Assembly (NCBI GenBank): GCA_020833005.1
Contig: JAJHRD010000008.1
Coordinates: 1 to 55,412, forward strand
Direction of reading: 5' to 3'
DNA length: 55,412 nt
Source: Candidatus Methanomethylicota archaeon
Lineage (GTDB): Archaea; Thermoproteota; Methanomethylicia; Culexarchaeales; Culexarchaeaceae
The notes under the pieces are model-generated. The model worked only from the letters and a program-made list of their open reading frames with translations. It ran no database searches and was not told the DNA's origin. Below are positions 1 to 55,412 of the stretch, piece after piece; positions within the stretch are counted from its first letter, which is position 1; each line of letters starts with the position of its first letter. A program made the translations under genes and the position numbers.

Positions 1-120
1 ATATTTGCCAGTATGAATGTTGGTGCATGCATATGTTTCCTCAATGGTAAACCTAAGCCTAATCCTGGACCTATATGGAAGGGTGTGAATGGCATGATCG
101 ATGAAATTACTATGGTTTAA
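1..120 (+). CDS. C-terminal end of a LamG-like jellyroll domain protein (partial)
   Basis: The first 120 bases are open in frame 1 and end at a TAA, giving the last 39 residues of a protein that begins upstream of the window. The tail has a Gly-Met-Ile-Asp-Glu-Ile pattern near its end. That matches the closing strand of LamG/concanavalin-like jellyroll domains, where G-x-IDE-hydrophobic is common, often in secreted archaeal surface proteins. The fragment is too short for more than this, and the match is from memory of the pattern. Confidence 0.45.
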   Translation: MFASMNVGACICFLNGKPKPNPGPIWKGVNGMIDEITMV

Positions 121-259
121 GCTGTATAAATCCTTCTTCCTTTCCATTAGCAATAGTTATTGCCATTTTCCCTACACTACGAAATATTCTTCAAACAATA
201 TTATTTCCTGGGGCGTGAAGTAAAAAAGGGATTTGGTAGAGTAGTATATTTTTAGTGTT

Positions 260-1642
260 TTACGGTGTTATACCTCTCTCTAATAGAAGTCTTTTTATCC
301 TCTCTATTGATTTCTGAATTTCCTCGATGGGGTATTCATAGGCTTGGAGTTTTCCGTCTAGAAAGTCTTGATATGCAGCTAAATCCAGTAGTCCATGTCC
401 GCTAAAATTGAATAGGATCACTTTTTCTTCACCTGTTTGTTTACATTTTATGGCTTCATCTATCACAGCTTTAATTGCATGAGCAGTTTCAGGTGCAGGA
501 ATTATCCCTTCTGTCTGTGCAAACAGTCTAGCTGCTTCAAAGACTTCCACTTGATTGTAGGCAATGCTCTCATAGATTCCAGCTTTCTTTAGGAGGCACA
601 TGGAAGGCGCTTTACCATGGTATCTTAACCCACCGGCGTGAATGGGTGGGGGGACAAAGTTGTGTCCGAGGGTATGCATTTTAATGAGTGGTGTTAATCC
701 AGCAGTATCTCCGTAATCATACATGTATACACCCTTTGTCATGGAGGGGCAGGCTGTGGGCTCCACTGCGATGAACCTTATTTTCTTGGGGGCTTTACCT
801 GCTTTAACTAAGTGATAGAATGGATATGATATACCCGCATAGTTGCTCCCACCGCCAATACAGCCAATAACTACATCTGGAAACTCATTTAAGAGTTCGA
901 GTTGCCGAATAGCTTCTAAACCCACTATTGTCTGGTGTAAACATACGTGGTTTAGGACACTTCCAAGGCAATACTTAGTGTTTTCATGTGATGTAGCATC
1001 TTCTAAAGCTTCACTTATCGCTATACCCAAGGATCCAGGGTTGTTTGGGTCTTTCTCCAAAATGCTTCTACCATACTTTGTCTTATTACTGGGACTTGGA
1101 ACAACTTCTGCACCCCAAGCTCTCATTAAAGCTACCCTGTAAGGCTTCTGCATGTAGCTTATTTTAACAAAGTATACGGTGAGCTTTAAGCCGAAAAACA
1201 TTGTGGCAAAGGATAGAGCGGAACCCCATTGTCCAGCACCAGTTTCAGTAACTACTCTCTCTACGCCTTCTCGAAAATTGTAATATGCCTGTGCAACAGC
1301 TGTGTTGGGCTTGTGGCTTCCAGGCGGGCTTACCCCTTCATGCTTGTAGTATATTCTTGCCGGCGTCTTTAGTGCTCTTTCGAGTCGATATGCACGTATA
1401 AGGGGAGTTGGTCTCCATATTCTGTATACTTCCAGTACTTCATTTGGTATAGGGATAAATCTTTCTTGTGACATTTCTTGCCTTATCAATTCCTTTGAAA
1501 ATATCGGTTCAAGGTCTTTTGGCGAAATGGGCTTACCAGTAGCGGGGTTGAGTGGCGGTGGCAAAGGTTCTGGTAAGTCTGGAAGTATATTGTACCATTC
1601 ACGTGGCATTTCGCTTTCATCCAAATACATCTTTTTGTTCAT
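260..1642 (-). CDS. trpB2: tryptophan synthase beta chain, TrpB2 type
   Basis: This is a PLP-dependent beta-replacement enzyme that joins indole and serine to give tryptophan. The TrpB2 form is common in archaea and often lacks a TrpA partner; none is seen here. Visible signs are the N-terminal [16 protein letters not shown] segment typical of TrpB2, the PLP lysine in GSHKPN (about residue 111), the E-T-G-A-G-Q-WG segment and a GGGSN phosphate-binding loop. A longer reading begins with TTG at 1702. I prefer ATG 1642 because a TATA-like ATTTATATA (1676-1668 on this strand) lies about 30 bases before it, and family members begin near this point. It is divergent from an ACT-domain regulator, which suggests amino-acid control. 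Confidence 0.93.
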
Positions 1643-1741
1643 AGCATAACTAAAATGATCATACTTGTATATAAATGTTTCTTTCTCCTCTATTTTTGAC
1701 AAAAGATGAGTATAAATGGTAGTATTTCATCATAAATAATT
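1643..1741. promoter_or_regulatory. divergent promoter region trpB2 / ACT regulator
   Basis: Two TATA-like boxes face away from each other. TATATAAAT at 1668-1676 reads towards trpB2 on the minus strand. GTATAAATGG at about 1711-1720 reads towards the regulator on the plus strand and sits about 25-30 bases before ATG 1742. Neither gene has a clear ribosome binding site, so both transcripts are probably leaderless or nearly so. The short shared region would let the regulator act on both genes, which is inference. Confidence 0.55.
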
Positions 1742-2254
1742 ATGGATAAATCATTTTGGACGAGGGTAAATGAGGTTATAGGTTCTGGAAAGAGAATGCA
1801 AGTTATTAAAAGTCTTCTAAAGTATGGACTTAGTGTTAGGGGGGAAGACGTATATATTGGAGAGAAAATAAAGGCGACTACTAGCTCTATTGCTGAAGAG
1901 GCAGGCGTGGATAGGAGAATTGTTATTGAAACACTTAGGCAGATAAATCAAGATGAATTTCTAAGTGAGTTTTTCTCAAAACTTAGACCAGCAGGCCCCT
2001 CCCTCGTCTCCGTGTCACGTTTAATGGGTTATAGATGCCTTATCGTGGAAATTTACGAGGACAAACCTGGAATACTTGCATGGGTTGCAAATGCTCTAGC
2101 AGAAAAGGATATAAATATTCTACAAGTGATTGCTGAAGACCCAAACATATACGAAGAACCCAAGCTTTACGTAGTTGTATCTAAACCTATTCCAAGCGAA
2201 GTAATAGAAAAAATTCTCCAACATCCAGTGATAAAACGTGTGTCTATAAGCTAA
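1742..2254 (+). CDS. predicted amino-acid metabolism regulator, HTH plus ACT domain
   Basis: The 170-residue protein has an N-terminal helix-turn-helix-like half (about residues 1-75, including SSIAEEAGVDRRIVIETLRQ) and a C-terminal ACT domain (about 92-170, starting at CLIVEIYEDKPGILAWVANALAEK). ACT domains bind small ligands, usually amino acids. The two-domain form matches the archaeal family described as predicted regulators of amino acid metabolism. A TATA-like box about 27 bases upstream and no ribosome binding site suggest a leaderless transcript. Its divergent position next to trpB2 makes tryptophan or a related amino acid a likely ligand, which is inference. Codon use is mixed, unlike genes further right. 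Confidence 0.82.
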   Translation: MDKSFWTRVNEVIGSGKRMQVIKSLLKYGLSVRGEDVYIGEKIKATTSSIAEEAGVDRRIVIETLRQINQDEFLSEFFSKLRPAGPSLVSVSRLMGYRCLIVEIYEDKPGILAWVANALAEKDINILQVIAEDPNIYEEPKLYVVVSKPIPSEVIEKILQHPVIKRVSIS

Positions 2255-2443
2255 GGCAATTGTACAGTCATTCCTTGAAGAACTTCTGCCCGACATAATT
2301 ATAATTCATATCCTTTTATTCACCTCACTTGTATACAAAATTAGAGAGTGCGAAAGCTTAATGGAATGTTAATGATTGCACTGACAGCAGTAAATGTGCG
2401 GAAAAATTAAAATGACTTAGTTTCCAAATTTGTTTGATCAGAA

Positions 2444-2677
2444 TTGATTTTTAACTGTATATGTAAATACGATAATCTTTCCATTAGAATAAAGGTTGTA
2501 AATAGTGTTTTGATAGATATTAAAGGGAGAGATTTCAATCAACTAGAATCAGAAATTTCAGAGCTCATGAGAGGGCAAAGCTGCAAGTTTTCAGGTAAAG
2601 ATCGAAAAGTGGTGGAGGATACGTTGTTAAGAAGTGTCCGAAAATTGCTGATGAACGGAGGGGTGAAATGGAGATGA
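2444..2677 (+). CDS. small hypothetical protein overlapping the DUF6062 gene
   Basis: A TTG start gives 77 residues and the gene overlaps the next one by 10 bases. The overlap, together with a GGAGGGG run at 2656-2662 just ahead of the downstream start, is typical of translational coupling in an operon. The protein has an N-terminal beta-like half (I-x-I-K-V-V alternation), two cysteines within residues 5-7, and a basic helical C-terminal half. I do not recognise the family. The start is uncertain because no clear ribosome binding site precedes the TTG. About 190 bases upstream, back to 2255, hold no gene that I can see. Confidence 0.5.
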   Translation: MIFNCICKYDNLSIRIKVVNSVLIDIKGRDFNQLESEISELMRGQSCKFSGKDRKVVEDTLLRSVRKLLMNGGVKWR

Positions 2678-3453
2678 CGGAGAAGAATATTCTAACTGTA
2701 AGGATTCTTGAAGGAATGGAAAAATCGAGTGGATGTCCATTATGCTACCTTTGGACTGAATGTGAAGAGCGTTATTTGAAGCATATGCTTACAAATGAAG
2801 TGGTGATGGATCCTGCCTTTAGGGGGAAGGTGGTGGCTGCTGGAGGCTTCTGTAATCGTCATGCACATACGTTGTATCGAGCTATCCACGGAGGTGATGT
2901 TGAAGATGGTTTAGGCTATGCCCTTTACATGAAAGATATAACTGGAAAAATTATGGAACAACTTTCTCATCTACACGAAAACTTATTAAATAATTTTAAA
3001 TCTTCAAAAAGTAGAATGCCATTTCATAGGGAGAAGAGGAATATCATTGCGCTAGATAACATAATAAATTATGATGCTCGAAGGCAACAGTGTCCTATAT
3101 GTGAACACTTATGGTCAATGAATCAAATATATCTGCACACGCTTGTTCAGATGCTGGATGATGATGAGAATTTCAGGATAAAATTCAGTTCATCAAAAGG
3201 ACTTTGCCTTCCACATTTTGCATCAGCTATGCAAATAATTCACCTTAACAAACTTAAAAATCCAATTCATGTAGCCAAAGCACTTATCGACGCAGAAATA
3301 AAGAATCTTCAATTAATAGAACATCTACTATCAGAATTTATAAGAAAACAAAGCTGGGAGTTTAGAGATGAACATTTTGGAGAGGAAGTCAATGTAAACA
3401 TTCTTGCACTAAACTTTTTATTTGGTGCAGAAGGAGTTTATCTAAAGAAATAA
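2668..3453 (+). CDS. DUF6062 family cysteine-rich protein
   Basis: The 261-residue protein carries two similar Cys modules. In the first, CPLC (Cys23, Cys26) is followed about 36 residues later by FCNRH (Cys62, His65). In the second, CPIC in the middle is followed by CLPH near residue 185. The VVAAGGFCNRHA stretch fits the DUF6062 family as I remember it. The repeated Cys/His pairs suggest metal binding, zinc or an Fe-S cluster, but no reaction is known. The likely start is ATG 2668 or ATG 2674 after GGAGGGG. It is coupled to the small gene before it. Confidence 0.7.
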   Translation: MEMTEKNILTVRILEGMEKSSGCPLCYLWTECEERYLKHMLTNEVVMDPAFRGKVVAAGGFCNRHAHTLYRAIHGGDVEDGLGYALYMKDITGKIMEQLSHLHENLLNNFKSSKSRMPFHREKRNIIALDNIINYDARRQQCPICEHLWSMNQIYLHTLVQMLDDDENFRIKFSSSKGLCLPHFASAMQIIHLNKLKNPIHVAKALIDAEIKNLQLIEHLLSEFIRKQSWEFRDEHFGEEVNVNILALNFLFGAEGVYLKK

Positions 3454-3487
3454 ATATCTACGCCATTATTTTTGTTGATGGTGTTCT

Positions 3488-4273
3488 ATGCGTGTAGGTA
3501 TTTCAACGCTGTTTTGTATTGGTGAGAGATTTTCTGACGTTGTGGAGCGTTTACGGACTATAGATGTTGAGCATTTGGAGGTTGTTGATGAGTGGCCTCA
3601 TGAATTCAATGATTTTAGAGTTAATTTGATTAGGAGGATTGTTGAGGAGAGGGGGTTGAGCTTATCCATTCATGCACCCTTTGCAGATGTTAATATTGCA
3701 TCGACATCTCCAACCATGAGGAACACGGCTTTGAGGAGACTTAAAAAGTCTATGAAGCTTTCAGCAAAGTTGAACCCTACAATTTGGGTTTTCCATTCAG
3801 GGGTTAGAAGCCCAATTGGTAGCATGCTTCCCAGCATGGATTGGAAGTTCAACTTGAATTCTATACGTGAATTGTTACATGAAGCTAGGAAATATGATTT
3901 GAAGATAGCTATAGAGAATTTCCCAGTATCATCCACACTTTTAGTTAGGGGAGTTGAAGATTTCGAGAAGCTTTATGGGGATTTAGGCGTTGATGCATTG
4001 GATTTGGGTATAGCATTTGATGTTGGGCATGCAAATATTGGTGGGTATATTGATAAGTTTATGGAGAAGTTTAAGGAGAGGATAATTCACGTTCACGTGC
4101 ATGATAATGATGGAAAGGTGGATTCACATTTAGGAATAGGATTTGGAAGTATAAATTGGGCTAAAGTCTTAAATTCCCTTAAGAAGATGAATTATAGAGG
4201 GGTTTTAGTAATAGAATCAATTAGCAATGTTAAAGGAAGTATTGAGAATATGAGGAAATTGATTGAGCATTAA
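3488..4273 (+). CDS. sugar phosphate isomerase/epimerase-like TIM-barrel protein
   Basis: The 261 residues fit the xylose-isomerase-like / AP endonuclease family 2 TIM barrel. Conserved metal-ligand segments appear in order: SIHAPF, AIENFP, AFDVGHAN, HVHVHDN and a C-terminal VIES. These are the usual Glu, Asp and His ligands of this superfamily, so divalent-metal-dependent isomerase, epimerase or, less likely, endonuclease IV-type activity is expected. Lengths near 260-280 are normal. A GGTG ribosome binding site lies five bases before ATG. The substrate cannot be read from the sequence. It converges on the transporter gene that follows. Confidence 0.8.
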   Translation: MRVGISTLFCIGERFSDVVERLRTIDVEHLEVVDEWPHEFNDFRVNLIRRIVEERGLSLSIHAPFADVNIASTSPTMRNTALRRLKKSMKLSAKLNPTIWVFHSGVRSPIGSMLPSMDWKFNLNSIRELLHEARKYDLKIAIENFPVSSTLLVRGVEDFEKLYGDLGVDALDLGIAFDVGHANIGGYIDKFMEKFKERIIHVHVHDNDGKVDSHLGIGFGSINWAKVLNSLKKMNYRGVLVIESISNVKGSIENMRKLIEH

Positions 4274-4297
4274 ACGCTTTTACATTCGGTCTTTAAA

Positions 4298-5662
4298 TTA
4301 AATACTTAGGTATAAAGCTCTTAGATAAGTTATGATAGATGCAAGTATCAGAGTGGGCATGGAAGCTATAACTCCTATTTTGATCCAATCTTTAAAGGAT
4401 ACATGTTGTCTACGTTCAACGATACCTATGGCAACGATATTGGCAGTACTTCCTATTGGTGTGAGATTTCCCATGTAAGTGCCAGCGTAAAGCATCCCCC
4501 ACCAGTATGGGAAAATGTTCAGTCCATAGTTTTGGAATTCTTTTACGATTGGTATTAATACGGCAACTGCTAAAACATTATCCATCATGGCACTCAAAAA
4601 TCCAGCACTTAATACGAAGAACATGTAAAGTTCGAAATCCTTAAGTCCAAGTCCCAAATAACCTTTTGCAATTACGTCAATGACTCCTACGTACTTCAAC
4701 GTTCCCACAGATGCGAATAGAACTAGGAAGAATAGTAAAGTCCACCAGTCTACACGTTCTTCAATTATTTCTCTAGCTCTTGCTCTTTCTAGTAGAAGGA
4801 CTATGCCTGCAGAGATTAGGGCAACTCCAATTAGCATGACGCCTTCGGATAAACCGAAAAGTGCTTCAATTTGGTGGTGGAGGACTAGTCCAGTTAATGT
4901 TCCAAGGAATATTACCCAATGAATTGTGTGATCTTTATTCTTTGGTGATTTGTCGCTATTACTGGAGATTTCTTCCACCTTTATGTTTTTTATGTAATTG
5001 GAATAGTATTTTGAACATATGAATGCTATTATTAGTAGGGAGAGGAGAGCCATGGGTAAAGACCATAATAGGAAATCTACAAATGTTAATCCACTTTTTA
5101 ATGCTATCATGACTCCTATGGGGTTGCCTACTACTGTGGCGCTACTCCCTATATTTGTAGCGAATACTGTTGCCATCATTAATGGTATCGGATTAATTTT
5201 AGATATTGTTGCCAATTGTAAAACCAATGCTGTAATGAATAATATTGATGTTACTTCATCGACTAAAGCAGCTAGTAGGAAGGAGGCTATCATAAGTGCA
5301 TAGAAAACCCTCATAGGATTCCCTCTACCTATTCTCATTATCTTTTCCAATATGTATTCGAAAAATCCTCCCTCCTCAAGATAACCTATAACTGTCATCA
5401 TTCCAACTAGGAAAATTATAACATCGAGTCCAGCAAACTCTATAAAGTGTTCCATGTCAAGTGTCCCAAAGACAAATAGAAGTGCGAGTGCAATGAAGCC
5501 TATTGCAAGTCTAAATTTCCAAAATAGTAGGGTAGCAGCAGTTTTTGCTACGAAAAGGGTTGTTGCTACTGTCTGGACATCTGTTAAGCCAAGTGTAGGG
5601 CAAAGAATAGCCGTGAGCAGAGCGATGGCAATAAATACGATAGCCTTTACGGTTTCCTTCAT
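4298..5662 (-). CDS. ArsB/NhaD superfamily ion transporter (SLC13-type permease)
   Basis: A membrane protein of about 454 residues with some 11-12 hydrophobic segments. Two inverted-repeat signature loops are visible, NIGSSATVVGNPIG in the first half and NLTPIGSTANIVAIGI in the second. These belong to the ion transporter superfamily that includes arsenite pump ArsB, Na+/H+ antiporter NhaD and the SLC13 anion carriers. The cargo cannot be decided from these motifs, and no arsR or arsA lies nearby. I chose ATG 5662 because GGGGGTGTG lies just upstream. A GTG nine bases earlier is also open. Codon use is mixed rather than strand-skewed. Confidence 0.82.
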   Translation of the reverse strand: MKETVKAIVFIAIALLTAILCPTLGLTDVQTVATTLFVAKTAATLLFWKFRLAIGFIALALLFVFGTLDMEHFIEFAGLDVIIFLVGMMTVIGYLEEGGFFEYILEKIMRIGRGNPMRVFYALMIASFLLAALVDEVTSILFITALVLQLATISKINPIPLMMATVFATNIGSSATVVGNPIGVMIALKSGLTFVDFLLWSLPMALLSLLIIAFICSKYYSNYIKNIKVEEISSNSDKSPKNKDHTIHWVIFLGTLTGLVLHHQIEALFGLSEGVMLIGVALISAGIVLLLERARAREIIEERVDWWTLLFFLVLFASVGTLKYVGVIDVIAKGYLGLGLKDFELYMFFVLSAGFLSAMMDNVLAVAVLIPIVKEFQNYGLNIFPYWWGMLYAGTYMGNLTPIGSTANIVAIGIVERRQHVSFKDWIKIGVIASMPTLILASIITYLRALYLSI

Positions 5663-5772
5663 TAGAATCACACCCCCTCATCCATGAGCTATGATGATCA
5701 CTTCTTTGAAATTGAATTATGAAACACTATATATATCTTTTGTTTGGTGCATGTTCAATAATATATGTTTTT

Positions 5773-6795
5773 TTACGATTGTTCCGTTTTTAACTTGCAA
5801 ACTATACAGTAAGCGTCATCTTTTTTAGAAATCCATACATCGTAACCCATATTATACATGGTCATAATCACATCGCGCCATGGAAAGGTGATTGGATCTG
5901 AAATTGTTATTTCATACCCTCCATAAACTTTTGCTATTTTACCAGTGGAACCAATAACCTTATTCAAGAAATCTTCTACATTTTCAACTGGTTTACTAAG
6001 AGCTTCCAATCTCACTCTTTTCTCCTCAATTTCCTTTCTCTTCTCTTGTCTAAGAACGTCAAGTTCACTTTCTAACCTTTTAATTTCACCTTCAAGTTCT
6101 TTGATCCTTACTTCTTGATCTAATCTAGAGGTCATTAAACCAATAGATTTCAGAAAACTTTCAGCATTCTTAGCTATCATGTCTTTAAATCCAAGTCCTA
6201 AAGCTAAACCCATGGCAAGCGCCATTCCAGCAGCTAAACCCCATGCCATGGCGCTAACGAAAATATTAACTAATGTGATGTCAAGCTTCATAACTGAGAG
6301 TGCTGTTAGAATCACGATAATATACATGAAAAGCCTTGTGAAAAAGCCTACGACTCCGGCATGTATAAATTTAATTTCCTTTAGGGAATTCACAATGATT
6401 TTCGATATGAATTCAGCAAATAATAAGCCAAATCCGATAATTAAAAATCCTGAAATTAAGTAAGGTATGTACCCAACAATTATCACAAGTAAATTGCTTA
6501 AAGCGGTTATTTGAAGAATGTCTGCTACAACAATTAAAGTAGCCAAATATACTGCCCACTTTGCCAAAGTACCAATTAAACTACTTAAAGTTAAATTGGC
6601 CTCCTTTAATGTCTTACCTAAACTTGAATTGCCAATCACTTTATCTACGCCAAACTTACCCATTATGATCGTTACCATTTTACCCATAAGTTTTCCAGCA
6701 ATAAAACCCAAAACTAATACCATAATAATTTCTATGATCTTAGGCAATAGGGACAATATCATTTCTAGGATATCTTTTGGAACATTAAAAATCAT
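5773..6795 (-). CDS. MscS-like membrane protein with coiled coil, no canonical beta domain
   Basis: The 340-residue protein has about five transmembrane segments in residues 1-212. The last resembles the MscS pore helix (Gly/Ala-rich GLALGLGFKDMI). It is followed by a charged coiled-coil stretch (about 225-270, rich in Glu/Lys/Arg with Leu spacing) and a small C-terminal domain of about 70 residues. Classic MscS proteins have a beta-sandwich domain after the pore helix, which I do not see. The conserved TM-helix family (PF05552 type) is the closest description. A strong GGAGGGGTGG lies just before ATG. A role in osmotic or ion balance is inference, supported only by the adjacent ion transporter. 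Confidence 0.68.
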   Translation of the reverse strand: MIFNVPKDILEMILSLLPKIIEIIMVLVLGFIAGKLMGKMVTIIMGKFGVDKVIGNSSLGKTLKEANLTLSSLIGTLAKWAVYLATLIVVADILQITALSNLLVIIVGYIPYLISGFLIIGFGLLFAEFISKIIVNSLKEIKFIHAGVVGFFTRLFMYIIVILTALSVMKLDITLVNIFVSAMAWGLAAGMALAMGLALGLGFKDMIAKNAESFLKSIGLMTSRLDQEVRIKELEGEIKRLESELDVLRQEKRKEIEEKRVRLEALSKPVENVEDFLNKVIGSTGKIAKVYGGYEITISDPITFPWRDVIMTMYNMGYDVWISKKDDAYCIVCKLKTEQS

Positions 6796-7023
6796 CAGCC
6801 ACCCCTCCGTTCTCTGTTCTCTTACTTAAGTTATCACCTAAATTATTAATTTTTTGGTTGTCACGATGCTTGTACGATTATTGGATAATTTACCTTAAAC
6901 AAAAACTTGCAAAGTTCGTTTATGTGATCTAACATTGTTCATTTGCTCCTCAATATTTGCTCATAACAACATAGGGTGCAATTGTGCCGGTGGATGGCGT
7001 AATAGTGGTTCTTGATTTGCTGG
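6796..7023. other. intergenic region, 228 bases
   Basis: The region lies upstream of the MscS-like gene and downstream of the membrane oxidoreductase, both on the minus strand. It contains the GGAGGGGTGG ribosome binding site of the MscS-like gene at its left edge. I found no tRNA-like fold, no convincing small reading frame and no repeat. Confidence 0.5.
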
Positions 7024-9129
7024 TTAAATTTTCCAGTTGCATATATCGTGGGCGCATATTATTCCTGATATTGTTACTGCTTCTATTCCTCCACCTGGGA
7101 ATGTTGAGGCGCCTACAAGGTATAACCCTTTTATTGGTGTTTTGAAGTATGGTCTTTTAATTCCAATGGATTGATCGAAAGAGTATATAGCTCCTTGAGG
7201 CATTGATGTGTATCTTTCAAATGTTTTAGGTGTAGCTGCATCCTTAACTATTATGTGTTTACTTAGATCCGGTATAACTTTTTCCGCTTTCCTAATTAGT
7301 GCTTCTGAATACTCTTGCTTCTTACGTATGTATTCATCAGTCCCCCTTTCTGGGAAATCTTGGTAGTTGGCAAGGGTTAATATTGTGATGCTTGACTTCC
7401 CCTGCGGTGCAAGGCTTGGATCGGCGTTTGAATTGATGACGATGTCATATCCTTCATCGATGTTTTTGATGAGTGTGGGATATTTTGACAAGTCCATATC
7501 AACGCCTAGGAAAACCATGAAGCAGGAGGGAGACATCTTTAACCCATCTATATATTCAATGAACTCCTCCCTTAGATTGCTTTTTTCGATAAGCTCTAAA
7601 AATGTGGTTTTGGCATTGGCGTTTGACACGACGATTGATGCTTTGAAAACCCTTTCTCCCACCCTTACCCCAACAACTTCCCCATTTTCCACCAATATTC
7701 TATCCACTTTATGATTGACCAAAACTTTGCCTCCATGATTTAAGATGAAATTCTTTAAACTTTCCGCAAATTTCTGTGCTCCTCCTCTGGGGAAGTATCC
7801 TCCATGAATGTAGTATGAAATGCATGCTGTCAATGCACTACTGGCCGGGGTTTTATCTGGCTTCGTCCCAACATACCCCAATAATGCGCATAGAAACTCC
7901 TTTAAATCCTCATTTTCAAAGTATTCGTCAAGCTTCTCCTTAAAACTCTTATTCATCCAGTCATAGAAGTGGGGATGCTCTTTAGGATAATTTAAAAGCT
8001 TTCTCTCCCCGAAAACTTTAACTATTAATTCTGCTGGTAATGGTACGCCGTAGACTTCAGTTTCCATGTAACATTCTTCATAAGCTTTCCTTGCTTCATC
8101 GAAGAAAGCCCTAATATTTCCCTCCTCATCTGGAAACATTTCTGAGAGAATCTCAATGAACTCTTCTAAATTTTCAGCTTTTATACGCTTACCTCTGAAA
8201 ACATATTCGGAAGTGTTCTTCACGAATAATTCTTCCTTTCTAAACCCAAGTTCCTTGAGGAGATATGTTAAAGGCCCCTTCTCCCATAATCCACTCACAT
8301 CCTCAACTCCCGTATTGAAAACAAATCCACTTCTCTTGAATGAGGAGCAGTAGCCGCCAACCTGATAATGTTGTTCCAAAACCAAAACCTTATAACCCCT
8401 CTTTGAGAGTAGAGATCCACAAACCAAACCTCCAATTCCAGAACCAACAATGATAACGTCATACTCATCCTCCCCCTTAGGCTTTTCCACATCAACCTTT
8501 ACCCTCCAATCATACTCCTTAAATTCCCTTGAGATGAAATAAGCTGGAGCCTTCAAGGGGAATAATATTGAGAATAATATACCCAAGGCAACCAATATGT
8601 TTGAGAAAATAACCGTTAATGGAAATTGAAGGAATAGGAACATTATAGCATTCAACAGAAATATGCCTACCCAAACCAATGTTATAACATAATTAATGGC
8701 TAGGAATGATTTATTCTTCCAGTATACTTCCGGATAATCCTTCTTCGAAACCTGTAATGTGTATGGTTGTTTTGCGGCAATGGAAATTAATGCCATTAAA
8801 AATAAAGCGAAATATCCTAGAAAACCACTTTTCTCTAAAAATACGTTTGAGTTGAGAAGGAATGTACAGATGAATGCAAAACTGAAATACAATGTGGACG
8901 TAAGGTCCATTAAGTTGAAGCTACGCTTAATGATTTGAGGTAGTATGAGAGTTATGGAAAATATTAGGGGGATAATGATGCCTAACGCACCTAAAATTTC
9001 ACATAAAACCCAGTAAATGATCCATGGAATAAAGGAGACAAGGATATAAAGCATTCCAGGCATATTCTTTGCATTATTCTTTTGAGAATTTTGTTCAACC
9101 AATTTCTCCTTTTCTTCAATATTTTCCAT
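7024..9129 (-). CDS. membrane-anchored CrtI/RetSat-like FAD-dependent oxidoreductase
   Basis: The protein is 701 residues. Residues about 20-205 hold six or so hydrophobic segments. From about 222 there is a dinucleotide-binding fold (DVIIVGSGIGGLVCG) followed by LVLEQ at the end of the next strand. The C-terminus carries GLYLVGASTFPGGGIE, typical of phytoene desaturase, carotenoid isomerase and retinol saturase flavoproteins. Such enzymes oxidise, reduce or isomerise polyene lipids, so a carotenoid or isoprenoid lipid substrate is likely. Family members are usually about 490-520 residues and lack the large membrane domain. No other carotenoid gene is in the window. Confidence 0.78.
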   Translation of the reverse strand: MENIEEKEKLVEQNSQKNNAKNMPGMLYILVSFIPWIIYWVLCEILGALGIIIPLIFSITLILPQIIKRSFNLMDLTSTLYFSFAFICTFLLNSNVFLEKSGFLGYFALFLMALISIAAKQPYTLQVSKKDYPEVYWKNKSFLAINYVITLVWVGIFLLNAIMFLFLQFPLTVIFSNILVALGILFSILFPLKAPAYFISREFKEYDWRVKVDVEKPKGEDEYDVIIVGSGIGGLVCGSLLSKRGYKVLVLEQHYQVGGYCSSFKRSGFVFNTGVEDVSGLWEKGPLTYLLKELGFRKEELFVKNTSEYVFRGKRIKAENLEEFIEILSEMFPDEEGNIRAFFDEARKAYEECYMETEVYGVPLPAELIVKVFGERKLLNYPKEHPHFYDWMNKSFKEKLDEYFENEDLKEFLCALLGYVGTKPDKTPASSALTACISYYIHGGYFPRGGAQKFAESLKNFILNHGGKVLVNHKVDRILVENGEVVGVRVGERVFKASIVVSNANAKTTFLELIEKSNLREEFIEYIDGLKMSPSCFMVFLGVDMDLSKYPTLIKNIDEGYDIVINSNADPSLAPQGKSSITILTLANYQDFPERGTDEYIRKKQEYSEALIRKAEKVIPDLSKHIIVKDAATPKTFERYTSMPQGAIYSFDQSIGIKRPYFKTPIKGLYLVGASTFPGGGIEAVTISGIICAHDICNWKI

Positions 9130-9238
9130 TCATAATACCACAAGCACTTCTGCAGTTGAAATTTAAAAATTCTTCGAATATGCTTTACCTTAAATGATAT
9201 TCTTTTTAAATTCTTATGTTAATTTATTTTGGGTGTTG

Positions 9239-10384
9239 ATGGATTTAGATCAATTTGTCATCAATCCAAGTATTAATGTTAGCCCATATTGTTACTCTAT
9301 ACTTAGGGTTGATCCTTACCAGACTTGCATGCATAGATGCGTTTACTGTTTTGGGCGTTGGTATAGGGTTGAATCTTCACCAAGCAGTTTCGGCTTTGAA
9401 GTTGTTAGGGGTTTTAGGAGGATATTGAGCTTCTTGAATAGGAGGGGGTTGAAGACCATACCATTTAGGCTATCCACATTGATAGACCCATTTCAACCAT
9501 TGGAGTTGGAGTTTAAGTTTAGTAGATGTATAATGGGTTTATGCTTGGATTATGATGTACCATTGATAATTAATACGAAGTCAACACTCCTACTGGATAG
9601 AGATATCCTAAACGTTTTAATTGCTCTTAATGATAGAGGCTTAGTTGTAGTACAGATATCGTTATCCACGATCAATAGGGAGATTGCGAAGGTATTGGAG
9701 CCCAATGTTCCATCACCATTGGAGAGGCTTGATATTGCTGAGAAGCTTTCTAAGGAAGGTGTTCCAGTAATAGTTAGACTTCAACCACTAATACCTGGAA
9801 TATCTGATTATGAAGCTGAGAATATAGTTGAGCAATGTAAAGAGGCGGGTGTGAAGCAAATTATCGTTGAAGCTTTGAGGGATGAGGTTGGAAACTTGAA
9901 GGTTTATGAAGATTTAGCTTACGATAAAAGCATATATAAGGATTTAAACGCATGGTCTTCATATTCACCATCAGTTGAAGTTCCATCAAAAGTTGTTAGA
10001 CCAAACATTCAATGGAGAGTTAAAGTCTACTCTGAAATCAGGCGTTTATGCGATAAGTATGGTATTGAATTCTCAACATGCAAGGAAGGCTTATACGAGT
10101 ATCACACAGCCAAGAATTGTTGCGGCATGCACTACATGGAAAATGGAAAGTATGTCCTCAGACCAACACTCCATGAAGCATGGAACTACTATGTAAAGCA
10201 TGGTAGAACACCGAAACTCCACGAACTTACGGCAAATCTAACGGAACAATATATTTATGGTGAAAAGTTAAAGCAATATCCCAGACTATTAAGGAAGAAA
10301 ATGGTATCGCATGAGAAGATCTTAAAGGAGGTTCTTGATAGAGGACTTAAAGAATTAACTTGGTATGGAAACCTATTTCCATAA
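9239..10384 (+). CDS. radical SAM protein, spore photoproduct lyase-like group
   Basis: The 381-residue protein has the radical SAM cluster motif CMHRCVYC (Cys30, Cys34, Cys37) preceded by ILRVDPYQT, the arrangement seen in the SPL-like group (COG1533). A late CKEG...NCCGMHY region adds cysteines that could bind a second cluster or metal. The enzyme should cleave S-adenosylmethionine to start radical chemistry, but the substrate is unknown. Archaeal members do not repair spore photoproduct as far as is known. ATG 9239 is chosen over an earlier ATG at 9194 because GGGTGTTG precedes it and the earlier 15 residues are hydrophobic and unlike the family. Confidence 0.8.
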   Translation: MDLDQFVINPSINVSPYCYSILRVDPYQTCMHRCVYCFGRWYRVESSPSSFGFEVVRGFRRILSFLNRRGLKTIPFRLSTLIDPFQPLELEFKFSRCIMGLCLDYDVPLIINTKSTLLLDRDILNVLIALNDRGLVVVQISLSTINREIAKVLEPNVPSPLERLDIAEKLSKEGVPVIVRLQPLIPGISDYEAENIVEQCKEAGVKQIIVEALRDEVGNLKVYEDLAYDKSIYKDLNAWSSYSPSVEVPSKVVRPNIQWRVKVYSEIRRLCDKYGIEFSTCKEGLYEYHTAKNCCGMHYMENGKYVLRPTLHEAWNYYVKHGRTPKLHELTANLTEQYIYGEKLKQYPRLLRKKMVSHEKILKEVLDRGLKELTWYGNLFP

Positions 10385-10435
10385 GTAGCATATGAATTAA
10401 TTTAAATATGTGAATTGAAGTGGATTCTTAGGAGG

Positions 10436-10591
10436 ATGGTTGCGAGGAATTGGAGGAGAGGGGCTATGTTTATAAGGGATTTTGAGAAGGCTAGGAGAGC
10501 TGCTTTCTTAATGGATTTCCTTAGAAGGAAGGTTGATGGTTGGGATGGTGTTAAGGAGATTAGGAGATGGAGAGAGCGAAAACGACTATAA
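10436..10591 (+). CDS. small basic hypothetical protein, 51 residues
   Basis: ATG 10436 to TAA 10591 encodes 51 residues very rich in Arg and Trp (MVARNWRRGAMFIRDFEKAR at the start, RRWRERKRL at the end). A TATA-like TTTAAATAT at 10401-10409 lies about 30 bases before the ATG, so a leaderless transcript is plausible. AGGAGG touches the ATG and is too close to act normally on it. A TTG at 10415 would add seven residues. I do not recognise the family. The high positive charge suggests nucleic-acid or ribosome contact, which is a guess. Confidence 0.5.
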   Translation: MVARNWRRGAMFIRDFEKARRAAFLMDFLRRKVDGWDGVKEIRRWRERKRL

Positions 10592-10595
10592 ATAT
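10586..10595 (+). promoter_or_regulatory. TATA-like box for the cysteine synthase gene
   Basis: CTATAAATAT lies about 28 bases before GTG 10619 and overlaps the stop codon of the preceding small gene. The spacing places transcription start at or near the GTG. Confidence 0.5.
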
Positions 10596-10618
10596 GTTTT
10601 CACATTATGTAGTTTACG

Positions 10619-11551
10619 GTGTTTTATTTGTTCTCTAAGTTGGAGGAGATTGGGAAGGCTATTGGTAATACTCCTGTTTTGAGGCTTAATAGAATTGCTT
10701 CATCTAATGCTGCTTCAATTTATTTGAAGTTGGAGTATATGAATCCTGGTGGTAGTCATAAGGATAGAATTGCCTATTACATGCTTAAAGATGCTATTGA
10801 GAGTGGGAGGCTGAGGGAGGGTGGTTGCATTGTGGAGGTTAGTAGTGGTAATACTGCTTTATCGTTGGCTTGGATGTGTGTTAGGCTTGGTTTGAAAGCT
10901 ATCTTCATAGCTGAAGTGGAGATTTCTCCAGTTAAGATGTCTATCTTGAAGCTTCTTGGTGCTGAGGTTGTTAAAGTTGATGCTAGTGGAATTGGTGATG
11001 TTGATCCCAGATTTTTGAAGGCTAAGGAGCTTGAAGCCAGATTCAATGGGTTATTCATGAATCAGTTTTCCAATGAAGCTAATTTTAGAGCTCATTATGA
11101 GACTACGGCTAGGGAGATTGTTGATCAATTGAATGGTAGGGTTGATGCATTTGTTATGGGCGTGGGGACTGGTGGCACTATTACTGGTGTTGGTAAGTAT
11201 TTGAAGGAGAGGTTGGGTGGGGATGTGCTTGTTGTGGGTGTTGTGCCGAGGGGGTCTTCCATAATTCATGGGAAGCCTGTGAGCGGCGAATATATTGATG
11301 GATTGGCGAAGAATGTTGTTCCAGAATTGTTCTTGAAGTATAGGGGTTACATTGATAGGGTTGTTGAGGTTAGTGAAAAGGATGCTGTTGATATGGTTAA
11401 GATGCTTGCTTTGAAGGAGGGTTTATTTGTCGGCCCCTCTACTGGTGCAGCTGTTTTTGAAGCTTTGAAGATTGCTGAAGAGTTGGGTCCTGGGAAGAAT
11501 GTTGTTACAATAGCTGCTGATAGTCTGATGAGATATCCACATTTACTCTAA
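10619..11551 (+). CDS. cysK: cysteine synthase-like PLP enzyme
   Basis: The 310-residue protein belongs to the fold type II PLP enzymes. The N-terminus IGNTPVLRLNRI, the PLP lysine in PGGSHKDR (Lys48), the SSGNTA substrate loop and GTGGTITGVGKYLKE glycine loop match cysteine synthase. The usual family loop reads PGGSVKDR; His replaces Val here. It could use O-acetylserine or, as in some archaea, O-phosphoserine, or it could be a cystathionine beta-synthase-like form. GTG 10619 sits about 28 bases after a TATA box. TTG 10628 preceded by GGTG is an alternative start. Confidence 0.87.
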   Translation: MFYLFSKLEEIGKAIGNTPVLRLNRIASSNAASIYLKLEYMNPGGSHKDRIAYYMLKDAIESGRLREGGCIVEVSSGNTALSLAWMCVRLGLKAIFIAEVEISPVKMSILKLLGAEVVKVDASGIGDVDPRFLKAKELEARFNGLFMNQFSNEANFRAHYETTAREIVDQLNGRVDAFVMGVGTGGTITGVGKYLKERLGGDVLVVGVVPRGSSIIHGKPVSGEYIDGLAKNVVPELFLKYRGYIDRVVEVSEKDAVDMVKMLALKEGLFVGPSTGAAVFEALKIAEELGPGKNVVTIAADSLMRYPHLL

Positions 11552-11578
11552 ATTCGATGGTATCTGGATTTTCAGAAT

Positions 11579-12691
11579 TTAGGATAGCAGGTGTATGTTT
11601 CCTATCCTCACATTTTTCAAATACTTTTTTGCAATTTCATAGCATTCATATGCCTGTTTCCTACTTGTTGTTGGTAGATCGTCCATTACGTATTGTGGGT
11701 AGAATGCGAGTAGTGTGTATGGTATGTTTGGATCTATTTCTGCGATGAATTTAGCTATATTTTCCACTTCAATGGCATCTATGTATCCTGGTATTAAGAG
11801 GGTGCTTGCAGTTAAAATTGGCACTTCACTTCTCTCTCTAAAGTATTTTTCACCTATCATTTTGAAGTTTTCAAATGATGGTTTATTGGATACCCCACAC
11901 AATGCCTTATAGATGTTTTCATCCCAAGCTTTTAAATCGAATTTCACCACTCCACCAGTCTTGAATGATAGTTCAGCTGCTCTTAATGCATATCCTCTAC
12001 TCATATTCCCATTGGTTTCCCAGCATATTCTCAATATGCGTCCTTCCTTTTCCGCTTTTTCCATGGCTATTTCACTGGTTTTTATGGCGTGTGGCATTTG
12101 TGGTGATGGGTCTCCTCCAAAGAAGCATATACATGAAACTCTACTGTTAACCTTACTTGCAAGTTCCTCACTACTCATGTATGGACTCAGCTTCTTTGAC
12201 AAGCTTCTATAATGCCAGTTTTGGCAGAATAGGCAGTCTAAGCTACATGCACCATAAAATACTGCTAGATTCACATAGCCTGTTTCCGCTGTGGGTTTAT
12301 ATGCGTATTTAGGGTATCCTGCACCAGTACATCCTGGGCAGAACCACCATGCAACACAATTCGTTGGTAGGGGATCGTAGTACCATTCCAGAACCCCCTT
12401 ATCCGTATTTCCACCTAAACGTACAAGTTTTCCATCAATGTTGTATGTTAATCCACAAAACCCCTTCTTCCCAACTCCAATGATACATTCATTTCCACAA
12501 ATTCCACATTTCAATCCATCCGGGTCTTTCGGTACTTCTGCTGGTAAATCGAAGACTTCACGGGTTGCTCTACGAACCCTACCAACAATCTTCAATGCTT
12601 CATCAGGCTTCTCCCTAATACACTTTACACAGACACCTATGCTGTCCGATATTAATGGTGATTTAGAGTTGCAAATTAAGCATTTCCCCAA
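11579..12691 (-). CDS. radical SAM protein, AmmeMemoRadiSam / PflA-like group with N-terminal zinc ribbon
   Basis: The 370-residue protein starts with a probable zinc ribbon (Cys4, Cys7, Cys21, Cys24), then a second Cys set near residues 62-79. The radical SAM motif is CSLDCLFCQNW (Cys149, Cys153, Cys156). The CQNW ending is typical of the group found with Memo and AMMECR1 proteins, and of PflA-like activases (COG1180/COG1313 kind). Neither Memo nor AMMECR1 is in this window. A later FFGGDPSP segment fits the SAM-contacting GGE-like strand. TTG at 12691 is preceded by GGAG. Substrate unknown. Confidence 0.8.
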   Translation of the reverse strand: MGKCLICNSKSPLISDSIGVCVKCIREKPDEALKIVGRVRRATREVFDLPAEVPKDPDGLKCGICGNECIIGVGKKGFCGLTYNIDGKLVRLGGNTDKGVLEWYYDPLPTNCVAWWFCPGCTGAGYPKYAYKPTAETGYVNLAVFYGACSLDCLFCQNWHYRSLSKKLSPYMSSEELASKVNSRVSCICFFGGDPSPQMPHAIKTSEIAMEKAEKEGRILRICWETNGNMSRGYALRAAELSFKTGGVVKFDLKAWDENIYKALCGVSNKPSFENFKMIGEKYFRERSEVPILTASTLLIPGYIDAIEVENIAKFIAEIDPNIPYTLLAFYPQYVMDDLPTTSRKQAYECYEIAKKYLKNVRIGNIHLLS

Positions 12692-12825
12692 ACTTCTCCA
12701 CTAATATAGATTGCAACTTAACCTTATCTTTTTTCCCTCAACGAACTTCCCAACGATCCCTATTGACACAACATTCTCATTTTACTCTTCTAGCTGAGTA
12801 TAATTTATACATAAATATTTAAAAT

Positions 12826-13227
12826 TTAAAGTAATGGGGTTGCTCCAGTTAATTTAACGCCTTCCTTCGGATCTAATGTTATTCCATACTTATCCATAGT
12901 GCCAGAACCTATTATTAGTTCTGGTAAACGTATCTTCCTACCCTCCACTTCAATTTCCTCAGCGAATTCATCTACGATTAGTGCTGTTTCGGGGAGGGTG
13001 AAACCATTTACTATTATTATGATTTGGGCATATTTATCCACTTGAATGAATTCGCCATTAATCCAGTAAAGTTTTATAGGCTTATCGAGAGTCAACCATT
13101 TGGCACCAAAGTTCTCCTCGAAGAATTTCCGCTGAACAGCTGTTATTCCCGAGCCTGTGTCAAATAGAGCAGTACAACTAACCTCTTTACCCAGAAATCT
13201 TATTCCCACATTCTTCAATGCACGCAT
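12826..13227 (-). CDS. retropepsin-like aspartic protease domain protein
   Basis: A stand-alone 133-residue protein. The ALFDTGSG motif (catalytic Asp23) with following hydrophobic strands, and a later LIIGSGTMDKYG that resembles the hydrophobic-Gly flap-closing element, match the clan AA retropepsin fold, which works as a dimer. Similar single-domain proteins occur in archaea and bacteria with unknown targets. ATG 13227 is preferred to TTG 13239, with GGTAT upstream. No integrase, reverse transcriptase or other element genes are nearby, so it is not part of a retroelement here. Codon use is mixed, unlike minus-strand neighbours further right. Confidence 0.72.
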   Translation of the reverse strand: MRALKNVGIRFLGKEVSCTALFDTGSGITAVQRKFFEENFGAKWLTLDKPIKLYWINGEFIQVDKYAQIIIIVNGFTLPETALIVDEFAEEIEVEGRKIRLPELIIGSGTMDKYGITLDPKEGVKLTGATPLL

Positions 13228-13365
13228 TAATGATACCAAAAAGATAATGGAAGATAGATAAATAAGTATTTTTCAATTTAGTCATAATAAATTGGCCGTG
13301 TCGTCATTTACAGTAAAATCGTCTTATTACCTCTTAACTTTAAGTTCATTTTTACGCTTTGCAAT

Positions 13366-14121
13366 TTATGAGGGTGACCGTATGTTATGATCGATTCTCT
13401 TCTCTTTAAGGACTTTGTAAGCTATCTCCCTAATCTCCTCGTATGTTTGAATAATTTCATTTGCATCTACTTCTACTGGTATGTATTCAGGGTCATATCT
13501 TGCTTTATTCCTTATCTCCAATGCCCTATAGAGTTTCGTTATTATACCTCTGTCAACTTCACCTCGAATTACATAAATTTCTCCAAATTTGTGGATGTAA
13601 CCTCCATGACTTTTCGGCAAAGTTTCTCCTTTGGCAAGTATTAATGCTTTCAGTGTTAGTTCTATTGCGTTTTGCCCTAGATCAACTGCCGGTCTATACA
13701 TTAATTGTTGCATACACTTTAATGCATAGTTATGGTATTCCTCAGCTAACTCAATTAACTTTTTAACCATTTCCTCTTCCGGTTTAGGATCGTAGTAGAG
13801 CACTTTACCATAATTCTCAATTTCATAGATTAGTGGGTTGCCTAAACTTTTCATCCTATATTCTTCCAAGCTCATAACAATATACTCTATTGGTTCATGT
13901 AATTTAATACTGGCTTCAAATGCTGCTTCAGCCACGATCCTCCTAACATCATCTGTTACGTTATCAACAATTACTAGTAAATCTACATCACTATCTTTAT
14001 CGCATAAACCTTTAGCTACACTCCCAAATAAGACTACTTTAAATAACTTACCCCCCAATCTTTGAATTAAAATATCAGTAAACTCCCTGGAGCATTTAAT
14101 CTTCCTTTCGAGCATGTTCAT
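13366..14121 (-). CDS. nucleotidyltransferase-HEPN fusion protein (MNT-HEPN)
   Basis: The 251-residue protein joins two domains usually made as separate toxin-antitoxin partners. Residues 1-110 form a minimal nucleotidyltransferase with the LFGSVAKG loop and DSDVDLLV metal-binding aspartates. Residues about 120-245 are a helical HEPN domain with conserved ALKCM, GQNAIEL and a late EIRNKARYDPE segment. In two-gene systems the MNT partner adds AMP to the HEPN RNase to silence it. Whether this fused form is a toxin, a self-silenced RNase or a nucleotidyl transferase of another target is open. Codon use is mixed, suggesting transfer. Confidence 0.8.
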   Translation of the reverse strand: MNMLERKIKCSREFTDILIQRLGGKLFKVVLFGSVAKGLCDKDSDVDLLVIVDNVTDDVRRIVAEAAFEASIKLHEPIEYIVMSLEEYRMKSLGNPLIYEIENYGKVLYYDPKPEEEMVKKLIELAEEYHNYALKCMQQLMYRPAVDLGQNAIELTLKALILAKGETLPKSHGGYIHKFGEIYVIRGEVDRGIITKLYRALEIRNKARYDPEYIPVEVDANEIIQTYEEIREIAYKVLKEKRIDHNIRSPS

Positions 14122-14397
14122 GAATTGTCCATTTGTCTCTACAACTTCATTTTATTTAACTCTATCTTTCCTAAAAATCTTGACACCTCATTTAGGGGGA
14201 TGTATGCTAATAACCCTTTTAAAGCATATGTACTTCATGGATAATGAATCTTCGATATTTCAAGCATCTTCTTTCCATTCTATTAGCATAATTTATTGTT
14301 GATTTTTCTACGAACTCTTCCATTTTCATAATGAATTGTCTTGATTTAAAAGAGGAGGATTTAAAAATTTGTTGTAATAGTTTAGTTTGGGATTTGA
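14122..14397. other. intergenic region, 276 bases, with promoter for the M14-like gene
   Basis: The region separates divergent genes. On its right side GATTTAAAAATTT (14358-14370) is a TATA-like box ending about 28 bases before ATG 14398. A 62-codon plus-strand frame crosses the left part, but it overlaps the MNT-HEPN start and has no family features, so I regard it as chance. No RNA gene seen. Confidence 0.5.
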
Positions 14398-15765
14398 ATG
14401 AGTTTCATTGAGGATGTTTTGAGAGTTGTTCCTGAGTTCGATAGTTTCATGAGTGTCTCTGAGCTTTACGAGTCTTCACGTGCTTTGGCTAGTGAGTTTA
14501 AGGATGTTGTTGAACTTGTTGATTATGGTGATTCTAGGGTTAGTGGGTTTCCAGTTGAAGCTTTGATTATTAGGGGTGGTGAGGGTCGTAGGGTTTTAGC
14601 TTTCGCTTTTCCACATCCCAATGAGCCTGTGGGTTCTTTAACTCTTGAATTTCTTAGTAGGAGGTTGGCTTCCGATAGGGAGTTGCTTAAGAGTTTGGAT
14701 GCCACGTGGATCATTGTTAAGGTTGCAGATGTTTTTGGAGCTAAACTTAATGAGGGTTGGTTTAAGGGTGCCTTCAGCATTCAGAGGTATGCATTAAACT
14801 ATTATAGGCCTCCAGCATATATGCAAGTGGAGTGGAGTTTCCCAATTGAGTATAAGTCTTTTAAGTGGGGTAAGCCTGTCATTGAAACTAAGGCTTTAAT
14901 GAAGATTATAGATGAATGGAAGCCTACACATATATACAGTTTGCATAACTCTTTCTTCACTGGAACATACTATTACATTTCAAGAGTTTTAAGTGAAGAT
15001 GTTTTGAGATCGTTTAGGGATGTTCCTAGGAGGTATAATGTGCCTATACATATGGGTGAAGCTGAAACGCCATATATGGAGAAGATATGTGATGCAGTTT
15101 TCAGGATGCCTGGACTTGGGGAGATGTATGATTGGTTGGAGAAGTATCTTGGTAGGGATCCATCAAGTTTAATTGAGCATGGTGGTAGTAGTTACGATTA
15201 TGCTAGGAGGGTTAATCCAGAAGTCTTTGAGCTTGTATGTGAAGTTCCATACATATATGATTATAGGTTGAACATAGACATTCCCATTGGTGTACCTAGG
15301 AGGGAGCTCCTTAGGATATCTCATAAGAAGGATAAAATGCTCTTTGAAGATCTTGAGAAAGATCTTGATAGGATATCCAAGTATATGAGTGTAGACAACC
15401 CATTCTATGAAGCCTTATCATATACTAGGAGGGCTATGAAACCCCACTTGGAGGCTGAGGAAAAGTGGATTGAAACTGCACCGGAATTGAGTGAAAGTGC
15501 AACTGTTGCTCAGGCTTTCGATACATACCTCAACTCATACATAGGATACATATTCAGGTATGGATTAATATATAGAGCAATAAAGTATGAGATGGCTAAG
15601 GGGGTTTCATCGAAAGATTTGGAGGAAGTTCAAAAATCATCTCTTAAAAAACTGGAGAATGGAGTAAACGAATTGAATAGTTTATCAAACTATTACACTA
15701 TACCCATCAGGCATCTAGTTTCAATACAGCTTGCCGCAATACTGCTATCATTAACAAGAACTTGA
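14398..15765 (+). CDS. M14-like zinc carboxypeptidase family protein
   Basis: The 455-residue protein shows the metal ligand pattern of M14 carboxypeptidases. HPNE (His73, Glu76) gives the H-x-x-E pair and SLHNS (His183) can supply the third ligand. The position of HPNEPVGS after a beta strand (FAFP) and the 107-residue gap to the third His agree with the family. Residues from about 280 to 455 are a mostly helical extension. The usual late catalytic Glu is not obvious to me, so activity is not certain. It may trim peptides or act on another amide. A TATA-like box lies about 30 bases upstream. Confidence 0.7.
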   Translation: MSFIEDVLRVVPEFDSFMSVSELYESSRALASEFKDVVELVDYGDSRVSGFPVEALIIRGGEGRRVLAFAFPHPNEPVGSLTLEFLSRRLASDRELLKSLDATWIIVKVADVFGAKLNEGWFKGAFSIQRYALNYYRPPAYMQVEWSFPIEYKSFKWGKPVIETKALMKIIDEWKPTHIYSLHNSFFTGTYYYISRVLSEDVLRSFRDVPRRYNVPIHMGEAETPYMEKICDAVFRMPGLGEMYDWLEKYLGRDPSSLIEHGGSSYDYARRVNPEVFELVCEVPYIYDYRLNIDIPIGVPRRELLRISHKKDKMLFEDLEKDLDRISKYMSVDNPFYEALSYTRRAMKPHLEAEEKWIETAPELSESATVAQAFDTYLNSYIGYIFRYGLIYRAIKYEMAKGVSSKDLEEVQKSSLKKLENGVNELNSLSNYYTIPIRHLVSIQLAAILLSLTRT

Positions 15766-15789
15766 ATTTAGCCGTTTTTCATCAACCTT

Positions 15790-16368
15790 TTACCCTCTTG
15801 ATACATAGGGGTTCCCCTTAATGTAAAATCTTAATGGCTTTTCCAAGTCTACTTTAACTCCTATTCTATGGCTCTTCATTATCTCCCATTCCTCAACCTT
15901 TCTCCCCTCTTCAATCCATAATCCGCTTTCCTTCGTGTATACTGGTTTTTTGTGTAGTTTTTTGTCTATGGATAGTGCTTTGCATAGTTTCCCTGGTCCA
16001 CTGGTTATTTTGTATGGATTCGTTGTTCCAGAATTTCTCATCATGTATTCTATTCCTTCATGGGGTTCTATGGCTCTTATTAATACTGCTCCACCATCAC
16101 CTTTATGTGCCACTATGTTTAGTAGCCATTTGCCATGGATCCCATATATTAGCGTTAATCCCACTTCTCCATATAATGTTTTGGCTAAGTCCCCTCTCAG
16201 GCTTTTATATGCTTTTGATGCTGGATCCCATGCTCCATGATAAGCTTCTGTTTCAACTATGTATCCTGACATCCTATTACCATTTAATTCTCTTACAAGT
16301 AATTTTCCAAGAAGTTTTATTGCAACTTCTTCAGGGTCTCTTGAATAATACTCTTTTGGTAATATCAT
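15790..16368 (-). CDS. 3-methyladenine DNA glycosylase (AAG/MPG family)
   Basis: The 192 residues match the AAG/MPG family, which removes alkylated and deaminated purines in base excision repair. Visible are LLGKLLVRE, the catalytic ETEAYHG segment (Glu as general base), the RGDLAKTLYG region, LIYGIHGKWLLNI, VLIRAIEP, and ITSGPGKLCKAL. Length near 190-200 is normal for prokaryotic forms. It lies 21 bases after the RHH-winged-helix gene on the same strand, so the two are probably co-transcribed. Confidence 0.9.
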   Translation of the reverse strand: MILPKEYYSRDPEEVAIKLLGKLLVRELNGNRMSGYIVETEAYHGAWDPASKAYKSLRGDLAKTLYGEVGLTLIYGIHGKWLLNIVAHKGDGGAVLIRAIEPHEGIEYMMRNSGTTNPYKITSGPGKLCKALSIDKKLHKKPVYTKESGLWIEEGRKVEEWEIMKSHRIGVKVDLEKPLRFYIKGNPYVSRG

Positions 16369-16389
16369 TTTTATGAGTGCTCCCCAGAA

Positions 16390-16803
16390 TTATGTGGGCA
16401 TTATTCTCCCTGGTTTTGGTTGGTATAGTAGACCTTCCTTTAACATTTTATCTATAATTTCTAGGGTTTTCATTTTTGGTATCCCATATTCTGATTCCAA
16501 TTCTTCGGCTACATCATCTATCTTTAATGGTTCCCCTTCTAATCTGGCTTTCTCCCTAATGTATTCCATTATTATCCTGCTTCCAGCAGACTTTTTTGAT
16601 TCTTTTTGGATTATCCCCATTCTGCTTATGTAATCCCTTAATGCTTCATTCACTATTTTGCTTAGTGATCTGCTTTTCATCATCCCTATCAATGCTTCAT
16701 ATAATTCCCTATCTATCTTCACTTTTGCTTCCACATATCTTTCTGATTGCTCTTCCTCTTTGGGGTTTTCTGCATTCATTCCATTCATTAATAAATTTCT
16801 CAT
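16390..16803 (-). CDS. ribbon-helix-helix plus winged-helix protein
   Basis: The 137-residue protein has an acidic start, then a ribbon-helix-helix-like segment (about 22-60: AKVKIDRELYEALIG... followed by LSKIVNEALRDYI) and a C-terminal winged-helix-like part (about 75-137) ending LYQPKPGRI. That ending resembles the C-terminal winged helix of archaeal MCM and related DNA-binding proteins, where a wing reads as Tyr-x-Pro-x-Pro-Gly. Two DNA-binding modules in one small protein suggest a transcriptional regulator. Its probable operon with the DNA glycosylase makes control of that repair gene the first hypothesis. Confidence 0.62.
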   Translation of the reverse strand: MRNLLMNGMNAENPKEEEQSERYVEAKVKIDRELYEALIGMMKSRSLSKIVNEALRDYISRMGIIQKESKKSAGSRIIMEYIREKARLEGEPLKIDDVAEELESEYGIPKMKTLEIIDKMLKEGLLYQPKPGRIMPT

Positions 16804-16920
16804 TATCTGAATTTAATTTTTGCCTCGGCATCAGCTTTTCTTCATCCCACATTTGTGGTTGGCACTCGGCAAATTCTTCATTGGCAATTCAATTTAATGC
16901 ATTCTCCCAATTATTTTTTG

Positions 16921-18234
16921 CTATGATAAGTATTCCTCAATTTTTACTTGTTTATACTTCTCCCTTTTGAATGGTTTATCCTTCTTTCCCAATGGTATTG
17001 TTGCATCTATCCCCATTTTTGCAGTTATGGGCTTTTCTCCTGGGATATATTTTGCTGATGGATCTAGTGATGACCCTCTCTCCCCCCTATAAATGTATAC
17101 ATCTTCATCTGCTTGCACTCTTGTCGCTATTGCCCACTCAACTTCTTCTAAATCATATATGTTTATGTCTTCATCTACCACTATGCAGTGTTTTAGGGAT
17201 TTGTGGGCTTTGAATGCTGCTTCTATAGCTTTCTTGGCATCATCCTCCCTTTCCTTCTTTATTTGTATTATTGCATGTAGCCATGAAGCCCCCCCTGGGG
17301 TTATGTATACGTTTATGCATTTGCACACTTTGTTTACTTCATTGTATATTAATGGTTCCATGGGCATTCCCATCAATATTTTATGTTCACTTTTCCCTGG
17401 TATTAGGGCTTGGTATATTGGGTTCCTCCTATGGGTTATGCACTTCACTTCTATTATTGGTTGTTCTCTTTCCATGTCGTAGGTTTCAGTTATGTCTAGG
17501 AATGGCCCCTCAGGCGCCTTTTCCCTCGTTATCCTCCCCTCTAAAACTATTTCAGTTTCCGCTGGGACTTCCAAATCTATCTTCTTGCATTTCACTAGTG
17601 GTGTTGGTTCCAGTGCGTTGGCCATTCCAAGCTCATCTACCCCATGTGGTAGGGATGTGGCTGCTGCTATCATTACTTGTATTGGGCTTCCAATGCATAT
17701 GGCTACTTCGGCTTCTCCACCAGACCTTTTCAGTATGGTATCAGTACCCCTCCCCTCAACTATCCTAGCCACAAATCTCCTTTCATCTAGTAGTAGGAGT
17801 CTGTGGAAGGATGAATTTCTAACCCCCGTTTGTGGATCTCTTAATATGCATACTGCACTTGTAACGTATCTCCCCCTATCCCCTGGCATGTGTTTGAGTA
17901 TTGGGAGTTTTGTTAAATCCACATTTCCCTCGACTACTTCTTGGCATGCCCCCTCATCCACGATTGGCGGCTCCTTTAAATTGTTCATAGCCCAATTCAA
18001 TTTATGCAATATCCCCTTTACATCCACGTTTAAAGCCATAGCCACAAGTTGTCTTGAAGATAACAAGTTTCCAACGATTGGTATGCTTGATTCCCTAATC
18101 TTCTCGAAGTATACTGGTTTGCCATCCAGTGTAGCCATAACCTCTGCAGCTTCATGGTATACTGAAACTTCCCTCCTTATCCTTATAAGTTTCCCTTCAG
18201 CTTCAAGTTTCCCCATGAATTCCCTAATATTCAT
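16921..18234 (-). CDS. UbiD family decarboxylase, candidate anhydromevalonate phosphate decarboxylase
   Basis: The 437 residues match UbiD decarboxylases, which use prenylated flavin mononucleotide. Key stretches are SSFHRL, the RIVEGRGTD region, ATSLPHGVDELGMANAL, the catalytic-loop segment REKAPEGPFLDITETY with Arg/Glu residues, and GGASWLHAIIQI. Archaea lacking classical mevalonate steps use a UbiD homologue of this size for trans-anhydromevalonate 5-phosphate decarboxylation in isoprenoid lipid synthesis. That assignment is likely for an archaeon but cannot be separated from other UbiD roles by eye. No UbiX or mevalonate dehydratase genes are in the window. Confidence 0.82.
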   Translation of the reverse strand: MNIREFMGKLEAEGKLIRIRREVSVYHEAAEVMATLDGKPVYFEKIRESSIPIVGNLLSSRQLVAMALNVDVKGILHKLNWAMNNLKEPPIVDEGACQEVVEGNVDLTKLPILKHMPGDRGRYVTSAVCILRDPQTGVRNSSFHRLLLLDERRFVARIVEGRGTDTILKRSGGEAEVAICIGSPIQVMIAAATSLPHGVDELGMANALEPTPLVKCKKIDLEVPAETEIVLEGRITREKAPEGPFLDITETYDMEREQPIIEVKCITHRRNPIYQALIPGKSEHKILMGMPMEPLIYNEVNKVCKCINVYITPGGASWLHAIIQIKKEREDDAKKAIEAAFKAHKSLKHCIVVDEDINIYDLEEVEWAIATRVQADEDVYIYRGERGSSLDPSAKYIPGEKPITAKMGIDATIPLGKKDKPFKREKYKQVKIEEYLS

Positions 18235-18342
18235 ATGGATTCTCCAAGCTAGATTCTATCATTTCTGTATATAATCCTAATCATTGTGTGCTTGTTGGAA
18301 AGATTTATTTCAATTGTTGCCTATATTACTGTGGTTTTGGTT

Positions 18343-19104
18343 ATGGGCGTTTGGAGGCTTATCCCATTCCTTAGGGTTAATGGACCTTTACAGATGGGTA
18401 TTGATGAGGCTATACTTACTTATAGGTGTCTTGGGAAGGTTCCAAATACCATTCGCTTCTACCAGTTTCATCCAAGTGCCGTAACCATTGGATACTTCCA
18501 ATCCATATATGAGGAGGTGGATTTGGATTACTGTTCCAAGAATGGTATTGATGTGGTTAGACGTATTACTGGTGGTGGAGCTGTTTATCATGATGAGAAT
18601 GGTGAGATAACTTACTCCGTTGTGGCTGGGGTTGATGATTTGCCTAGAGACATAGTTGAATCTTACAGGTACATTTGCAATGGCCTCATTAAAGCTCTTG
18701 AAATTCTCGGTTTGAGGGGGGAGTTTAAACCATTAAATGATGTTGTTGTTAATGGTAGGAAGATTTCTGGTTCAGCTCAAACTAGGCGTAGGGAGGCTAT
18801 TTTACAGCATGGAACCTTCATGTACTCCACGGATATATCTAAGATGGCTAATTCACTTAGGGTTGTCCCTGAGAAGCTTAAGGATAAGGGTGTTCAAACC
18901 CTTGAGGAGAGGGTTATAACTGTTTCAAAGGCTCTTAATAGGAGTGTTTCTAGAGATGAGGTTTTGAAGGCTTTGATGGAGGGGTTTGAGAAGGCTTTCA
19001 ATGCTGAATTCAGAGTTTCAGGGCTTACTGAGGGTGAATGGAATTTGGCTGCCAAACTTGCTAGGGAAAAGTATTCTAGCAAGGATTGGAATTACATGGT
19101 TTAA
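18343..19104 (+). CDS. lplA: lipoate-protein ligase A family protein
   Basis: The 253-residue protein attaches lipoate or octanoate to E2 or GcvH lysines via an acyl-AMP. Conserved parts are LQMGIDEAILTY, TIGYFQS, VVRRITGGGAVYHDENGEITYS (the RRxxGGGxVxH motif) and NGRKISGSAQ, which contains the acyl-AMP-contacting lysine. A longer frame starts at 18286, but its first 19 residues are hydrophobic and unlike the family, and the Met of MGVWRLIPF at 18343 fits the usual start. Only the large-domain form is present, as in archaea that use a separate small LplB subunit. It is followed 12 bases later by a radical SAM gene. Confidence 0.88.
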   Translation: MGVWRLIPFLRVNGPLQMGIDEAILTYRCLGKVPNTIRFYQFHPSAVTIGYFQSIYEEVDLDYCSKNGIDVVRRITGGGAVYHDENGEITYSVVAGVDDLPRDIVESYRYICNGLIKALEILGLRGEFKPLNDVVVNGRKISGSAQTRRREAILQHGTFMYSTDISKMANSLRVVPEKLKDKGVQTLEERVITVSKALNRSVSRDEVLKALMEGFEKAFNAEFRVSGLTEGEWNLAAKLAREKYSSKDWNYMV

Positions 19105-19116
19105 TGGTGTTGAGGT

Positions 19117-19998
19117 TTGGTTAAGGGTTATAAGCCCCTCCCCCTCTTCCCCTCAATATCCATAACTGGAGATAAATGTGGATTGAAGTGTAAGTTTTGT
19201 GAGGGTAGAGTTCTTGGGGAGATGCTTCAAGCTGAGTCTCCACATGAATTATATGAGTTGATAAGGTTTCTTAAGGGTAGGTATGGTATTGTTGGTGTTC
19301 TTATTAGTGGTGGTTTTGATCGTAGTGGTAGGCTTCCAATAAAACCCTTTACATCCACTCTTCGTGAGATTAAGAGGGATTTCGATTTGGTGGTTAGTGT
19401 TCATGGAGGTTTAATGGATTCCACATATGCCAGTATGCTTAGAGATTGTGGGGTCGACATCGTTGATTTCACTCTTTACGACCCTAAAACCATGAGGGAT
19501 GTTGTTGGGCTAAATGCTGATTGGAATGCTATACTGAGTTCCCTGGAATCTGTTTATAGTTATGGGCCAAGCTACATTGCACCACACATTCTGGTTGGTT
19601 CATATTTTGGCAAAGTTTCTGAAGAGGAGAATTTAATAAGGCTCCTTAAGGATTTCAATCCATATATACTCATATTCCTATCCCTCCTCCCAGTTAAGGG
19701 GACTGAGTTTCAAAATATCCCTCCAGTTGGCGTTGATGAATTCCTCAAACTCTTTAATTATGCTAGGAATGTTCTTCCCAGCGCCGAGTTGACTCTAGGT
19801 TGCATGAGGGTTAGGGGTGAATATTCAATATCACTTGAGAAGTCTTTATGGAGTGCTGGCCTCCTAGATAGAATTGTTCTACCAAATTATGTTAAGGTGG
19901 ATCGCATGATGCCTTTCTGCTGTTCACTTCCAGTAGAGCTAGAGGAAGCCATCCTATCTAAGCTGAATTCTAAAGTGTTGGAGCAATTTTCATTCTAG
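19117..19998 (+). CDS. radical SAM protein next to lplA, candidate LipS-type lipoyl synthase subunit
   Basis: The 293-residue protein has an early radical SAM motif CGLKCKFC (Cys21, Cys25, Cys28), with ISGGFD as the following SAM-contacting strand and late cysteines (CMRVRGEY, MPFCC). It starts with TTG preceded by GGTG, 12 bases after lplA, so the two are almost surely one operon. In several archaea a two-subunit lipoyl synthase, LipS1/LipS2, replaces LipA and its genes lie near lplA. This gene is a candidate for one subunit. No second subunit or lipoyl-bearing protein is present in the window, so the assignment is inference. Confidence 0.72.
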   Translation: MVKGYKPLPLFPSISITGDKCGLKCKFCEGRVLGEMLQAESPHELYELIRFLKGRYGIVGVLISGGFDRSGRLPIKPFTSTLREIKRDFDLVVSVHGGLMDSTYASMLRDCGVDIVDFTLYDPKTMRDVVGLNADWNAILSSLESVYSYGPSYIAPHILVGSYFGKVSEEENLIRLLKDFNPYILIFLSLLPVKGTEFQNIPPVGVDEFLKLFNYARNVLPSAELTLGCMRVRGEYSISLEKSLWSAGLLDRIVLPNYVKVDRMMPFCCSLPVELEEAILSKLNSKVLEQFSF

Positions 19999-20078
19999 GA
20001 AAATTTATTTTGATGCCTCACCAATACCTTCTGGATACTCGATAGCATTGTTTTAGTGTATGTTTATTGGTGGATTTT

Positions 20079-21308
20079 ATGGGTTTAACTTCCCATTTAA
20101 GGGATGCGCTTCAAATTTTGAGGGGGAACTTTTTAATACTATTTTTAAGCTGGATTTTAATGAGATTTTCAGATCCTTTAACATACACTTACTACTCATT
20201 ATTCATTATTGAGCTTGGAGGATCTCCATATGTAATTGGCCTCATAAACTCCCTATCCAACATTATTCTGGCTTTAACTCAACCTTTTGGGGGTTATGTA
20301 GCGGATTTTCATGGTAGACGTAAGATAATTGTTTCCATGTCATTTTTGTTAGCATTTTCAAATATACTCTTCATATTGGCTACCAATTGGATTCACGTAT
20401 TAATTGGTTCCATCATTAGTAGTGCCTCCCTAATCTATATTCCAGCTTTAACTGCACTTACGGCTGATTCTCTACCTCCAGATAAGCGTGGTTTAGGTTT
20501 CTCCCTTCAAAGGATGATTGGAATAGTTTCCGTAGCTTCTCCCATGATTGCTGGTTTCTTGGTGTTGAATTATGGTATTGTAGGTGGCGTTAAATTGGCT
20601 TACATAATATCTCTCATATTATACTTTATGGCTGCATTGGTTAGATGTAGGTTGAAGGAGACTATTGAAGTTAATAGTTACAGTTCTATTTCAGCTTCAA
20701 AGCTTATGTTTAATGTGTTTCATGGCATCGTAGATTCCATAAGGAATTCCCCTAATAGCGTTTTGCGTTTCATATTTGTCAGGGCTTTTATATCTCTCCC
20801 CATGCACATGTGTTTTCCATTCTTCCTCGTTTATGCTAAGTATGTTTTAGGTTTAGGTGAGATTGAGTGGGGTCTCTTGATAACACTTTACAATTTATCA
20901 TCATTTATTTCAGCTTTGATCGTTGGTAGATTTATAGATGTTTTTGGTAGGAAGATTCCATTGTTGCTTTCACTTATACTTCAAGCTATTGCACTTCCCA
21001 TATTCCTATATTCAAATTTCAATGTGCTCATATTGCTCTTCATTTTTTGGGCTATCTTTGATTCCATATTGCTGGTTTCAAGTGATGCTATGTTTGCTGA
21101 TATAACTCCTAGGGCTTTTAGAGGTAGGATTGCCAGTTTGTTAAGTTTATTTGAATATATTTTGATGTCTATTGGAAGCTTTTTTGGAGGCTACTTATAT
21201 GAGTATCTTTCTCCACAATTACCATTTATCTTGAGCATGATCCTATTCCTTGCATCAGCCATATTACTTAATGTTTTGATAAGTGAACCTAAGGTTAAAG
21301 AGATTTAA
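20079..21308 (+). CDS. major facilitator superfamily transporter
   Basis: About 409 residues with 12 likely transmembrane segments. The MFS loop 2-3 motif is visible as GGYVADFHGRRKI and repeats in the second half as VGRFIDVFGRKIPLL. DKRGLGFSLQR and RAFRGRIASL are further MFS-like loops. Cargo cannot be told; drug or metabolite export is common for this shape. ATG 20079 is chosen because GGTGG lies seven bases before it; a TTG 12 bases earlier is also in frame. Confidence 0.88.
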   Translation: MGLTSHLRDALQILRGNFLILFLSWILMRFSDPLTYTYYSLFIIELGGSPYVIGLINSLSNIILALTQPFGGYVADFHGRRKIIVSMSFLLAFSNILFILATNWIHVLIGSIISSASLIYIPALTALTADSLPPDKRGLGFSLQRMIGIVSVASPMIAGFLVLNYGIVGGVKLAYIISLILYFMAALVRCRLKETIEVNSYSSISASKLMFNVFHGIVDSIRNSPNSVLRFIFVRAFISLPMHMCFPFFLVYAKYVLGLGEIEWGLLITLYNLSSFISALIVGRFIDVFGRKIPLLLSLILQAIALPIFLYSNFNVLILLFIFWAIFDSILLVSSDAMFADITPRAFRGRIASLLSLFEYILMSIGSFFGGYLYEYLSPQLPFILSMILFLASAILLNVLISEPKVKEI

Positions 21309-21327
21309 ATTCTATGTATTCGTTAAC

Positions 21328-22323
21328 TCATTTGGTGGTGTATAGGTGGCATGCAACTATTCTGCCATCTTCTAAGGTCATCATCTCTGGTTCAATTCTT
21401 CCACATATTTCCTTTGCGTATGGGCATCTTGGGTGGAATCTACATCCGCTGGGAGGATTTAAGGCGCTTGGAACTTCCCCCTTTATTGGTATGACTTCCC
21501 TTTTATGATCTGGGTCTGGTACTGGGACTGCTGCTACCAATGCTTGTGTGTATGGATGTTTTGGTTCTCTGAGTATTGTTTCCACACTTCCCATTTCAAC
21601 TATCTTTCCAAGGTACATTATGGCTATCCTTTCACATAGATGTCTGGCTAATGATAGGTCATGTGTTATGAATATTATTGATGTTCCATATGTATCCCTC
21701 TCCCTTAACATGACATTTAAAACTTCACTTCTAATCGATATGTCTAGCATTGATACTGGTTCATCTGCAACTATGAGTTTCGGTTTTAATATGAATGCTC
21801 TTGCAACTGCAACTCTCTGTCTTTGTCCACCACTCAATTCATGTGGAAGTCTATCTATGAATTCCTCTGGTGGTGTTAATTCCACTTCTTCTAACATTTT
21901 CATAACCATTTCCTCCTCTTCCCTCCTACTTTTACATACCTTCTGTATTCGTAATGGTTCTGCAATTATGTCGTGTATCTTCATTCTTGGGTTTAATGCT
22001 TCGTATGGGTCTTGGAATATTATTTGCATATCCTTCCTTAATGGTTTCAATTCCCCTTGACTTAGACTTGTTATGTCTCTTCCATCAAATATTATTTTGC
22101 CGCTTGTCGGCTCAATTAACCTGAGTATGCATCTGCCAGTTGTGGTTTTCCCGCATCCGGATTCCCCTGCAAGTCCAAATATCTCCCCCCTCTTAACTTC
22201 AAAGCTTACTCCATCCACAGCTTTAACTGTTGGTTGTTCACGTTTTATTAGTGAAGTTAATAGTCCTCTTCTGAGTGTGAAGTACTTCTTCAAGTTTATG
22301 ACTTTGAGGATTTCATCAGCCAT
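21328..22323 (-). CDS. oppF: oligopeptide ABC transporter ATP-binding protein OppF
   Basis: About 331 residues. Walker A (GESGCGKTT), Q-loop, ABC signature [10 protein letters not shown], Walker B LIVADEP and the H-loop ITHDL are all intact. The C-terminal oligopeptide-transporter extension with [14 protein letters not shown] contains cysteines, as is usual for Opp/Dpp ATPases that may carry an Fe-S cluster. ATG 22323 lies eight bases after the oppD stop behind GGTGAT; a longer in-frame start at 22347 would overlap oppD. It is the last gene of the five-gene import operon. Confidence 0.93.
22141..22176. repeat. 36-base perfect repeat, copy in oppF (Walker A)
   Basis: These 36 bases are identical to 23139-23174 in oppD, in the same orientation. 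They encode the shared [12 protein letters not shown] segment with no synonymous difference. Confidence 0.85.
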
Positions 22324-22328
22324 GATAA

Positions 22329-23282
22329 TCACCACGGCATGTGGCATGCAACGTAGTGTTCTCCACCAAGATCTTTGATTTCAGGTTCTATGCTTTTACA
22401 TTTATTATTGGTGTATGGGCATCTTGGGTGGAATCTGCATCCACTTGGTGGGTTTAGTAGGTCTGGTGGTGTTCCAGGTATTGATATGAGCTTTCTCCTC
22501 GGCCCCTTTATACTTGGGAATGCACCTATAAGCCCCCTTGTGTATGGGTGTTGTGGCTCTCTGAATATTCTCTTAGTATCTGCATATTCCACGATCTTCC
22601 CAGCATACATTATTGCCACTTTATTGCATGTTTCAGCTATTATTGATAGGTCGTGGGTTATTAGCATCATGGATAGATTCATCTTCCTTTGGAGGTCTCT
22701 CATCAATTTTAGTATTTGTGCTTGAACTATAACGTCCAGTGCTGTTGCAGGTTCATCTGCTATTAGTAATTGTGGGTTGCATGCTAATGCCATTGCTATC
22801 ATAACTCTCTGCTTCATTCCACCACTAAATTCATGTGGGTAATCCTTTGCTCTTGATGGTTCTATGCCCACCATCTCCAACAACTTTTCAGCTCTCCTCC
22901 AAGCCTCTTCCTTACTTACATCTTCATGTGTGGTTATTGCTTCCACTATTTGATCTCCAACCTTCATTACTGGATTTAATGCATTCATAGCCCCCTGAAA
23001 TACTATTGCAATCTTCTTCCATCTAATCTTCCTAATATCTTCTTCGCTCATCGCTAATATGTTTTTATCATTGAACATTATTTCCCCATCGATTATCCTA
23101 CCCCCTGGTGGTAGTAGTCTTATTATTGATAGTGCAACTGTGGTTTTCCCGCATCCGGATTCCCCTGCAAGTCCGAAAACTTCTCCCTCACTTATTTGGA
23201 AGTTTACTCCATCAACTGCCTTCACATATCCCCTTGCTGTTTGGTAGTATGTTTTCAGATTTCTAACTTGTAGTAGTGGCAT
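22329..23282 (-). CDS. oppD: oligopeptide ABC transporter ATP-binding protein OppD
   Basis: The 317-residue ATPase has Walker [10 protein letters not shown], signature [10 protein letters not shown], Walker [14 protein letters not shown]-loop ITHDL, and the C-terminal [10 protein letters not shown] cysteine segment. It powers peptide uptake together with OppF, OppB and OppC. GGAGGTAAAA directly precedes ATG. The Walker A coding stretch is identical over 36 bases to that of oppF. Confidence 0.93.
23139..23174. repeat. 36-base perfect repeat, copy in oppD (Walker A)
   Basis: Matches 22141-22176 base for base. Flanking bases differ between the two genes. Confidence 0.85.
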
Positions 23283-23284
23283 TT

Positions 23285-24214
23285 TTACCTCCTCAACCTC
23301 AATCTTGGATTTAATATTTCATCTAATGCATGTCCAATGAATATGAAGGATAATACCACCAATAATATGCATATTCCAGGTGGGAATATGTACCACCATG
23401 CCAATCTAAGTAGTGCTTGATATTGTTCTGCGAAGAATAACATCATACCCCAACTAATGTTGTTTGGATCCCCCAATCCTAAGAAGCTTAATCCAGCTTC
23501 TATTAGTATTGCATTGGCTATATTTATTGCTGCATTAACATATACTAGTGGCATGACATTTGGGAGTATATGTTTGAATATTATGTAGTTGTCTCCACAA
23601 CCAGATGCCCTAGCAAATTCCACGAACTTCATCTCCTTCACAGTCAACACTTGTGATCTTATTATCCTTGCTATGGATGGCCAACTCGTTATCCCTATGA
23701 CTAGAATTATGTTTCTAATACTCGATCCAAGTATTGCCGCTAATACTATCATTAATGGTAGCCCTGGTATTATGAGTAGGATATCTGCAAACCTCATTAA
23801 TACCTCATCTATTATTCCACCATAGTATCCAGCCACCAACCCTATTATTGTTCCAATGAATACTGCTGTAAATGATGCTGCAAATCCAACTAGTAATGAT
23901 ATTCTAGATCCATAGACTATTTGGCTGAATATGTCTCTTCCAAGTTCATCTGTACCCAGTATTCCAAATACTGAGTCATCTGGTATATCTTTATTGAATA
24001 TCTTTATCCATGCTGGTGGCGAGAATGGTTTCCCAATTCCAATTGATTTTACATCCATTGGATTGTATGGGGATATTTGTGGTGCAAATATAGCCATAAA
24101 TATGAATACTGATAGAATTGCAACCCCTACTACTCCAAATTTGTTTTTGAAGAATATGTTTGCAAACTCCCTTAAGCTTTTCATGTAATCCTCCATTAGT
24201 CTAGAGAGGCTCAT
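23285..24214 (-). CDS. oppC: oligopeptide ABC transporter permease OppC
   Basis: A 309-residue inner permease with an N-terminal membrane helix (about 22-45), the LGTDELGRDIFSQIVYGSRISL segment typical of DppC/OppC, and the EAA loop (ARASGCGDNYIIFKHILPN). Five to six transmembrane segments are expected. Its ATG overlaps the oppB stop as ATGA, and oppD follows two bases after its stop, so translation is coupled. Confidence 0.93.
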   Translation of the reverse strand: MSLSRLMEDYMKSLREFANIFFKNKFGVVGVAILSVFIFMAIFAPQISPYNPMDVKSIGIGKPFSPPAWIKIFNKDIPDDSVFGILGTDELGRDIFSQIVYGSRISLLVGFAASFTAVFIGTIIGLVAGYYGGIIDEVLMRFADILLIIPGLPLMIVLAAILGSSIRNIILVIGITSWPSIARIIRSQVLTVKEMKFVEFARASGCGDNYIIFKHILPNVMPLVYVNAAINIANAILIEAGLSFLGLGDPNNISWGMMLFFAEQYQALLRLAWWYIFPPGICILLVVLSFIFIGHALDEILNPRLRLRR

Positions 24215-25197
24215 GCTTCTTGCCCTCCATATCTAATTCTTGGATCCAGTATCCCATACACTATGTCTGCCACATAATTTGCCAGTATAACTGATATTGA
24301 TATTATTAGGAATGCACCTTGAAGTACTGGGTAATCTCTCATCATCATTGCATCATATATTAATCTTCCAACACCATTCCATGAAAATACAGTTTCAGTT
24401 AGCGTTGCTCCACTAACTATGAATCCAAGGCTTATTGCCACTGCTGTGACTGTTGGTAGTAGTGCATTTCTCATGGCATGTTTAACTAGAACCCTCCTTT
24501 CAGAAAGCCCTTTAGCCCTTGCGGTAACTATGTAGTCTTGTGTTAAAACGTCCAATAGTGTCCCCCTCATTAAGAGGGTGTATTCGCCATAGGATATCAG
24601 TGTGAGGGTTATGGTTGGCAATGTCATGTGGTGAAGTAAATCCATTATCCTCTCGAAGAATCCTTCTGGTGGAGGTCTACTCATAGTTCCAGCTATTGGG
24701 AAAATTCCAAGATAGTATCCAAATAGCATTAATAGCATCATCCCAATCCAAAATACTGGTAGTGAATAGAACATTAGTGAGCTTGTAAGTATTGTTACAT
24801 CCACCTTAGTCCCCCTCTTCCATGCAGCTAGAACTCCGAGAACTATTCCAATGATCACTGAGAGTATGGTTGATACGCCCATGAGTAGTATTGTGTTAGG
24901 CATCCTCTCCATTATAACATTTATTACGGGTTCCTTCCAATGAAATGAATATCCAAAATATCCAATAAGCAGATTCCTTATGTATAGAATGTACTGTTGC
25001 CATAATGGCAAATTCAATCCAAACATTGCTCTAACTTCTTCAACTACCGATGGTTTTAGTATTCTTTCTGAAACCATTATTGAAACAGGATCTCCCGGCA
25101 TCACTCTAAATATGAAGAAGTTTATCGTTATTGTTAAGAATAAAGTTATTATTGCATAAACAGTCCTTCTAACGATGTAACCTTTAAATTCCGACAT
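24211..25197 (-). CDS. oppB: oligopeptide ABC transporter permease OppB
   Basis: The 328-residue permease begins with the RRTVYAIITLFLTITINFFIF membrane helix and RVMPGDP, both hallmarks of DppB/OppB. The EAA loop is seen as TARAKGLSERRVLVKHAMRNALLPTVT. Six transmembrane segments are likely. It lies 45 bases after the substrate-binding protein and overlaps oppC by four bases. Confidence 0.93.
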   Translation of the reverse strand: MSEFKGYIVRRTVYAIITLFLTITINFFIFRVMPGDPVSIMVSERILKPSVVEEVRAMFGLNLPLWQQYILYIRNLLIGYFGYSFHWKEPVINVIMERMPNTILLMGVSTILSVIIGIVLGVLAAWKRGTKVDVTILTSSLMFYSLPVFWIGMMLLMLFGYYLGIFPIAGTMSRPPPEGFFERIMDLLHHMTLPTITLTLISYGEYTLLMRGTLLDVLTQDYIVTARAKGLSERRVLVKHAMRNALLPTVTAVAISLGFIVSGATLTETVFSWNGVGRLIYDAMMMRDYPVLQGAFLIISISVILANYVADIVYGILDPRIRYGGQEA

Positions 25198-25242
25198 TTA
25201 TAATCACTAAAAAAAGGTAAATGGATTTTGATATTTATTTTT

Positions 25243-27300
25243 TCATTTACTTCTCTTTCTGGCTACGTAATATACTACCGCTGCAACAATGGCTATTGCA
25301 ATTATTGTTCCTGCTATTGTTTGGTATGCTGGTAGTACTGCAGGCCTCTCTTCAAATGTAACTTTCCCACTTAATCCATCAACTTCAATCATATATTCTC
25401 CAGCTTTATCCTTCGTTGTTGTGAATGTTATGTCTATTGATTGGCCTGGAGCCAATGTAATAGTCTTCTTATCTTCAACCTTACCTGCAACTTTAAACTG
25501 TATCTCTTGAGATCTTTCAATATACCCCTTATTCTTAATAGTCACAGTTACAGACACTATATCTCCAACATAAGCCTTTGATGGTGTAATCCTCAAATTC
25601 GACAATTCAAATGGCACTATAATCCTCTCCTTTGGTAATCTAAAGTATTTGTCATTATAGACGAGCTTAACATACTCTCCCTTAACCCATTCAACGAATT
25701 TGAATGGTCCAGAACCTATGGGTACTTTTGGTTCATATTCCATTGGGTTAGTCACATTATACCACAAGTGTTTCGGCAATATGTATAGCATTGTACCAAT
25801 ATTATATAATGCTATAACTGAAGTATTATTCAAATAAATCTTCACAGTATACTTACTTGGAACTTCAACCTTATACACTGATGAAACATATGGTAGGTAT
25901 GGTGGAACCTGGTAATCTCTGTAGTATTCTATTGTGAATTTAACGTCTTCTCCAGTTAATGGTTTACCATCATGCCAAGTTATATTCTCATACAAATAGA
26001 ATGTTATTATCTGAGTCTTATTCTCCGGAAATATCTTAACATCCCACGATCTAGCCATCCACGGAATATAATTGTTGCTTAAATCACGCTTCATCAATGT
26101 ATCATACACTTTGTCTATGACCTCATAATCCCAGCCTGATGTCACTTTACATGGGTTTAAAGTTTTAGTCTCCCTTTGAACTGGATACTTTATCTTCCCT
26201 CCGAAGAGCTTCCCCTTTTCATGTACATTCATGTAAGACCAGAAGTTCAGTATTCCAGCTCCAAGCATTGGAAGCCATCCTTCAGTTTTATCTGTTCTGT
26301 ATGCGTCTATCATTAGTCTTTCGAATAGTGGGAAGTCTGGTATTAATTGCATGTGCCATTCTTGGAATTTCCAAATATACTTCTTCAATTCATCCATACT
26401 CGGTGTACTCAATATTTCATCTATCAATGCATCCCACGTTGAATTCCTAATTCCAGGATCATTCCAACCCCACGGAACATCTTGCGATGAATGGTATAGT
26501 AGTGATATTGGATCCCATGGGGGATACCAACCATAAGTCCAACAACACATATCAAAGTCATGTTCACCCACTATCTTATCTATCATGGTTCCATGTTCTG
26601 TCGGTGCAGCCTTTATTGGTAAACCAACTTCAGCAGCCCATCCACTTATTAATTGAGCCATTCTAATTCTTATTGGATCGTATGATGGTATCATTATATA
26701 CATGTCTGGTAGATTTCTACCAGTTTTAGGATCATTCCTTATACCATCCTTATCAGTATCTATAAATCCCAATCTATCTAGAATTTCAGCGGCTTTTGCT
26801 GGGTTGTATTCGTATTGTGTTACATTCGGGTTGTGCCATATACCATGAGCTTTTGGTATACAGCTAGTTGCAACCCTACCATAACCCAGTAGCAGTATTT
26901 CAACGATCTTCTTCCTATCAATACAATATGCTATCGCTCTTCTGAAATCAGTTATATTGAATGGGTACTTCCTAACGTTAAACACCAGTGGATAGTATTC
27001 GGTTACTTCACTTGTTATTACGTGAAGCTTTGGATCTGCCATTACTTCTGCTACTTGTAATGGTTGAACTCCAGGCCAACCTAAAACATCTATCTCCCCC
27101 TTCTTTAACGCTAACATTTGAGCTTCAGGGGTAGCTATGACCACTATGTATAGTTCATCACACCTTGGACCCTTATAATCATATTCGACGGCTTCCTTAA
27201 TTAATGGTTGATAATTATGTGCGTACACTGTTATCATTGGGTTTAATGCAATTATCAACAATAGTAGCATTATTTGTATATTTAATTCTTCAATTTCCAT
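25243..27300 (-). CDS. oppA: peptide ABC transporter substrate-binding protein (family 5), membrane anchored
   Basis: About 685 residues. An N-terminal hydrophobic signal (about 10-27) leads into the SBP family 5 fold, with LVFNVRKYPFNITDFRRAIAYCIDRK and later WHDGKPLTGEDVKFTIEYYRD. An IDTDKDGIRND loop resembles a calcium-binding site. Residues about 565-650 form a CARDB-like beta domain (TVTIKNKG, LAPGQSIDITF) and the end is one membrane helix plus RKRSK, which would tether the protein outside the cell, an arrangement common in archaea. ATG 27300 follows GAGG; a TTG nine bases earlier is also open. First gene of the operon. Confidence 0.92.
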   Translation of the reverse strand: MEIEELNIQIMLLLLIIALNPMITVYAHNYQPLIKEAVEYDYKGPRCDELYIVVIATPEAQMLALKKGEIDVLGWPGVQPLQVAEVMADPKLHVITSEVTEYYPLVFNVRKYPFNITDFRRAIAYCIDRKKIVEILLLGYGRVATSCIPKAHGIWHNPNVTQYEYNPAKAAEILDRLGFIDTDKDGIRNDPKTGRNLPDMYIMIPSYDPIRIRMAQLISGWAAEVGLPIKAAPTEHGTMIDKIVGEHDFDMCCWTYGWYPPWDPISLLYHSSQDVPWGWNDPGIRNSTWDALIDEILSTPSMDELKKYIWKFQEWHMQLIPDFPLFERLMIDAYRTDKTEGWLPMLGAGILNFWSYMNVHEKGKLFGGKIKYPVQRETKTLNPCKVTSGWDYEVIDKVYDTLMKRDLSNNYIPWMARSWDVKIFPENKTQIITFYLYENITWHDGKPLTGEDVKFTIEYYRDYQVPPYLPYVSSVYKVEVPSKYTVKIYLNNTSVIALYNIGTMLYILPKHLWYNVTNPMEYEPKVPIGSGPFKFVEWVKGEYVKLVYNDKYFRLPKERIIVPFELSNLRITPSKAYVGDIVSVTVTIKNKGYIERSQEIQFKVAGKVEDKKTITLAPGQSIDITFTTTKDKAGEYMIEVDGLSGKVTFEERPAVLPAYQTIAGTIIAIAIVAAVVYYVARKRSK

Positions 27301-27330
27301 AATCCTCAATTAATTAATATTTTTTAATTT

Positions 27331-27340
27331 TTGTATATAA
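27331..27340 (-). promoter_or_regulatory. TATA-like box for the opp operon
   Basis: On the minus strand the stretch reads TTATATACAA, about 31-40 bases before ATG 27300 and in the 46-base gap after the upstream gene. It would start transcription near 27310. Confidence 0.5.
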
Positions 27341-27346
27341 GTGTTA

Positions 27347-27838
27347 TTATAATTTGTGTATTGTCGGCTTCATTATTCTTGTAAATTCAAGTATTGTTCT
27401 TCTGGGTATTGGTTCCATAATTTCACATACAACATAAATTTTAATTCTTAATTCCCTCCCAGATTGTATGTATTGAACCCTTTCTTTTGGGATGTTGAAT
27501 GATAACATTTTATTTATCTTTGTTGATTTTAATGTGAATTCTTGCGCGTAGTAGTTTTCCATTATGTTCCATATGTACATATTATCTGAATATAGAATGA
27601 CTTGTATACTCATTATCCTTACATTTATGTTTATAGGATTCATTAACGTGTAATTTATCACCGCTGTTGCTTCATTTTCGCTAGTTATGTTTATGGTGAC
27701 TTCGGATACTTCCACTTTGAATAATTTTCCAATGAGATATGTTTTATTCACTAGATCTGCTGATGCTAACGTCATGTATGTTGAGTATAATGTTAATAAT
27801 GTTAGGATGGCTAAGGATACCTTTCTTTTAATTCCCAT
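27347..27838 (-). CDS. hypothetical secreted or membrane-tethered protein
   Basis: With ATG 27838 the product has 163 residues and starts MGIKRKVSLAILTLLTLYSTYMTLASA, a good signal peptide. The rest is beta-rich (VSEVTINITSENEATAVINYTL, VRIMSIQVILYSD), like a small Ig-type extracytoplasmic domain. A longer reading to 27958 would put 40 charged residues before the signal and overlap the divergent neighbour, so I reject it. It precedes the peptide transporter on the same strand, with its own promoter for opp in between. Function unknown. Confidence 0.6.
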   Translation of the reverse strand: MGIKRKVSLAILTLLTLYSTYMTLASADLVNKTYLIGKLFKVEVSEVTINITSENEATAVINYTLMNPININVRIMSIQVILYSDNMYIWNIMENYYAQEFTLKSTKINKMLSFNIPKERVQYIQSGRELRIKIYVVCEIMEPIPRRTILEFTRIMKPTIHKL

Positions 27839-27887
27839 TGTTTGATCAATAAGTTTATGTGTAAATCTAGTTTTAAATGTTCTTTGA

Positions 27888-28253
27888 ATGAAGATATCTA
27901 TCATTTTGCTCTTAACATCTTTAACCATAATATTTACTGGTGCAACTATAGTTTCCATTTATTGGGGCAATGAACTTCAATGGTTTATTCTAGTATTAGT
28001 TTCCTCTTCGTCTTATGCTTTAATAGGTAGACCTTCCCAGCTTAAGAATAGGATTATGTTACTGGTTTTCGCATGGTTTTTAAGCATGATCCTTTCAAGT
28101 TTCACATTGAGTTATCCGTTGATTTTGTGGGAGTCGAACTTTATAGCTAATGAAATTGTCATTTCAATTGTTGGGCGTGTAATTTCAATGTCCTTAATTG
28201 GAATTCTGATATCCCTTGTTTCACTACTATTCTTCTCGTTAATTTCTGATTAG
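27888..28253 (+). CDS. small multi-pass membrane protein, hypothetical
   Basis: The 121-residue protein is almost entirely hydrophobic, with four likely membrane helices (about 3-25, 32-48, 55-75, 88-118) and a short basic loop (GRPSQLKNR). It is divergent from the secreted protein on the minus strand, 49 bases apart. I do not recognise a family. Confidence 0.55.
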   Translation: MKISIILLLTSLTIIFTGATIVSIYWGNELQWFILVLVSSSSYALIGRPSQLKNRIMLLVFAWFLSMILSSFTLSYPLILWESNFIANEIVISIVGRVISMSLIGILISLVSLLFFSLISD

Positions 28254-28318
28254 GATGCCCACTGAGTTTCAATTAAATTAATATTACCCCTATGAATATA
28301 CATGGTTCTTGATGTTTT

Positions 28319-29128
28319 ATGTGTGGGATTATTGGTTACGTTGGTTCCATTCAGTTTAGTTTAGATTCATGCCTTGATATTCTTAAGGCTTTGGAGGTTG
28401 AGCAGCTCCCAATAGAGCCCAGTCCTATTGGAGGTCATGGCGCTGGATTAATGGTTTATGATGGCCTTAAGGTTTTAATGGAGAAGGTTGGTGGTATAGG
28501 AGCTTCCCCAGCGGATGATTTGAGGAGGATCATTTATGATAGTTGGAAGGTTAATTTTTCTAGGGTTATTCTTGGTCATGTGAGGAGAGCTTCCCAAGTT
28601 TTCACGCATACCATTCCATTTAAGGAGTGTACGCAACCATATATTGCTGAGTGTTTAGGGAAGTTCAAGGTTGTATCCGTTCACAATGGTTTTCTCAAAA
28701 ACTACCTTGACCTTAAAGGGAGGCTTAAACATAAGCATAAATTTGAATCTGAGAATATAGCTTTAATCGATTCAGAGGTTTTTCCGCATCTACTTGAGGA
28801 GTTAATATTGGATTATGGTGATGGCGTTGAAACTGCTAAAATGCTTTTTGATTCTATTGAGGGTGGAAACACCGTTGCAATGATGGTTTTCATTGATGGG
28901 GCGATATCATTGTATGTTATTCATAAAGGCGTTACTAGGGGGCTTGCATTATGGCGTAATGGTCTTGGCCACGTATTATTTGCATCTAGGAGTTATATCA
29001 TTGATAAGTTTGCCAGAGGCTTCTTGAAGGAGAATGGGTTTGATCTGGATTTCATAGTTAAACCTAGATCTGAAGGGAGTTTTGTGAGGTATTATAGGTT
29101 TAGTATTGATGAGTTATTTAAATCATAA
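28319..29128 (+). CDS. class II glutamine amidotransferase domain protein
   Basis: The 269-residue protein starts MCGIIGY, so Cys2 becomes the N-terminal nucleophile of an Ntn-hydrolase glutaminase. LGHVRRAS and VSVHNGFLKNY match the arginine- and asparagine-bearing parts of the glutamine site seen in PurF, GlmS and glutamate synthase. No synthase domain follows, so it must either act alone or pass ammonia to another protein. The radical SAM/SPASM gene starts 17 bases after its stop and is the obvious candidate partner. Confidence 0.82.
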   Translation: MCGIIGYVGSIQFSLDSCLDILKALEVEQLPIEPSPIGGHGAGLMVYDGLKVLMEKVGGIGASPADDLRRIIYDSWKVNFSRVILGHVRRASQVFTHTIPFKECTQPYIAECLGKFKVVSVHNGFLKNYLDLKGRLKHKHKFESENIALIDSEVFPHLLEELILDYGDGVETAKMLFDSIEGGNTVAMMVFIDGAISLYVIHKGVTRGLALWRNGLGHVLFASRSYIIDKFARGFLKENGFDLDFIVKPRSEGSFVRYYRFSIDELFKS

Positions 29129-29145
29129 GGTATGGGTATGGGAAG

Positions 29146-30153
29146 ATGGGTGGACCTGAAGATTTAATATGGCTTATAACTTCAAAATGTAACTTGAATT
29201 GTCATCATTGCTATGCCAGTTTATATCGCTTTGAACCTGATTTAAGTTATGGTGATATAATAAAGATTTTGGAAGATGCCCGTGAAGCTGGCGTTGAGCA
29301 TATAAATTTTACTGGTGGAGAACCTACACTTAGAAGTGATATCTTTGAAATATTGAGGTATACTATTGATTTAGGCATTTCACCTTCAATATTCACAAAT
29401 GCCACAACCATCAATGATGATATAGCATCAAAACTCTCCAAGCTTGAAGTTTACGTTTTAACTAGTATGGATGGTCATTGTAAGGAGTTGTATGAAAGGA
29501 TTAGGGGGTTTAACACTTGGGAGAAATTTATTTCTGGAGTTAAGAGGCTATTGGCTTCTGGTGTTGAAGTTCAAGTGAATATTTCTGTTAATAAGTTGAA
29601 TTATGGTTTTGTTGATAGAATTCTTGAGGAGGCTTTAAAACTCGGATTTAAAAGATTCTCAATGATTCCAACAATGTCTTCAGGTACAGCTAACATTAGT
29701 GGTTTGCATGTGGGTTGCAATGAATTCTATAAAGCCATTAAATTGGTTGAGTTTAAGGCTGAGGAGCTTGGGGTTAGTGTTGGGGTTTGGTGTGCTCCCT
29801 TCATTGGGTTGATAACTTCTTCCAATAGGGTTAGGTATGGTTGTTGTAGGAGGTGGAGGGAAATGGATTTAACCCCCTCTGGTAGAGTTGTTCTATGTGA
29901 TGTTTTAAACATTGAGGTTAGTGATGTTAGAGTTTGGGGGGTTAGGGGTGCTTGGAAGAGGTATATTGAAAACCCAATTGTTCAGAGTGTTAGAAGTCCG
30001 AAGCCTATTCCTCCATGTGATGATTGTGGATTGTGGGAGAATTGTATGGGTGGCTGTTATGCTAGAGCTTACATGATGTTTGGGAAGCTCAATATGCCAG
30101 ACCCACTATGCCCAAAAGTTTCTGAAACTTATTTGAATTCCAAATCTAATTAG
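29146..30153 (+). CDS. radical SAM / SPASM domain protein
   Basis: The 335-residue protein has the radical SAM motif CNLNCHHCYA (Cys15, Cys19, Cys22), the SAM-contacting FTGGEPTLR and a C-terminal SPASM domain with CDDCGLWENCMGGC and a final LCPK, enough to hold one or two extra [4Fe-4S] clusters. Members modify peptides or build cofactors such as heme and molybdopterin precursors. The tight link to a glutamine amidotransferase suggests an amide- or amine-forming step, which is inference. No precursor peptide was recognised between 28260 and 30240. Confidence 0.85.
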   Translation: MGGPEDLIWLITSKCNLNCHHCYASLYRFEPDLSYGDIIKILEDAREAGVEHINFTGGEPTLRSDIFEILRYTIDLGISPSIFTNATTINDDIASKLSKLEVYVLTSMDGHCKELYERIRGFNTWEKFISGVKRLLASGVEVQVNISVNKLNYGFVDRILEEALKLGFKRFSMIPTMSSGTANISGLHVGCNEFYKAIKLVEFKAEELGVSVGVWCAPFIGLITSSNRVRYGCCRRWREMDLTPSGRVVLCDVLNIEVSDVRVWGVRGAWKRYIENPIVQSVRSPKPIPPCDDCGLWENCMGGCYARAYMMFGKLNMPDPLCPKVSETYLNSKSN

Positions 30154-30235
30154 AGCTCAAGGAAGATGAATTGTTAGATACTCATAACCTCCAAATGTTT
30201 AATTATAACATAATTTATGATTTATAGTGGTTGGA

Positions 30236-31021
30236 ATGAGTTTTCCATATGAATTGTTGATTGTGGATTTGGATGGTGTTGTCTGGAGGGGTAAACACAT
30301 TATTGAGAGGAATGTTGAGGCCTTGAGGATTCTTAATGATTTGGGGGTTAAACTTGTATTTGCATCGAATAATTCCAGTATTAGCCGTAGGGGTTATGCA
30401 ACTAAACTTACTGATATACTTGGATTCAAAGTTCCAGTAAATCATGTTTTCAATAGTGGTTATCTTGCATCTAAATGGATTATGGATAATTATGGCTCTA
30501 TGAAGGTTTACCCTATTGGTGAAGATGGTTTAATCGAGGAGCTTACACTTATGGGTCATACGGTCGTTGATGATGTTTTGAGCATTGAAGCCGTCGTTGT
30601 TGGTTTAGATAGAAATCTAACATATAAGAAGCTTGAAACAGCCCATAAAGCTATAACCATGAATAAGGCATTATTCGTTGCATGTAATGATGACCACGTT
30701 TTACCAGTGGATGAGGGAACAATTCCTGGCGCTGGAGCCATAGTGGCATTTCTAATTAAGAGTACTGGTCTAAATCCAATATTTACAGCTGGAAAACCAA
30801 ATAAGTATCTCGCTGATCTATTGCTGAAATCTATGGGTGTAGCTAAGGATAAGGTTTTAGTCGTTGGTGATAGATGCGATATGGATGTAATATTCGCATT
30901 GAATTCCGGCTTAGATAGTTTACTGGTCTTTACTGGTTTAACCAAACCTGATACTCCATTAACCATTAAACCCAAGTACGCATTTATGGATCTACTTGAA
31001 TTTTTAGAGTTTTATTTATAA
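30236..31021 (+). CDS. HAD superfamily hydrolase, NagD-like (subclass IIA)
   Basis: The 261-residue protein has the DLDGV nucleophile motif near the N-terminus (LLIVDLDGVVWRG), the ASNNSS motif II, a cap domain, and VVGDRCDMDVIFA as motif IV near the C-terminus. NagD-like phosphatases act on sugar phosphates, nucleotides or glycerol phosphates; substrate unknown here. ATG 30236 is preferred over GTG 30227 because GTGGTTGG precedes it. Confidence 0.87.
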   Translation: MSFPYELLIVDLDGVVWRGKHIIERNVEALRILNDLGVKLVFASNNSSISRRGYATKLTDILGFKVPVNHVFNSGYLASKWIMDNYGSMKVYPIGEDGLIEELTLMGHTVVDDVLSIEAVVVGLDRNLTYKKLETAHKAITMNKALFVACNDDHVLPVDEGTIPGAGAIVAFLIKSTGLNPIFTAGKPNKYLADLLLKSMGVAKDKVLVVGDRCDMDVIFALNSGLDSLLVFTGLTKPDTPLTIKPKYAFMDLLEFLEFYL

Positions 31022-31023
31022 TT

Positions 31024-33823
<2,800 letters not shown>

Positions 33824-33829
33824 ATTTCA

Positions 33830-34126
33830 TCATCCTGGGTAAGTCTCTTCTATTATGGTTTCATCTATTAGGAAGTTTCTTGATGGTTTATGCTCTTTAT
33901 GTTTCAAATATTCCTCAAAAGTGTAAATGGGCTCTTTGCATACTGGACAGTACATTATGCCACCAGCTTCAAATATTCCCTTTACATCTTCTATCCTTTG
34001 CTCAACGTATTTTTGACAAGGTTCTCTAGTTCCCAAAGTCATAATGTCTAGTTCTTCGCATTTCCCAATATATGGGAATATTGGGTGTGCCAGATATTTT
34101 GAACATTTATAACATGTTCCGTTCAT
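33830..34126 (-). CDS. small zinc-finger protein in the 2-oxoacid oxidoreductase operon
   Basis: The 98-residue protein has an N-terminal Cys set (Cys5, Cys8, Cys23, Cys37) and a C-terminal C2H2-like finger, CPVC then HKEH (Cys60, Cys63, His76, His79; spacing C-x2-C-x12-H-x2-H). The alpha subunit gene begins six bases after its stop, so it heads the operon. The first cysteine set could hold zinc or an Fe-S cluster. It might be a regulator, an assembly factor or an electron-transfer accessory. I do not know a named family. Confidence 0.65.
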   Translation of the reverse strand: MNGTCYKCSKYLAHPIFPYIGKCEELDIMTLGTREPCQKYVEQRIEDVKGIFEAGGIMYCPVCKEPIYTFEEYLKHKEHKPSRNFLIDETIIEETYPG

Positions 34127-34179
34127 AATTTCCCATCAACGATTATATGGTTGAGTAAAATATATAACTATTGTGATTT

Positions 34180-35361
34180 TCACATGTCTTCTTTCGTCAG
34201 TATTTTTTGTGCTTCGCTTAACCCTTTTCCAAGTTCTATTGGTGTACCGAGTTTATGTAGGCTTCTCTCTATTGCCCCTATTGTGGCTAGTATGTCGTTG
34301 ACGTTGACTGGCCCCATATGTCCAACTCTGAAGTACTTTATGTCTGGGTATAATCCTCCAGCCACTATTACATTCCTCTTCTGCATTTCCGCTAGGAATT
34401 GTTGTACTTCTATGTTTTGTGGTAAGTATATGGCTGTTACTGTTGATGCAGCGTAATCCTCATTTTTCGCCATAACATTTAAGCCTATGCCTCTAATGCC
34501 TGCTCTGAACGCTTTTGAGAGTGCTTTATGCCTCCTAAACCTCTTCTCCATACCTTCATCTAATATTAGTTTTAAGCTCTTGTTTAATGCCATTATTAGG
34601 TTTACTGCTGGTGTAGCGAAGTATGCTGGTTTAAGTTCTTCATGGGCTTCCATAACCTTTATCCATCTATTTAAATCCATGTAGTATGGTGTAAGGGTGG
34701 ATTTTGTTTCTTTAAGTTTTTCCAACGCTTTTGGCGATAGCCATATTATGGCTAATCCAGGAGGTACCCCCAATGCCTTCTGGCTTCCAGTGAAGAGTAC
34801 GTCTATTCCCCAATCCTTCATGTATAATTCTTCTCCAGCCACGCTACATACTCCATCCACTACTAGTAGTGTTTCGTCATGATGTTTCTTCACTTCTTCT
34901 CCAAGACTTTTCAATTCTTGTTTTACCCCTGTGCTTGTATCCACGTGGGTTACTGTTATTAGGCTGTATTTCTCTTCATCTAGCTTCTCCATTATCCTTT
35001 CAGTTTCCACTCTGCTTCCCAGTTCATTTACTTTAAGGATATCCACTTTAACTGGGTATCTTGATAGTAGTTCTATCATTCGATCTCCAAAGTATCCATT
35101 GGCTACCACAAGTATCTTGTCTCCGCTTTTTATGAAGTTTGTTGTGCTTGTCTCCATGGCTAATGTTCCGCTTCCAGCGAGGATTACCGTTTTATAGTTT
35201 TCATCCACAAACACTATTTTCCTTAAGTTTTTCAGTGTTTCATTGAATATTTGTATGAATTCCTTTGATGTGTGGCTTAGTGTTGTTACACTTAATTCCC
35301 TTAGTACTGATGGTTCAAATAATGTTGGTCCTGGAATCATGAGTAGAGATCTTTCACTCAA
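34180..35361 (-). CDS. class V aminotransferase, serine-pyruvate / alanine-glyoxylate type
   Basis: The 393-residue PLP enzyme begins LLMIPGPTLFEP, the family's usual N-terminus. The PLP lysine lies in GSQKALGVPPG (Lys195), with the preceding VVDGVCSVAGE carrying the PLP-ring aspartate. A later IRGIGLNVMAKNEDYAASTVTAI and FRVGHMGPV match the small domain. It could move amino groups between serine or alanine and glyoxylate or pyruvate. TTG start preceded by AGGTG. It lies 53 bases before the zinc-finger gene and may feed 2-oxoacids to the adjacent oxidoreductase. Confidence 0.9.
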   Translation of the reverse strand: MSERSLLMIPGPTLFEPSVLRELSVTTLSHTSKEFIQIFNETLKNLRKIVFVDENYKTVILAGSGTLAMETSTTNFIKSGDKILVVANGYFGDRMIELLSRYPVKVDILKVNELGSRVETERIMEKLDEEKYSLITVTHVDTSTGVKQELKSLGEEVKKHHDETLLVVDGVCSVAGEELYMKDWGIDVLFTGSQKALGVPPGLAIIWLSPKALEKLKETKSTLTPYYMDLNRWIKVMEAHEELKPAYFATPAVNLIMALNKSLKLILDEGMEKRFRRHKALSKAFRAGIRGIGLNVMAKNEDYAASTVTAIYLPQNIEVQQFLAEMQKRNVIVAGGLYPDIKYFRVGHMGPVNVNDILATIGAIERSLHKLGTPIELGKGLSEAQKILTKEDM

Positions 35362-35450
35362 AATTTCACCTAGCTAACTTATATTTCTCTAAGTATTTAA
35401 GCTTAGGCTTTACGTAAAATTCATAACTTGACGTTGCCACATTATTTTCC

Positions 35451-36041
35451 ATGGGTTTTAAAGATTCCTTTGTTAAGATTGCTAGGGTTTGCGGGTTTAT
35501 AACTCCATTGGTTTCTTATGGTATGATCTTTTTGGCCATAATGAATGCCCCATGGTTTTCTTGGTATAGGAATGCTTTGAGTGATTTGGGTGCCAGACCC
35601 CCCTCAGACTTGTATTTTAATTCGGGTTTGATTTTAGCTGGTTTTCTTGAAGCATTGTTTTCCATAGGGTTATTCCTAAATATTAGGGGGATTGTTGGTG
35701 AGGCTTCTGCAGTGATATTATTTGCTGATTCCATTGCTTTGATGTGTATAGGGATATTCCCTGAAACTGCTGGTAGAATTCACTTTTACGTTTCAGTAGC
35801 TTTCTTCCTCCTATACCCCATTGCATCAATCTTGTTCGGGGTTCATCTCCTTTCCCATGGAAAGGATAGATTGTTTGGCGTTTTAAGCGTTGTCATGGCT
35901 TTCATTTGTCTAGCCATATGGTTTTTGGTGCCGTGGAGATCCATGGGGGTTACTGGAGTTGCAATTCCAGAATTCCTATCATCACTGGTTGGTTGTATAT
36001 GGATGATTTACATTGCATACAGATACCTTATGAATAATTAA
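35451..36041 (+). CDS. DUF998 family membrane protein
   Basis: The 196-residue protein has six likely membrane helices and the WYRNALSDLGARPPSDLYFNSGL segment, with FP near the following helix (GIFPE), both recalled as typical of DUF998. Function unknown; family proteins occur in many archaea. ATG 35451 lacks a clear ribosome binding site. Confidence 0.75.
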   Translation: MGFKDSFVKIARVCGFITPLVSYGMIFLAIMNAPWFSWYRNALSDLGARPPSDLYFNSGLILAGFLEALFSIGLFLNIRGIVGEASAVILFADSIALMCIGIFPETAGRIHFYVSVAFFLLYPIASILFGVHLLSHGKDRLFGVLSVVMAFICLAIWFLVPWRSMGVTGVAIPEFLSSLVGCIWMIYIAYRYLMNN

Positions 36042-36070
36042 TTATATTTTTCCATCTCCAAACGTTAACG

Positions 36071-36226
36071 TCATTTTACTGCATGCTTTGTTATTTCAAT
36101 TGAGCATGCATTGTATTTTGTGCAGAATTCTTCACATTTCTCAGCCCATATTTTCTCCCTATACTTCAGGCCACACTTTTCACATACGTATACCGTTTCA
36201 CCATTGTATGTAAACTCTCTAACCAT
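36071..36226 (-). CDS. small Cys-rich zinc-binding protein, 51 residues
   Basis: Cysteines 15, 18, 31, 35 and 41 plus His48 form a CEKCG...CEEFC...C...H pattern. Short proteins of this kind with a CGLxYxxxxWAEKCEEWC-like core and a final ITKHAV are widespread in archaea and are thought to bind zinc. GGTGAT lies five to six bases before ATG 36226; two earlier in-frame ATGs at 36232 and 36253 are possible. No further function known. Confidence 0.68.
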   Translation of the reverse strand: MVREFTYNGETVYVCEKCGLKYREKIWAEKCEEFCTKYNACSIEITKHAVK

Positions 36227-36296
36227 GTTCATCACCAACCCATTTAACCTCATTGCTTATATGCTTATTGTAGCATATTATTAGTTTGGTGATTGC

Positions 36297-37334
36297 TTGA
36301 GGATTGTGGATTTGAGGAGTGATACTGTCACTATTCCGCCTAAGGAAGCTTTAGCCACAATTCTTGAAGCTCCATTGGGTGATGACGTTTACCGCGAAGA
36401 TCCAACTGTCAATAGGCTTGAGGCTATGGCTGCTGAGATATTTGAGAAGGAGGCTGCTTTGCTTGTTACTAGTGGGACGCAAGCTAACTTGATATCTGTT
36501 ATGGCTCACACTAAACGTGGAGATGAAGTTATTGTTGAGTATGATTCGCATATCTACAATTATGAGGTTGGTGGGATATCTTGGATTGCAGGTGTTCATC
36601 CAAGACCCATAAAGGGGGTTAGGGGTTTCATGGATCCAGCTGCCATAGAAGCTGCCATTAGACCTAAAGATATTCATTGTGGTGAAACCACACTGCTCTG
36701 TGTTGAGAATACCCATAATAGGGCTGGAGGTACCGTTATAACGCCTAAACAGATGGAAGCTATGGCTGAAGTTGCTAGGAGGTATGGTTTGAAAGTTTAT
36801 GTTGATGGTGCAAGGATATTCAATGCCGCAGTGGCTCTTGGAGTTAAACCTTCAAAACTTGTTGAGCATGCCGATTCCCTCAGCTTCTGTCTTTCCAAGG
36901 GTTTAGCTGGACCAGTTGGTTCTCTTATGGTTGGACCTAAAGATTTCATTGAACGTGCAAGGAAAATTCGCAAAGTCCTTGGTGGTGGTATGAGGAAAGC
37001 TGGAGTTATAGCTGCACCCGGGATATGGGTTTTAGAGCATATGGTGGATCGTTTAAAGGAAGATCATGAGAATGCCCGTAAACTAGCCCTTGGACTCTCA
37101 AAGATAAAGGAGATATCCATTGATTTAGATTCAGTTCAAACCAACATTGTGATTTTCGAGTTGAAGGAGATTAGTGCAAAGGTTTTTGTGGAGGCTTTAG
37201 CTAAGAGGGGTGTTAAATGTGGTGCTATTGGTCCACGTAAGATTCGTATGGTTACACACTATGGCATTACTTCTGAAGATATTGATTATGTATTGAAAGC
37301 CGTTAAAGCAGTTATAGATGATTTATCCGAATGA
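36297..37334 (+). CDS. ltaA: low-specificity L-threonine aldolase / beta-eliminating lyase
   Basis: The 345-residue PLP enzyme starts VDLRSDTVTIPP, then GDDVYREDPTVNRLE and the PLP lysine in CLSKGLAGP (Lys201). These mark threonine aldolase, which splits threonine or allo-threonine to glycine and acetaldehyde. LENTHNRAGG-like sequence (VENTHNRAGGT) is also present. TTG start with GGTGAT just upstream. It fits the amino-acid catabolic setting of the aminotransferase and 2-oxoacid oxidoreductase. Confidence 0.9.
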   Translation: MRIVDLRSDTVTIPPKEALATILEAPLGDDVYREDPTVNRLEAMAAEIFEKEAALLVTSGTQANLISVMAHTKRGDEVIVEYDSHIYNYEVGGISWIAGVHPRPIKGVRGFMDPAAIEAAIRPKDIHCGETTLLCVENTHNRAGGTVITPKQMEAMAEVARRYGLKVYVDGARIFNAAVALGVKPSKLVEHADSLSFCLSKGLAGPVGSLMVGPKDFIERARKIRKVLGGGMRKAGVIAAPGIWVLEHMVDRLKEDHENARKLALGLSKIKEISIDLDSVQTNIVIFELKEISAKVFVEALAKRGVKCGAIGPRKIRMVTHYGITSEDIDYVLKAVKAVIDDLSE

Positions 37335-37487
37335 TATTCAAAATACATCTAACCTTAAATATAACATTAAATTTTTGTAATGATTTTTAAATTTCCTCCT
37401 ATACATTTATATTTTTATTGCTTATTTAATGGCAATATTAATTTATCCGTTTGTGCCTATTTTATTGCTGGTTGATTAGTGGTTTGT

Positions 37488-38867
37488 ATGTGGAGTATGC
37501 TTTATCTGCTTAGGAATAATCCTGATAGGATTAAAGCTTCTCAACGTGCTAGGGGTTTGGATGAGTCTGTTGTTGATAAGGCTTTAGAATTGGATTTAAG
37601 GTGGCGTAGAACTTTAACTAGAGTTAATGAGTTGAGGAGGGAGCATAATAAGATTTCACGGGAAATTGCAAATTTGAGTGGTGAGGAGAGAGTTAAAAAG
37701 CTTGAGGAAGCTCGTAAGTTGGCTGAGAGGATTGAAGCTGAAGAGAAGATTTTGAGGGAATTGGAGGAGGAACGTACAAGAGTGCTTCTTGGAATTCCAA
37801 ATGTAATTCATGAATCTGTTCCCATTGGTAGGTCTGAGGAGGATAATGTTCCAATAAGATTTTATGGTAAACCAAAAGTTTATAGAGGGTTCTTAGATGA
37901 TTTCTTGAAGCAGGTTAAGGGGTTCAATGTTGATTATGAAGTTATTGATTGGAAGCCTATGGGTCATGCTGATATGCTTGATTTCCTCGGTTTAGGTGAT
38001 ACTGTTAAGGCTGGTGAAGTGGCTACATCCAGATTCTACTACCTATTTGATGATCTCGTATGGCTTGATTTTGCATTACTCCTATATGCAATAGACTTCT
38101 TATCTCAACAAGGGTTTAAAGTGATTTTGACGCCATACATGCTTAGGAGATCTGCTTATGAAGGTGTTACCACCTTAAGTGATTTTGAAGAAGCTTTGTA
38201 TAAGATTGAGGGTGAAGACCTATACTTGATAGCTACAAGTGAACATACAATTGCAGCTTACCATATGAATGATTTACTGGATGAAAATAATCTTCCATTG
38301 CTCTATGCTGGTGTTAGTGCATGTTTTAGGAAGGAGGCTGGAGCTCATGGTAAAGATACCAAGGGGATCTTTAGAGTTCATCAATTTAATAAAATTGAGC
38401 AATTCGTTTTCTGCATGCCTGAAGATTCATGGAATTGGATTGAGCGGCTAATTGGGAATGCTGAGAAGCTTTGGAGTGGTTTAGAGATTCCATATAGAGT
38501 TGTGAACATATGTTCTGGGGAATTGAGCGCTGTTGTTGCTAAGAGGTATGATTTGGAAGCTTGGATGCCTGCTCAAGGTAAGTATAGGGAGATGGTTTCA
38601 TGTAGCAATTGTTTGGATTGGCAGAGCTATCGTCTCAACATTAGGTTTCAGAGGAAGGGGGAGAAGGGGTTGGAGAGGGGATATGTGCATACACTTAACT
38701 CTACAGCTATTGCTTCCACTAGGGCTATAACTGCCATATTGGAGAATTATCAAGAGCCTGATGGCTGTGTAGTTATACCTAAAGTTTTGAGGCCTTACCT
38801 TGAAATGTTCAAGAAGGCTCCTAAGGAAGTTATACATCCAGTTAAGGGTAAAGTGGAGAAAAGGTAA
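37488..38867 (+). CDS. serS: seryl-tRNA synthetase, common (bacterial-type) form
   Basis: The 459-residue class II synthetase has the N-terminal helical arm (about 25-105, charged coiled coil), TSEHTIAAYHMNDLL, motif 2 (CFRKEAGAHGKDTKGIFRVHQF) and motif 3 (NSTAIASTRAITAILENYQ). It is the standard form, not the rare methanogen type. GTGG six bases before ATG 37488 decides the start; a GTG nine bases earlier is also open. Third codon positions are strongly T-rich. Confidence 0.96.
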   Translation: MWSMLYLLRNNPDRIKASQRARGLDESVVDKALELDLRWRRTLTRVNELRREHNKISREIANLSGEERVKKLEEARKLAERIEAEEKILRELEEERTRVLLGIPNVIHESVPIGRSEEDNVPIRFYGKPKVYRGFLDDFLKQVKGFNVDYEVIDWKPMGHADMLDFLGLGDTVKAGEVATSRFYYLFDDLVWLDFALLLYAIDFLSQQGFKVILTPYMLRRSAYEGVTTLSDFEEALYKIEGEDLYLIATSEHTIAAYHMNDLLDENNLPLLYAGVSACFRKEAGAHGKDTKGIFRVHQFNKIEQFVFCMPEDSWNWIERLIGNAEKLWSGLEIPYRVVNICSGELSAVVAKRYDLEAWMPAQGKYREMVSCSNCLDWQSYRLNIRFQRKGEKGLERGYVHTLNSTAIASTRAITAILENYQEPDGCVVIPKVLRPYLEMFKKAPKEVIHPVKGKVEKR

Positions 38868-38879
38868 TTTATGTAAAAA

Positions 38880-40175
38880 TTAGTTTTTAATTATCTTTAC
38901 TTTTATGGCATGTACTGAGCATGATATGCATGGATCGTAATTCCTCACTATCATCTCCACCATCAACTGTGCTTCATCCATTGGCTTGCTAATTATTTCT
39001 GGAATTTGCATTAGTATATCTTGCTCGATGTGTGCCAAGTTTTGTGTGGTTGGAGCTATTATCCTTGCCTTCTCCACGTACCCTTCACTATTTATCTCAT
39101 ATGAGTGATACAGTATCCCCCTAGGTGCTTCTGTTACTCCACATCCCCATCCAGCTTTAACTTTCCCCTCTATGTATGGCTTCTCCGGCTCTCTATATTC
39201 ATCTATAAGTCTCTCTATTTCTAATGTTGAATGATATATCTCTGCCGTCCTAGCTATTATGCTTTGATACGTATTCACTAAAGGAGCTTTAAATCCATAT
39301 GCTTCCAATACATCTCTCACCTCCCCCCTTAGAGCTTTGTAGTTATTGTTGAATCTTGCTATTGGACCAGTTACATATGCCCCCCTCCCCTTTATTCTGC
39401 ACCTTAGCGATGTGGAGTATGGTACTTGGAATTCTTCTATGTTATCTTCAAATTCTTCTTCGGATATGTTTATCCCCTTATTGGACACAATCCTTCCGCC
39501 TATGGTTGGGTATTCCCCTTCGGGGTCTTGTAGTGATAGGTATTCGTAGTCACATTTTATTTTAGGAATTTCTAGCTGGAGTATCCACTCTAATAATTCT
39601 TTTGCAATTTCTTGTTTATCTTTGCATTCCCTCTTGATGTCTTCAAGCTCTTCCCTCCTTATTATCCTGTAGAATCCTCCAATTCTGCATGAAACTGGGT
39701 GTACTGATCTTCCTCCAATTTTTTCCATAACATAGTTTCCGAAGGCTTTCAGCTTTAGTGCTTTTCTAACTATTTCCGGCTTTATTTTTGCCAATTCTAT
39801 TACGTCGTTTAGTTTCATGAAGTCTGGTGCATGTAATAGGAATACGTGTAGTGCGTGGCTGCTTATCCACTCCCCAAATAGTAATGTTTTCCTTAGATTT
39901 TGAATTTCCTTTGGAATATTTATTTCAAGTATCTTTTCCATTGCTCTGCTACTGCTGTATATGTATGGTACTGGGCATATTCCACATATTCTTGCCACAA
40001 AATCTGGTACTTCTAAATATTTTCTTCCCTTTACGAAGGCTTCGAAGAATCTTGGTGCTTCAGTTATTTCCACTTGTATCTTCTTCACATTTCCATTTTC
40101 CACTACTATCTCGACCCCCCCTTCGCCTTCCACCCTCGTTAACGGTTTTATGTTTATTTCCATAATTTTATTCAT
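38880..40175 (-). CDS. hydA: group 3b [NiFe] hydrogenase (sulfhydrogenase) alpha, large subunit
   Basis: The 431-residue large subunit has both nickel-binding motifs, RICGIC (Cys64, Cys67) near the N-terminus and DPCISCSVH (Cys416, Cys419) near the C-terminus. Nine residues follow the His and would be removed by a maturation protease. Start MNKIMEINIKPLTRVEGEG fits the family and overlaps the delta stop by eight bases. A longer frame to 40217 is possible but not family-like. With the other three subunits it couples H2 or polysulfide chemistry to NADP(H) in the cytoplasm. Maturation genes (hyp) are not in the window. Confidence 0.94.
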   Translation of the reverse strand: MNKIMEINIKPLTRVEGEGGVEIVVENGNVKKIQVEITEAPRFFEAFVKGRKYLEVPDFVARICGICPVPYIYSSSRAMEKILEINIPKEIQNLRKTLLFGEWISSHALHVFLLHAPDFMKLNDVIELAKIKPEIVRKALKLKAFGNYVMEKIGGRSVHPVSCRIGGFYRIIRREELEDIKRECKDKQEIAKELLEWILQLEIPKIKCDYEYLSLQDPEGEYPTIGGRIVSNKGINISEEEFEDNIEEFQVPYSTSLRCRIKGRGAYVTGPIARFNNNYKALRGEVRDVLEAYGFKAPLVNTYQSIIARTAEIYHSTLEIERLIDEYREPEKPYIEGKVKAGWGCGVTEAPRGILYHSYEINSEGYVEKARIIAPTTQNLAHIEQDILMQIPEIISKPMDEAQLMVEMIVRNYDPCISCSVHAIKVKIIKN

Positions 40176-40926
40176 ACTTCTCCACCACTTCCTTGAATTC
40201 TGGTCTCCAGCATTCAAATTTCTTGAATAGGAATGAGATATCCTTCTTGCTCAATTCTTTCTCCATGAATTGTTGTGCTAGTTTTGTTGTTTGTGGTAGG
40301 TCTGACGGTCCATAGCATGCGTAGCATGGTCTTTGGAAGCTTGGGCATATTGCTCCGCATCCAGCCATTACCACTGGTCCTAGGCATGGTTCCCCCTTCG
40401 CCACTAGTATACATGTATACCCCTTTATTTTGCATTGTATGCATAAGCTGTGTGTGGGTAGAAATGGTTCTCTTCCAATTATTATTTGACTTAAAACCCA
40501 TAGTAATTGCTTCCTGTTTATTGGGCATCCTCTTATTTCGAAATCAACCTTCACATGTTCTGATAGTGGTGTGGATTTCTCCAGAGCTTTTATCCATTCT
40601 GGATTTGGATATACGATCTTCTTGTATTCTTCAAGTTGAGCCCAGTTTCTAAGGGCTTGTATTCCACCTGCAGTGGCGCATGATCCTATTGCTATCAAGT
40701 ACTTTGATTCCTCCCTTATCTTATGTAATTCCTCAAGTTGTTCCGGTGTTGATACGCTCCCCTCCACGAGGGATATGTCGTATGGTCCTTTCATGAGCTT
40801 TCTTGAAGCCTCCACAAAGTATGCTATTTCAACTTTACCCGCTATCTCCAGTAGTTCTTCTTCTAGGTTTAGTAGTTCAAGTTGGCATCCGCTACAACTT
40901 GCAAATTTGAATATTGCAATTTTCAT
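40168..40926 (-). CDS. hydD: sulfhydrogenase delta, small subunit
   Basis: The 252-residue small subunit begins with CSGCQ (Cys11, Cys14), the proximal cluster ligands, and has further cysteines in IGSCATAGG, RGCPINRK, CIQCKIKGYTCI and CYGPSD for the medial and distal clusters. It passes electrons from the Ni-Fe site to the beta-gamma module. Its ATG overlaps the gamma stop as ATGA. Confidence 0.94.
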   Translation of the reverse strand: MKIAIFKFASCSGCQLELLNLEEELLEIAGKVEIAYFVEASRKLMKGPYDISLVEGSVSTPEQLEELHKIREESKYLIAIGSCATAGGIQALRNWAQLEEYKKIVYPNPEWIKALEKSTPLSEHVKVDFEIRGCPINRKQLLWVLSQIIIGREPFLPTHSLCIQCKIKGYTCILVAKGEPCLGPVVMAGCGAICPSFQRPCYACYGPSDLPQTTKLAQQFMEKELSKKDISFLFKKFECWRPEFKEVVEKYE

Positions 40927-41747
40927 ATGTATTTCACCTCGAAGTACCTCTTTATTTTTGAGTATTGGAATACTGGGCCATCTCTACATATGAAGAATGG
41001 TCCAACTTGACAGTGTCCGCATTGCCCTATACCGCATCTCATGCGCCTCTCCATGGATATGTATATTCTTGATGCATCTAGCCCCTTCTTCTCCATAAGA
41101 TCTTTCACTGTGAATTTCATCATTATTTCTGGTCCACATACCATTGCTATGGTGTTTTTCGGATTCACCTTTACTTTTGGTATTAGTGTTGTTACAACCC
41201 CCACATTCCCAGTCCATTTCTCATCCCCCTTATCCACTGTTACATGGAATTCGCAATCTTCTATTTTGCTATATTCTTCGAATTCCCTTCTGTATAGTAG
41301 GTCTTGCGGTGTTCTTGCACCATACAATATTATCAACTTACCATATTCTGATCTATTTCTCTTAACTTCCATTATTACTGGTCTTAGTGGGGCTAATCCT
41401 ATTCCGCCAGCAACTATCAGTATATCCTGCTTTCTACTTCCATTTAATGGCCATGCGTTTCCATAAGGCCCCCTTAAACCAATTATTTCTCCCTCCCTCA
41501 TTTTACTCAGCATTCTGGTTACTGCCCCAACAAACCTTATTGTGTGCATAATTTCCCCATTCTCTATTCCACTAATAGCGACTGGTATCTCTCCTCCCCC
41601 ATAAGCATAGAGTATGTTGAATTGTCCAGGAGTCCCCTTAATTTCATCTTCTAATGGCTTTATATGGTATGTGTATATGTCTTTCGTTTCCTGCGTTATC
41701 CTACTTATTAATGCTTTTTTCAGTATATATTCCTTGTAAACCATCAT
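40923..41747 (-). CDS. hydG: sulfhydrogenase gamma, FAD/NAD(P)-binding subunit
   Basis: The 274-residue protein is of the ferredoxin-NADP reductase type. FAD-binding segments (RGPYGNAWP region) precede an NAD(P)-binding GGIGLAPLRPV, and the end has CGIGQCGHCQVGPFFICRDGPVF, whose four cysteines hold a [2Fe-2S] cluster as in dihydroorotate dehydrogenase electron-transfer subunits. It starts within the beta stop (ATGA) behind GGGGGGTG. Confidence 0.94.
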   Translation of the reverse strand: MMVYKEYILKKALISRITQETKDIYTYHIKPLEDEIKGTPGQFNILYAYGGGEIPVAISGIENGEIMHTIRFVGAVTRMLSKMREGEIIGLRGPYGNAWPLNGSRKQDILIVAGGIGLAPLRPVIMEVKRNRSEYGKLIILYGARTPQDLLYRREFEEYSKIEDCEFHVTVDKGDEKWTGNVGVVTTLIPKVKVNPKNTIAMVCGPEIMMKFTVKDLMEKKGLDASRIYISMERRMRCGIGQCGHCQVGPFFICRDGPVFQYSKIKRYFEVKYI

Positions 41748-42823
41748 TTACACCCCCCAGAAGCTTTTTTAACGTTTTCCCTTATGTCTATTCCAGCTGG
41801 GCACCAAGTTATGCATCTTCCACATCCAACGCATCCAAATATGTCAAATTGCTTTTTCCAGTATGAGAATTTGTGTAGCATCCATTGTCTATACATTGCC
41901 CATATTTCAGGTCTGAAGTGTCCTCCAGCAACTTCCGCATATTTGTATGTGAAGCAGCTATCCCAGTATCTCACTCTGTCCACGTATTCGTCTAGATGTG
42001 ATTCATCATATATGTCGAAGCAGAAGCATGTTGGACATACCATTGTGCAATTTCCACATGCAAGACATTTCTCAGATAACTCTTTCCATAAGTTTTCGTT
42101 TGCAATGTTTATTTCAAGTTTTTCCGGTAGGTTTATTGTTGTGAATTGTGCTTTTGCTTTTTCATATGCTTCATCCATCAATTTGATGAATTCCGCTATA
42201 ACTTCATTTGATGCTGGTTTTAAAGTTTCCAATCCCTTCAATATTTCCTCCCCCTTAACGCTTCCAGCTTCAAATAATACTTTACCATTTATTCTTGTGT
42301 ATGCTATGTCGAAGTTTTCAGTGATTCTGGGACCTGTTCCCATCGTGGCGCAGAAGCATGTTTTCCCAGGTTTTGTGCAGTTTTCCACTATTATCGTTAT
42401 CTTCTCTCTTTGGGCATTATAGTATGCGTCTTTATTCCATGTGAACGTTTTATCCATAACTCTTATTGCTGCTGCATCGCATGGTTTTATGCCAAAAAAC
42501 ACGATTTCTTTTGGATCATAATTGTATGGTTTTATTTCAAGTCCTTTTTCTACCCTAATTATTTTTAATGTTGGTGGATGTAGATATCTCTTTGGTGAAT
42601 CGAAACCATGTCTAAAGAAGTTTCCTTGCATTAATCTGTATTTGCCAGGTTCTTGGTAATCCTCCACCCTCCTCGGTATTTCATCGTAATTATTTAATTC
42701 ACAGTATCTTATGGCGATTTCTCCATCTTGGATCTTTGGTCCTATTATCATTGCTTTACCTTTAAATTTGTTAAAGAGCGTTTTTAGATCGTTTTCAGCA
42801 CCCATCATGATGCTGCTCTTCAT
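41744..42823 (-). CDS. hydB: sulfhydrogenase beta, iron-sulfur subunit
   Basis: About 359 residues with two [4Fe-4S] motifs, CLACGNCTMVCP and CVGCGRCITWCP, and family segments FFGIKPCDAAAI and TKPGKTCFCATMGTGP. It links the hydrogenase core to the flavin subunit and in homologues contributes to sulfur reduction. AGAGGGG six bases before ATG 42823 decides the start; ATG 42844 is an alternative. First gene of the four-gene operon, with overlaps throughout. Confidence 0.93.
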   Translation of the reverse strand: MKSSIMMGAENDLKTLFNKFKGKAMIIGPKIQDGEIAIRYCELNNYDEIPRRVEDYQEPGKYRLMQGNFFRHGFDSPKRYLHPPTLKIIRVEKGLEIKPYNYDPKEIVFFGIKPCDAAAIRVMDKTFTWNKDAYYNAQREKITIIVENCTKPGKTCFCATMGTGPRITENFDIAYTRINGKVLFEAGSVKGEEILKGLETLKPASNEVIAEFIKLMDEAYEKAKAQFTTINLPEKLEINIANENLWKELSEKCLACGNCTMVCPTCFCFDIYDESHLDEYVDRVRYWDSCFTYKYAEVAGGHFRPEIWAMYRQWMLHKFSYWKKQFDIFGCVGCGRCITWCPAGIDIRENVKKASGGCK

Positions 42824-42844
42824 TGATAGCCCCTCTATTCCCAT

Positions 42845-43071
42845 AGATTTTATTCAAACCCCTTTACGTCATCATTAATATAACATTTTCCATTAGCTAC
42901 TTCTTTTACACCATTTGAGTTGCTCGATGTAATTTGTATTGAAGCTGAAATCTTCCCATATCAACTCTATAATTGATACTTGTTTTGCTGATATTGCAAT
43001 TTCCATTCATAAGGTTTAACTTTAGTTTTCACAATATCTATTTATGGACTTTCAGTTTAGGGTGATATTGC
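42845..43071. promoter_or_regulatory. divergent intergenic region, hydrogenase operon / antiporter
   Basis: The 227-base region holds the promoters of two divergent genes. A TATA-like TTATATTAAT on the minus strand near 42873-42882 can serve the hydrogenase operon. GGGTGAT at 43060-43066 is the ribosome binding site of the antiporter. I saw no tRNA or repeat. Confidence 0.4.
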
Positions 43072-44325
43072 TTGTCTATTAATATAAGCATATTTCTGTT
43101 ATTTGTTTTCACAGTCTTCCTTGGATATTTGGGGAACCTATTTTATGTTAAAACTAAGATTCCAGATGTGATTTGGCTTTTACTCTTCGGTTTTATTATT
43201 GGTCCAGTATTTAAATTGTATGATCCTGAACCATTTATAAGGGCTTCTCCATTCATGAGCATAATAGCTTTATGTATAATCCTATTTGATGCTGGTATAA
43301 ATATGGATTTAGATACTTTCATTAAAGTCTTTTCCAGAAGCTTACTTTTAGCATTCATGTACTATTTTGTGAACATGATTTTTGTTGCAGCTCTCTTATA
43401 TTCTGTTCTTAGTGGTTCTATAAGTTTTCTAAATTGCCTACTTCTAGGTGCAATGTTGAATACTAGTCCTGTAACTCTTTCAAGTCTCTTCCATTCACTT
43501 AAACGTTTAAATTTTGATTTTAAGGATGTGGAGAATACCCTATTATTGGAGTCAGTACTTTCCACGTCCTTAAGTTTCATTTGTGTTATAACGTTAATTA
43601 GGTTGATTATGTCTCCAGAGTTGCCTCTTGTCGATAGTTTTAGGAATATATTTTTATCCTTCATCTTCTCCATGGGTTTTGGTTCCTTAAGTGGATGTTT
43701 TTGGAGTTTTGTTTTGAATAAGATTAGGGGGCAGAAGTTCAATTATATTTTGACCATAGCTATGGTTTTCTTAATATACGTTGTTTCTGAGGGTGTTGTG
43801 GAGTCTTCTGGGGCTCTTACATTACTGTTCTTTGGTTTGCTATTGGTTAATAGTGATTCCATTTTCAGGAAGCTTGGATTTAGAGAAATGTTTGAAATTG
43901 AAATAAGCCATTTACGGGAATTTCATGAGGAAATAACTTTCCTCCTAAAATCCTTCTTCTTTGTGTATGTGGGTTTAATCACTAATATATCCCTCAACTA
44001 TTTGTTTATTGGTTTAGGTGCGTCGTTAATGGTTTTATGTTCTAGACTTCTCGTCGTTAGATTGTATGGTTATATGGTTAAATTGAGTGTAGTTGAATCT
44101 GACATAATTAAATTCTCCATAGCTAATGGTCTATCAACTCTAGTTGCTTCTAGGCTTCCATTAATTTATGATCCAAAGGGACTGTTTGTTGGTGACCCTG
44201 GGCTCTATAATAATGTCTGCTTTGTAGTTGTCATTGTAAGTGTTCTTATCAGCATGTTTATAACACCGTATGTTGCTTCAAGGGATATCAAATTGATATC
44301 TAAGAATGTAAATTCCAACATGTAA
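43072..44325 (+). CDS. cation:proton antiporter (CPA family)
   Basis: The 417-residue membrane protein has about 12 transmembrane segments. Helix-leading segments such as IPDVIWLLLFGFIIGP and IIALCIILFDAGINMDLDTF match Na+/H+ and K+/H+ antiporters of the CPA1/CPA2 type, with the Asp of FDAG in the transport region. A late GLITNISLNY stretch also fits. TTG start preceded by GGGTGAT. Exchange of sodium or potassium for protons is likely; the ion is not decided. Confidence 0.82.
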   Translation: MSINISIFLLFVFTVFLGYLGNLFYVKTKIPDVIWLLLFGFIIGPVFKLYDPEPFIRASPFMSIIALCIILFDAGINMDLDTFIKVFSRSLLLAFMYYFVNMIFVAALLYSVLSGSISFLNCLLLGAMLNTSPVTLSSLFHSLKRLNFDFKDVENTLLLESVLSTSLSFICVITLIRLIMSPELPLVDSFRNIFLSFIFSMGFGSLSGCFWSFVLNKIRGQKFNYILTIAMVFLIYVVSEGVVESSGALTLLFFGLLLVNSDSIFRKLGFREMFEIEISHLREFHEEITFLLKSFFFVYVGLITNISLNYLFIGLGASLMVLCSRLLVVRLYGYMVKLSVVESDIIKFSIANGLSTLVASRLPLIYDPKGLFVGDPGLYNNVCFVVVIVSVLISMFITPYVASRDIKLISKNVNSNM

Positions 44326-44331
44326 TGCTTA

Positions 44332-45075
44332 TTATATGCTATTTTCACCATCTCTAGTTTCTTCTATCATTTGGTTTACTGTTTTTGCAATGTTTATGAT
44401 TTTTGATTCTATAGTCTTCAAATTTATTTTTAATTCTTCATGATATACTTTTGCCAAATTTCTTATAATTTTTATTTCACTCCTCATTTCTAGAAGTGTC
44501 TTCATTTTAACAGTCTTCTCTTGCATTTTATGTTTTTGAATAGCATCACCAATCTTTTCTAATCTCTTCATAAGGTTTCTCTCTAAATCTTCTATAAGTG
44601 GTTTCCCATCACTTGGATATATTAGTTTAAGTCTTGATGCACTTATAGCTCTCCCCCCATATGTTATTATCTTCCTTATTATCATGCTTGGAGAAACTAT
44701 CCTCCTCTCAATATACTTGTCGTAGTTTATGTATGGGAAGAGGTATATTAGGCTCGAAGCTTTAAAGCATGGTGATCTTTCAATCAATCTGTATATAACC
44801 CTATTGGCATTTGCATCCTCCAATGGCTCATAAGCCAATAATATCAGGCTTCCAAGATTGAATACGTTGCTCTCATAATCTATTTCCGCTCTTTCCACAC
44901 TTCTACTCGTCTTCAGAATTAGTATGCGATCCTCCTCATTAATCTTCTCTTGGAAATTTTCATCTATCCTATTTGCTATGAATAGGTGTTTTTTAAGTTT
45001 TAATGGAACCGTTTTAGATTTCCCAACTATATCGTTAATTTTCTCTTCATCACTCAATACTATGTAAAATGGCAT
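44332..45075 (-). CDS. unknown protein with C-terminal coiled coil, weakly ChrB-like
   Basis: The 247-residue protein has a mixed alpha/beta first half and a charged helical second half (about 165-240, heptad-like Leu/Ile spacing). The ANRVIYRLIERSP...SSLIYLFPYINY stretch loosely recalls the N-terminal domain of ChrB, where R-x-x-hydrophobic-W/Y-R...hydrophobic-Y-hydrophobic-LP occurs. I do not trust this enough to assign it. Codon use is mixed and differs from flanking minus-strand genes. It converges on the antiporter, seven bases apart. Confidence 0.5.
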   Translation of the reverse strand: MPFYIVLSDEEKINDIVGKSKTVPLKLKKHLFIANRIDENFQEKINEEDRILILKTSRSVERAEIDYESNVFNLGSLILLAYEPLEDANANRVIYRLIERSPCFKASSLIYLFPYINYDKYIERRIVSPSMIIRKIITYGGRAISASRLKLIYPSDGKPLIEDLERNLMKRLEKIGDAIQKHKMQEKTVKMKTLLEMRSEIKIIRNLAKVYHEELKINLKTIESKIINIAKTVNQMIEETRDGENSI

Positions 45076-45140
45076 AATAGATTTCTGATTTAAAGCTACA
45101 TGTAATCTAGATAAAAGCTTTTCTAATGATGTTGAAATAG

Positions 45141-45160
45141 AAGTTAAATAAAAAAGAATT
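45141..45160 (-). terminator. T-rich terminator downstream of the micropeptide
   Basis: On the minus strand this reads as a run of six T within a T-rich stretch, starting about 33 bases after the micropeptide stop. Archaeal termination often uses such U-runs. It suggests that the LysW-like gene and the micropeptide end a transcript here. Confidence 0.5.
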
Positions 45161-45187
45161 TAATTTTGTTTAAGTTGTTTATGCATT

Positions 45188-45235
45188 TTATTTCTTCTTC
45201 TTCTTGCCCTTCTCCTCAGGCTTCTTCTCGGCCAT
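45188..45235 (-). CDS. 15-residue lysine-rich micropeptide (predicted)
   Basis: ATG 45235 to TAA 45188 encodes 15 residues, eight of them Lys and three Glu (MAEKKPEEKG then five Lys). The ATG is preceded by GGAGGTGA with five-base spacing, the best ribosome binding site in the window. It lies 51 bases after the stop of the LysW-like gene on the same strand and before a T-run terminator. I know no family. It may be a translated peptide that binds the acidic tail next door, a leader, or the remnant of a longer gene. Expression is not shown. Confidence 0.5.
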   Translation of the reverse strand: MAEKKPEEKGKKKKK

Positions 45236-45269
45236 ATTTTTCACCTCCTATAGCAGAAAAATGGGGGAG

Positions 45270-45285
45270 ATCCCCATATGGGGAT
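45270..45285. repeat. 16-base perfect palindrome between LysW-like gene and micropeptide
   Basis: ATCCCCATATGGGGAT is self-complementary and begins one base after the LysW-like stop codon. In RNA it can form a six-base-pair stem with an AUAU loop. The following C-rich and T-rich bases allow a competing GGGGA/UCCCC pairing and a weak terminator-like tail. It could be a protein-binding operator, an RNA processing site or a partial terminator. Confidence 0.7.
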
Positions 45286-45286
45286 T

Positions 45287-45553
45287 TCACCATTCCTCTT
45301 CTTCTTCTTCTTCCTCCTCTTCTTCCTCCTCCAGTTCCTCTTCTTCTTCCCACTCTTCTTCTTCCTCTAGCTCCTCCTCTCCCCACTCTTCCTCTTCTTC
45401 CTCTTCTTCCACTATTTTCAAGCTCCATCTGCGTCCCTTTTGTTCTATGGATAGTGATACTCCGCATGATGGGCACTCTATTACGTCTCCTACATGTGGC
45501 TTCTCTCCTAGGTCTATCATTTCATCGCATATTGGACATCTAGCTTTGGGCAT
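45287..45553 (-). CDS. LysW-type amino-group carrier protein with long poly-glutamate tail
   Basis: Residues 1-48 match LysW/ArgW: a zinc ribbon with CPIC (Cys6, Cys9) and CPSCG (Cys27, Cys30), VGDVIECPSCG, and a LKIVEEEE lead-out. LysW normally ends in EDWGE at about 54 residues, and its final Glu carries the growing lysine or ornithine intermediate. Here EEWGE ends at residue 59 and 29 more residues follow. The tail 49-88 has 34 Glu, with Trp57, Leu62, Trp68, Leu74 and Trp88 as spacers. Glu codons are mixed (20 GAA, 14 GAG). LysX/ArgX, LysZ and LysY are not in the window, so a role in lysine/arginine synthesis is not shown. Confidence 0.8.
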   Translation of the reverse strand: MPKARCPICDEMIDLGEKPHVGDVIECPSCGVSLSIEQKGRRWSLKIVEEEEEEEEWGEEELEEEEEWEEEEELEEEEEEEEEEEEEW

Positions 45554-45822
45554 TTTCTATACCTATTTTTAACTTAGCATTGGTATATCTAATAAGGGTT
45601 TTCACATTTTTTATTTTTCCTAATTTTACTCATTTATTCCCCCTCATTTCTATCTTTTTCCATTTTTCCTATTTCCGTTTAATGGTATTTAATTTGCTTT
45701 TTATGTATTCTCAAAACTCTCTTTTTTTCGCTTTTGCTCTTATTTTTCCTAAAGTTTTCTGTCAATTTTTGTAGAGTTTTTCTATTTTTTTCAATATATT
45801 TATCTAAAAAATATTATTTTGT
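45554..45822. other. A-rich (minus strand) intergenic region, 269 bases
   Basis: The minus strand is very rich in A and G. A GATATACC stretch about 30 bases before ATG 45553 could be the promoter of the LysW-like gene. A 14-codon frame (about 45591-45635, minus strand, starting MSKIRKNKK) follows GAGGGGGA, but nothing else supports it. No RNA gene seen. Confidence 0.35.
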
Positions 45823-47175
45823 TTATGTTGTTATTCTTATACCTTCAAACTTCACTGATGGTGCGATGAGCGTGCCTCTTTGTTTTACGTCGTCTCCTTG
45901 TGCAGCATATTTCTCTAGCATCTCTTTGAATGTTCCTGCTATCATGCAGCCTCTTAATTGTCCAGCTAATTCTCCTCTTATTATTGCATAGGATGGGTTT
46001 GCCGTTATTGAGAATGCTCCTGTGGCTATGTTTGTGCTATGGGCTCCCATTACCCCGATTACCAATACCCCCTCCTTCACTTCACCTATTAATTCTTCCA
46101 GTTTCACCTCTTTTCCGGTTATAATCATATTTCTTGGTGCAATGGATATTGGTGTTCTGAATTGTCTGAAGGCATTTCCAGTGCTTTCTCTACCTTCCCT
46201 ATGTGCTGTGTAGCTGTCGTATATGTATCCCTTCAATACTCCATTTTCGATTATTATGTTTCTTTGTGATGGTACTCCTTCGGCATCTGTTGGTGCTGTT
46301 CTCAGCCCATTTGGTATTGTGCCATCATCTATTATTGTTAGTTTTTCTGAGGCTACTTTTTCACCTACTTTCCCTGTTAAGTATGATTTCCCTTCTTGGA
46401 CGTTATATGCATCTATTGCTCTTACAAATGCATATTCCATTAGGGTTTCAAGTGCATCTGGATCGAATATAACTGTCTTTTCCCCAGATTCTATTTTTGC
46501 CACTTTGAATCCTAGTTTTGCTCTTTCAATGGCTTTTGCTAGGCATATTTTGGCATCTATCTTATTTAGTTGCCTATATGCTTCCCCCTCCCATCCCACG
46601 CTTCTAACGCCATTCTTTTCTCCTAATATTGTGACTCCCGTACTTACAGTACTCTCCTTCCAGTTTACCTCTACTCCTAGGCTATTGAATATTGCTCTCT
46701 CTGTTGATGTGAAGTTAAAGCTTGCACTTATAGTGTTGAAGTTTGGATCTTTCTCTAATCCTTCTCCAACTATTCTTCTAGCTTCATCGAATATTTCGTC
46801 TATTGGTGGATTTTCTATTGCTGGATCATATATTCCTTCAACTGTTGGGGGTTTTCTTGGTTGTGGTAGTGTTTTGAAGTCTGGGTCTGGTTCTTTAATT
46901 TTAGCGAGCTTTATTGCTGTCTTAACTGTTTCCTCTATGCTCGCCTCATCTAGTATTGTTGTGTGTGAATATGCGAAGCTTTTCCCGATGACTACCCTTA
47001 CACTTATACCCTCCACACCTTCACCTGATCCAACTCTAGTTTTTACTCCACTTACCCTATCATTGGCTGTCATTATGCTTATCCTATTGGATCTTGTGGC
47101 GTAGGCTTCTGCTTGTGATGCACCATATTTTAATGCTTTCTCCACAGCTATTTTTACTGCTTCAATGAGTTCCAT
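45823..47175 (-). CDS. tldE: TldE/PmbA family metallopeptidase partner
   Basis: The 450-residue protein is the non-catalytic partner of TldD in a heterodimeric peptidase. It has the MELIEAVKIAVEKALKYGA start, ISVRVVIGKSFAYSHT, ENGVLKGYIYDSYTA and a TGAFSITANPSYAIIRGE end. It lacks the HExxxH zinc motif, as expected for TldE. ATG 47175 overlaps the tldD stop by one base (TAATG). A longer frame to 47229 overlaps tldD and is rejected. In bacteria the pair trims unfolded peptides and microcins through a narrow tunnel. Confidence 0.92.
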   Translation of the reverse strand: MELIEAVKIAVEKALKYGASQAEAYATRSNRISIMTANDRVSGVKTRVGSGEGVEGISVRVVIGKSFAYSHTTILDEASIEETVKTAIKLAKIKEPDPDFKTLPQPRKPPTVEGIYDPAIENPPIDEIFDEARRIVGEGLEKDPNFNTISASFNFTSTERAIFNSLGVEVNWKESTVSTGVTILGEKNGVRSVGWEGEAYRQLNKIDAKICLAKAIERAKLGFKVAKIESGEKTVIFDPDALETLMEYAFVRAIDAYNVQEGKSYLTGKVGEKVASEKLTIIDDGTIPNGLRTAPTDAEGVPSQRNIIIENGVLKGYIYDSYTAHREGRESTGNAFRQFRTPISIAPRNMIITGKEVKLEELIGEVKEGVLVIGVMGAHSTNIATGAFSITANPSYAIIRGELAGQLRGCMIAGTFKEMLEKYAAQGDDVKQRGTLIAPSVKFEGIRITT

Positions 47176-48557
47176 TACCCCCTCCCTCCAACCATCATAT
47201 TCTCTATTCTCATATGTGGTCCTCCACATGTGGTTCTCATGGATTGCCCCATCTTCCCACAGAAGCTTGGGTATATATCGAAGTCTTTTGCCACTCCAGT
47301 TACATTCTTTAATGTTTCAAGTATGAATCCACTCATGCTGAAGTCTCTAAGCTTCTCCTTTATTTCTCCATTGACTATTAGGTATGCTTCTTGAGCTCCA
47401 AATTGGAATATGCCTTCAGCTGGGCTTACTTGTCCACCTCTACCACCCTTCGCATATATCCCATACTTTATGTCTTCAATTAATTCTTCGAAGCTCATGT
47501 CCCCTGGCTGGAAGAATGTGTTTGTCATTCTAACTATTGGTGGGAATCTGTAGTCTTGTGCTCTTGCATTTCCAGTTACTGGTAGACTCATTTTCCCAGC
47601 TGCTTCCCTATTGGTTAAGTATCCCTTTAAAATCCCTCTTTGTATTATGACTTTCCTTTGTGTTTTGATGCCTTCGTCATCGTATATGTCTGTTCCAAAT
47701 CTTTCTGGTATTGTGGCGTCATCTATTAGTGTTACATGTTCTGAGCCTATCTTTTCTCCAAGTTTCCCTCTTAGTATGCTTGTCCCTCTTAGTACTCCAT
47801 CGGCTTCTGATGCGTGCCCTATGGCTTCATGCGCCATTAATCCTGATAATGCTCCATCTATTACCACTGTGAATTTTCCTCCTGGTGCAGGTTTCGCTTT
47901 CAATAGTTCCATAGCCTTCCTTGCAGCTTCCATGCTTCTCTCTTCCACCTTCATTCTTTCAGTTACTTCAAATCCACCTAGCATTGCATATCTATCCCTA
48001 TATGATTGTATTAATCCTGCTTCCCTAGCGTAAGCCCATATTCCCCAGTAAACCCATGAATTTCTCATTTCCAGTTGAGTTCCATCGCTTGTGCATATGA
48101 TTTTCGTTTCTGTGTAATCGTCATAGTTTGATGTTGTCTTTATATTTGGTGATATCTTCCTTGCAGCTTCATCCGCCTTTAATAGGAACTTCATCTTTTC
48201 CTCTATTGATACTTCTTCTAGTGGTTCTTTCACTGGAGTTTTCACTTCGTCAATTACCACATTGCTTGGTGCTAGATTCATTTTTTCAGAGTCTTTGCTT
48301 GCTTGTTTAGCCATTTTTGTAGCTATGTTTAGGGCGTTTTCAAGTGATCTTTTATCGATATTGTTTGTTGTGGAGAATCCCCATGCGCCATTAAGTAGCA
48401 CTCTTATTGCAACTCCTTGCTCTATTCCAGGGGCTGCTGAAACGATCTTCCCATCTCTGATTTCGATGCTTGTGCTGTGAAACTTTTGGTATCTTGCTTC
48501 CACATATTCTCCTCCAAGTTCGCTTCCCTTACTTACCACCCATAACATTAAATCCAT
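47175..48557 (-). CDS. tldD: TldD family zinc metallopeptidase
   Basis: The 460-residue catalytic subunit has the HEAIGH zinc motif (from His243), the GVLKGYLTN-type segment (GILKGYLTNREAAGKMS), and SFCGKMGQ near the end with the additional Cys ligand. ATG 48557 fits the family start (MDLMLWVVSKGSELGGEYVEARYQ). A longer reading to 48650 starts in a lysine-rich non-family stretch. Translated with tldE through a TAATG overlap. Confidence 0.94.
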   Translation of the reverse strand: MDLMLWVVSKGSELGGEYVEARYQKFHSTSIEIRDGKIVSAAPGIEQGVAIRVLLNGAWGFSTTNNIDKRSLENALNIATKMAKQASKDSEKMNLAPSNVVIDEVKTPVKEPLEEVSIEEKMKFLLKADEAARKISPNIKTTSNYDDYTETKIICTSDGTQLEMRNSWVYWGIWAYAREAGLIQSYRDRYAMLGGFEVTERMKVEERSMEAARKAMELLKAKPAPGGKFTVVIDGALSGLMAHEAIGHASEADGVLRGTSILRGKLGEKIGSEHVTLIDDATIPERFGTDIYDDEGIKTQRKVIIQRGILKGYLTNREAAGKMSLPVTGNARAQDYRFPPIVRMTNTFFQPGDMSFEELIEDIKYGIYAKGGRGGQVSPAEGIFQFGAQEAYLIVNGEIKEKLRDFSMSGFILETLKNVTGVAKDFDIYPSFCGKMGQSMRTTCGGPHMRIENMMVGGRG

Positions 48558-48690
48558 AATGTGCGTCATCAAATCATATTTCAATTTAAATTGCTTATAA
48601 CCTTTTAGTTTCAATTTTTTGGATTTCCAGTTTTTGTCCATTAGCAACAAGTATATTTTGTGCCATTGTTTATTTATATTGTTGATTTGT

Positions 48691-49083
48691 ATGCTGATTC
48701 CATGTGAAGTTGTTGTTAAGTTTGTTTTGCCTAGTGTTAGGGCTGCTTTGGCTAAGAGGCTTATGTTAAATTATGGTTTTAAGCAAATTGAGGTGGCAAA
48801 GCTTCTTGGGGTTAGTCAGCCTGCCATTAGCCTTTATAGTAGGCGTTTGAGGGGTGGAGCTCTCAATGTTGAGGATTATCCTGATATTATGGAGCATATT
48901 GATTTGCTTGCTAAATCCTTTGCTTCCGGTAATGTGGATTATAAGTTTTTTGTTGGTGAAGTGTGCAGTATATGTAGGATTGTGAGGGCTAAGGGTTTAC
49001 TTTGCAGTTTCCATAAGATTGTTGACTCCGAATGTAATCTTATGGATTGTGACCTTTGCAAGTCTATCTCTCAAAAATGTTGA
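48691..49083 (+). CDS. XRE-type HTH regulator with Cys-rich C-terminus (COG2522 kind)
   Basis: The 130-residue protein has a helix-turn-helix at about 26-52 (KQIEVAKLLGVSQPAISLYSRRLRG) and a C-terminal set of seven cysteines and a histidine (Cys92, Cys95, Cys105, His108, Cys115, Cys120, Cys123, Cys130). The CSICRIVRAKGLLC pattern is typical of this archaeal regulator family and could bind zinc or an Fe-S cluster, allowing redox sensing. ATG 48691 is preferred; an upstream extension to 48619 is hydrophobic and overlaps the tldD start region. Divergent from tldD-tldE, so that operon is a possible target. Confidence 0.8.
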   Translation: MLIPCEVVVKFVLPSVRAALAKRLMLNYGFKQIEVAKLLGVSQPAISLYSRRLRGGALNVEDYPDIMEHIDLLAKSFASGNVDYKFFVGEVCSICRIVRAKGLLCSFHKIVDSECNLMDCDLCKSISQKC

Positions 49084-49108
49084 TAAATAATAGTGTGTTG
49101 GTTTTGGT

Positions 49109-49513
49109 TTACTGAACTTTCAAATGTACTTCTACATTCTCTTTTAATGTCCATAGTACTGGACAGTATTTTTCCGCTAGTTCTGCTGCTCTTTGTATTT
49201 CCTCCTTTGGAGCCCCTTTTGCATTTATTTCCACTTCTATGTTCTTGTATCTTTGTGGTGTTTCTTTCATGGTTTCTCCATGAATCTTTACTTCCAAGTT
49301 TTCCACATTTATCTTTCTGCTGTTTAGTATTCTTAGCATTACTGATGATAGGCATCCTCCCAGTGCTACTAGTACTAGTTCCATTGCTGAGGGTCCGTAC
49401 CTCTTTTCTGCTCCAACTGTTTCCATTGATCCTCCCATTACCACTGTGAATCCTGTTTCTGTGGTGGCTATTAGGCCTACCCCCTTATGTAGCTCCACTT
49501 TCACTTCAACCAT
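49109..49513 (-). CDS. OsmC family protein
   Basis: The 134-residue protein has the two conserved cysteines of OsmC/Ohr proteins, in ALGGCLSSV (Cys54) and KYCPV (Cys117). GPSAMELVLVALGGC is the central family stretch. OsmC proteins reduce organic hydroperoxides using these thiols. In an archaeon with hydrogenase and ferredoxin enzymes it may protect against oxygen exposure. It sits between convergent genes and 33 bases after the S9 peptidase start of the same strand's operon direction, with no overlap. Confidence 0.9.
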   Translation of the reverse strand: MVEVKVELHKGVGLIATTETGFTVVMGGSMETVGAEKRYGPSAMELVLVALGGCLSSVMLRILNSRKINVENLEVKIHGETMKETPQRYKNIEVEINAKGAPKEEIQRAAELAEKYCPVLWTLKENVEVHLKVQ

Positions 49514-49546
49514 GTTCTCACCAACTGTTTTCTTTACTTTTTGTAT

Positions 49547-51490
49547 TTATGTTTTCTGTTTTAGGTATTGGTTGAACCATTCTATCATGTGCTTTAGCCT
49601 TTTAACTCTATGGTTTGGTTTTCCTGATCTGCTGAATACGTGGCTTCCACTTGTGAATAGTAGTAGTTTTGCTTCTTTTCCGAGGTATTTTAGTGCTGTG
49701 TAGAATAGTAGTGCTTGGTCTAGGTAGCATCTGTAATCTTCCATGCTGTGTATTATTAGTATTGGTGTTTGAACTTTGTTGGCGTGTGTTATTGGTGATT
49801 TGTTTATCCATTCCTCCCTATTGTTCCACCAGTCTCCACCTATTTGGTCTGGTACGAAGTGGAATCCTATGTCTGTGGTTCCGAATTCAGCTAGCCAGCA
49901 GCTTATCCCATTTAGTGATACTGCTGCTTTGAATTTGTTGGTTTGCGTTATTATCCAGTTTGTCATGTATCCGCCATAGCTTATCCCCGTTACTCCCATT
50001 CTCTCTTCATCTATGTAATTATACTCTCTTGTTACGTATTCGATCATTTCCATTATGTCTTGATAATCTCTTTCACCATACTTCCCCCTTATATCTGCGA
50101 ATTCTTCACTATATCCACCACTACCCCTAATGTTTGCATATATCACCACGTATCCATTGGCTGCGCATATTTGGTGTTCGAACATGAATGCATATCCGAA
50201 GGTGCTTTTTGGTCCTCCATGTATGAATATTATTGTTGGATACTTTTCCCCTTCCCTGTATTCTGTTGGTTTCATTATCCATCCTTCTATGTTGGCTCCA
50301 TCTGATGCTTTGAATTGGAATCTCTCATGTCCCTGCACTTTCACTTCCCTCAATATTTCATCGTTGAAGCTTGTTAGCTTTCTTTCTAAGCCATTCTCCC
50401 ATACATAGATTTCTGCTGGCATCTTTTCAGTTACCTTTGTGTATACTATCTTGTTGTCTTTTACTTGGAAGTTTTCTATTACGAAGTCTCCTGTAACTAC
50501 GTCTTCCACTTCCATTGTCTTCATGTTCATTTTGTATATGTTGTGTCTCCCCCCTCTTGTTTGTGTGAAGTATATTTCATCATTTTCTATTATTGGTGGT
50601 TGTGGTGCTTGGTATGGTCCTCTTAGATCGTAGTATATGCTGTGATTTGTTTGGTATCCGGTTTTCCCGGTTAGGTTTTGTAGTTCTTCTGTTTCTATGT
50701 TTATTTGCCATATGCATTCATGTGTTGGGTATCCTCTCCTATAGTCGTTTCCTCTGAATATTATTCTTTTACCGTCTGGGTGCCATGTTAGTGGTCCTAT
50801 GCCCATTCCCATATGCTTTAATTTTATGGTTTCCCTTGTTTCGAGGTTTATTATGTGTAGGTATTGTTTTCTTGGTTCCATGTAGTTTGTTGTTGCTGCG
50901 TATGCTACCTTCTTTCCATCATTGGAGTATTTTGCTTCCACTACGTCTATGTCTCCTGAAGTTAATTGTTCCACTTCATTTGAGTATATGTCTATTTGGA
51001 ATAGATGTGTGTTTATGTGGTGTGTAAATCCTATTCCATCAAACCATATGGGTATTTTGTCTATTAGTCTTGCTTCTTGATCCAATTCCCCCCTCATCAC
51101 TGTTGATCTGTATAGGATGTGTTTGTTGTCTGGATTCCATGATGGCTGTATTATTCCATTCCTACTCTTCATTACTAGTCTTGGTTCCCCACCATTTATT
51201 TGTTGTATCCATAGTTCGTTTCCAGGTTCCCCCTCCCTTATGGTTCTTCTTGATATGAATAGTAGTTTTTTGCCGTCTTGACTCCATCTTGGCCATGTGT
51301 CTGTGGGTCCATTTGTGGTTAGTTCTACTTCTCCATTATCTATGTTGATAACCCATATCCTAGATTTGTAATTGTTTTCTTGTGTGTCTGGTTTTATTGT
51401 TACGAAGGCTATTCTTTTGCCGTCTGGCGATATTTGTGGGTCGCATACTGACGTGAACCTATTGTAATCTTCTATTTTTAGGTTTCTCAT
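49547..51490 (-). CDS. S9 family prolyl oligopeptidase / acylaminoacyl peptidase
   Basis: The 647-residue protein has an N-terminal beta-propeller (about 1-385, WD-like blades such as SPDGKRIAFVT and SQDGKKLLFIS) and a C-terminal alpha/beta-hydrolase. The nucleophile is in GISYGGY (Ser504), the acid in HSMEDYRCY (Asp585), and the His in SGSHVFSRSGKPNHR (His617), which is the typical S9 acylaminoacyl peptidase context. It likely degrades small peptides in the cytoplasm; no signal peptide. Codons are strongly A/C-ending, typical for minus-strand genes in this part. Confidence 0.93.
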   Translation of the reverse strand: MRNLKIEDYNRFTSVCDPQISPDGKRIAFVTIKPDTQENNYKSRIWVINIDNGEVELTTNGPTDTWPRWSQDGKKLLFISRRTIREGEPGNELWIQQINGGEPRLVMKSRNGIIQPSWNPDNKHILYRSTVMRGELDQEARLIDKIPIWFDGIGFTHHINTHLFQIDIYSNEVEQLTSGDIDVVEAKYSNDGKKVAYAATTNYMEPRKQYLHIINLETRETIKLKHMGMGIGPLTWHPDGKRIIFRGNDYRRGYPTHECIWQINIETEELQNLTGKTGYQTNHSIYYDLRGPYQAPQPPIIENDEIYFTQTRGGRHNIYKMNMKTMEVEDVVTGDFVIENFQVKDNKIVYTKVTEKMPAEIYVWENGLERKLTSFNDEILREVKVQGHERFQFKASDGANIEGWIMKPTEYREGEKYPTIIFIHGGPKSTFGYAFMFEHQICAANGYVVIYANIRGSGGYSEEFADIRGKYGERDYQDIMEMIEYVTREYNYIDEERMGVTGISYGGYMTNWIITQTNKFKAAVSLNGISCWLAEFGTTDIGFHFVPDQIGGDWWNNREEWINKSPITHANKVQTPILIIHSMEDYRCYLDQALLFYTALKYLGKEAKLLLFTSGSHVFSRSGKPNHRVKRLKHMIEWFNQYLKQKT

Positions 51491-51526
51491 GATCTCAGCG
51501 TATACCTTTATGTTTTAATTGGTTAT

Positions 51527-52549
51527 TTAGGTTTGTGTTTCAATGATTTCATTTAGTATTTTGTTGTATATGTTTATGGCTTCATCTTCGCTTTTCACTC
51601 CCCTTATTATCATCCTCCCATTTTGGAATATGCTTACATCTTTCCCCTCGTATTCTATTGCTATCATTATTCCAGTCACTATCTTCACTTTATGTTTCTT
51701 TGAAAATTCCTCCTTCAACTTCTTTAAGTCTATTTTTATTGGTTTTGTTGGGTTTACGTTTATAACTCCTCTTCCACATATCCATGTGGTTTTTGGTGGT
51801 GGTATATCCATTCTCCCGCCTCCTGTGCATGCTGGGCAGTTCTCCCTTCTCCTTACTTCTATTTTGTGGAATTCCATGGTTTTGAAGTCGCATACCAGTA
51901 GTTTCCCCTTTAATGTTCCATTTATTCCAGCTATGATTTTTATTGCTTCCATGGCTTCAATAGCCCCTATTATTCCCGGTGTTGCCCCTATAACCCCCCT
52001 TGTTTCGCATGTGGGTAGTAGGTTGTCGTCTACTTTTGGGAATATGCATTCTAGGCATGGTGTTTCTGGTGGGCTTATTACTGTTATGTTCCCTTCCATT
52101 CCTATGGCTCCTGCAAATATGTATGGTATCCTATGCTTTATGCTTACCCTGTTCACTATGTATCTTGTGCTCATGTTGTCTAGTCCATCGACGATCACGT
52201 TTACATCGCTCAGTAATCTTTCTGCGTTGGATGTGTTGAGGTGTTCTGGTATTGGTTCCACCTTTACTTGTGGATTCATCTTCTCCAGCTTTCTAGCAGC
52301 CACTTCCACTTTTGGGTATCCTACTTCACTTGGATCGTATAGTACTTGTCTATGTAGGTTGTGTATTTCCACTATGTCGTGATCTATTATCCTTATGTAT
52401 CCTACTCCAGCCAGTGTTAGGTATGTTGAGGCTATGCTTCCAAGTCCTCCAACCCCTACCACTGCCACCTTTGATTTCATCAGCTTCTCTTGCCCCTCTT
52501 CTCCAAGCTCCCTTAACACTATCTGCCTAGAATAATATTCTCTCATCAT
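51527..52549 (-). CDS. ThiF/MoeB/HesA family E1-like adenylyltransferase with extra C-terminal domain
   Basis: The 340-residue protein has the ATP-binding GVGGLGSIAS (from Gly32), IIDHDIVEIHNLHRQVLY with the conserved Arg67, DGLDNMSTRYIVN, the catalytic-type cysteine in LPTCETRGVIGATPG and zinc cysteines CLEC and CPAC. It should adenylate the C-terminus of a small ubiquitin-like sulfur carrier. Residues about 255-340 form an added alpha/beta domain ending GRMIIRGVKSEDEAINIYNKIL, seen in some archaeal relatives. No ThiS, MoaD or SAMP-like partner was found in the window. Confidence 0.88.
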   Translation of the reverse strand: MMREYYSRQIVLRELGEEGQEKLMKSKVAVVGVGGLGSIASTYLTLAGVGYIRIIDHDIVEIHNLHRQVLYDPSEVGYPKVEVAARKLEKMNPQVKVEPIPEHLNTSNAERLLSDVNVIVDGLDNMSTRYIVNRVSIKHRIPYIFAGAIGMEGNITVISPPETPCLECIFPKVDDNLLPTCETRGVIGATPGIIGAIEAMEAIKIIAGINGTLKGKLLVCDFKTMEFHKIEVRRRENCPACTGGGRMDIPPPKTTWICGRGVINVNPTKPIKIDLKKLKEEFSKKHKVKIVTGIMIAIEYEGKDVSIFQNGRMIIRGVKSEDEAINIYNKILNEIIETQT

Positions 52550-52591
52550 ATCCTTCGTTATTGATTATGTGTCCTTGGCTTTATATGGTTT

Positions 52592-54031
52592 TCACCATTT
52601 ATGATTGTTTGTTTTCCATGCTACATATGCATATGGTAGTGTTAGTGTTAGTATGCATAGTGCTGACATTCCGTATCCCAGTATTATTAGTGTGAGCATT
52701 GCCATAACCCCCATTATGGTCGTCACATTCTCTATTATTGCAGCCTTTCTACTACTAGTCTTCTTTGCAGAAGCCCCTTTTGGTGTAACTTCCCACTTCC
52801 CCCTCCTTCCAACTATCACTTTTATGTTTTGTATTAGTACTTGTGGTGCTAGGACTGCTGCTAAGGCTGTGCATCTCCCCATTATTACTATGCTCCTCCA
52901 GGTTTTCAATCCAAGTCTTTTTGCAGTATGCATGTATGCTGTTGCTTCCAATGCTGATAATGCTATTGTTATTGGTATTAGGAATGTTGCTTGTGCCATT
53001 AGATCTGTTTTTATGATTATTGATAGTAGTGCGAGTATTGCTATTGCGAAGTTTGCTAGTATTGCATGGTATTGTAGTAGGTGTAGTGCTATGTCTATCT
53101 TCCATGTTAATGGGATGTTTGCTTTAACCATCTTTGGTATGTTTTTCAGTAGTACGCGTATTGCTCCATATGCCCATCTTGATTGCTGTTTCTTGAAATC
53201 TTCATAGCTTAATGGTACCTCCACTTCCACATCTACTTCATCCATGTAATCTATCTTCTTCCCATTAAGTATCAATTTCATTGATATTTCCAAGTCTTCC
53301 CCCAATCCATCCTCTTCATCCCATCCTCCAACTTCTATTAATGTTTCCCTTTTGAATATGCATCCACTTCCAGGTATTATTATTGGTTTTCCAAGTATCT
53401 TCTTCCCCCTCATTATTATTGATGTTAGGAATTCCATGGATACTGCTTGTGCTTCTGCTATTGGTGATGCATTCATATTCTTTGTTGACCATTTTGTTGC
53501 CAGTGCATCTAGCTCTTCAGTTTCCATGTGTGTTATGGTTTCTTCTAGGAATGTTTCTTTTGGTATTGTGTCTGCATCGAATACTACGACGTATTTTCCA
53601 TTGGATCTTTTTAGTGCATAGTTTAGTGCTCCAGCTTTGAATCCTCTAGGCTCCTCCCTCCTATAGATTTTTACCTCCAACCCCTTCACGCATGTTGCTT
53701 CCATTATCTTATCCCTTATTTCCTTGAATTTTTGTTCTGTATCGTCGCTTACAATGATTATTTCCATTTTATCTTTTGGATATGTTTGTTTTGATAGTGC
53801 TTTGAGTAATTCAATTATTGTTGTTGCTTCTTCATTTCTTACTGGTATTATTATGGTTGTTTTTGGGTATTCTTTGAGTTTTGCTTTAACCTTCTTTGCC
53901 TCTTCCCCCCTTACTCCAGTCCAATAGTATATTGCGTGGATTATCATTATTGTCCATGTAAATGCATATATTATTGTTATGAGGGTTATGGTTTGTATTG
54001 GCTGTATTACTGGTATCGTTATTTGCGTCAT
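52592..54031 (-). CDS. membrane glycosyltransferase family 2, processive type
   Basis: About 479 residues. A first membrane segment (about 15-42) is followed by the GT-A domain with TIIIPVRNEE, the FDADTIP (DxD-like) metal site, GEDLEIS and QQSRW, the QxxRW motif of processive enzymes such as cellulose and hyaluronan synthases. Four to five membrane helices follow. It likely extends a surface or secreted polysaccharide, or a glycolipid. GGTGAAAATA before ATG 54031 decides the start over an in-frame TTG at 54049. Confidence 0.9.
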   Translation of the reverse strand: MTQITIPVIQPIQTITLITIIYAFTWTIMIIHAIYYWTGVRGEEAKKVKAKLKEYPKTTIIIPVRNEEATTIIELLKALSKQTYPKDKMEIIIVSDDTEQKFKEIRDKIMEATCVKGLEVKIYRREEPRGFKAGALNYALKRSNGKYVVVFDADTIPKETFLEETITHMETEELDALATKWSTKNMNASPIAEAQAVSMEFLTSIIMRGKKILGKPIIIPGSGCIFKRETLIEVGGWDEEDGLGEDLEISMKLILNGKKIDYMDEVDVEVEVPLSYEDFKKQQSRWAYGAIRVLLKNIPKMVKANIPLTWKIDIALHLLQYHAILANFAIAILALLSIIIKTDLMAQATFLIPITIALSALEATAYMHTAKRLGLKTWRSIVIMGRCTALAAVLAPQVLIQNIKVIVGRRGKWEVTPKGASAKKTSSRKAAIIENVTTIMGVMAMLTLIILGYGMSALCILTLTLPYAYVAWKTNNHKW

Positions 54032-54166
54032 TATTTTCACCGTGGGCAATGGATTGTGGCTTTCAGCTTCATAGTTATACTAATCATAAAGTGTATTGTT
54101 TATTTATATGCTTTATCGTTTCGTTGCCTATTTATACTCCCTATACACCTATTCTATTGGATCTTT

Positions 54167-55030
54167 ATGATTCTGGATGTTGAGTTTGTGAAGTATCATG
54201 GTTGTGGTAATGATTTCATAATTGTGGATGAGTTGGGTGGTGAAGTTGTTCCTGAAGCTTTTAAGGGTGCTTTCTCCATGAAGGTTTGTCGTAGGAGGTT
54301 TTCCGTGGGCGCTGATGACGTACTATTCATTGTTCCATCCACTTGTGGTGCTCATGGGTTTATGAGGGTTTTGGAGCCTGATGGAACTGAGGCTGAGATG
54401 TGTGGTAATGGTTTACGTTGTGTAGCTGCATATTTGTCGGAAAGGCTTGGTTTAGATAAGTTGCTAATTGAAACTAGGGCTGGATTGAAGTTTGTGGAGA
54501 AGGTGGGTGATGGATGGTTTAAGGCTGATATGGGTGTTTTGAAATGTAGGTTTAAGGATTTGAAGAGGTATGTTAAGCTTGATTTCAATGATGAAGATGA
54601 GCTTATAGCTAGACGTGTTAATTTCCCATTGATCGGAGATGTTGAGGTTTCCATCGTTGATACAGGCGTCCCCCATGTAGTGATATTCTTGGATGATGTG
54701 GATAAGGCTAACATAAACTTGTATGCTGAAGCCATATCCAAGAATAAGAAGATATTCCCTGAAGGTATATGTGTAAATCTAGTTGAAGTTTTAAATGATC
54801 ATTCCATTAAGGTTAGGACTTATGAGAGTGGTGTTTGGGATGAAACTTATGCTTGTGGAACTGGTTCAACGGCTTCAGCTGCTGTAGCTCATCGCCTTGG
54901 ATTGGTTAAGAGTGGGATTGTTGATGTTCATGTTCGTGGTGGAATGCTTAAGATCGTCATTAGAGATAGGCTTCAAATGATAGGCCCAGCTGAGAAGGTT
55001 TTCACAGGTAGAATAAGAATTGAAGTTTAA
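54167..55030 (+). CDS. dapF: diaminopimelate epimerase
   Basis: The 287-residue enzyme interconverts LL- and meso-diaminopimelate in lysine synthesis. FVKYHGCGNDF is the family start, and both catalytic thiols are present, Cys79 in MCGNGLRC and Cys230 in YACGTGSTAS. A much longer frame upstream to 53936 is out of family and runs against the glycosyltransferase gene; ATG 54167 is the natural start. Presence of dapF implies a diaminopimelate route, in contrast to the LysW-like gene at 45 kb. Confidence 0.94.
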   Translation: MILDVEFVKYHGCGNDFIIVDELGGEVVPEAFKGAFSMKVCRRRFSVGADDVLFIVPSTCGAHGFMRVLEPDGTEAEMCGNGLRCVAAYLSERLGLDKLLIETRAGLKFVEKVGDGWFKADMGVLKCRFKDLKRYVKLDFNDEDELIARRVNFPLIGDVEVSIVDTGVPHVVIFLDDVDKANINLYAEAISKNKKIFPEGICVNLVEVLNDHSIKVRTYESGVWDETYACGTGSTASAAVAHRLGLVKSGIVDVHVRGGMLKIVIRDRLQMIGPAEKVFTGRIRIEV

Positions 55031-55080
55031 TTGAATTTGTCAACCTAAAAAAGTAAAAAAATTAAAATAAAGTTTTGAGT

Positions 55081-55412
55081 TTATGCGGTTTTACCCTTCT
55101 TCATATAGTCCATTGCTATCCCTATTATCAGCACTATCCCTGCCAGTACGCATATGTATGGTGCTGGATATGTGAAGTATAGGAATCTAAGTCTCCCAAT
55201 GAATAGTGTGACTCTGCTCATTATTGTCAGTGCGAAGCTACCTCCAAAACCTGCTACGAGAGTGTATCTGCCTATCCTTGCTATTGTGTTTAGTGGCCCT
55301 TTGAATTCTATGGTGAAGTAGAAGTAGAATAGTGCTGTTAGTACGCCTATGGCTAACAGTATTCCATCAATGGGTTTTGGTAATAGTACTATTGTGGTTG
55401 TGGATTCTGATA
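55081..55412 (-). CDS. membrane protein, C-terminal part (partial)
   Basis: The minus strand is open from the right edge of the window to a TAA at 55081, giving the last 109 complete codons of a protein that starts beyond 55412. Three hydrophobic segments are visible: LLAIGVLTALFYFYF, a GRYTLVAGFGGSFAL region and YICVLAGIVLIIGIAM, with a basic KKGKT end. The middle GRYTLVAGFGGSFALTI stretch looks conserved in type, but I cannot name the family. It converges on dapF. Confidence 0.6.
   Translation of the reverse strand, partial: SESTTTIVLLPKPIDGILLAIGVLTALFYFYFTIEFKGPLNTIARIGRYTLVAGFGGSFALTIMSRVTLFIGRLRFLYFTYPAPYICVLAGIVLIIGIAMDYMKKGKTA

Follow-up and report, generated by a model that had tools for sequence, protein, structure and literature searches.

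A LysW-like zinc ribbon with a glutamate-tryptophan tail in Culexarchaeum: probably a lineage-specific fusion of an archaeal mini-protein usually encoded beside ABCE1

The carrier proteins LysW and ArgW accept an amino acid at the glutamate of a C-terminal EDWGE end. The locus described here raises the question of what a protein with the zinc ribbon of such carriers might do with a long tail of almost pure glutamate that closes in tryptophan. The gene lies in a 55,412-nucleotide stretch of DNA, hereafter the window, from a hot-spring, Culexarchaeum-like archaeon (Thermoproteota). It is a real gene of 88 residues, an ATG-initiated ORF (MPKARCPICDEMIDLGEKPHVGDVIECPSCGVSLSIEQKGRRWSLKIVEEEEEEEEWGEEELEEEEEWEEEEELEEEEEEEEEEEEEW) on the minus strand at 45287-45553; the same frame is not open on the plus strand.

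The protein and its orthologues

Residues 1-50 (45404..45553, minus strand) form a zinc ribbon with two Cys pairs and a core net charge of 0. Its LysW type, proposed in the original prediction, is borne out by residues 4-39, which match the LysW zinc-ribbon domain of Pfam (PF21344) at 29.4 bits, over a cut-off of 27; in the AF2 model the core is a beta-ribbon with a pLDDT of about 92. Composition and orthologues define residues 49-88 plus the stop codon (45287..45409, minus strand) as a Glu/Trp ("EW") tail that ends EEEEW. The tail contains 34 Glu, 3 Trp, 2 Leu and 1 Gly, with spacers at residues 57, 62, 68, 74 and 88, and its glutamate codons are divided between GAA (20) and GAG (14). Recounting returned every one of the figures previously given for residues, spacers and codons. 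With a net charge of -34, the tail is predicted to be a single helix (residues 56-87 in the AF2 model); this is weak evidence, as polyglutamate is of low complexity and readily modelled as a helix.

A promoter-like stretch, GAAAACCCTTATTAGATATA (approximately 45583..45602, minus strand), is the same in three genomes and has diverged in contig L044; it is a putative promoter of the acidic gene. The upstream neighbours, also on the minus strand, are TldE (45823-47229) and TldD (47175-48650), both covered by Pfam families PF19289, PF01523 and PF19290.

The genus of the window genome is Candidatus Culexarchaeum, whose sequences are metagenome bins or contigs throughout. The tailed gene is present in four related genomes or contigs: the window genome (G000), G001, C. 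nevadense (G002, contig JANZKA010000009.1) and L044. TldE lies upstream of the acidic gene in the last three as well, and not in G006, an order-level relative that has a shorter ribbon protein with a short tail ending EEEESHEKEEWL. The cores of the orthologues are 94-100% identical to that of the window. Counted from the first Glu, the tail measures 44 residues in G001, 38 in G002 and 42 in L044 (38-44 in the whole set), with differences of 2-6 residues between species. The order W-L-W-L/W-W and the final Trp are kept in all four, so the Trp/Leu spacing is indeed conserved. Slippage or assembly error had been envisaged in case relatives ended at WGE and tail length varied. Length does vary between species, whereas the relatives have the tail, and four independent assemblies rule out an artefact of either kind. 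Among other zinc-ribbon matches, one in Thermoplasmata (L046) was rejected as an orthologue because the ribbon lies within a 2073-residue protein, and those in G122 and G157 proved to be ordinary LysW adjoining LysX.

EW microproteins and the ABCE1 neighbourhood

ORFs that end in EEEEW and a stop codon were found in 108 of 398 Thermoproteota genomes; a single copy is the rule, in 106 of them, and only two have more than one match. The pattern demands four Glu and either TAA or TGA, and misses G288, where the stop is TAG; the resulting 27% is thus a lower bound, and the pattern finds no ORF in the other 73%. As a control, the reversed pattern matched in 8 genomes, and about 0.6 matches would be expected by chance with uniform bases. 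In the loci inspected, EW ORFs are stand-alone and consist of 20-55 residues of Glu and Trp. All 18 loci drawn from the match list and aligned upstream of the stop were Glu-rich ORFs with Trp spacers. Glutamate is replaced in them mainly by Asp, with different nucleotides, an observation that argues for selection at the protein level.

G000, G001 and G002 have exactly one EEEEW-stop ORF each, and in Culexarchaeum it is fused to the ribbon. The window protein fits the definition of EW (Glu-rich, Trp-spaced, ending EEEEW-stop), a likeness between tails of low complexity for which alignment cannot prove common descent and no tree placement is available. EW microproteins have no Pfam or NCBIfam model, the one member searched had no match in the Protein Data Bank, and no description was found in open-access papers. 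EW is, in sum, a widespread and apparently undescribed archaeal mini-protein, of which the tailed ribbon protein is probably a lineage-specific fusion. Viral contigs gave 20 E5W-stop matches, and the one read was the end of an ordinary 141-residue protein.

ABCE1 (RLI), the ribosome-recycling motor, adjoins the EW ORF in 12 inspected loci belonging to 10 families (L116, L133, L128, L137, L134, L141, L135, L136, L140, L146, L145 and L097). This amounts to 10 of the 16 families inspected, a proportion that is indicative, as the loci were hand-picked from the match list. Seven of the ABCE1 proteins were scored against the RLI equivalog and exceed its cut-off of 469 bits, at 813-909; the others were identified by reading. 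Under a crude random-placement model that handles relatedness roughly, adjacency in 7 of 11 families has a probability of about 1e-16. No ABCE1 was seen in the stretch read beside EW in f18, f34, f15, f31, f36 and f19, nor is there one within the window. Between EW and ABCE1, families f6, f11 and f60 have a TFS-like small zinc-ribbon protein, recognised by reading; at the threshold applied, it had no NCBIfam match. Two further arrangements, also identified by reading, may be mentioned: the order isoaspartyl peptidase, EW, ABCE1 is kept in f10 and f41 (L116, L133, L145), and in f34 and f15 (L143, L142) EW is flanked by an HTH-type regulator on one side and a PhoU-like/AbrB-type gene on the other, and not by ABCE1.

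In the ribosomal stalk, an acidic stretch closed by hydrophobic residues is a docking ligand for translational GTPases and ABCE1 (PMC6791870). C-terminal peptides of the stalk protein aP1 (SEEEALAGLSALFG, KKEEEVDLSGLSGMFGF) bind aEF1A with micromolar affinity, and aP1 structures with aABCE1 are cited in the same paper (PMC6791870). The C-terminal region of aP1 is, like EW, an acidic stretch with a hydrophobic end; however, full aP1 has a dimerisation domain, and its tail contains Leu, Phe and Gly but no Trp, whereas EW is nearly pure Glu/Trp. The C-terminal tip of bacterial SSB and the tails of phage SSB proteins are likewise acidic, with an aromatic C-terminal residue, and serve as protein-docking tips. 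The window protein shares the acidic tail closed by an aromatic residue but lacks an OB fold and any sign of DNA binding.

Our preferred reading, held tentatively and at somewhat less than even chances, is that a LysW-like zinc ribbon, freed from amino-acid biosynthesis, was joined to a member of the EW group to give a two-part protein. The EW part would be an acidic-aromatic ligand for a basic or hydrophobic groove on the translation-recycling machinery, in the manner of the acidic C-terminus of aP1; its candidate target is ABCE1 or a stalk-using factor. The Culexarchaeum zinc ribbon would anchor or present this ligand, and a co-encoded Lys-rich micropeptide, described below, might bind or mask the polyanion. 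That EW adjoins ABCE1, occurs in a single copy and closes in Trp fits a stalk-like ligand. Against this, a similar tail composition could arise independently, and adjacency is no proof of interaction. We infer that the tail is an EW member, whether by descent or by function, that the protein is expressed, what it binds and how the Lys-rich peptide acts. A more specific version is rather doubtful: in it, EW would be a core, single-copy microprotein of Thermoproteota, overlooked by annotation, that works with ABCE1 in ribosome recycling as a free mimic of the stalk tail, and in Culexarchaeum it would have moved onto an ex-carrier scaffold and been paired with the Lys-rich micropeptide.

The translation machinery of these archaea resembles that of eukaryotes. 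Recurrence of a one-copy EW of 20-55 residues next to ABCE1, in ten or more archaeal families, would make this microprotein, whose ORFs are below the usual gene-calling size, a candidate for a new part of the recycling apparatus of the ribosome. The window protein would then be a natural fusion that hints at possible EW partners, and the proposal is testable in cultured Sulfolobales.

The Lys-rich micro-ORF and the MPFYI gene

Fifty bases past the stop of the acidic gene, beyond a short inverted repeat, lies a Lys-rich micro-ORF, MAEKKPEEKGKKKKK (45188..45235, minus strand), and the MPFYI gene then follows. The inverted repeat, ATCCCCATATGGGGAT (approximately 45269..45284, minus strand), was read by eye between the two ORFs and is a possible terminator or attenuator; G001 and L044 keep the hairpin in a different sequence. 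Six nucleotides upstream of the micro-ORF is the Shine-Dalgarno sequence GGAGGTG (45242..45248, minus strand), and a search of six genomes for this element plus start, allowing up to 3 mismatches, returned only the window and the equivalent site of G001. The micro-ORF is conserved in G001 (MAEKKPEKKGKKKK) and L044 (MAEKKPEEKKPKKKK); in G002 the Lys-rich frame is kept, but the Shine-Dalgarno and the ATG are lost (the start is ACG).

Differently spelled versions occur in G006, G067, G088 and G040. In G006, MAEEKKRKKRKRKPQ comes directly after the ribbon protein and is followed by a broken MPFYI gene. G067, from another class, has the order ribbon protein (..EEEEDLF), MSCAEKKEEKKEEKKEKKKKKK, MPFYI, spanning two overlapping contigs. 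In G088, where both MPFYI and the Lys-rich ORF persist, the ribbon gene is a Cys-less remnant (L092, about 3978-4115) beside the intact micro-ORF. Overall, a Lys-rich micro-ORF adjoins the acidic protein in f1, f3, f16 and f10. A phylum-wide micro-ORF family was considered and rejected, as matches to a pattern anchored on the Shine-Dalgarno are confined to G000, G001 and two other genomes; the pattern is strict and misses known members.

The MPFYI gene (44332..45075, minus strand) encodes 247 residues and has no Pfam or NCBIfam family. Members of the MPFYI family are about 250 residues long, with GSLIVLAY and RSPC..SVYAFP motifs and a C-terminal coiled coil, and are scattered over f1, f3, f10, f16, f19 and f32 of Thermoproteota; a profile (alignment A8, 11 members) gives 18 convincing loci in 17 genomes. 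The protein has a pI of 9.2, an AF2 model with a pLDDT of 54, no PDB relative by profile and a weak Cas2 match (16.4 bits against a cut-off of 23.8). In contrast to the ribbon core, its window and L044 versions share only 60% identity. Broken copies with in-frame stops and frameshifts are found at L056 1643-2357 (G006) and G040:C11:170670-171404.

An EW ORF or ribbon fusion lies within about 350 nt of MPFYI in G000, G001, G002, G084, G126, G220, G230 and G288 and at both G040 copies. EW-MPFYI linkage spans three family-level groups, that of the window among them (f1, f10 with two copies, and f19), and adjacency by family has a probability of about 7e-9 under the same crude random-placement model, relatedness again being roughly handled. 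In five f19-g50 genomes a convergent small EW ORF, for example MSRRKTPPKEEEEEEEEEWEDWGEEEEEWEEEEEWEEEEEEW, is found beside MPFYI-family genes. G040 has three EW ORFs, two of which adjoin MPFYI and one ABCE1. At one of its copies, EW, a Lys-rich peptide and a zinc ribbon are each encoded by an ORF of their own, one after the other, and this row is the unfused counterpart of the window arrangement, though the zinc ribbon is of another kind. The ribbon fusion and the oppositely charged micro-ORF suggest that anchoring and masking may operate in Culexarchaeum.

The same neighbourhood admits a different explanation, namely that the tail is an electrostatic scaffold or nucleic-acid mimic outside translation. 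As a polyanion, it would bind a DNA- or RNA-handling partner, perhaps the basic MPFYI protein or the Lys-rich peptide, and keep it off nucleic acid. An acidic scaffold was rightly among the options of the original prediction. The charge and the predicted single helix of the tail, its tight linkage to MPFYI and the Lys-rich ORF in several families, and the TFS-like gene beside EW in f6, f11 and f60 all agree with such a role. However, most inspected stand-alone EW genes adjoin ABCE1 instead, and MPFYI genes in G049, G371 and G103/G146/G270 have no EW nearby. We consider this scaffold somewhat unlikely.

Selection on the tail and the fate of the carrier function

Another explanation is neutral: slippage would have lengthened a short, functionless tail by GAR-repeat expansion, and the likeness to EW would be convergent. 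The short tail of G006 and the length differences between species are in line with this idea. Random purine codons of the same composition, however, would give Glu only a quarter of the time, so the tail is not due to chance. Pairwise comparison of the tail codons of the four orthologues gives 4-10 synonymous against 1-2 non-synonymous changes, in an alignment that is itself ambiguous. In-frame length changes combined with almost purely synonymous substitutions indicate that the tail is under selection at the protein level, as originally claimed. The maintenance of the W/L order and terminal Trp, and the occurrence of one EW per genome across the phylum, also speak against neutral expansion, which we regard as improbable.

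The window protein is probably not the lysine-making carrier that it resembles. It shares with LysW/ArgW a core that passes Pfam Zn_ribbon_LysW and an acidic C-terminal part with Trp, but lacks the C-terminal Glu, extends 29 residues past WGE and belongs to a genome without LysX/ArgX. Carrier models score below cut-off (NF041070, 43.1 against 75 for the core; TIGR01206 likewise). Of 61 relatives, 43 have a LysX_arch match over the cut-off, as a rule directly beside LysW; none of G000, G001 (99% complete, best E 5.9e-11) and G002 does, nor was LysX found in G006 (76% complete). The top ligase match in G000 is MptN/RimK-like, and LysK is below cut-off too. The WGE motif is private to the window genome: orthologues have WEE, relatives from outside the order align there as DWGE or DWGQ, and every orthologue ends EEEEW. 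Since the loading enzyme and a conserved site are both lacking, a carrier with many glutamate sites and a pre-protein trimmed after WGE, both put forward in the original prediction, are disfavoured, and a working carrier of either kind is highly improbable.

FYDLN_acid proteins (PF09538, TIGR02300) also have an N-terminal zinc ribbon followed by an acidic low-complexity tail. The Pfam match (26 bits, over a cut-off of 23.9) takes in the acidic stretch and probably reflects composition, and TIGR02300 is far below cut-off (15.2 against 41.65).

A ribosomal-peptide precursor, with the conserved ribbon as leader and the Glu/Trp tail as a core that TldD/TldE, encoded directly upstream, would process, is scarcely credible. 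TldD/E do not adjoin the gene in G006 or EW in the stand-alone loci read, the acidic gene has a promoter-like stretch to itself, and no maturase was recognised among the window ORFs read.

Elsewhere in the window, a hydrogenase cluster of the sulfhydrogenase type (38880-42844, minus strand) comprises NiFe large, small, FAD/FeS and 4Fe-4S subunits, identified partly by reading.
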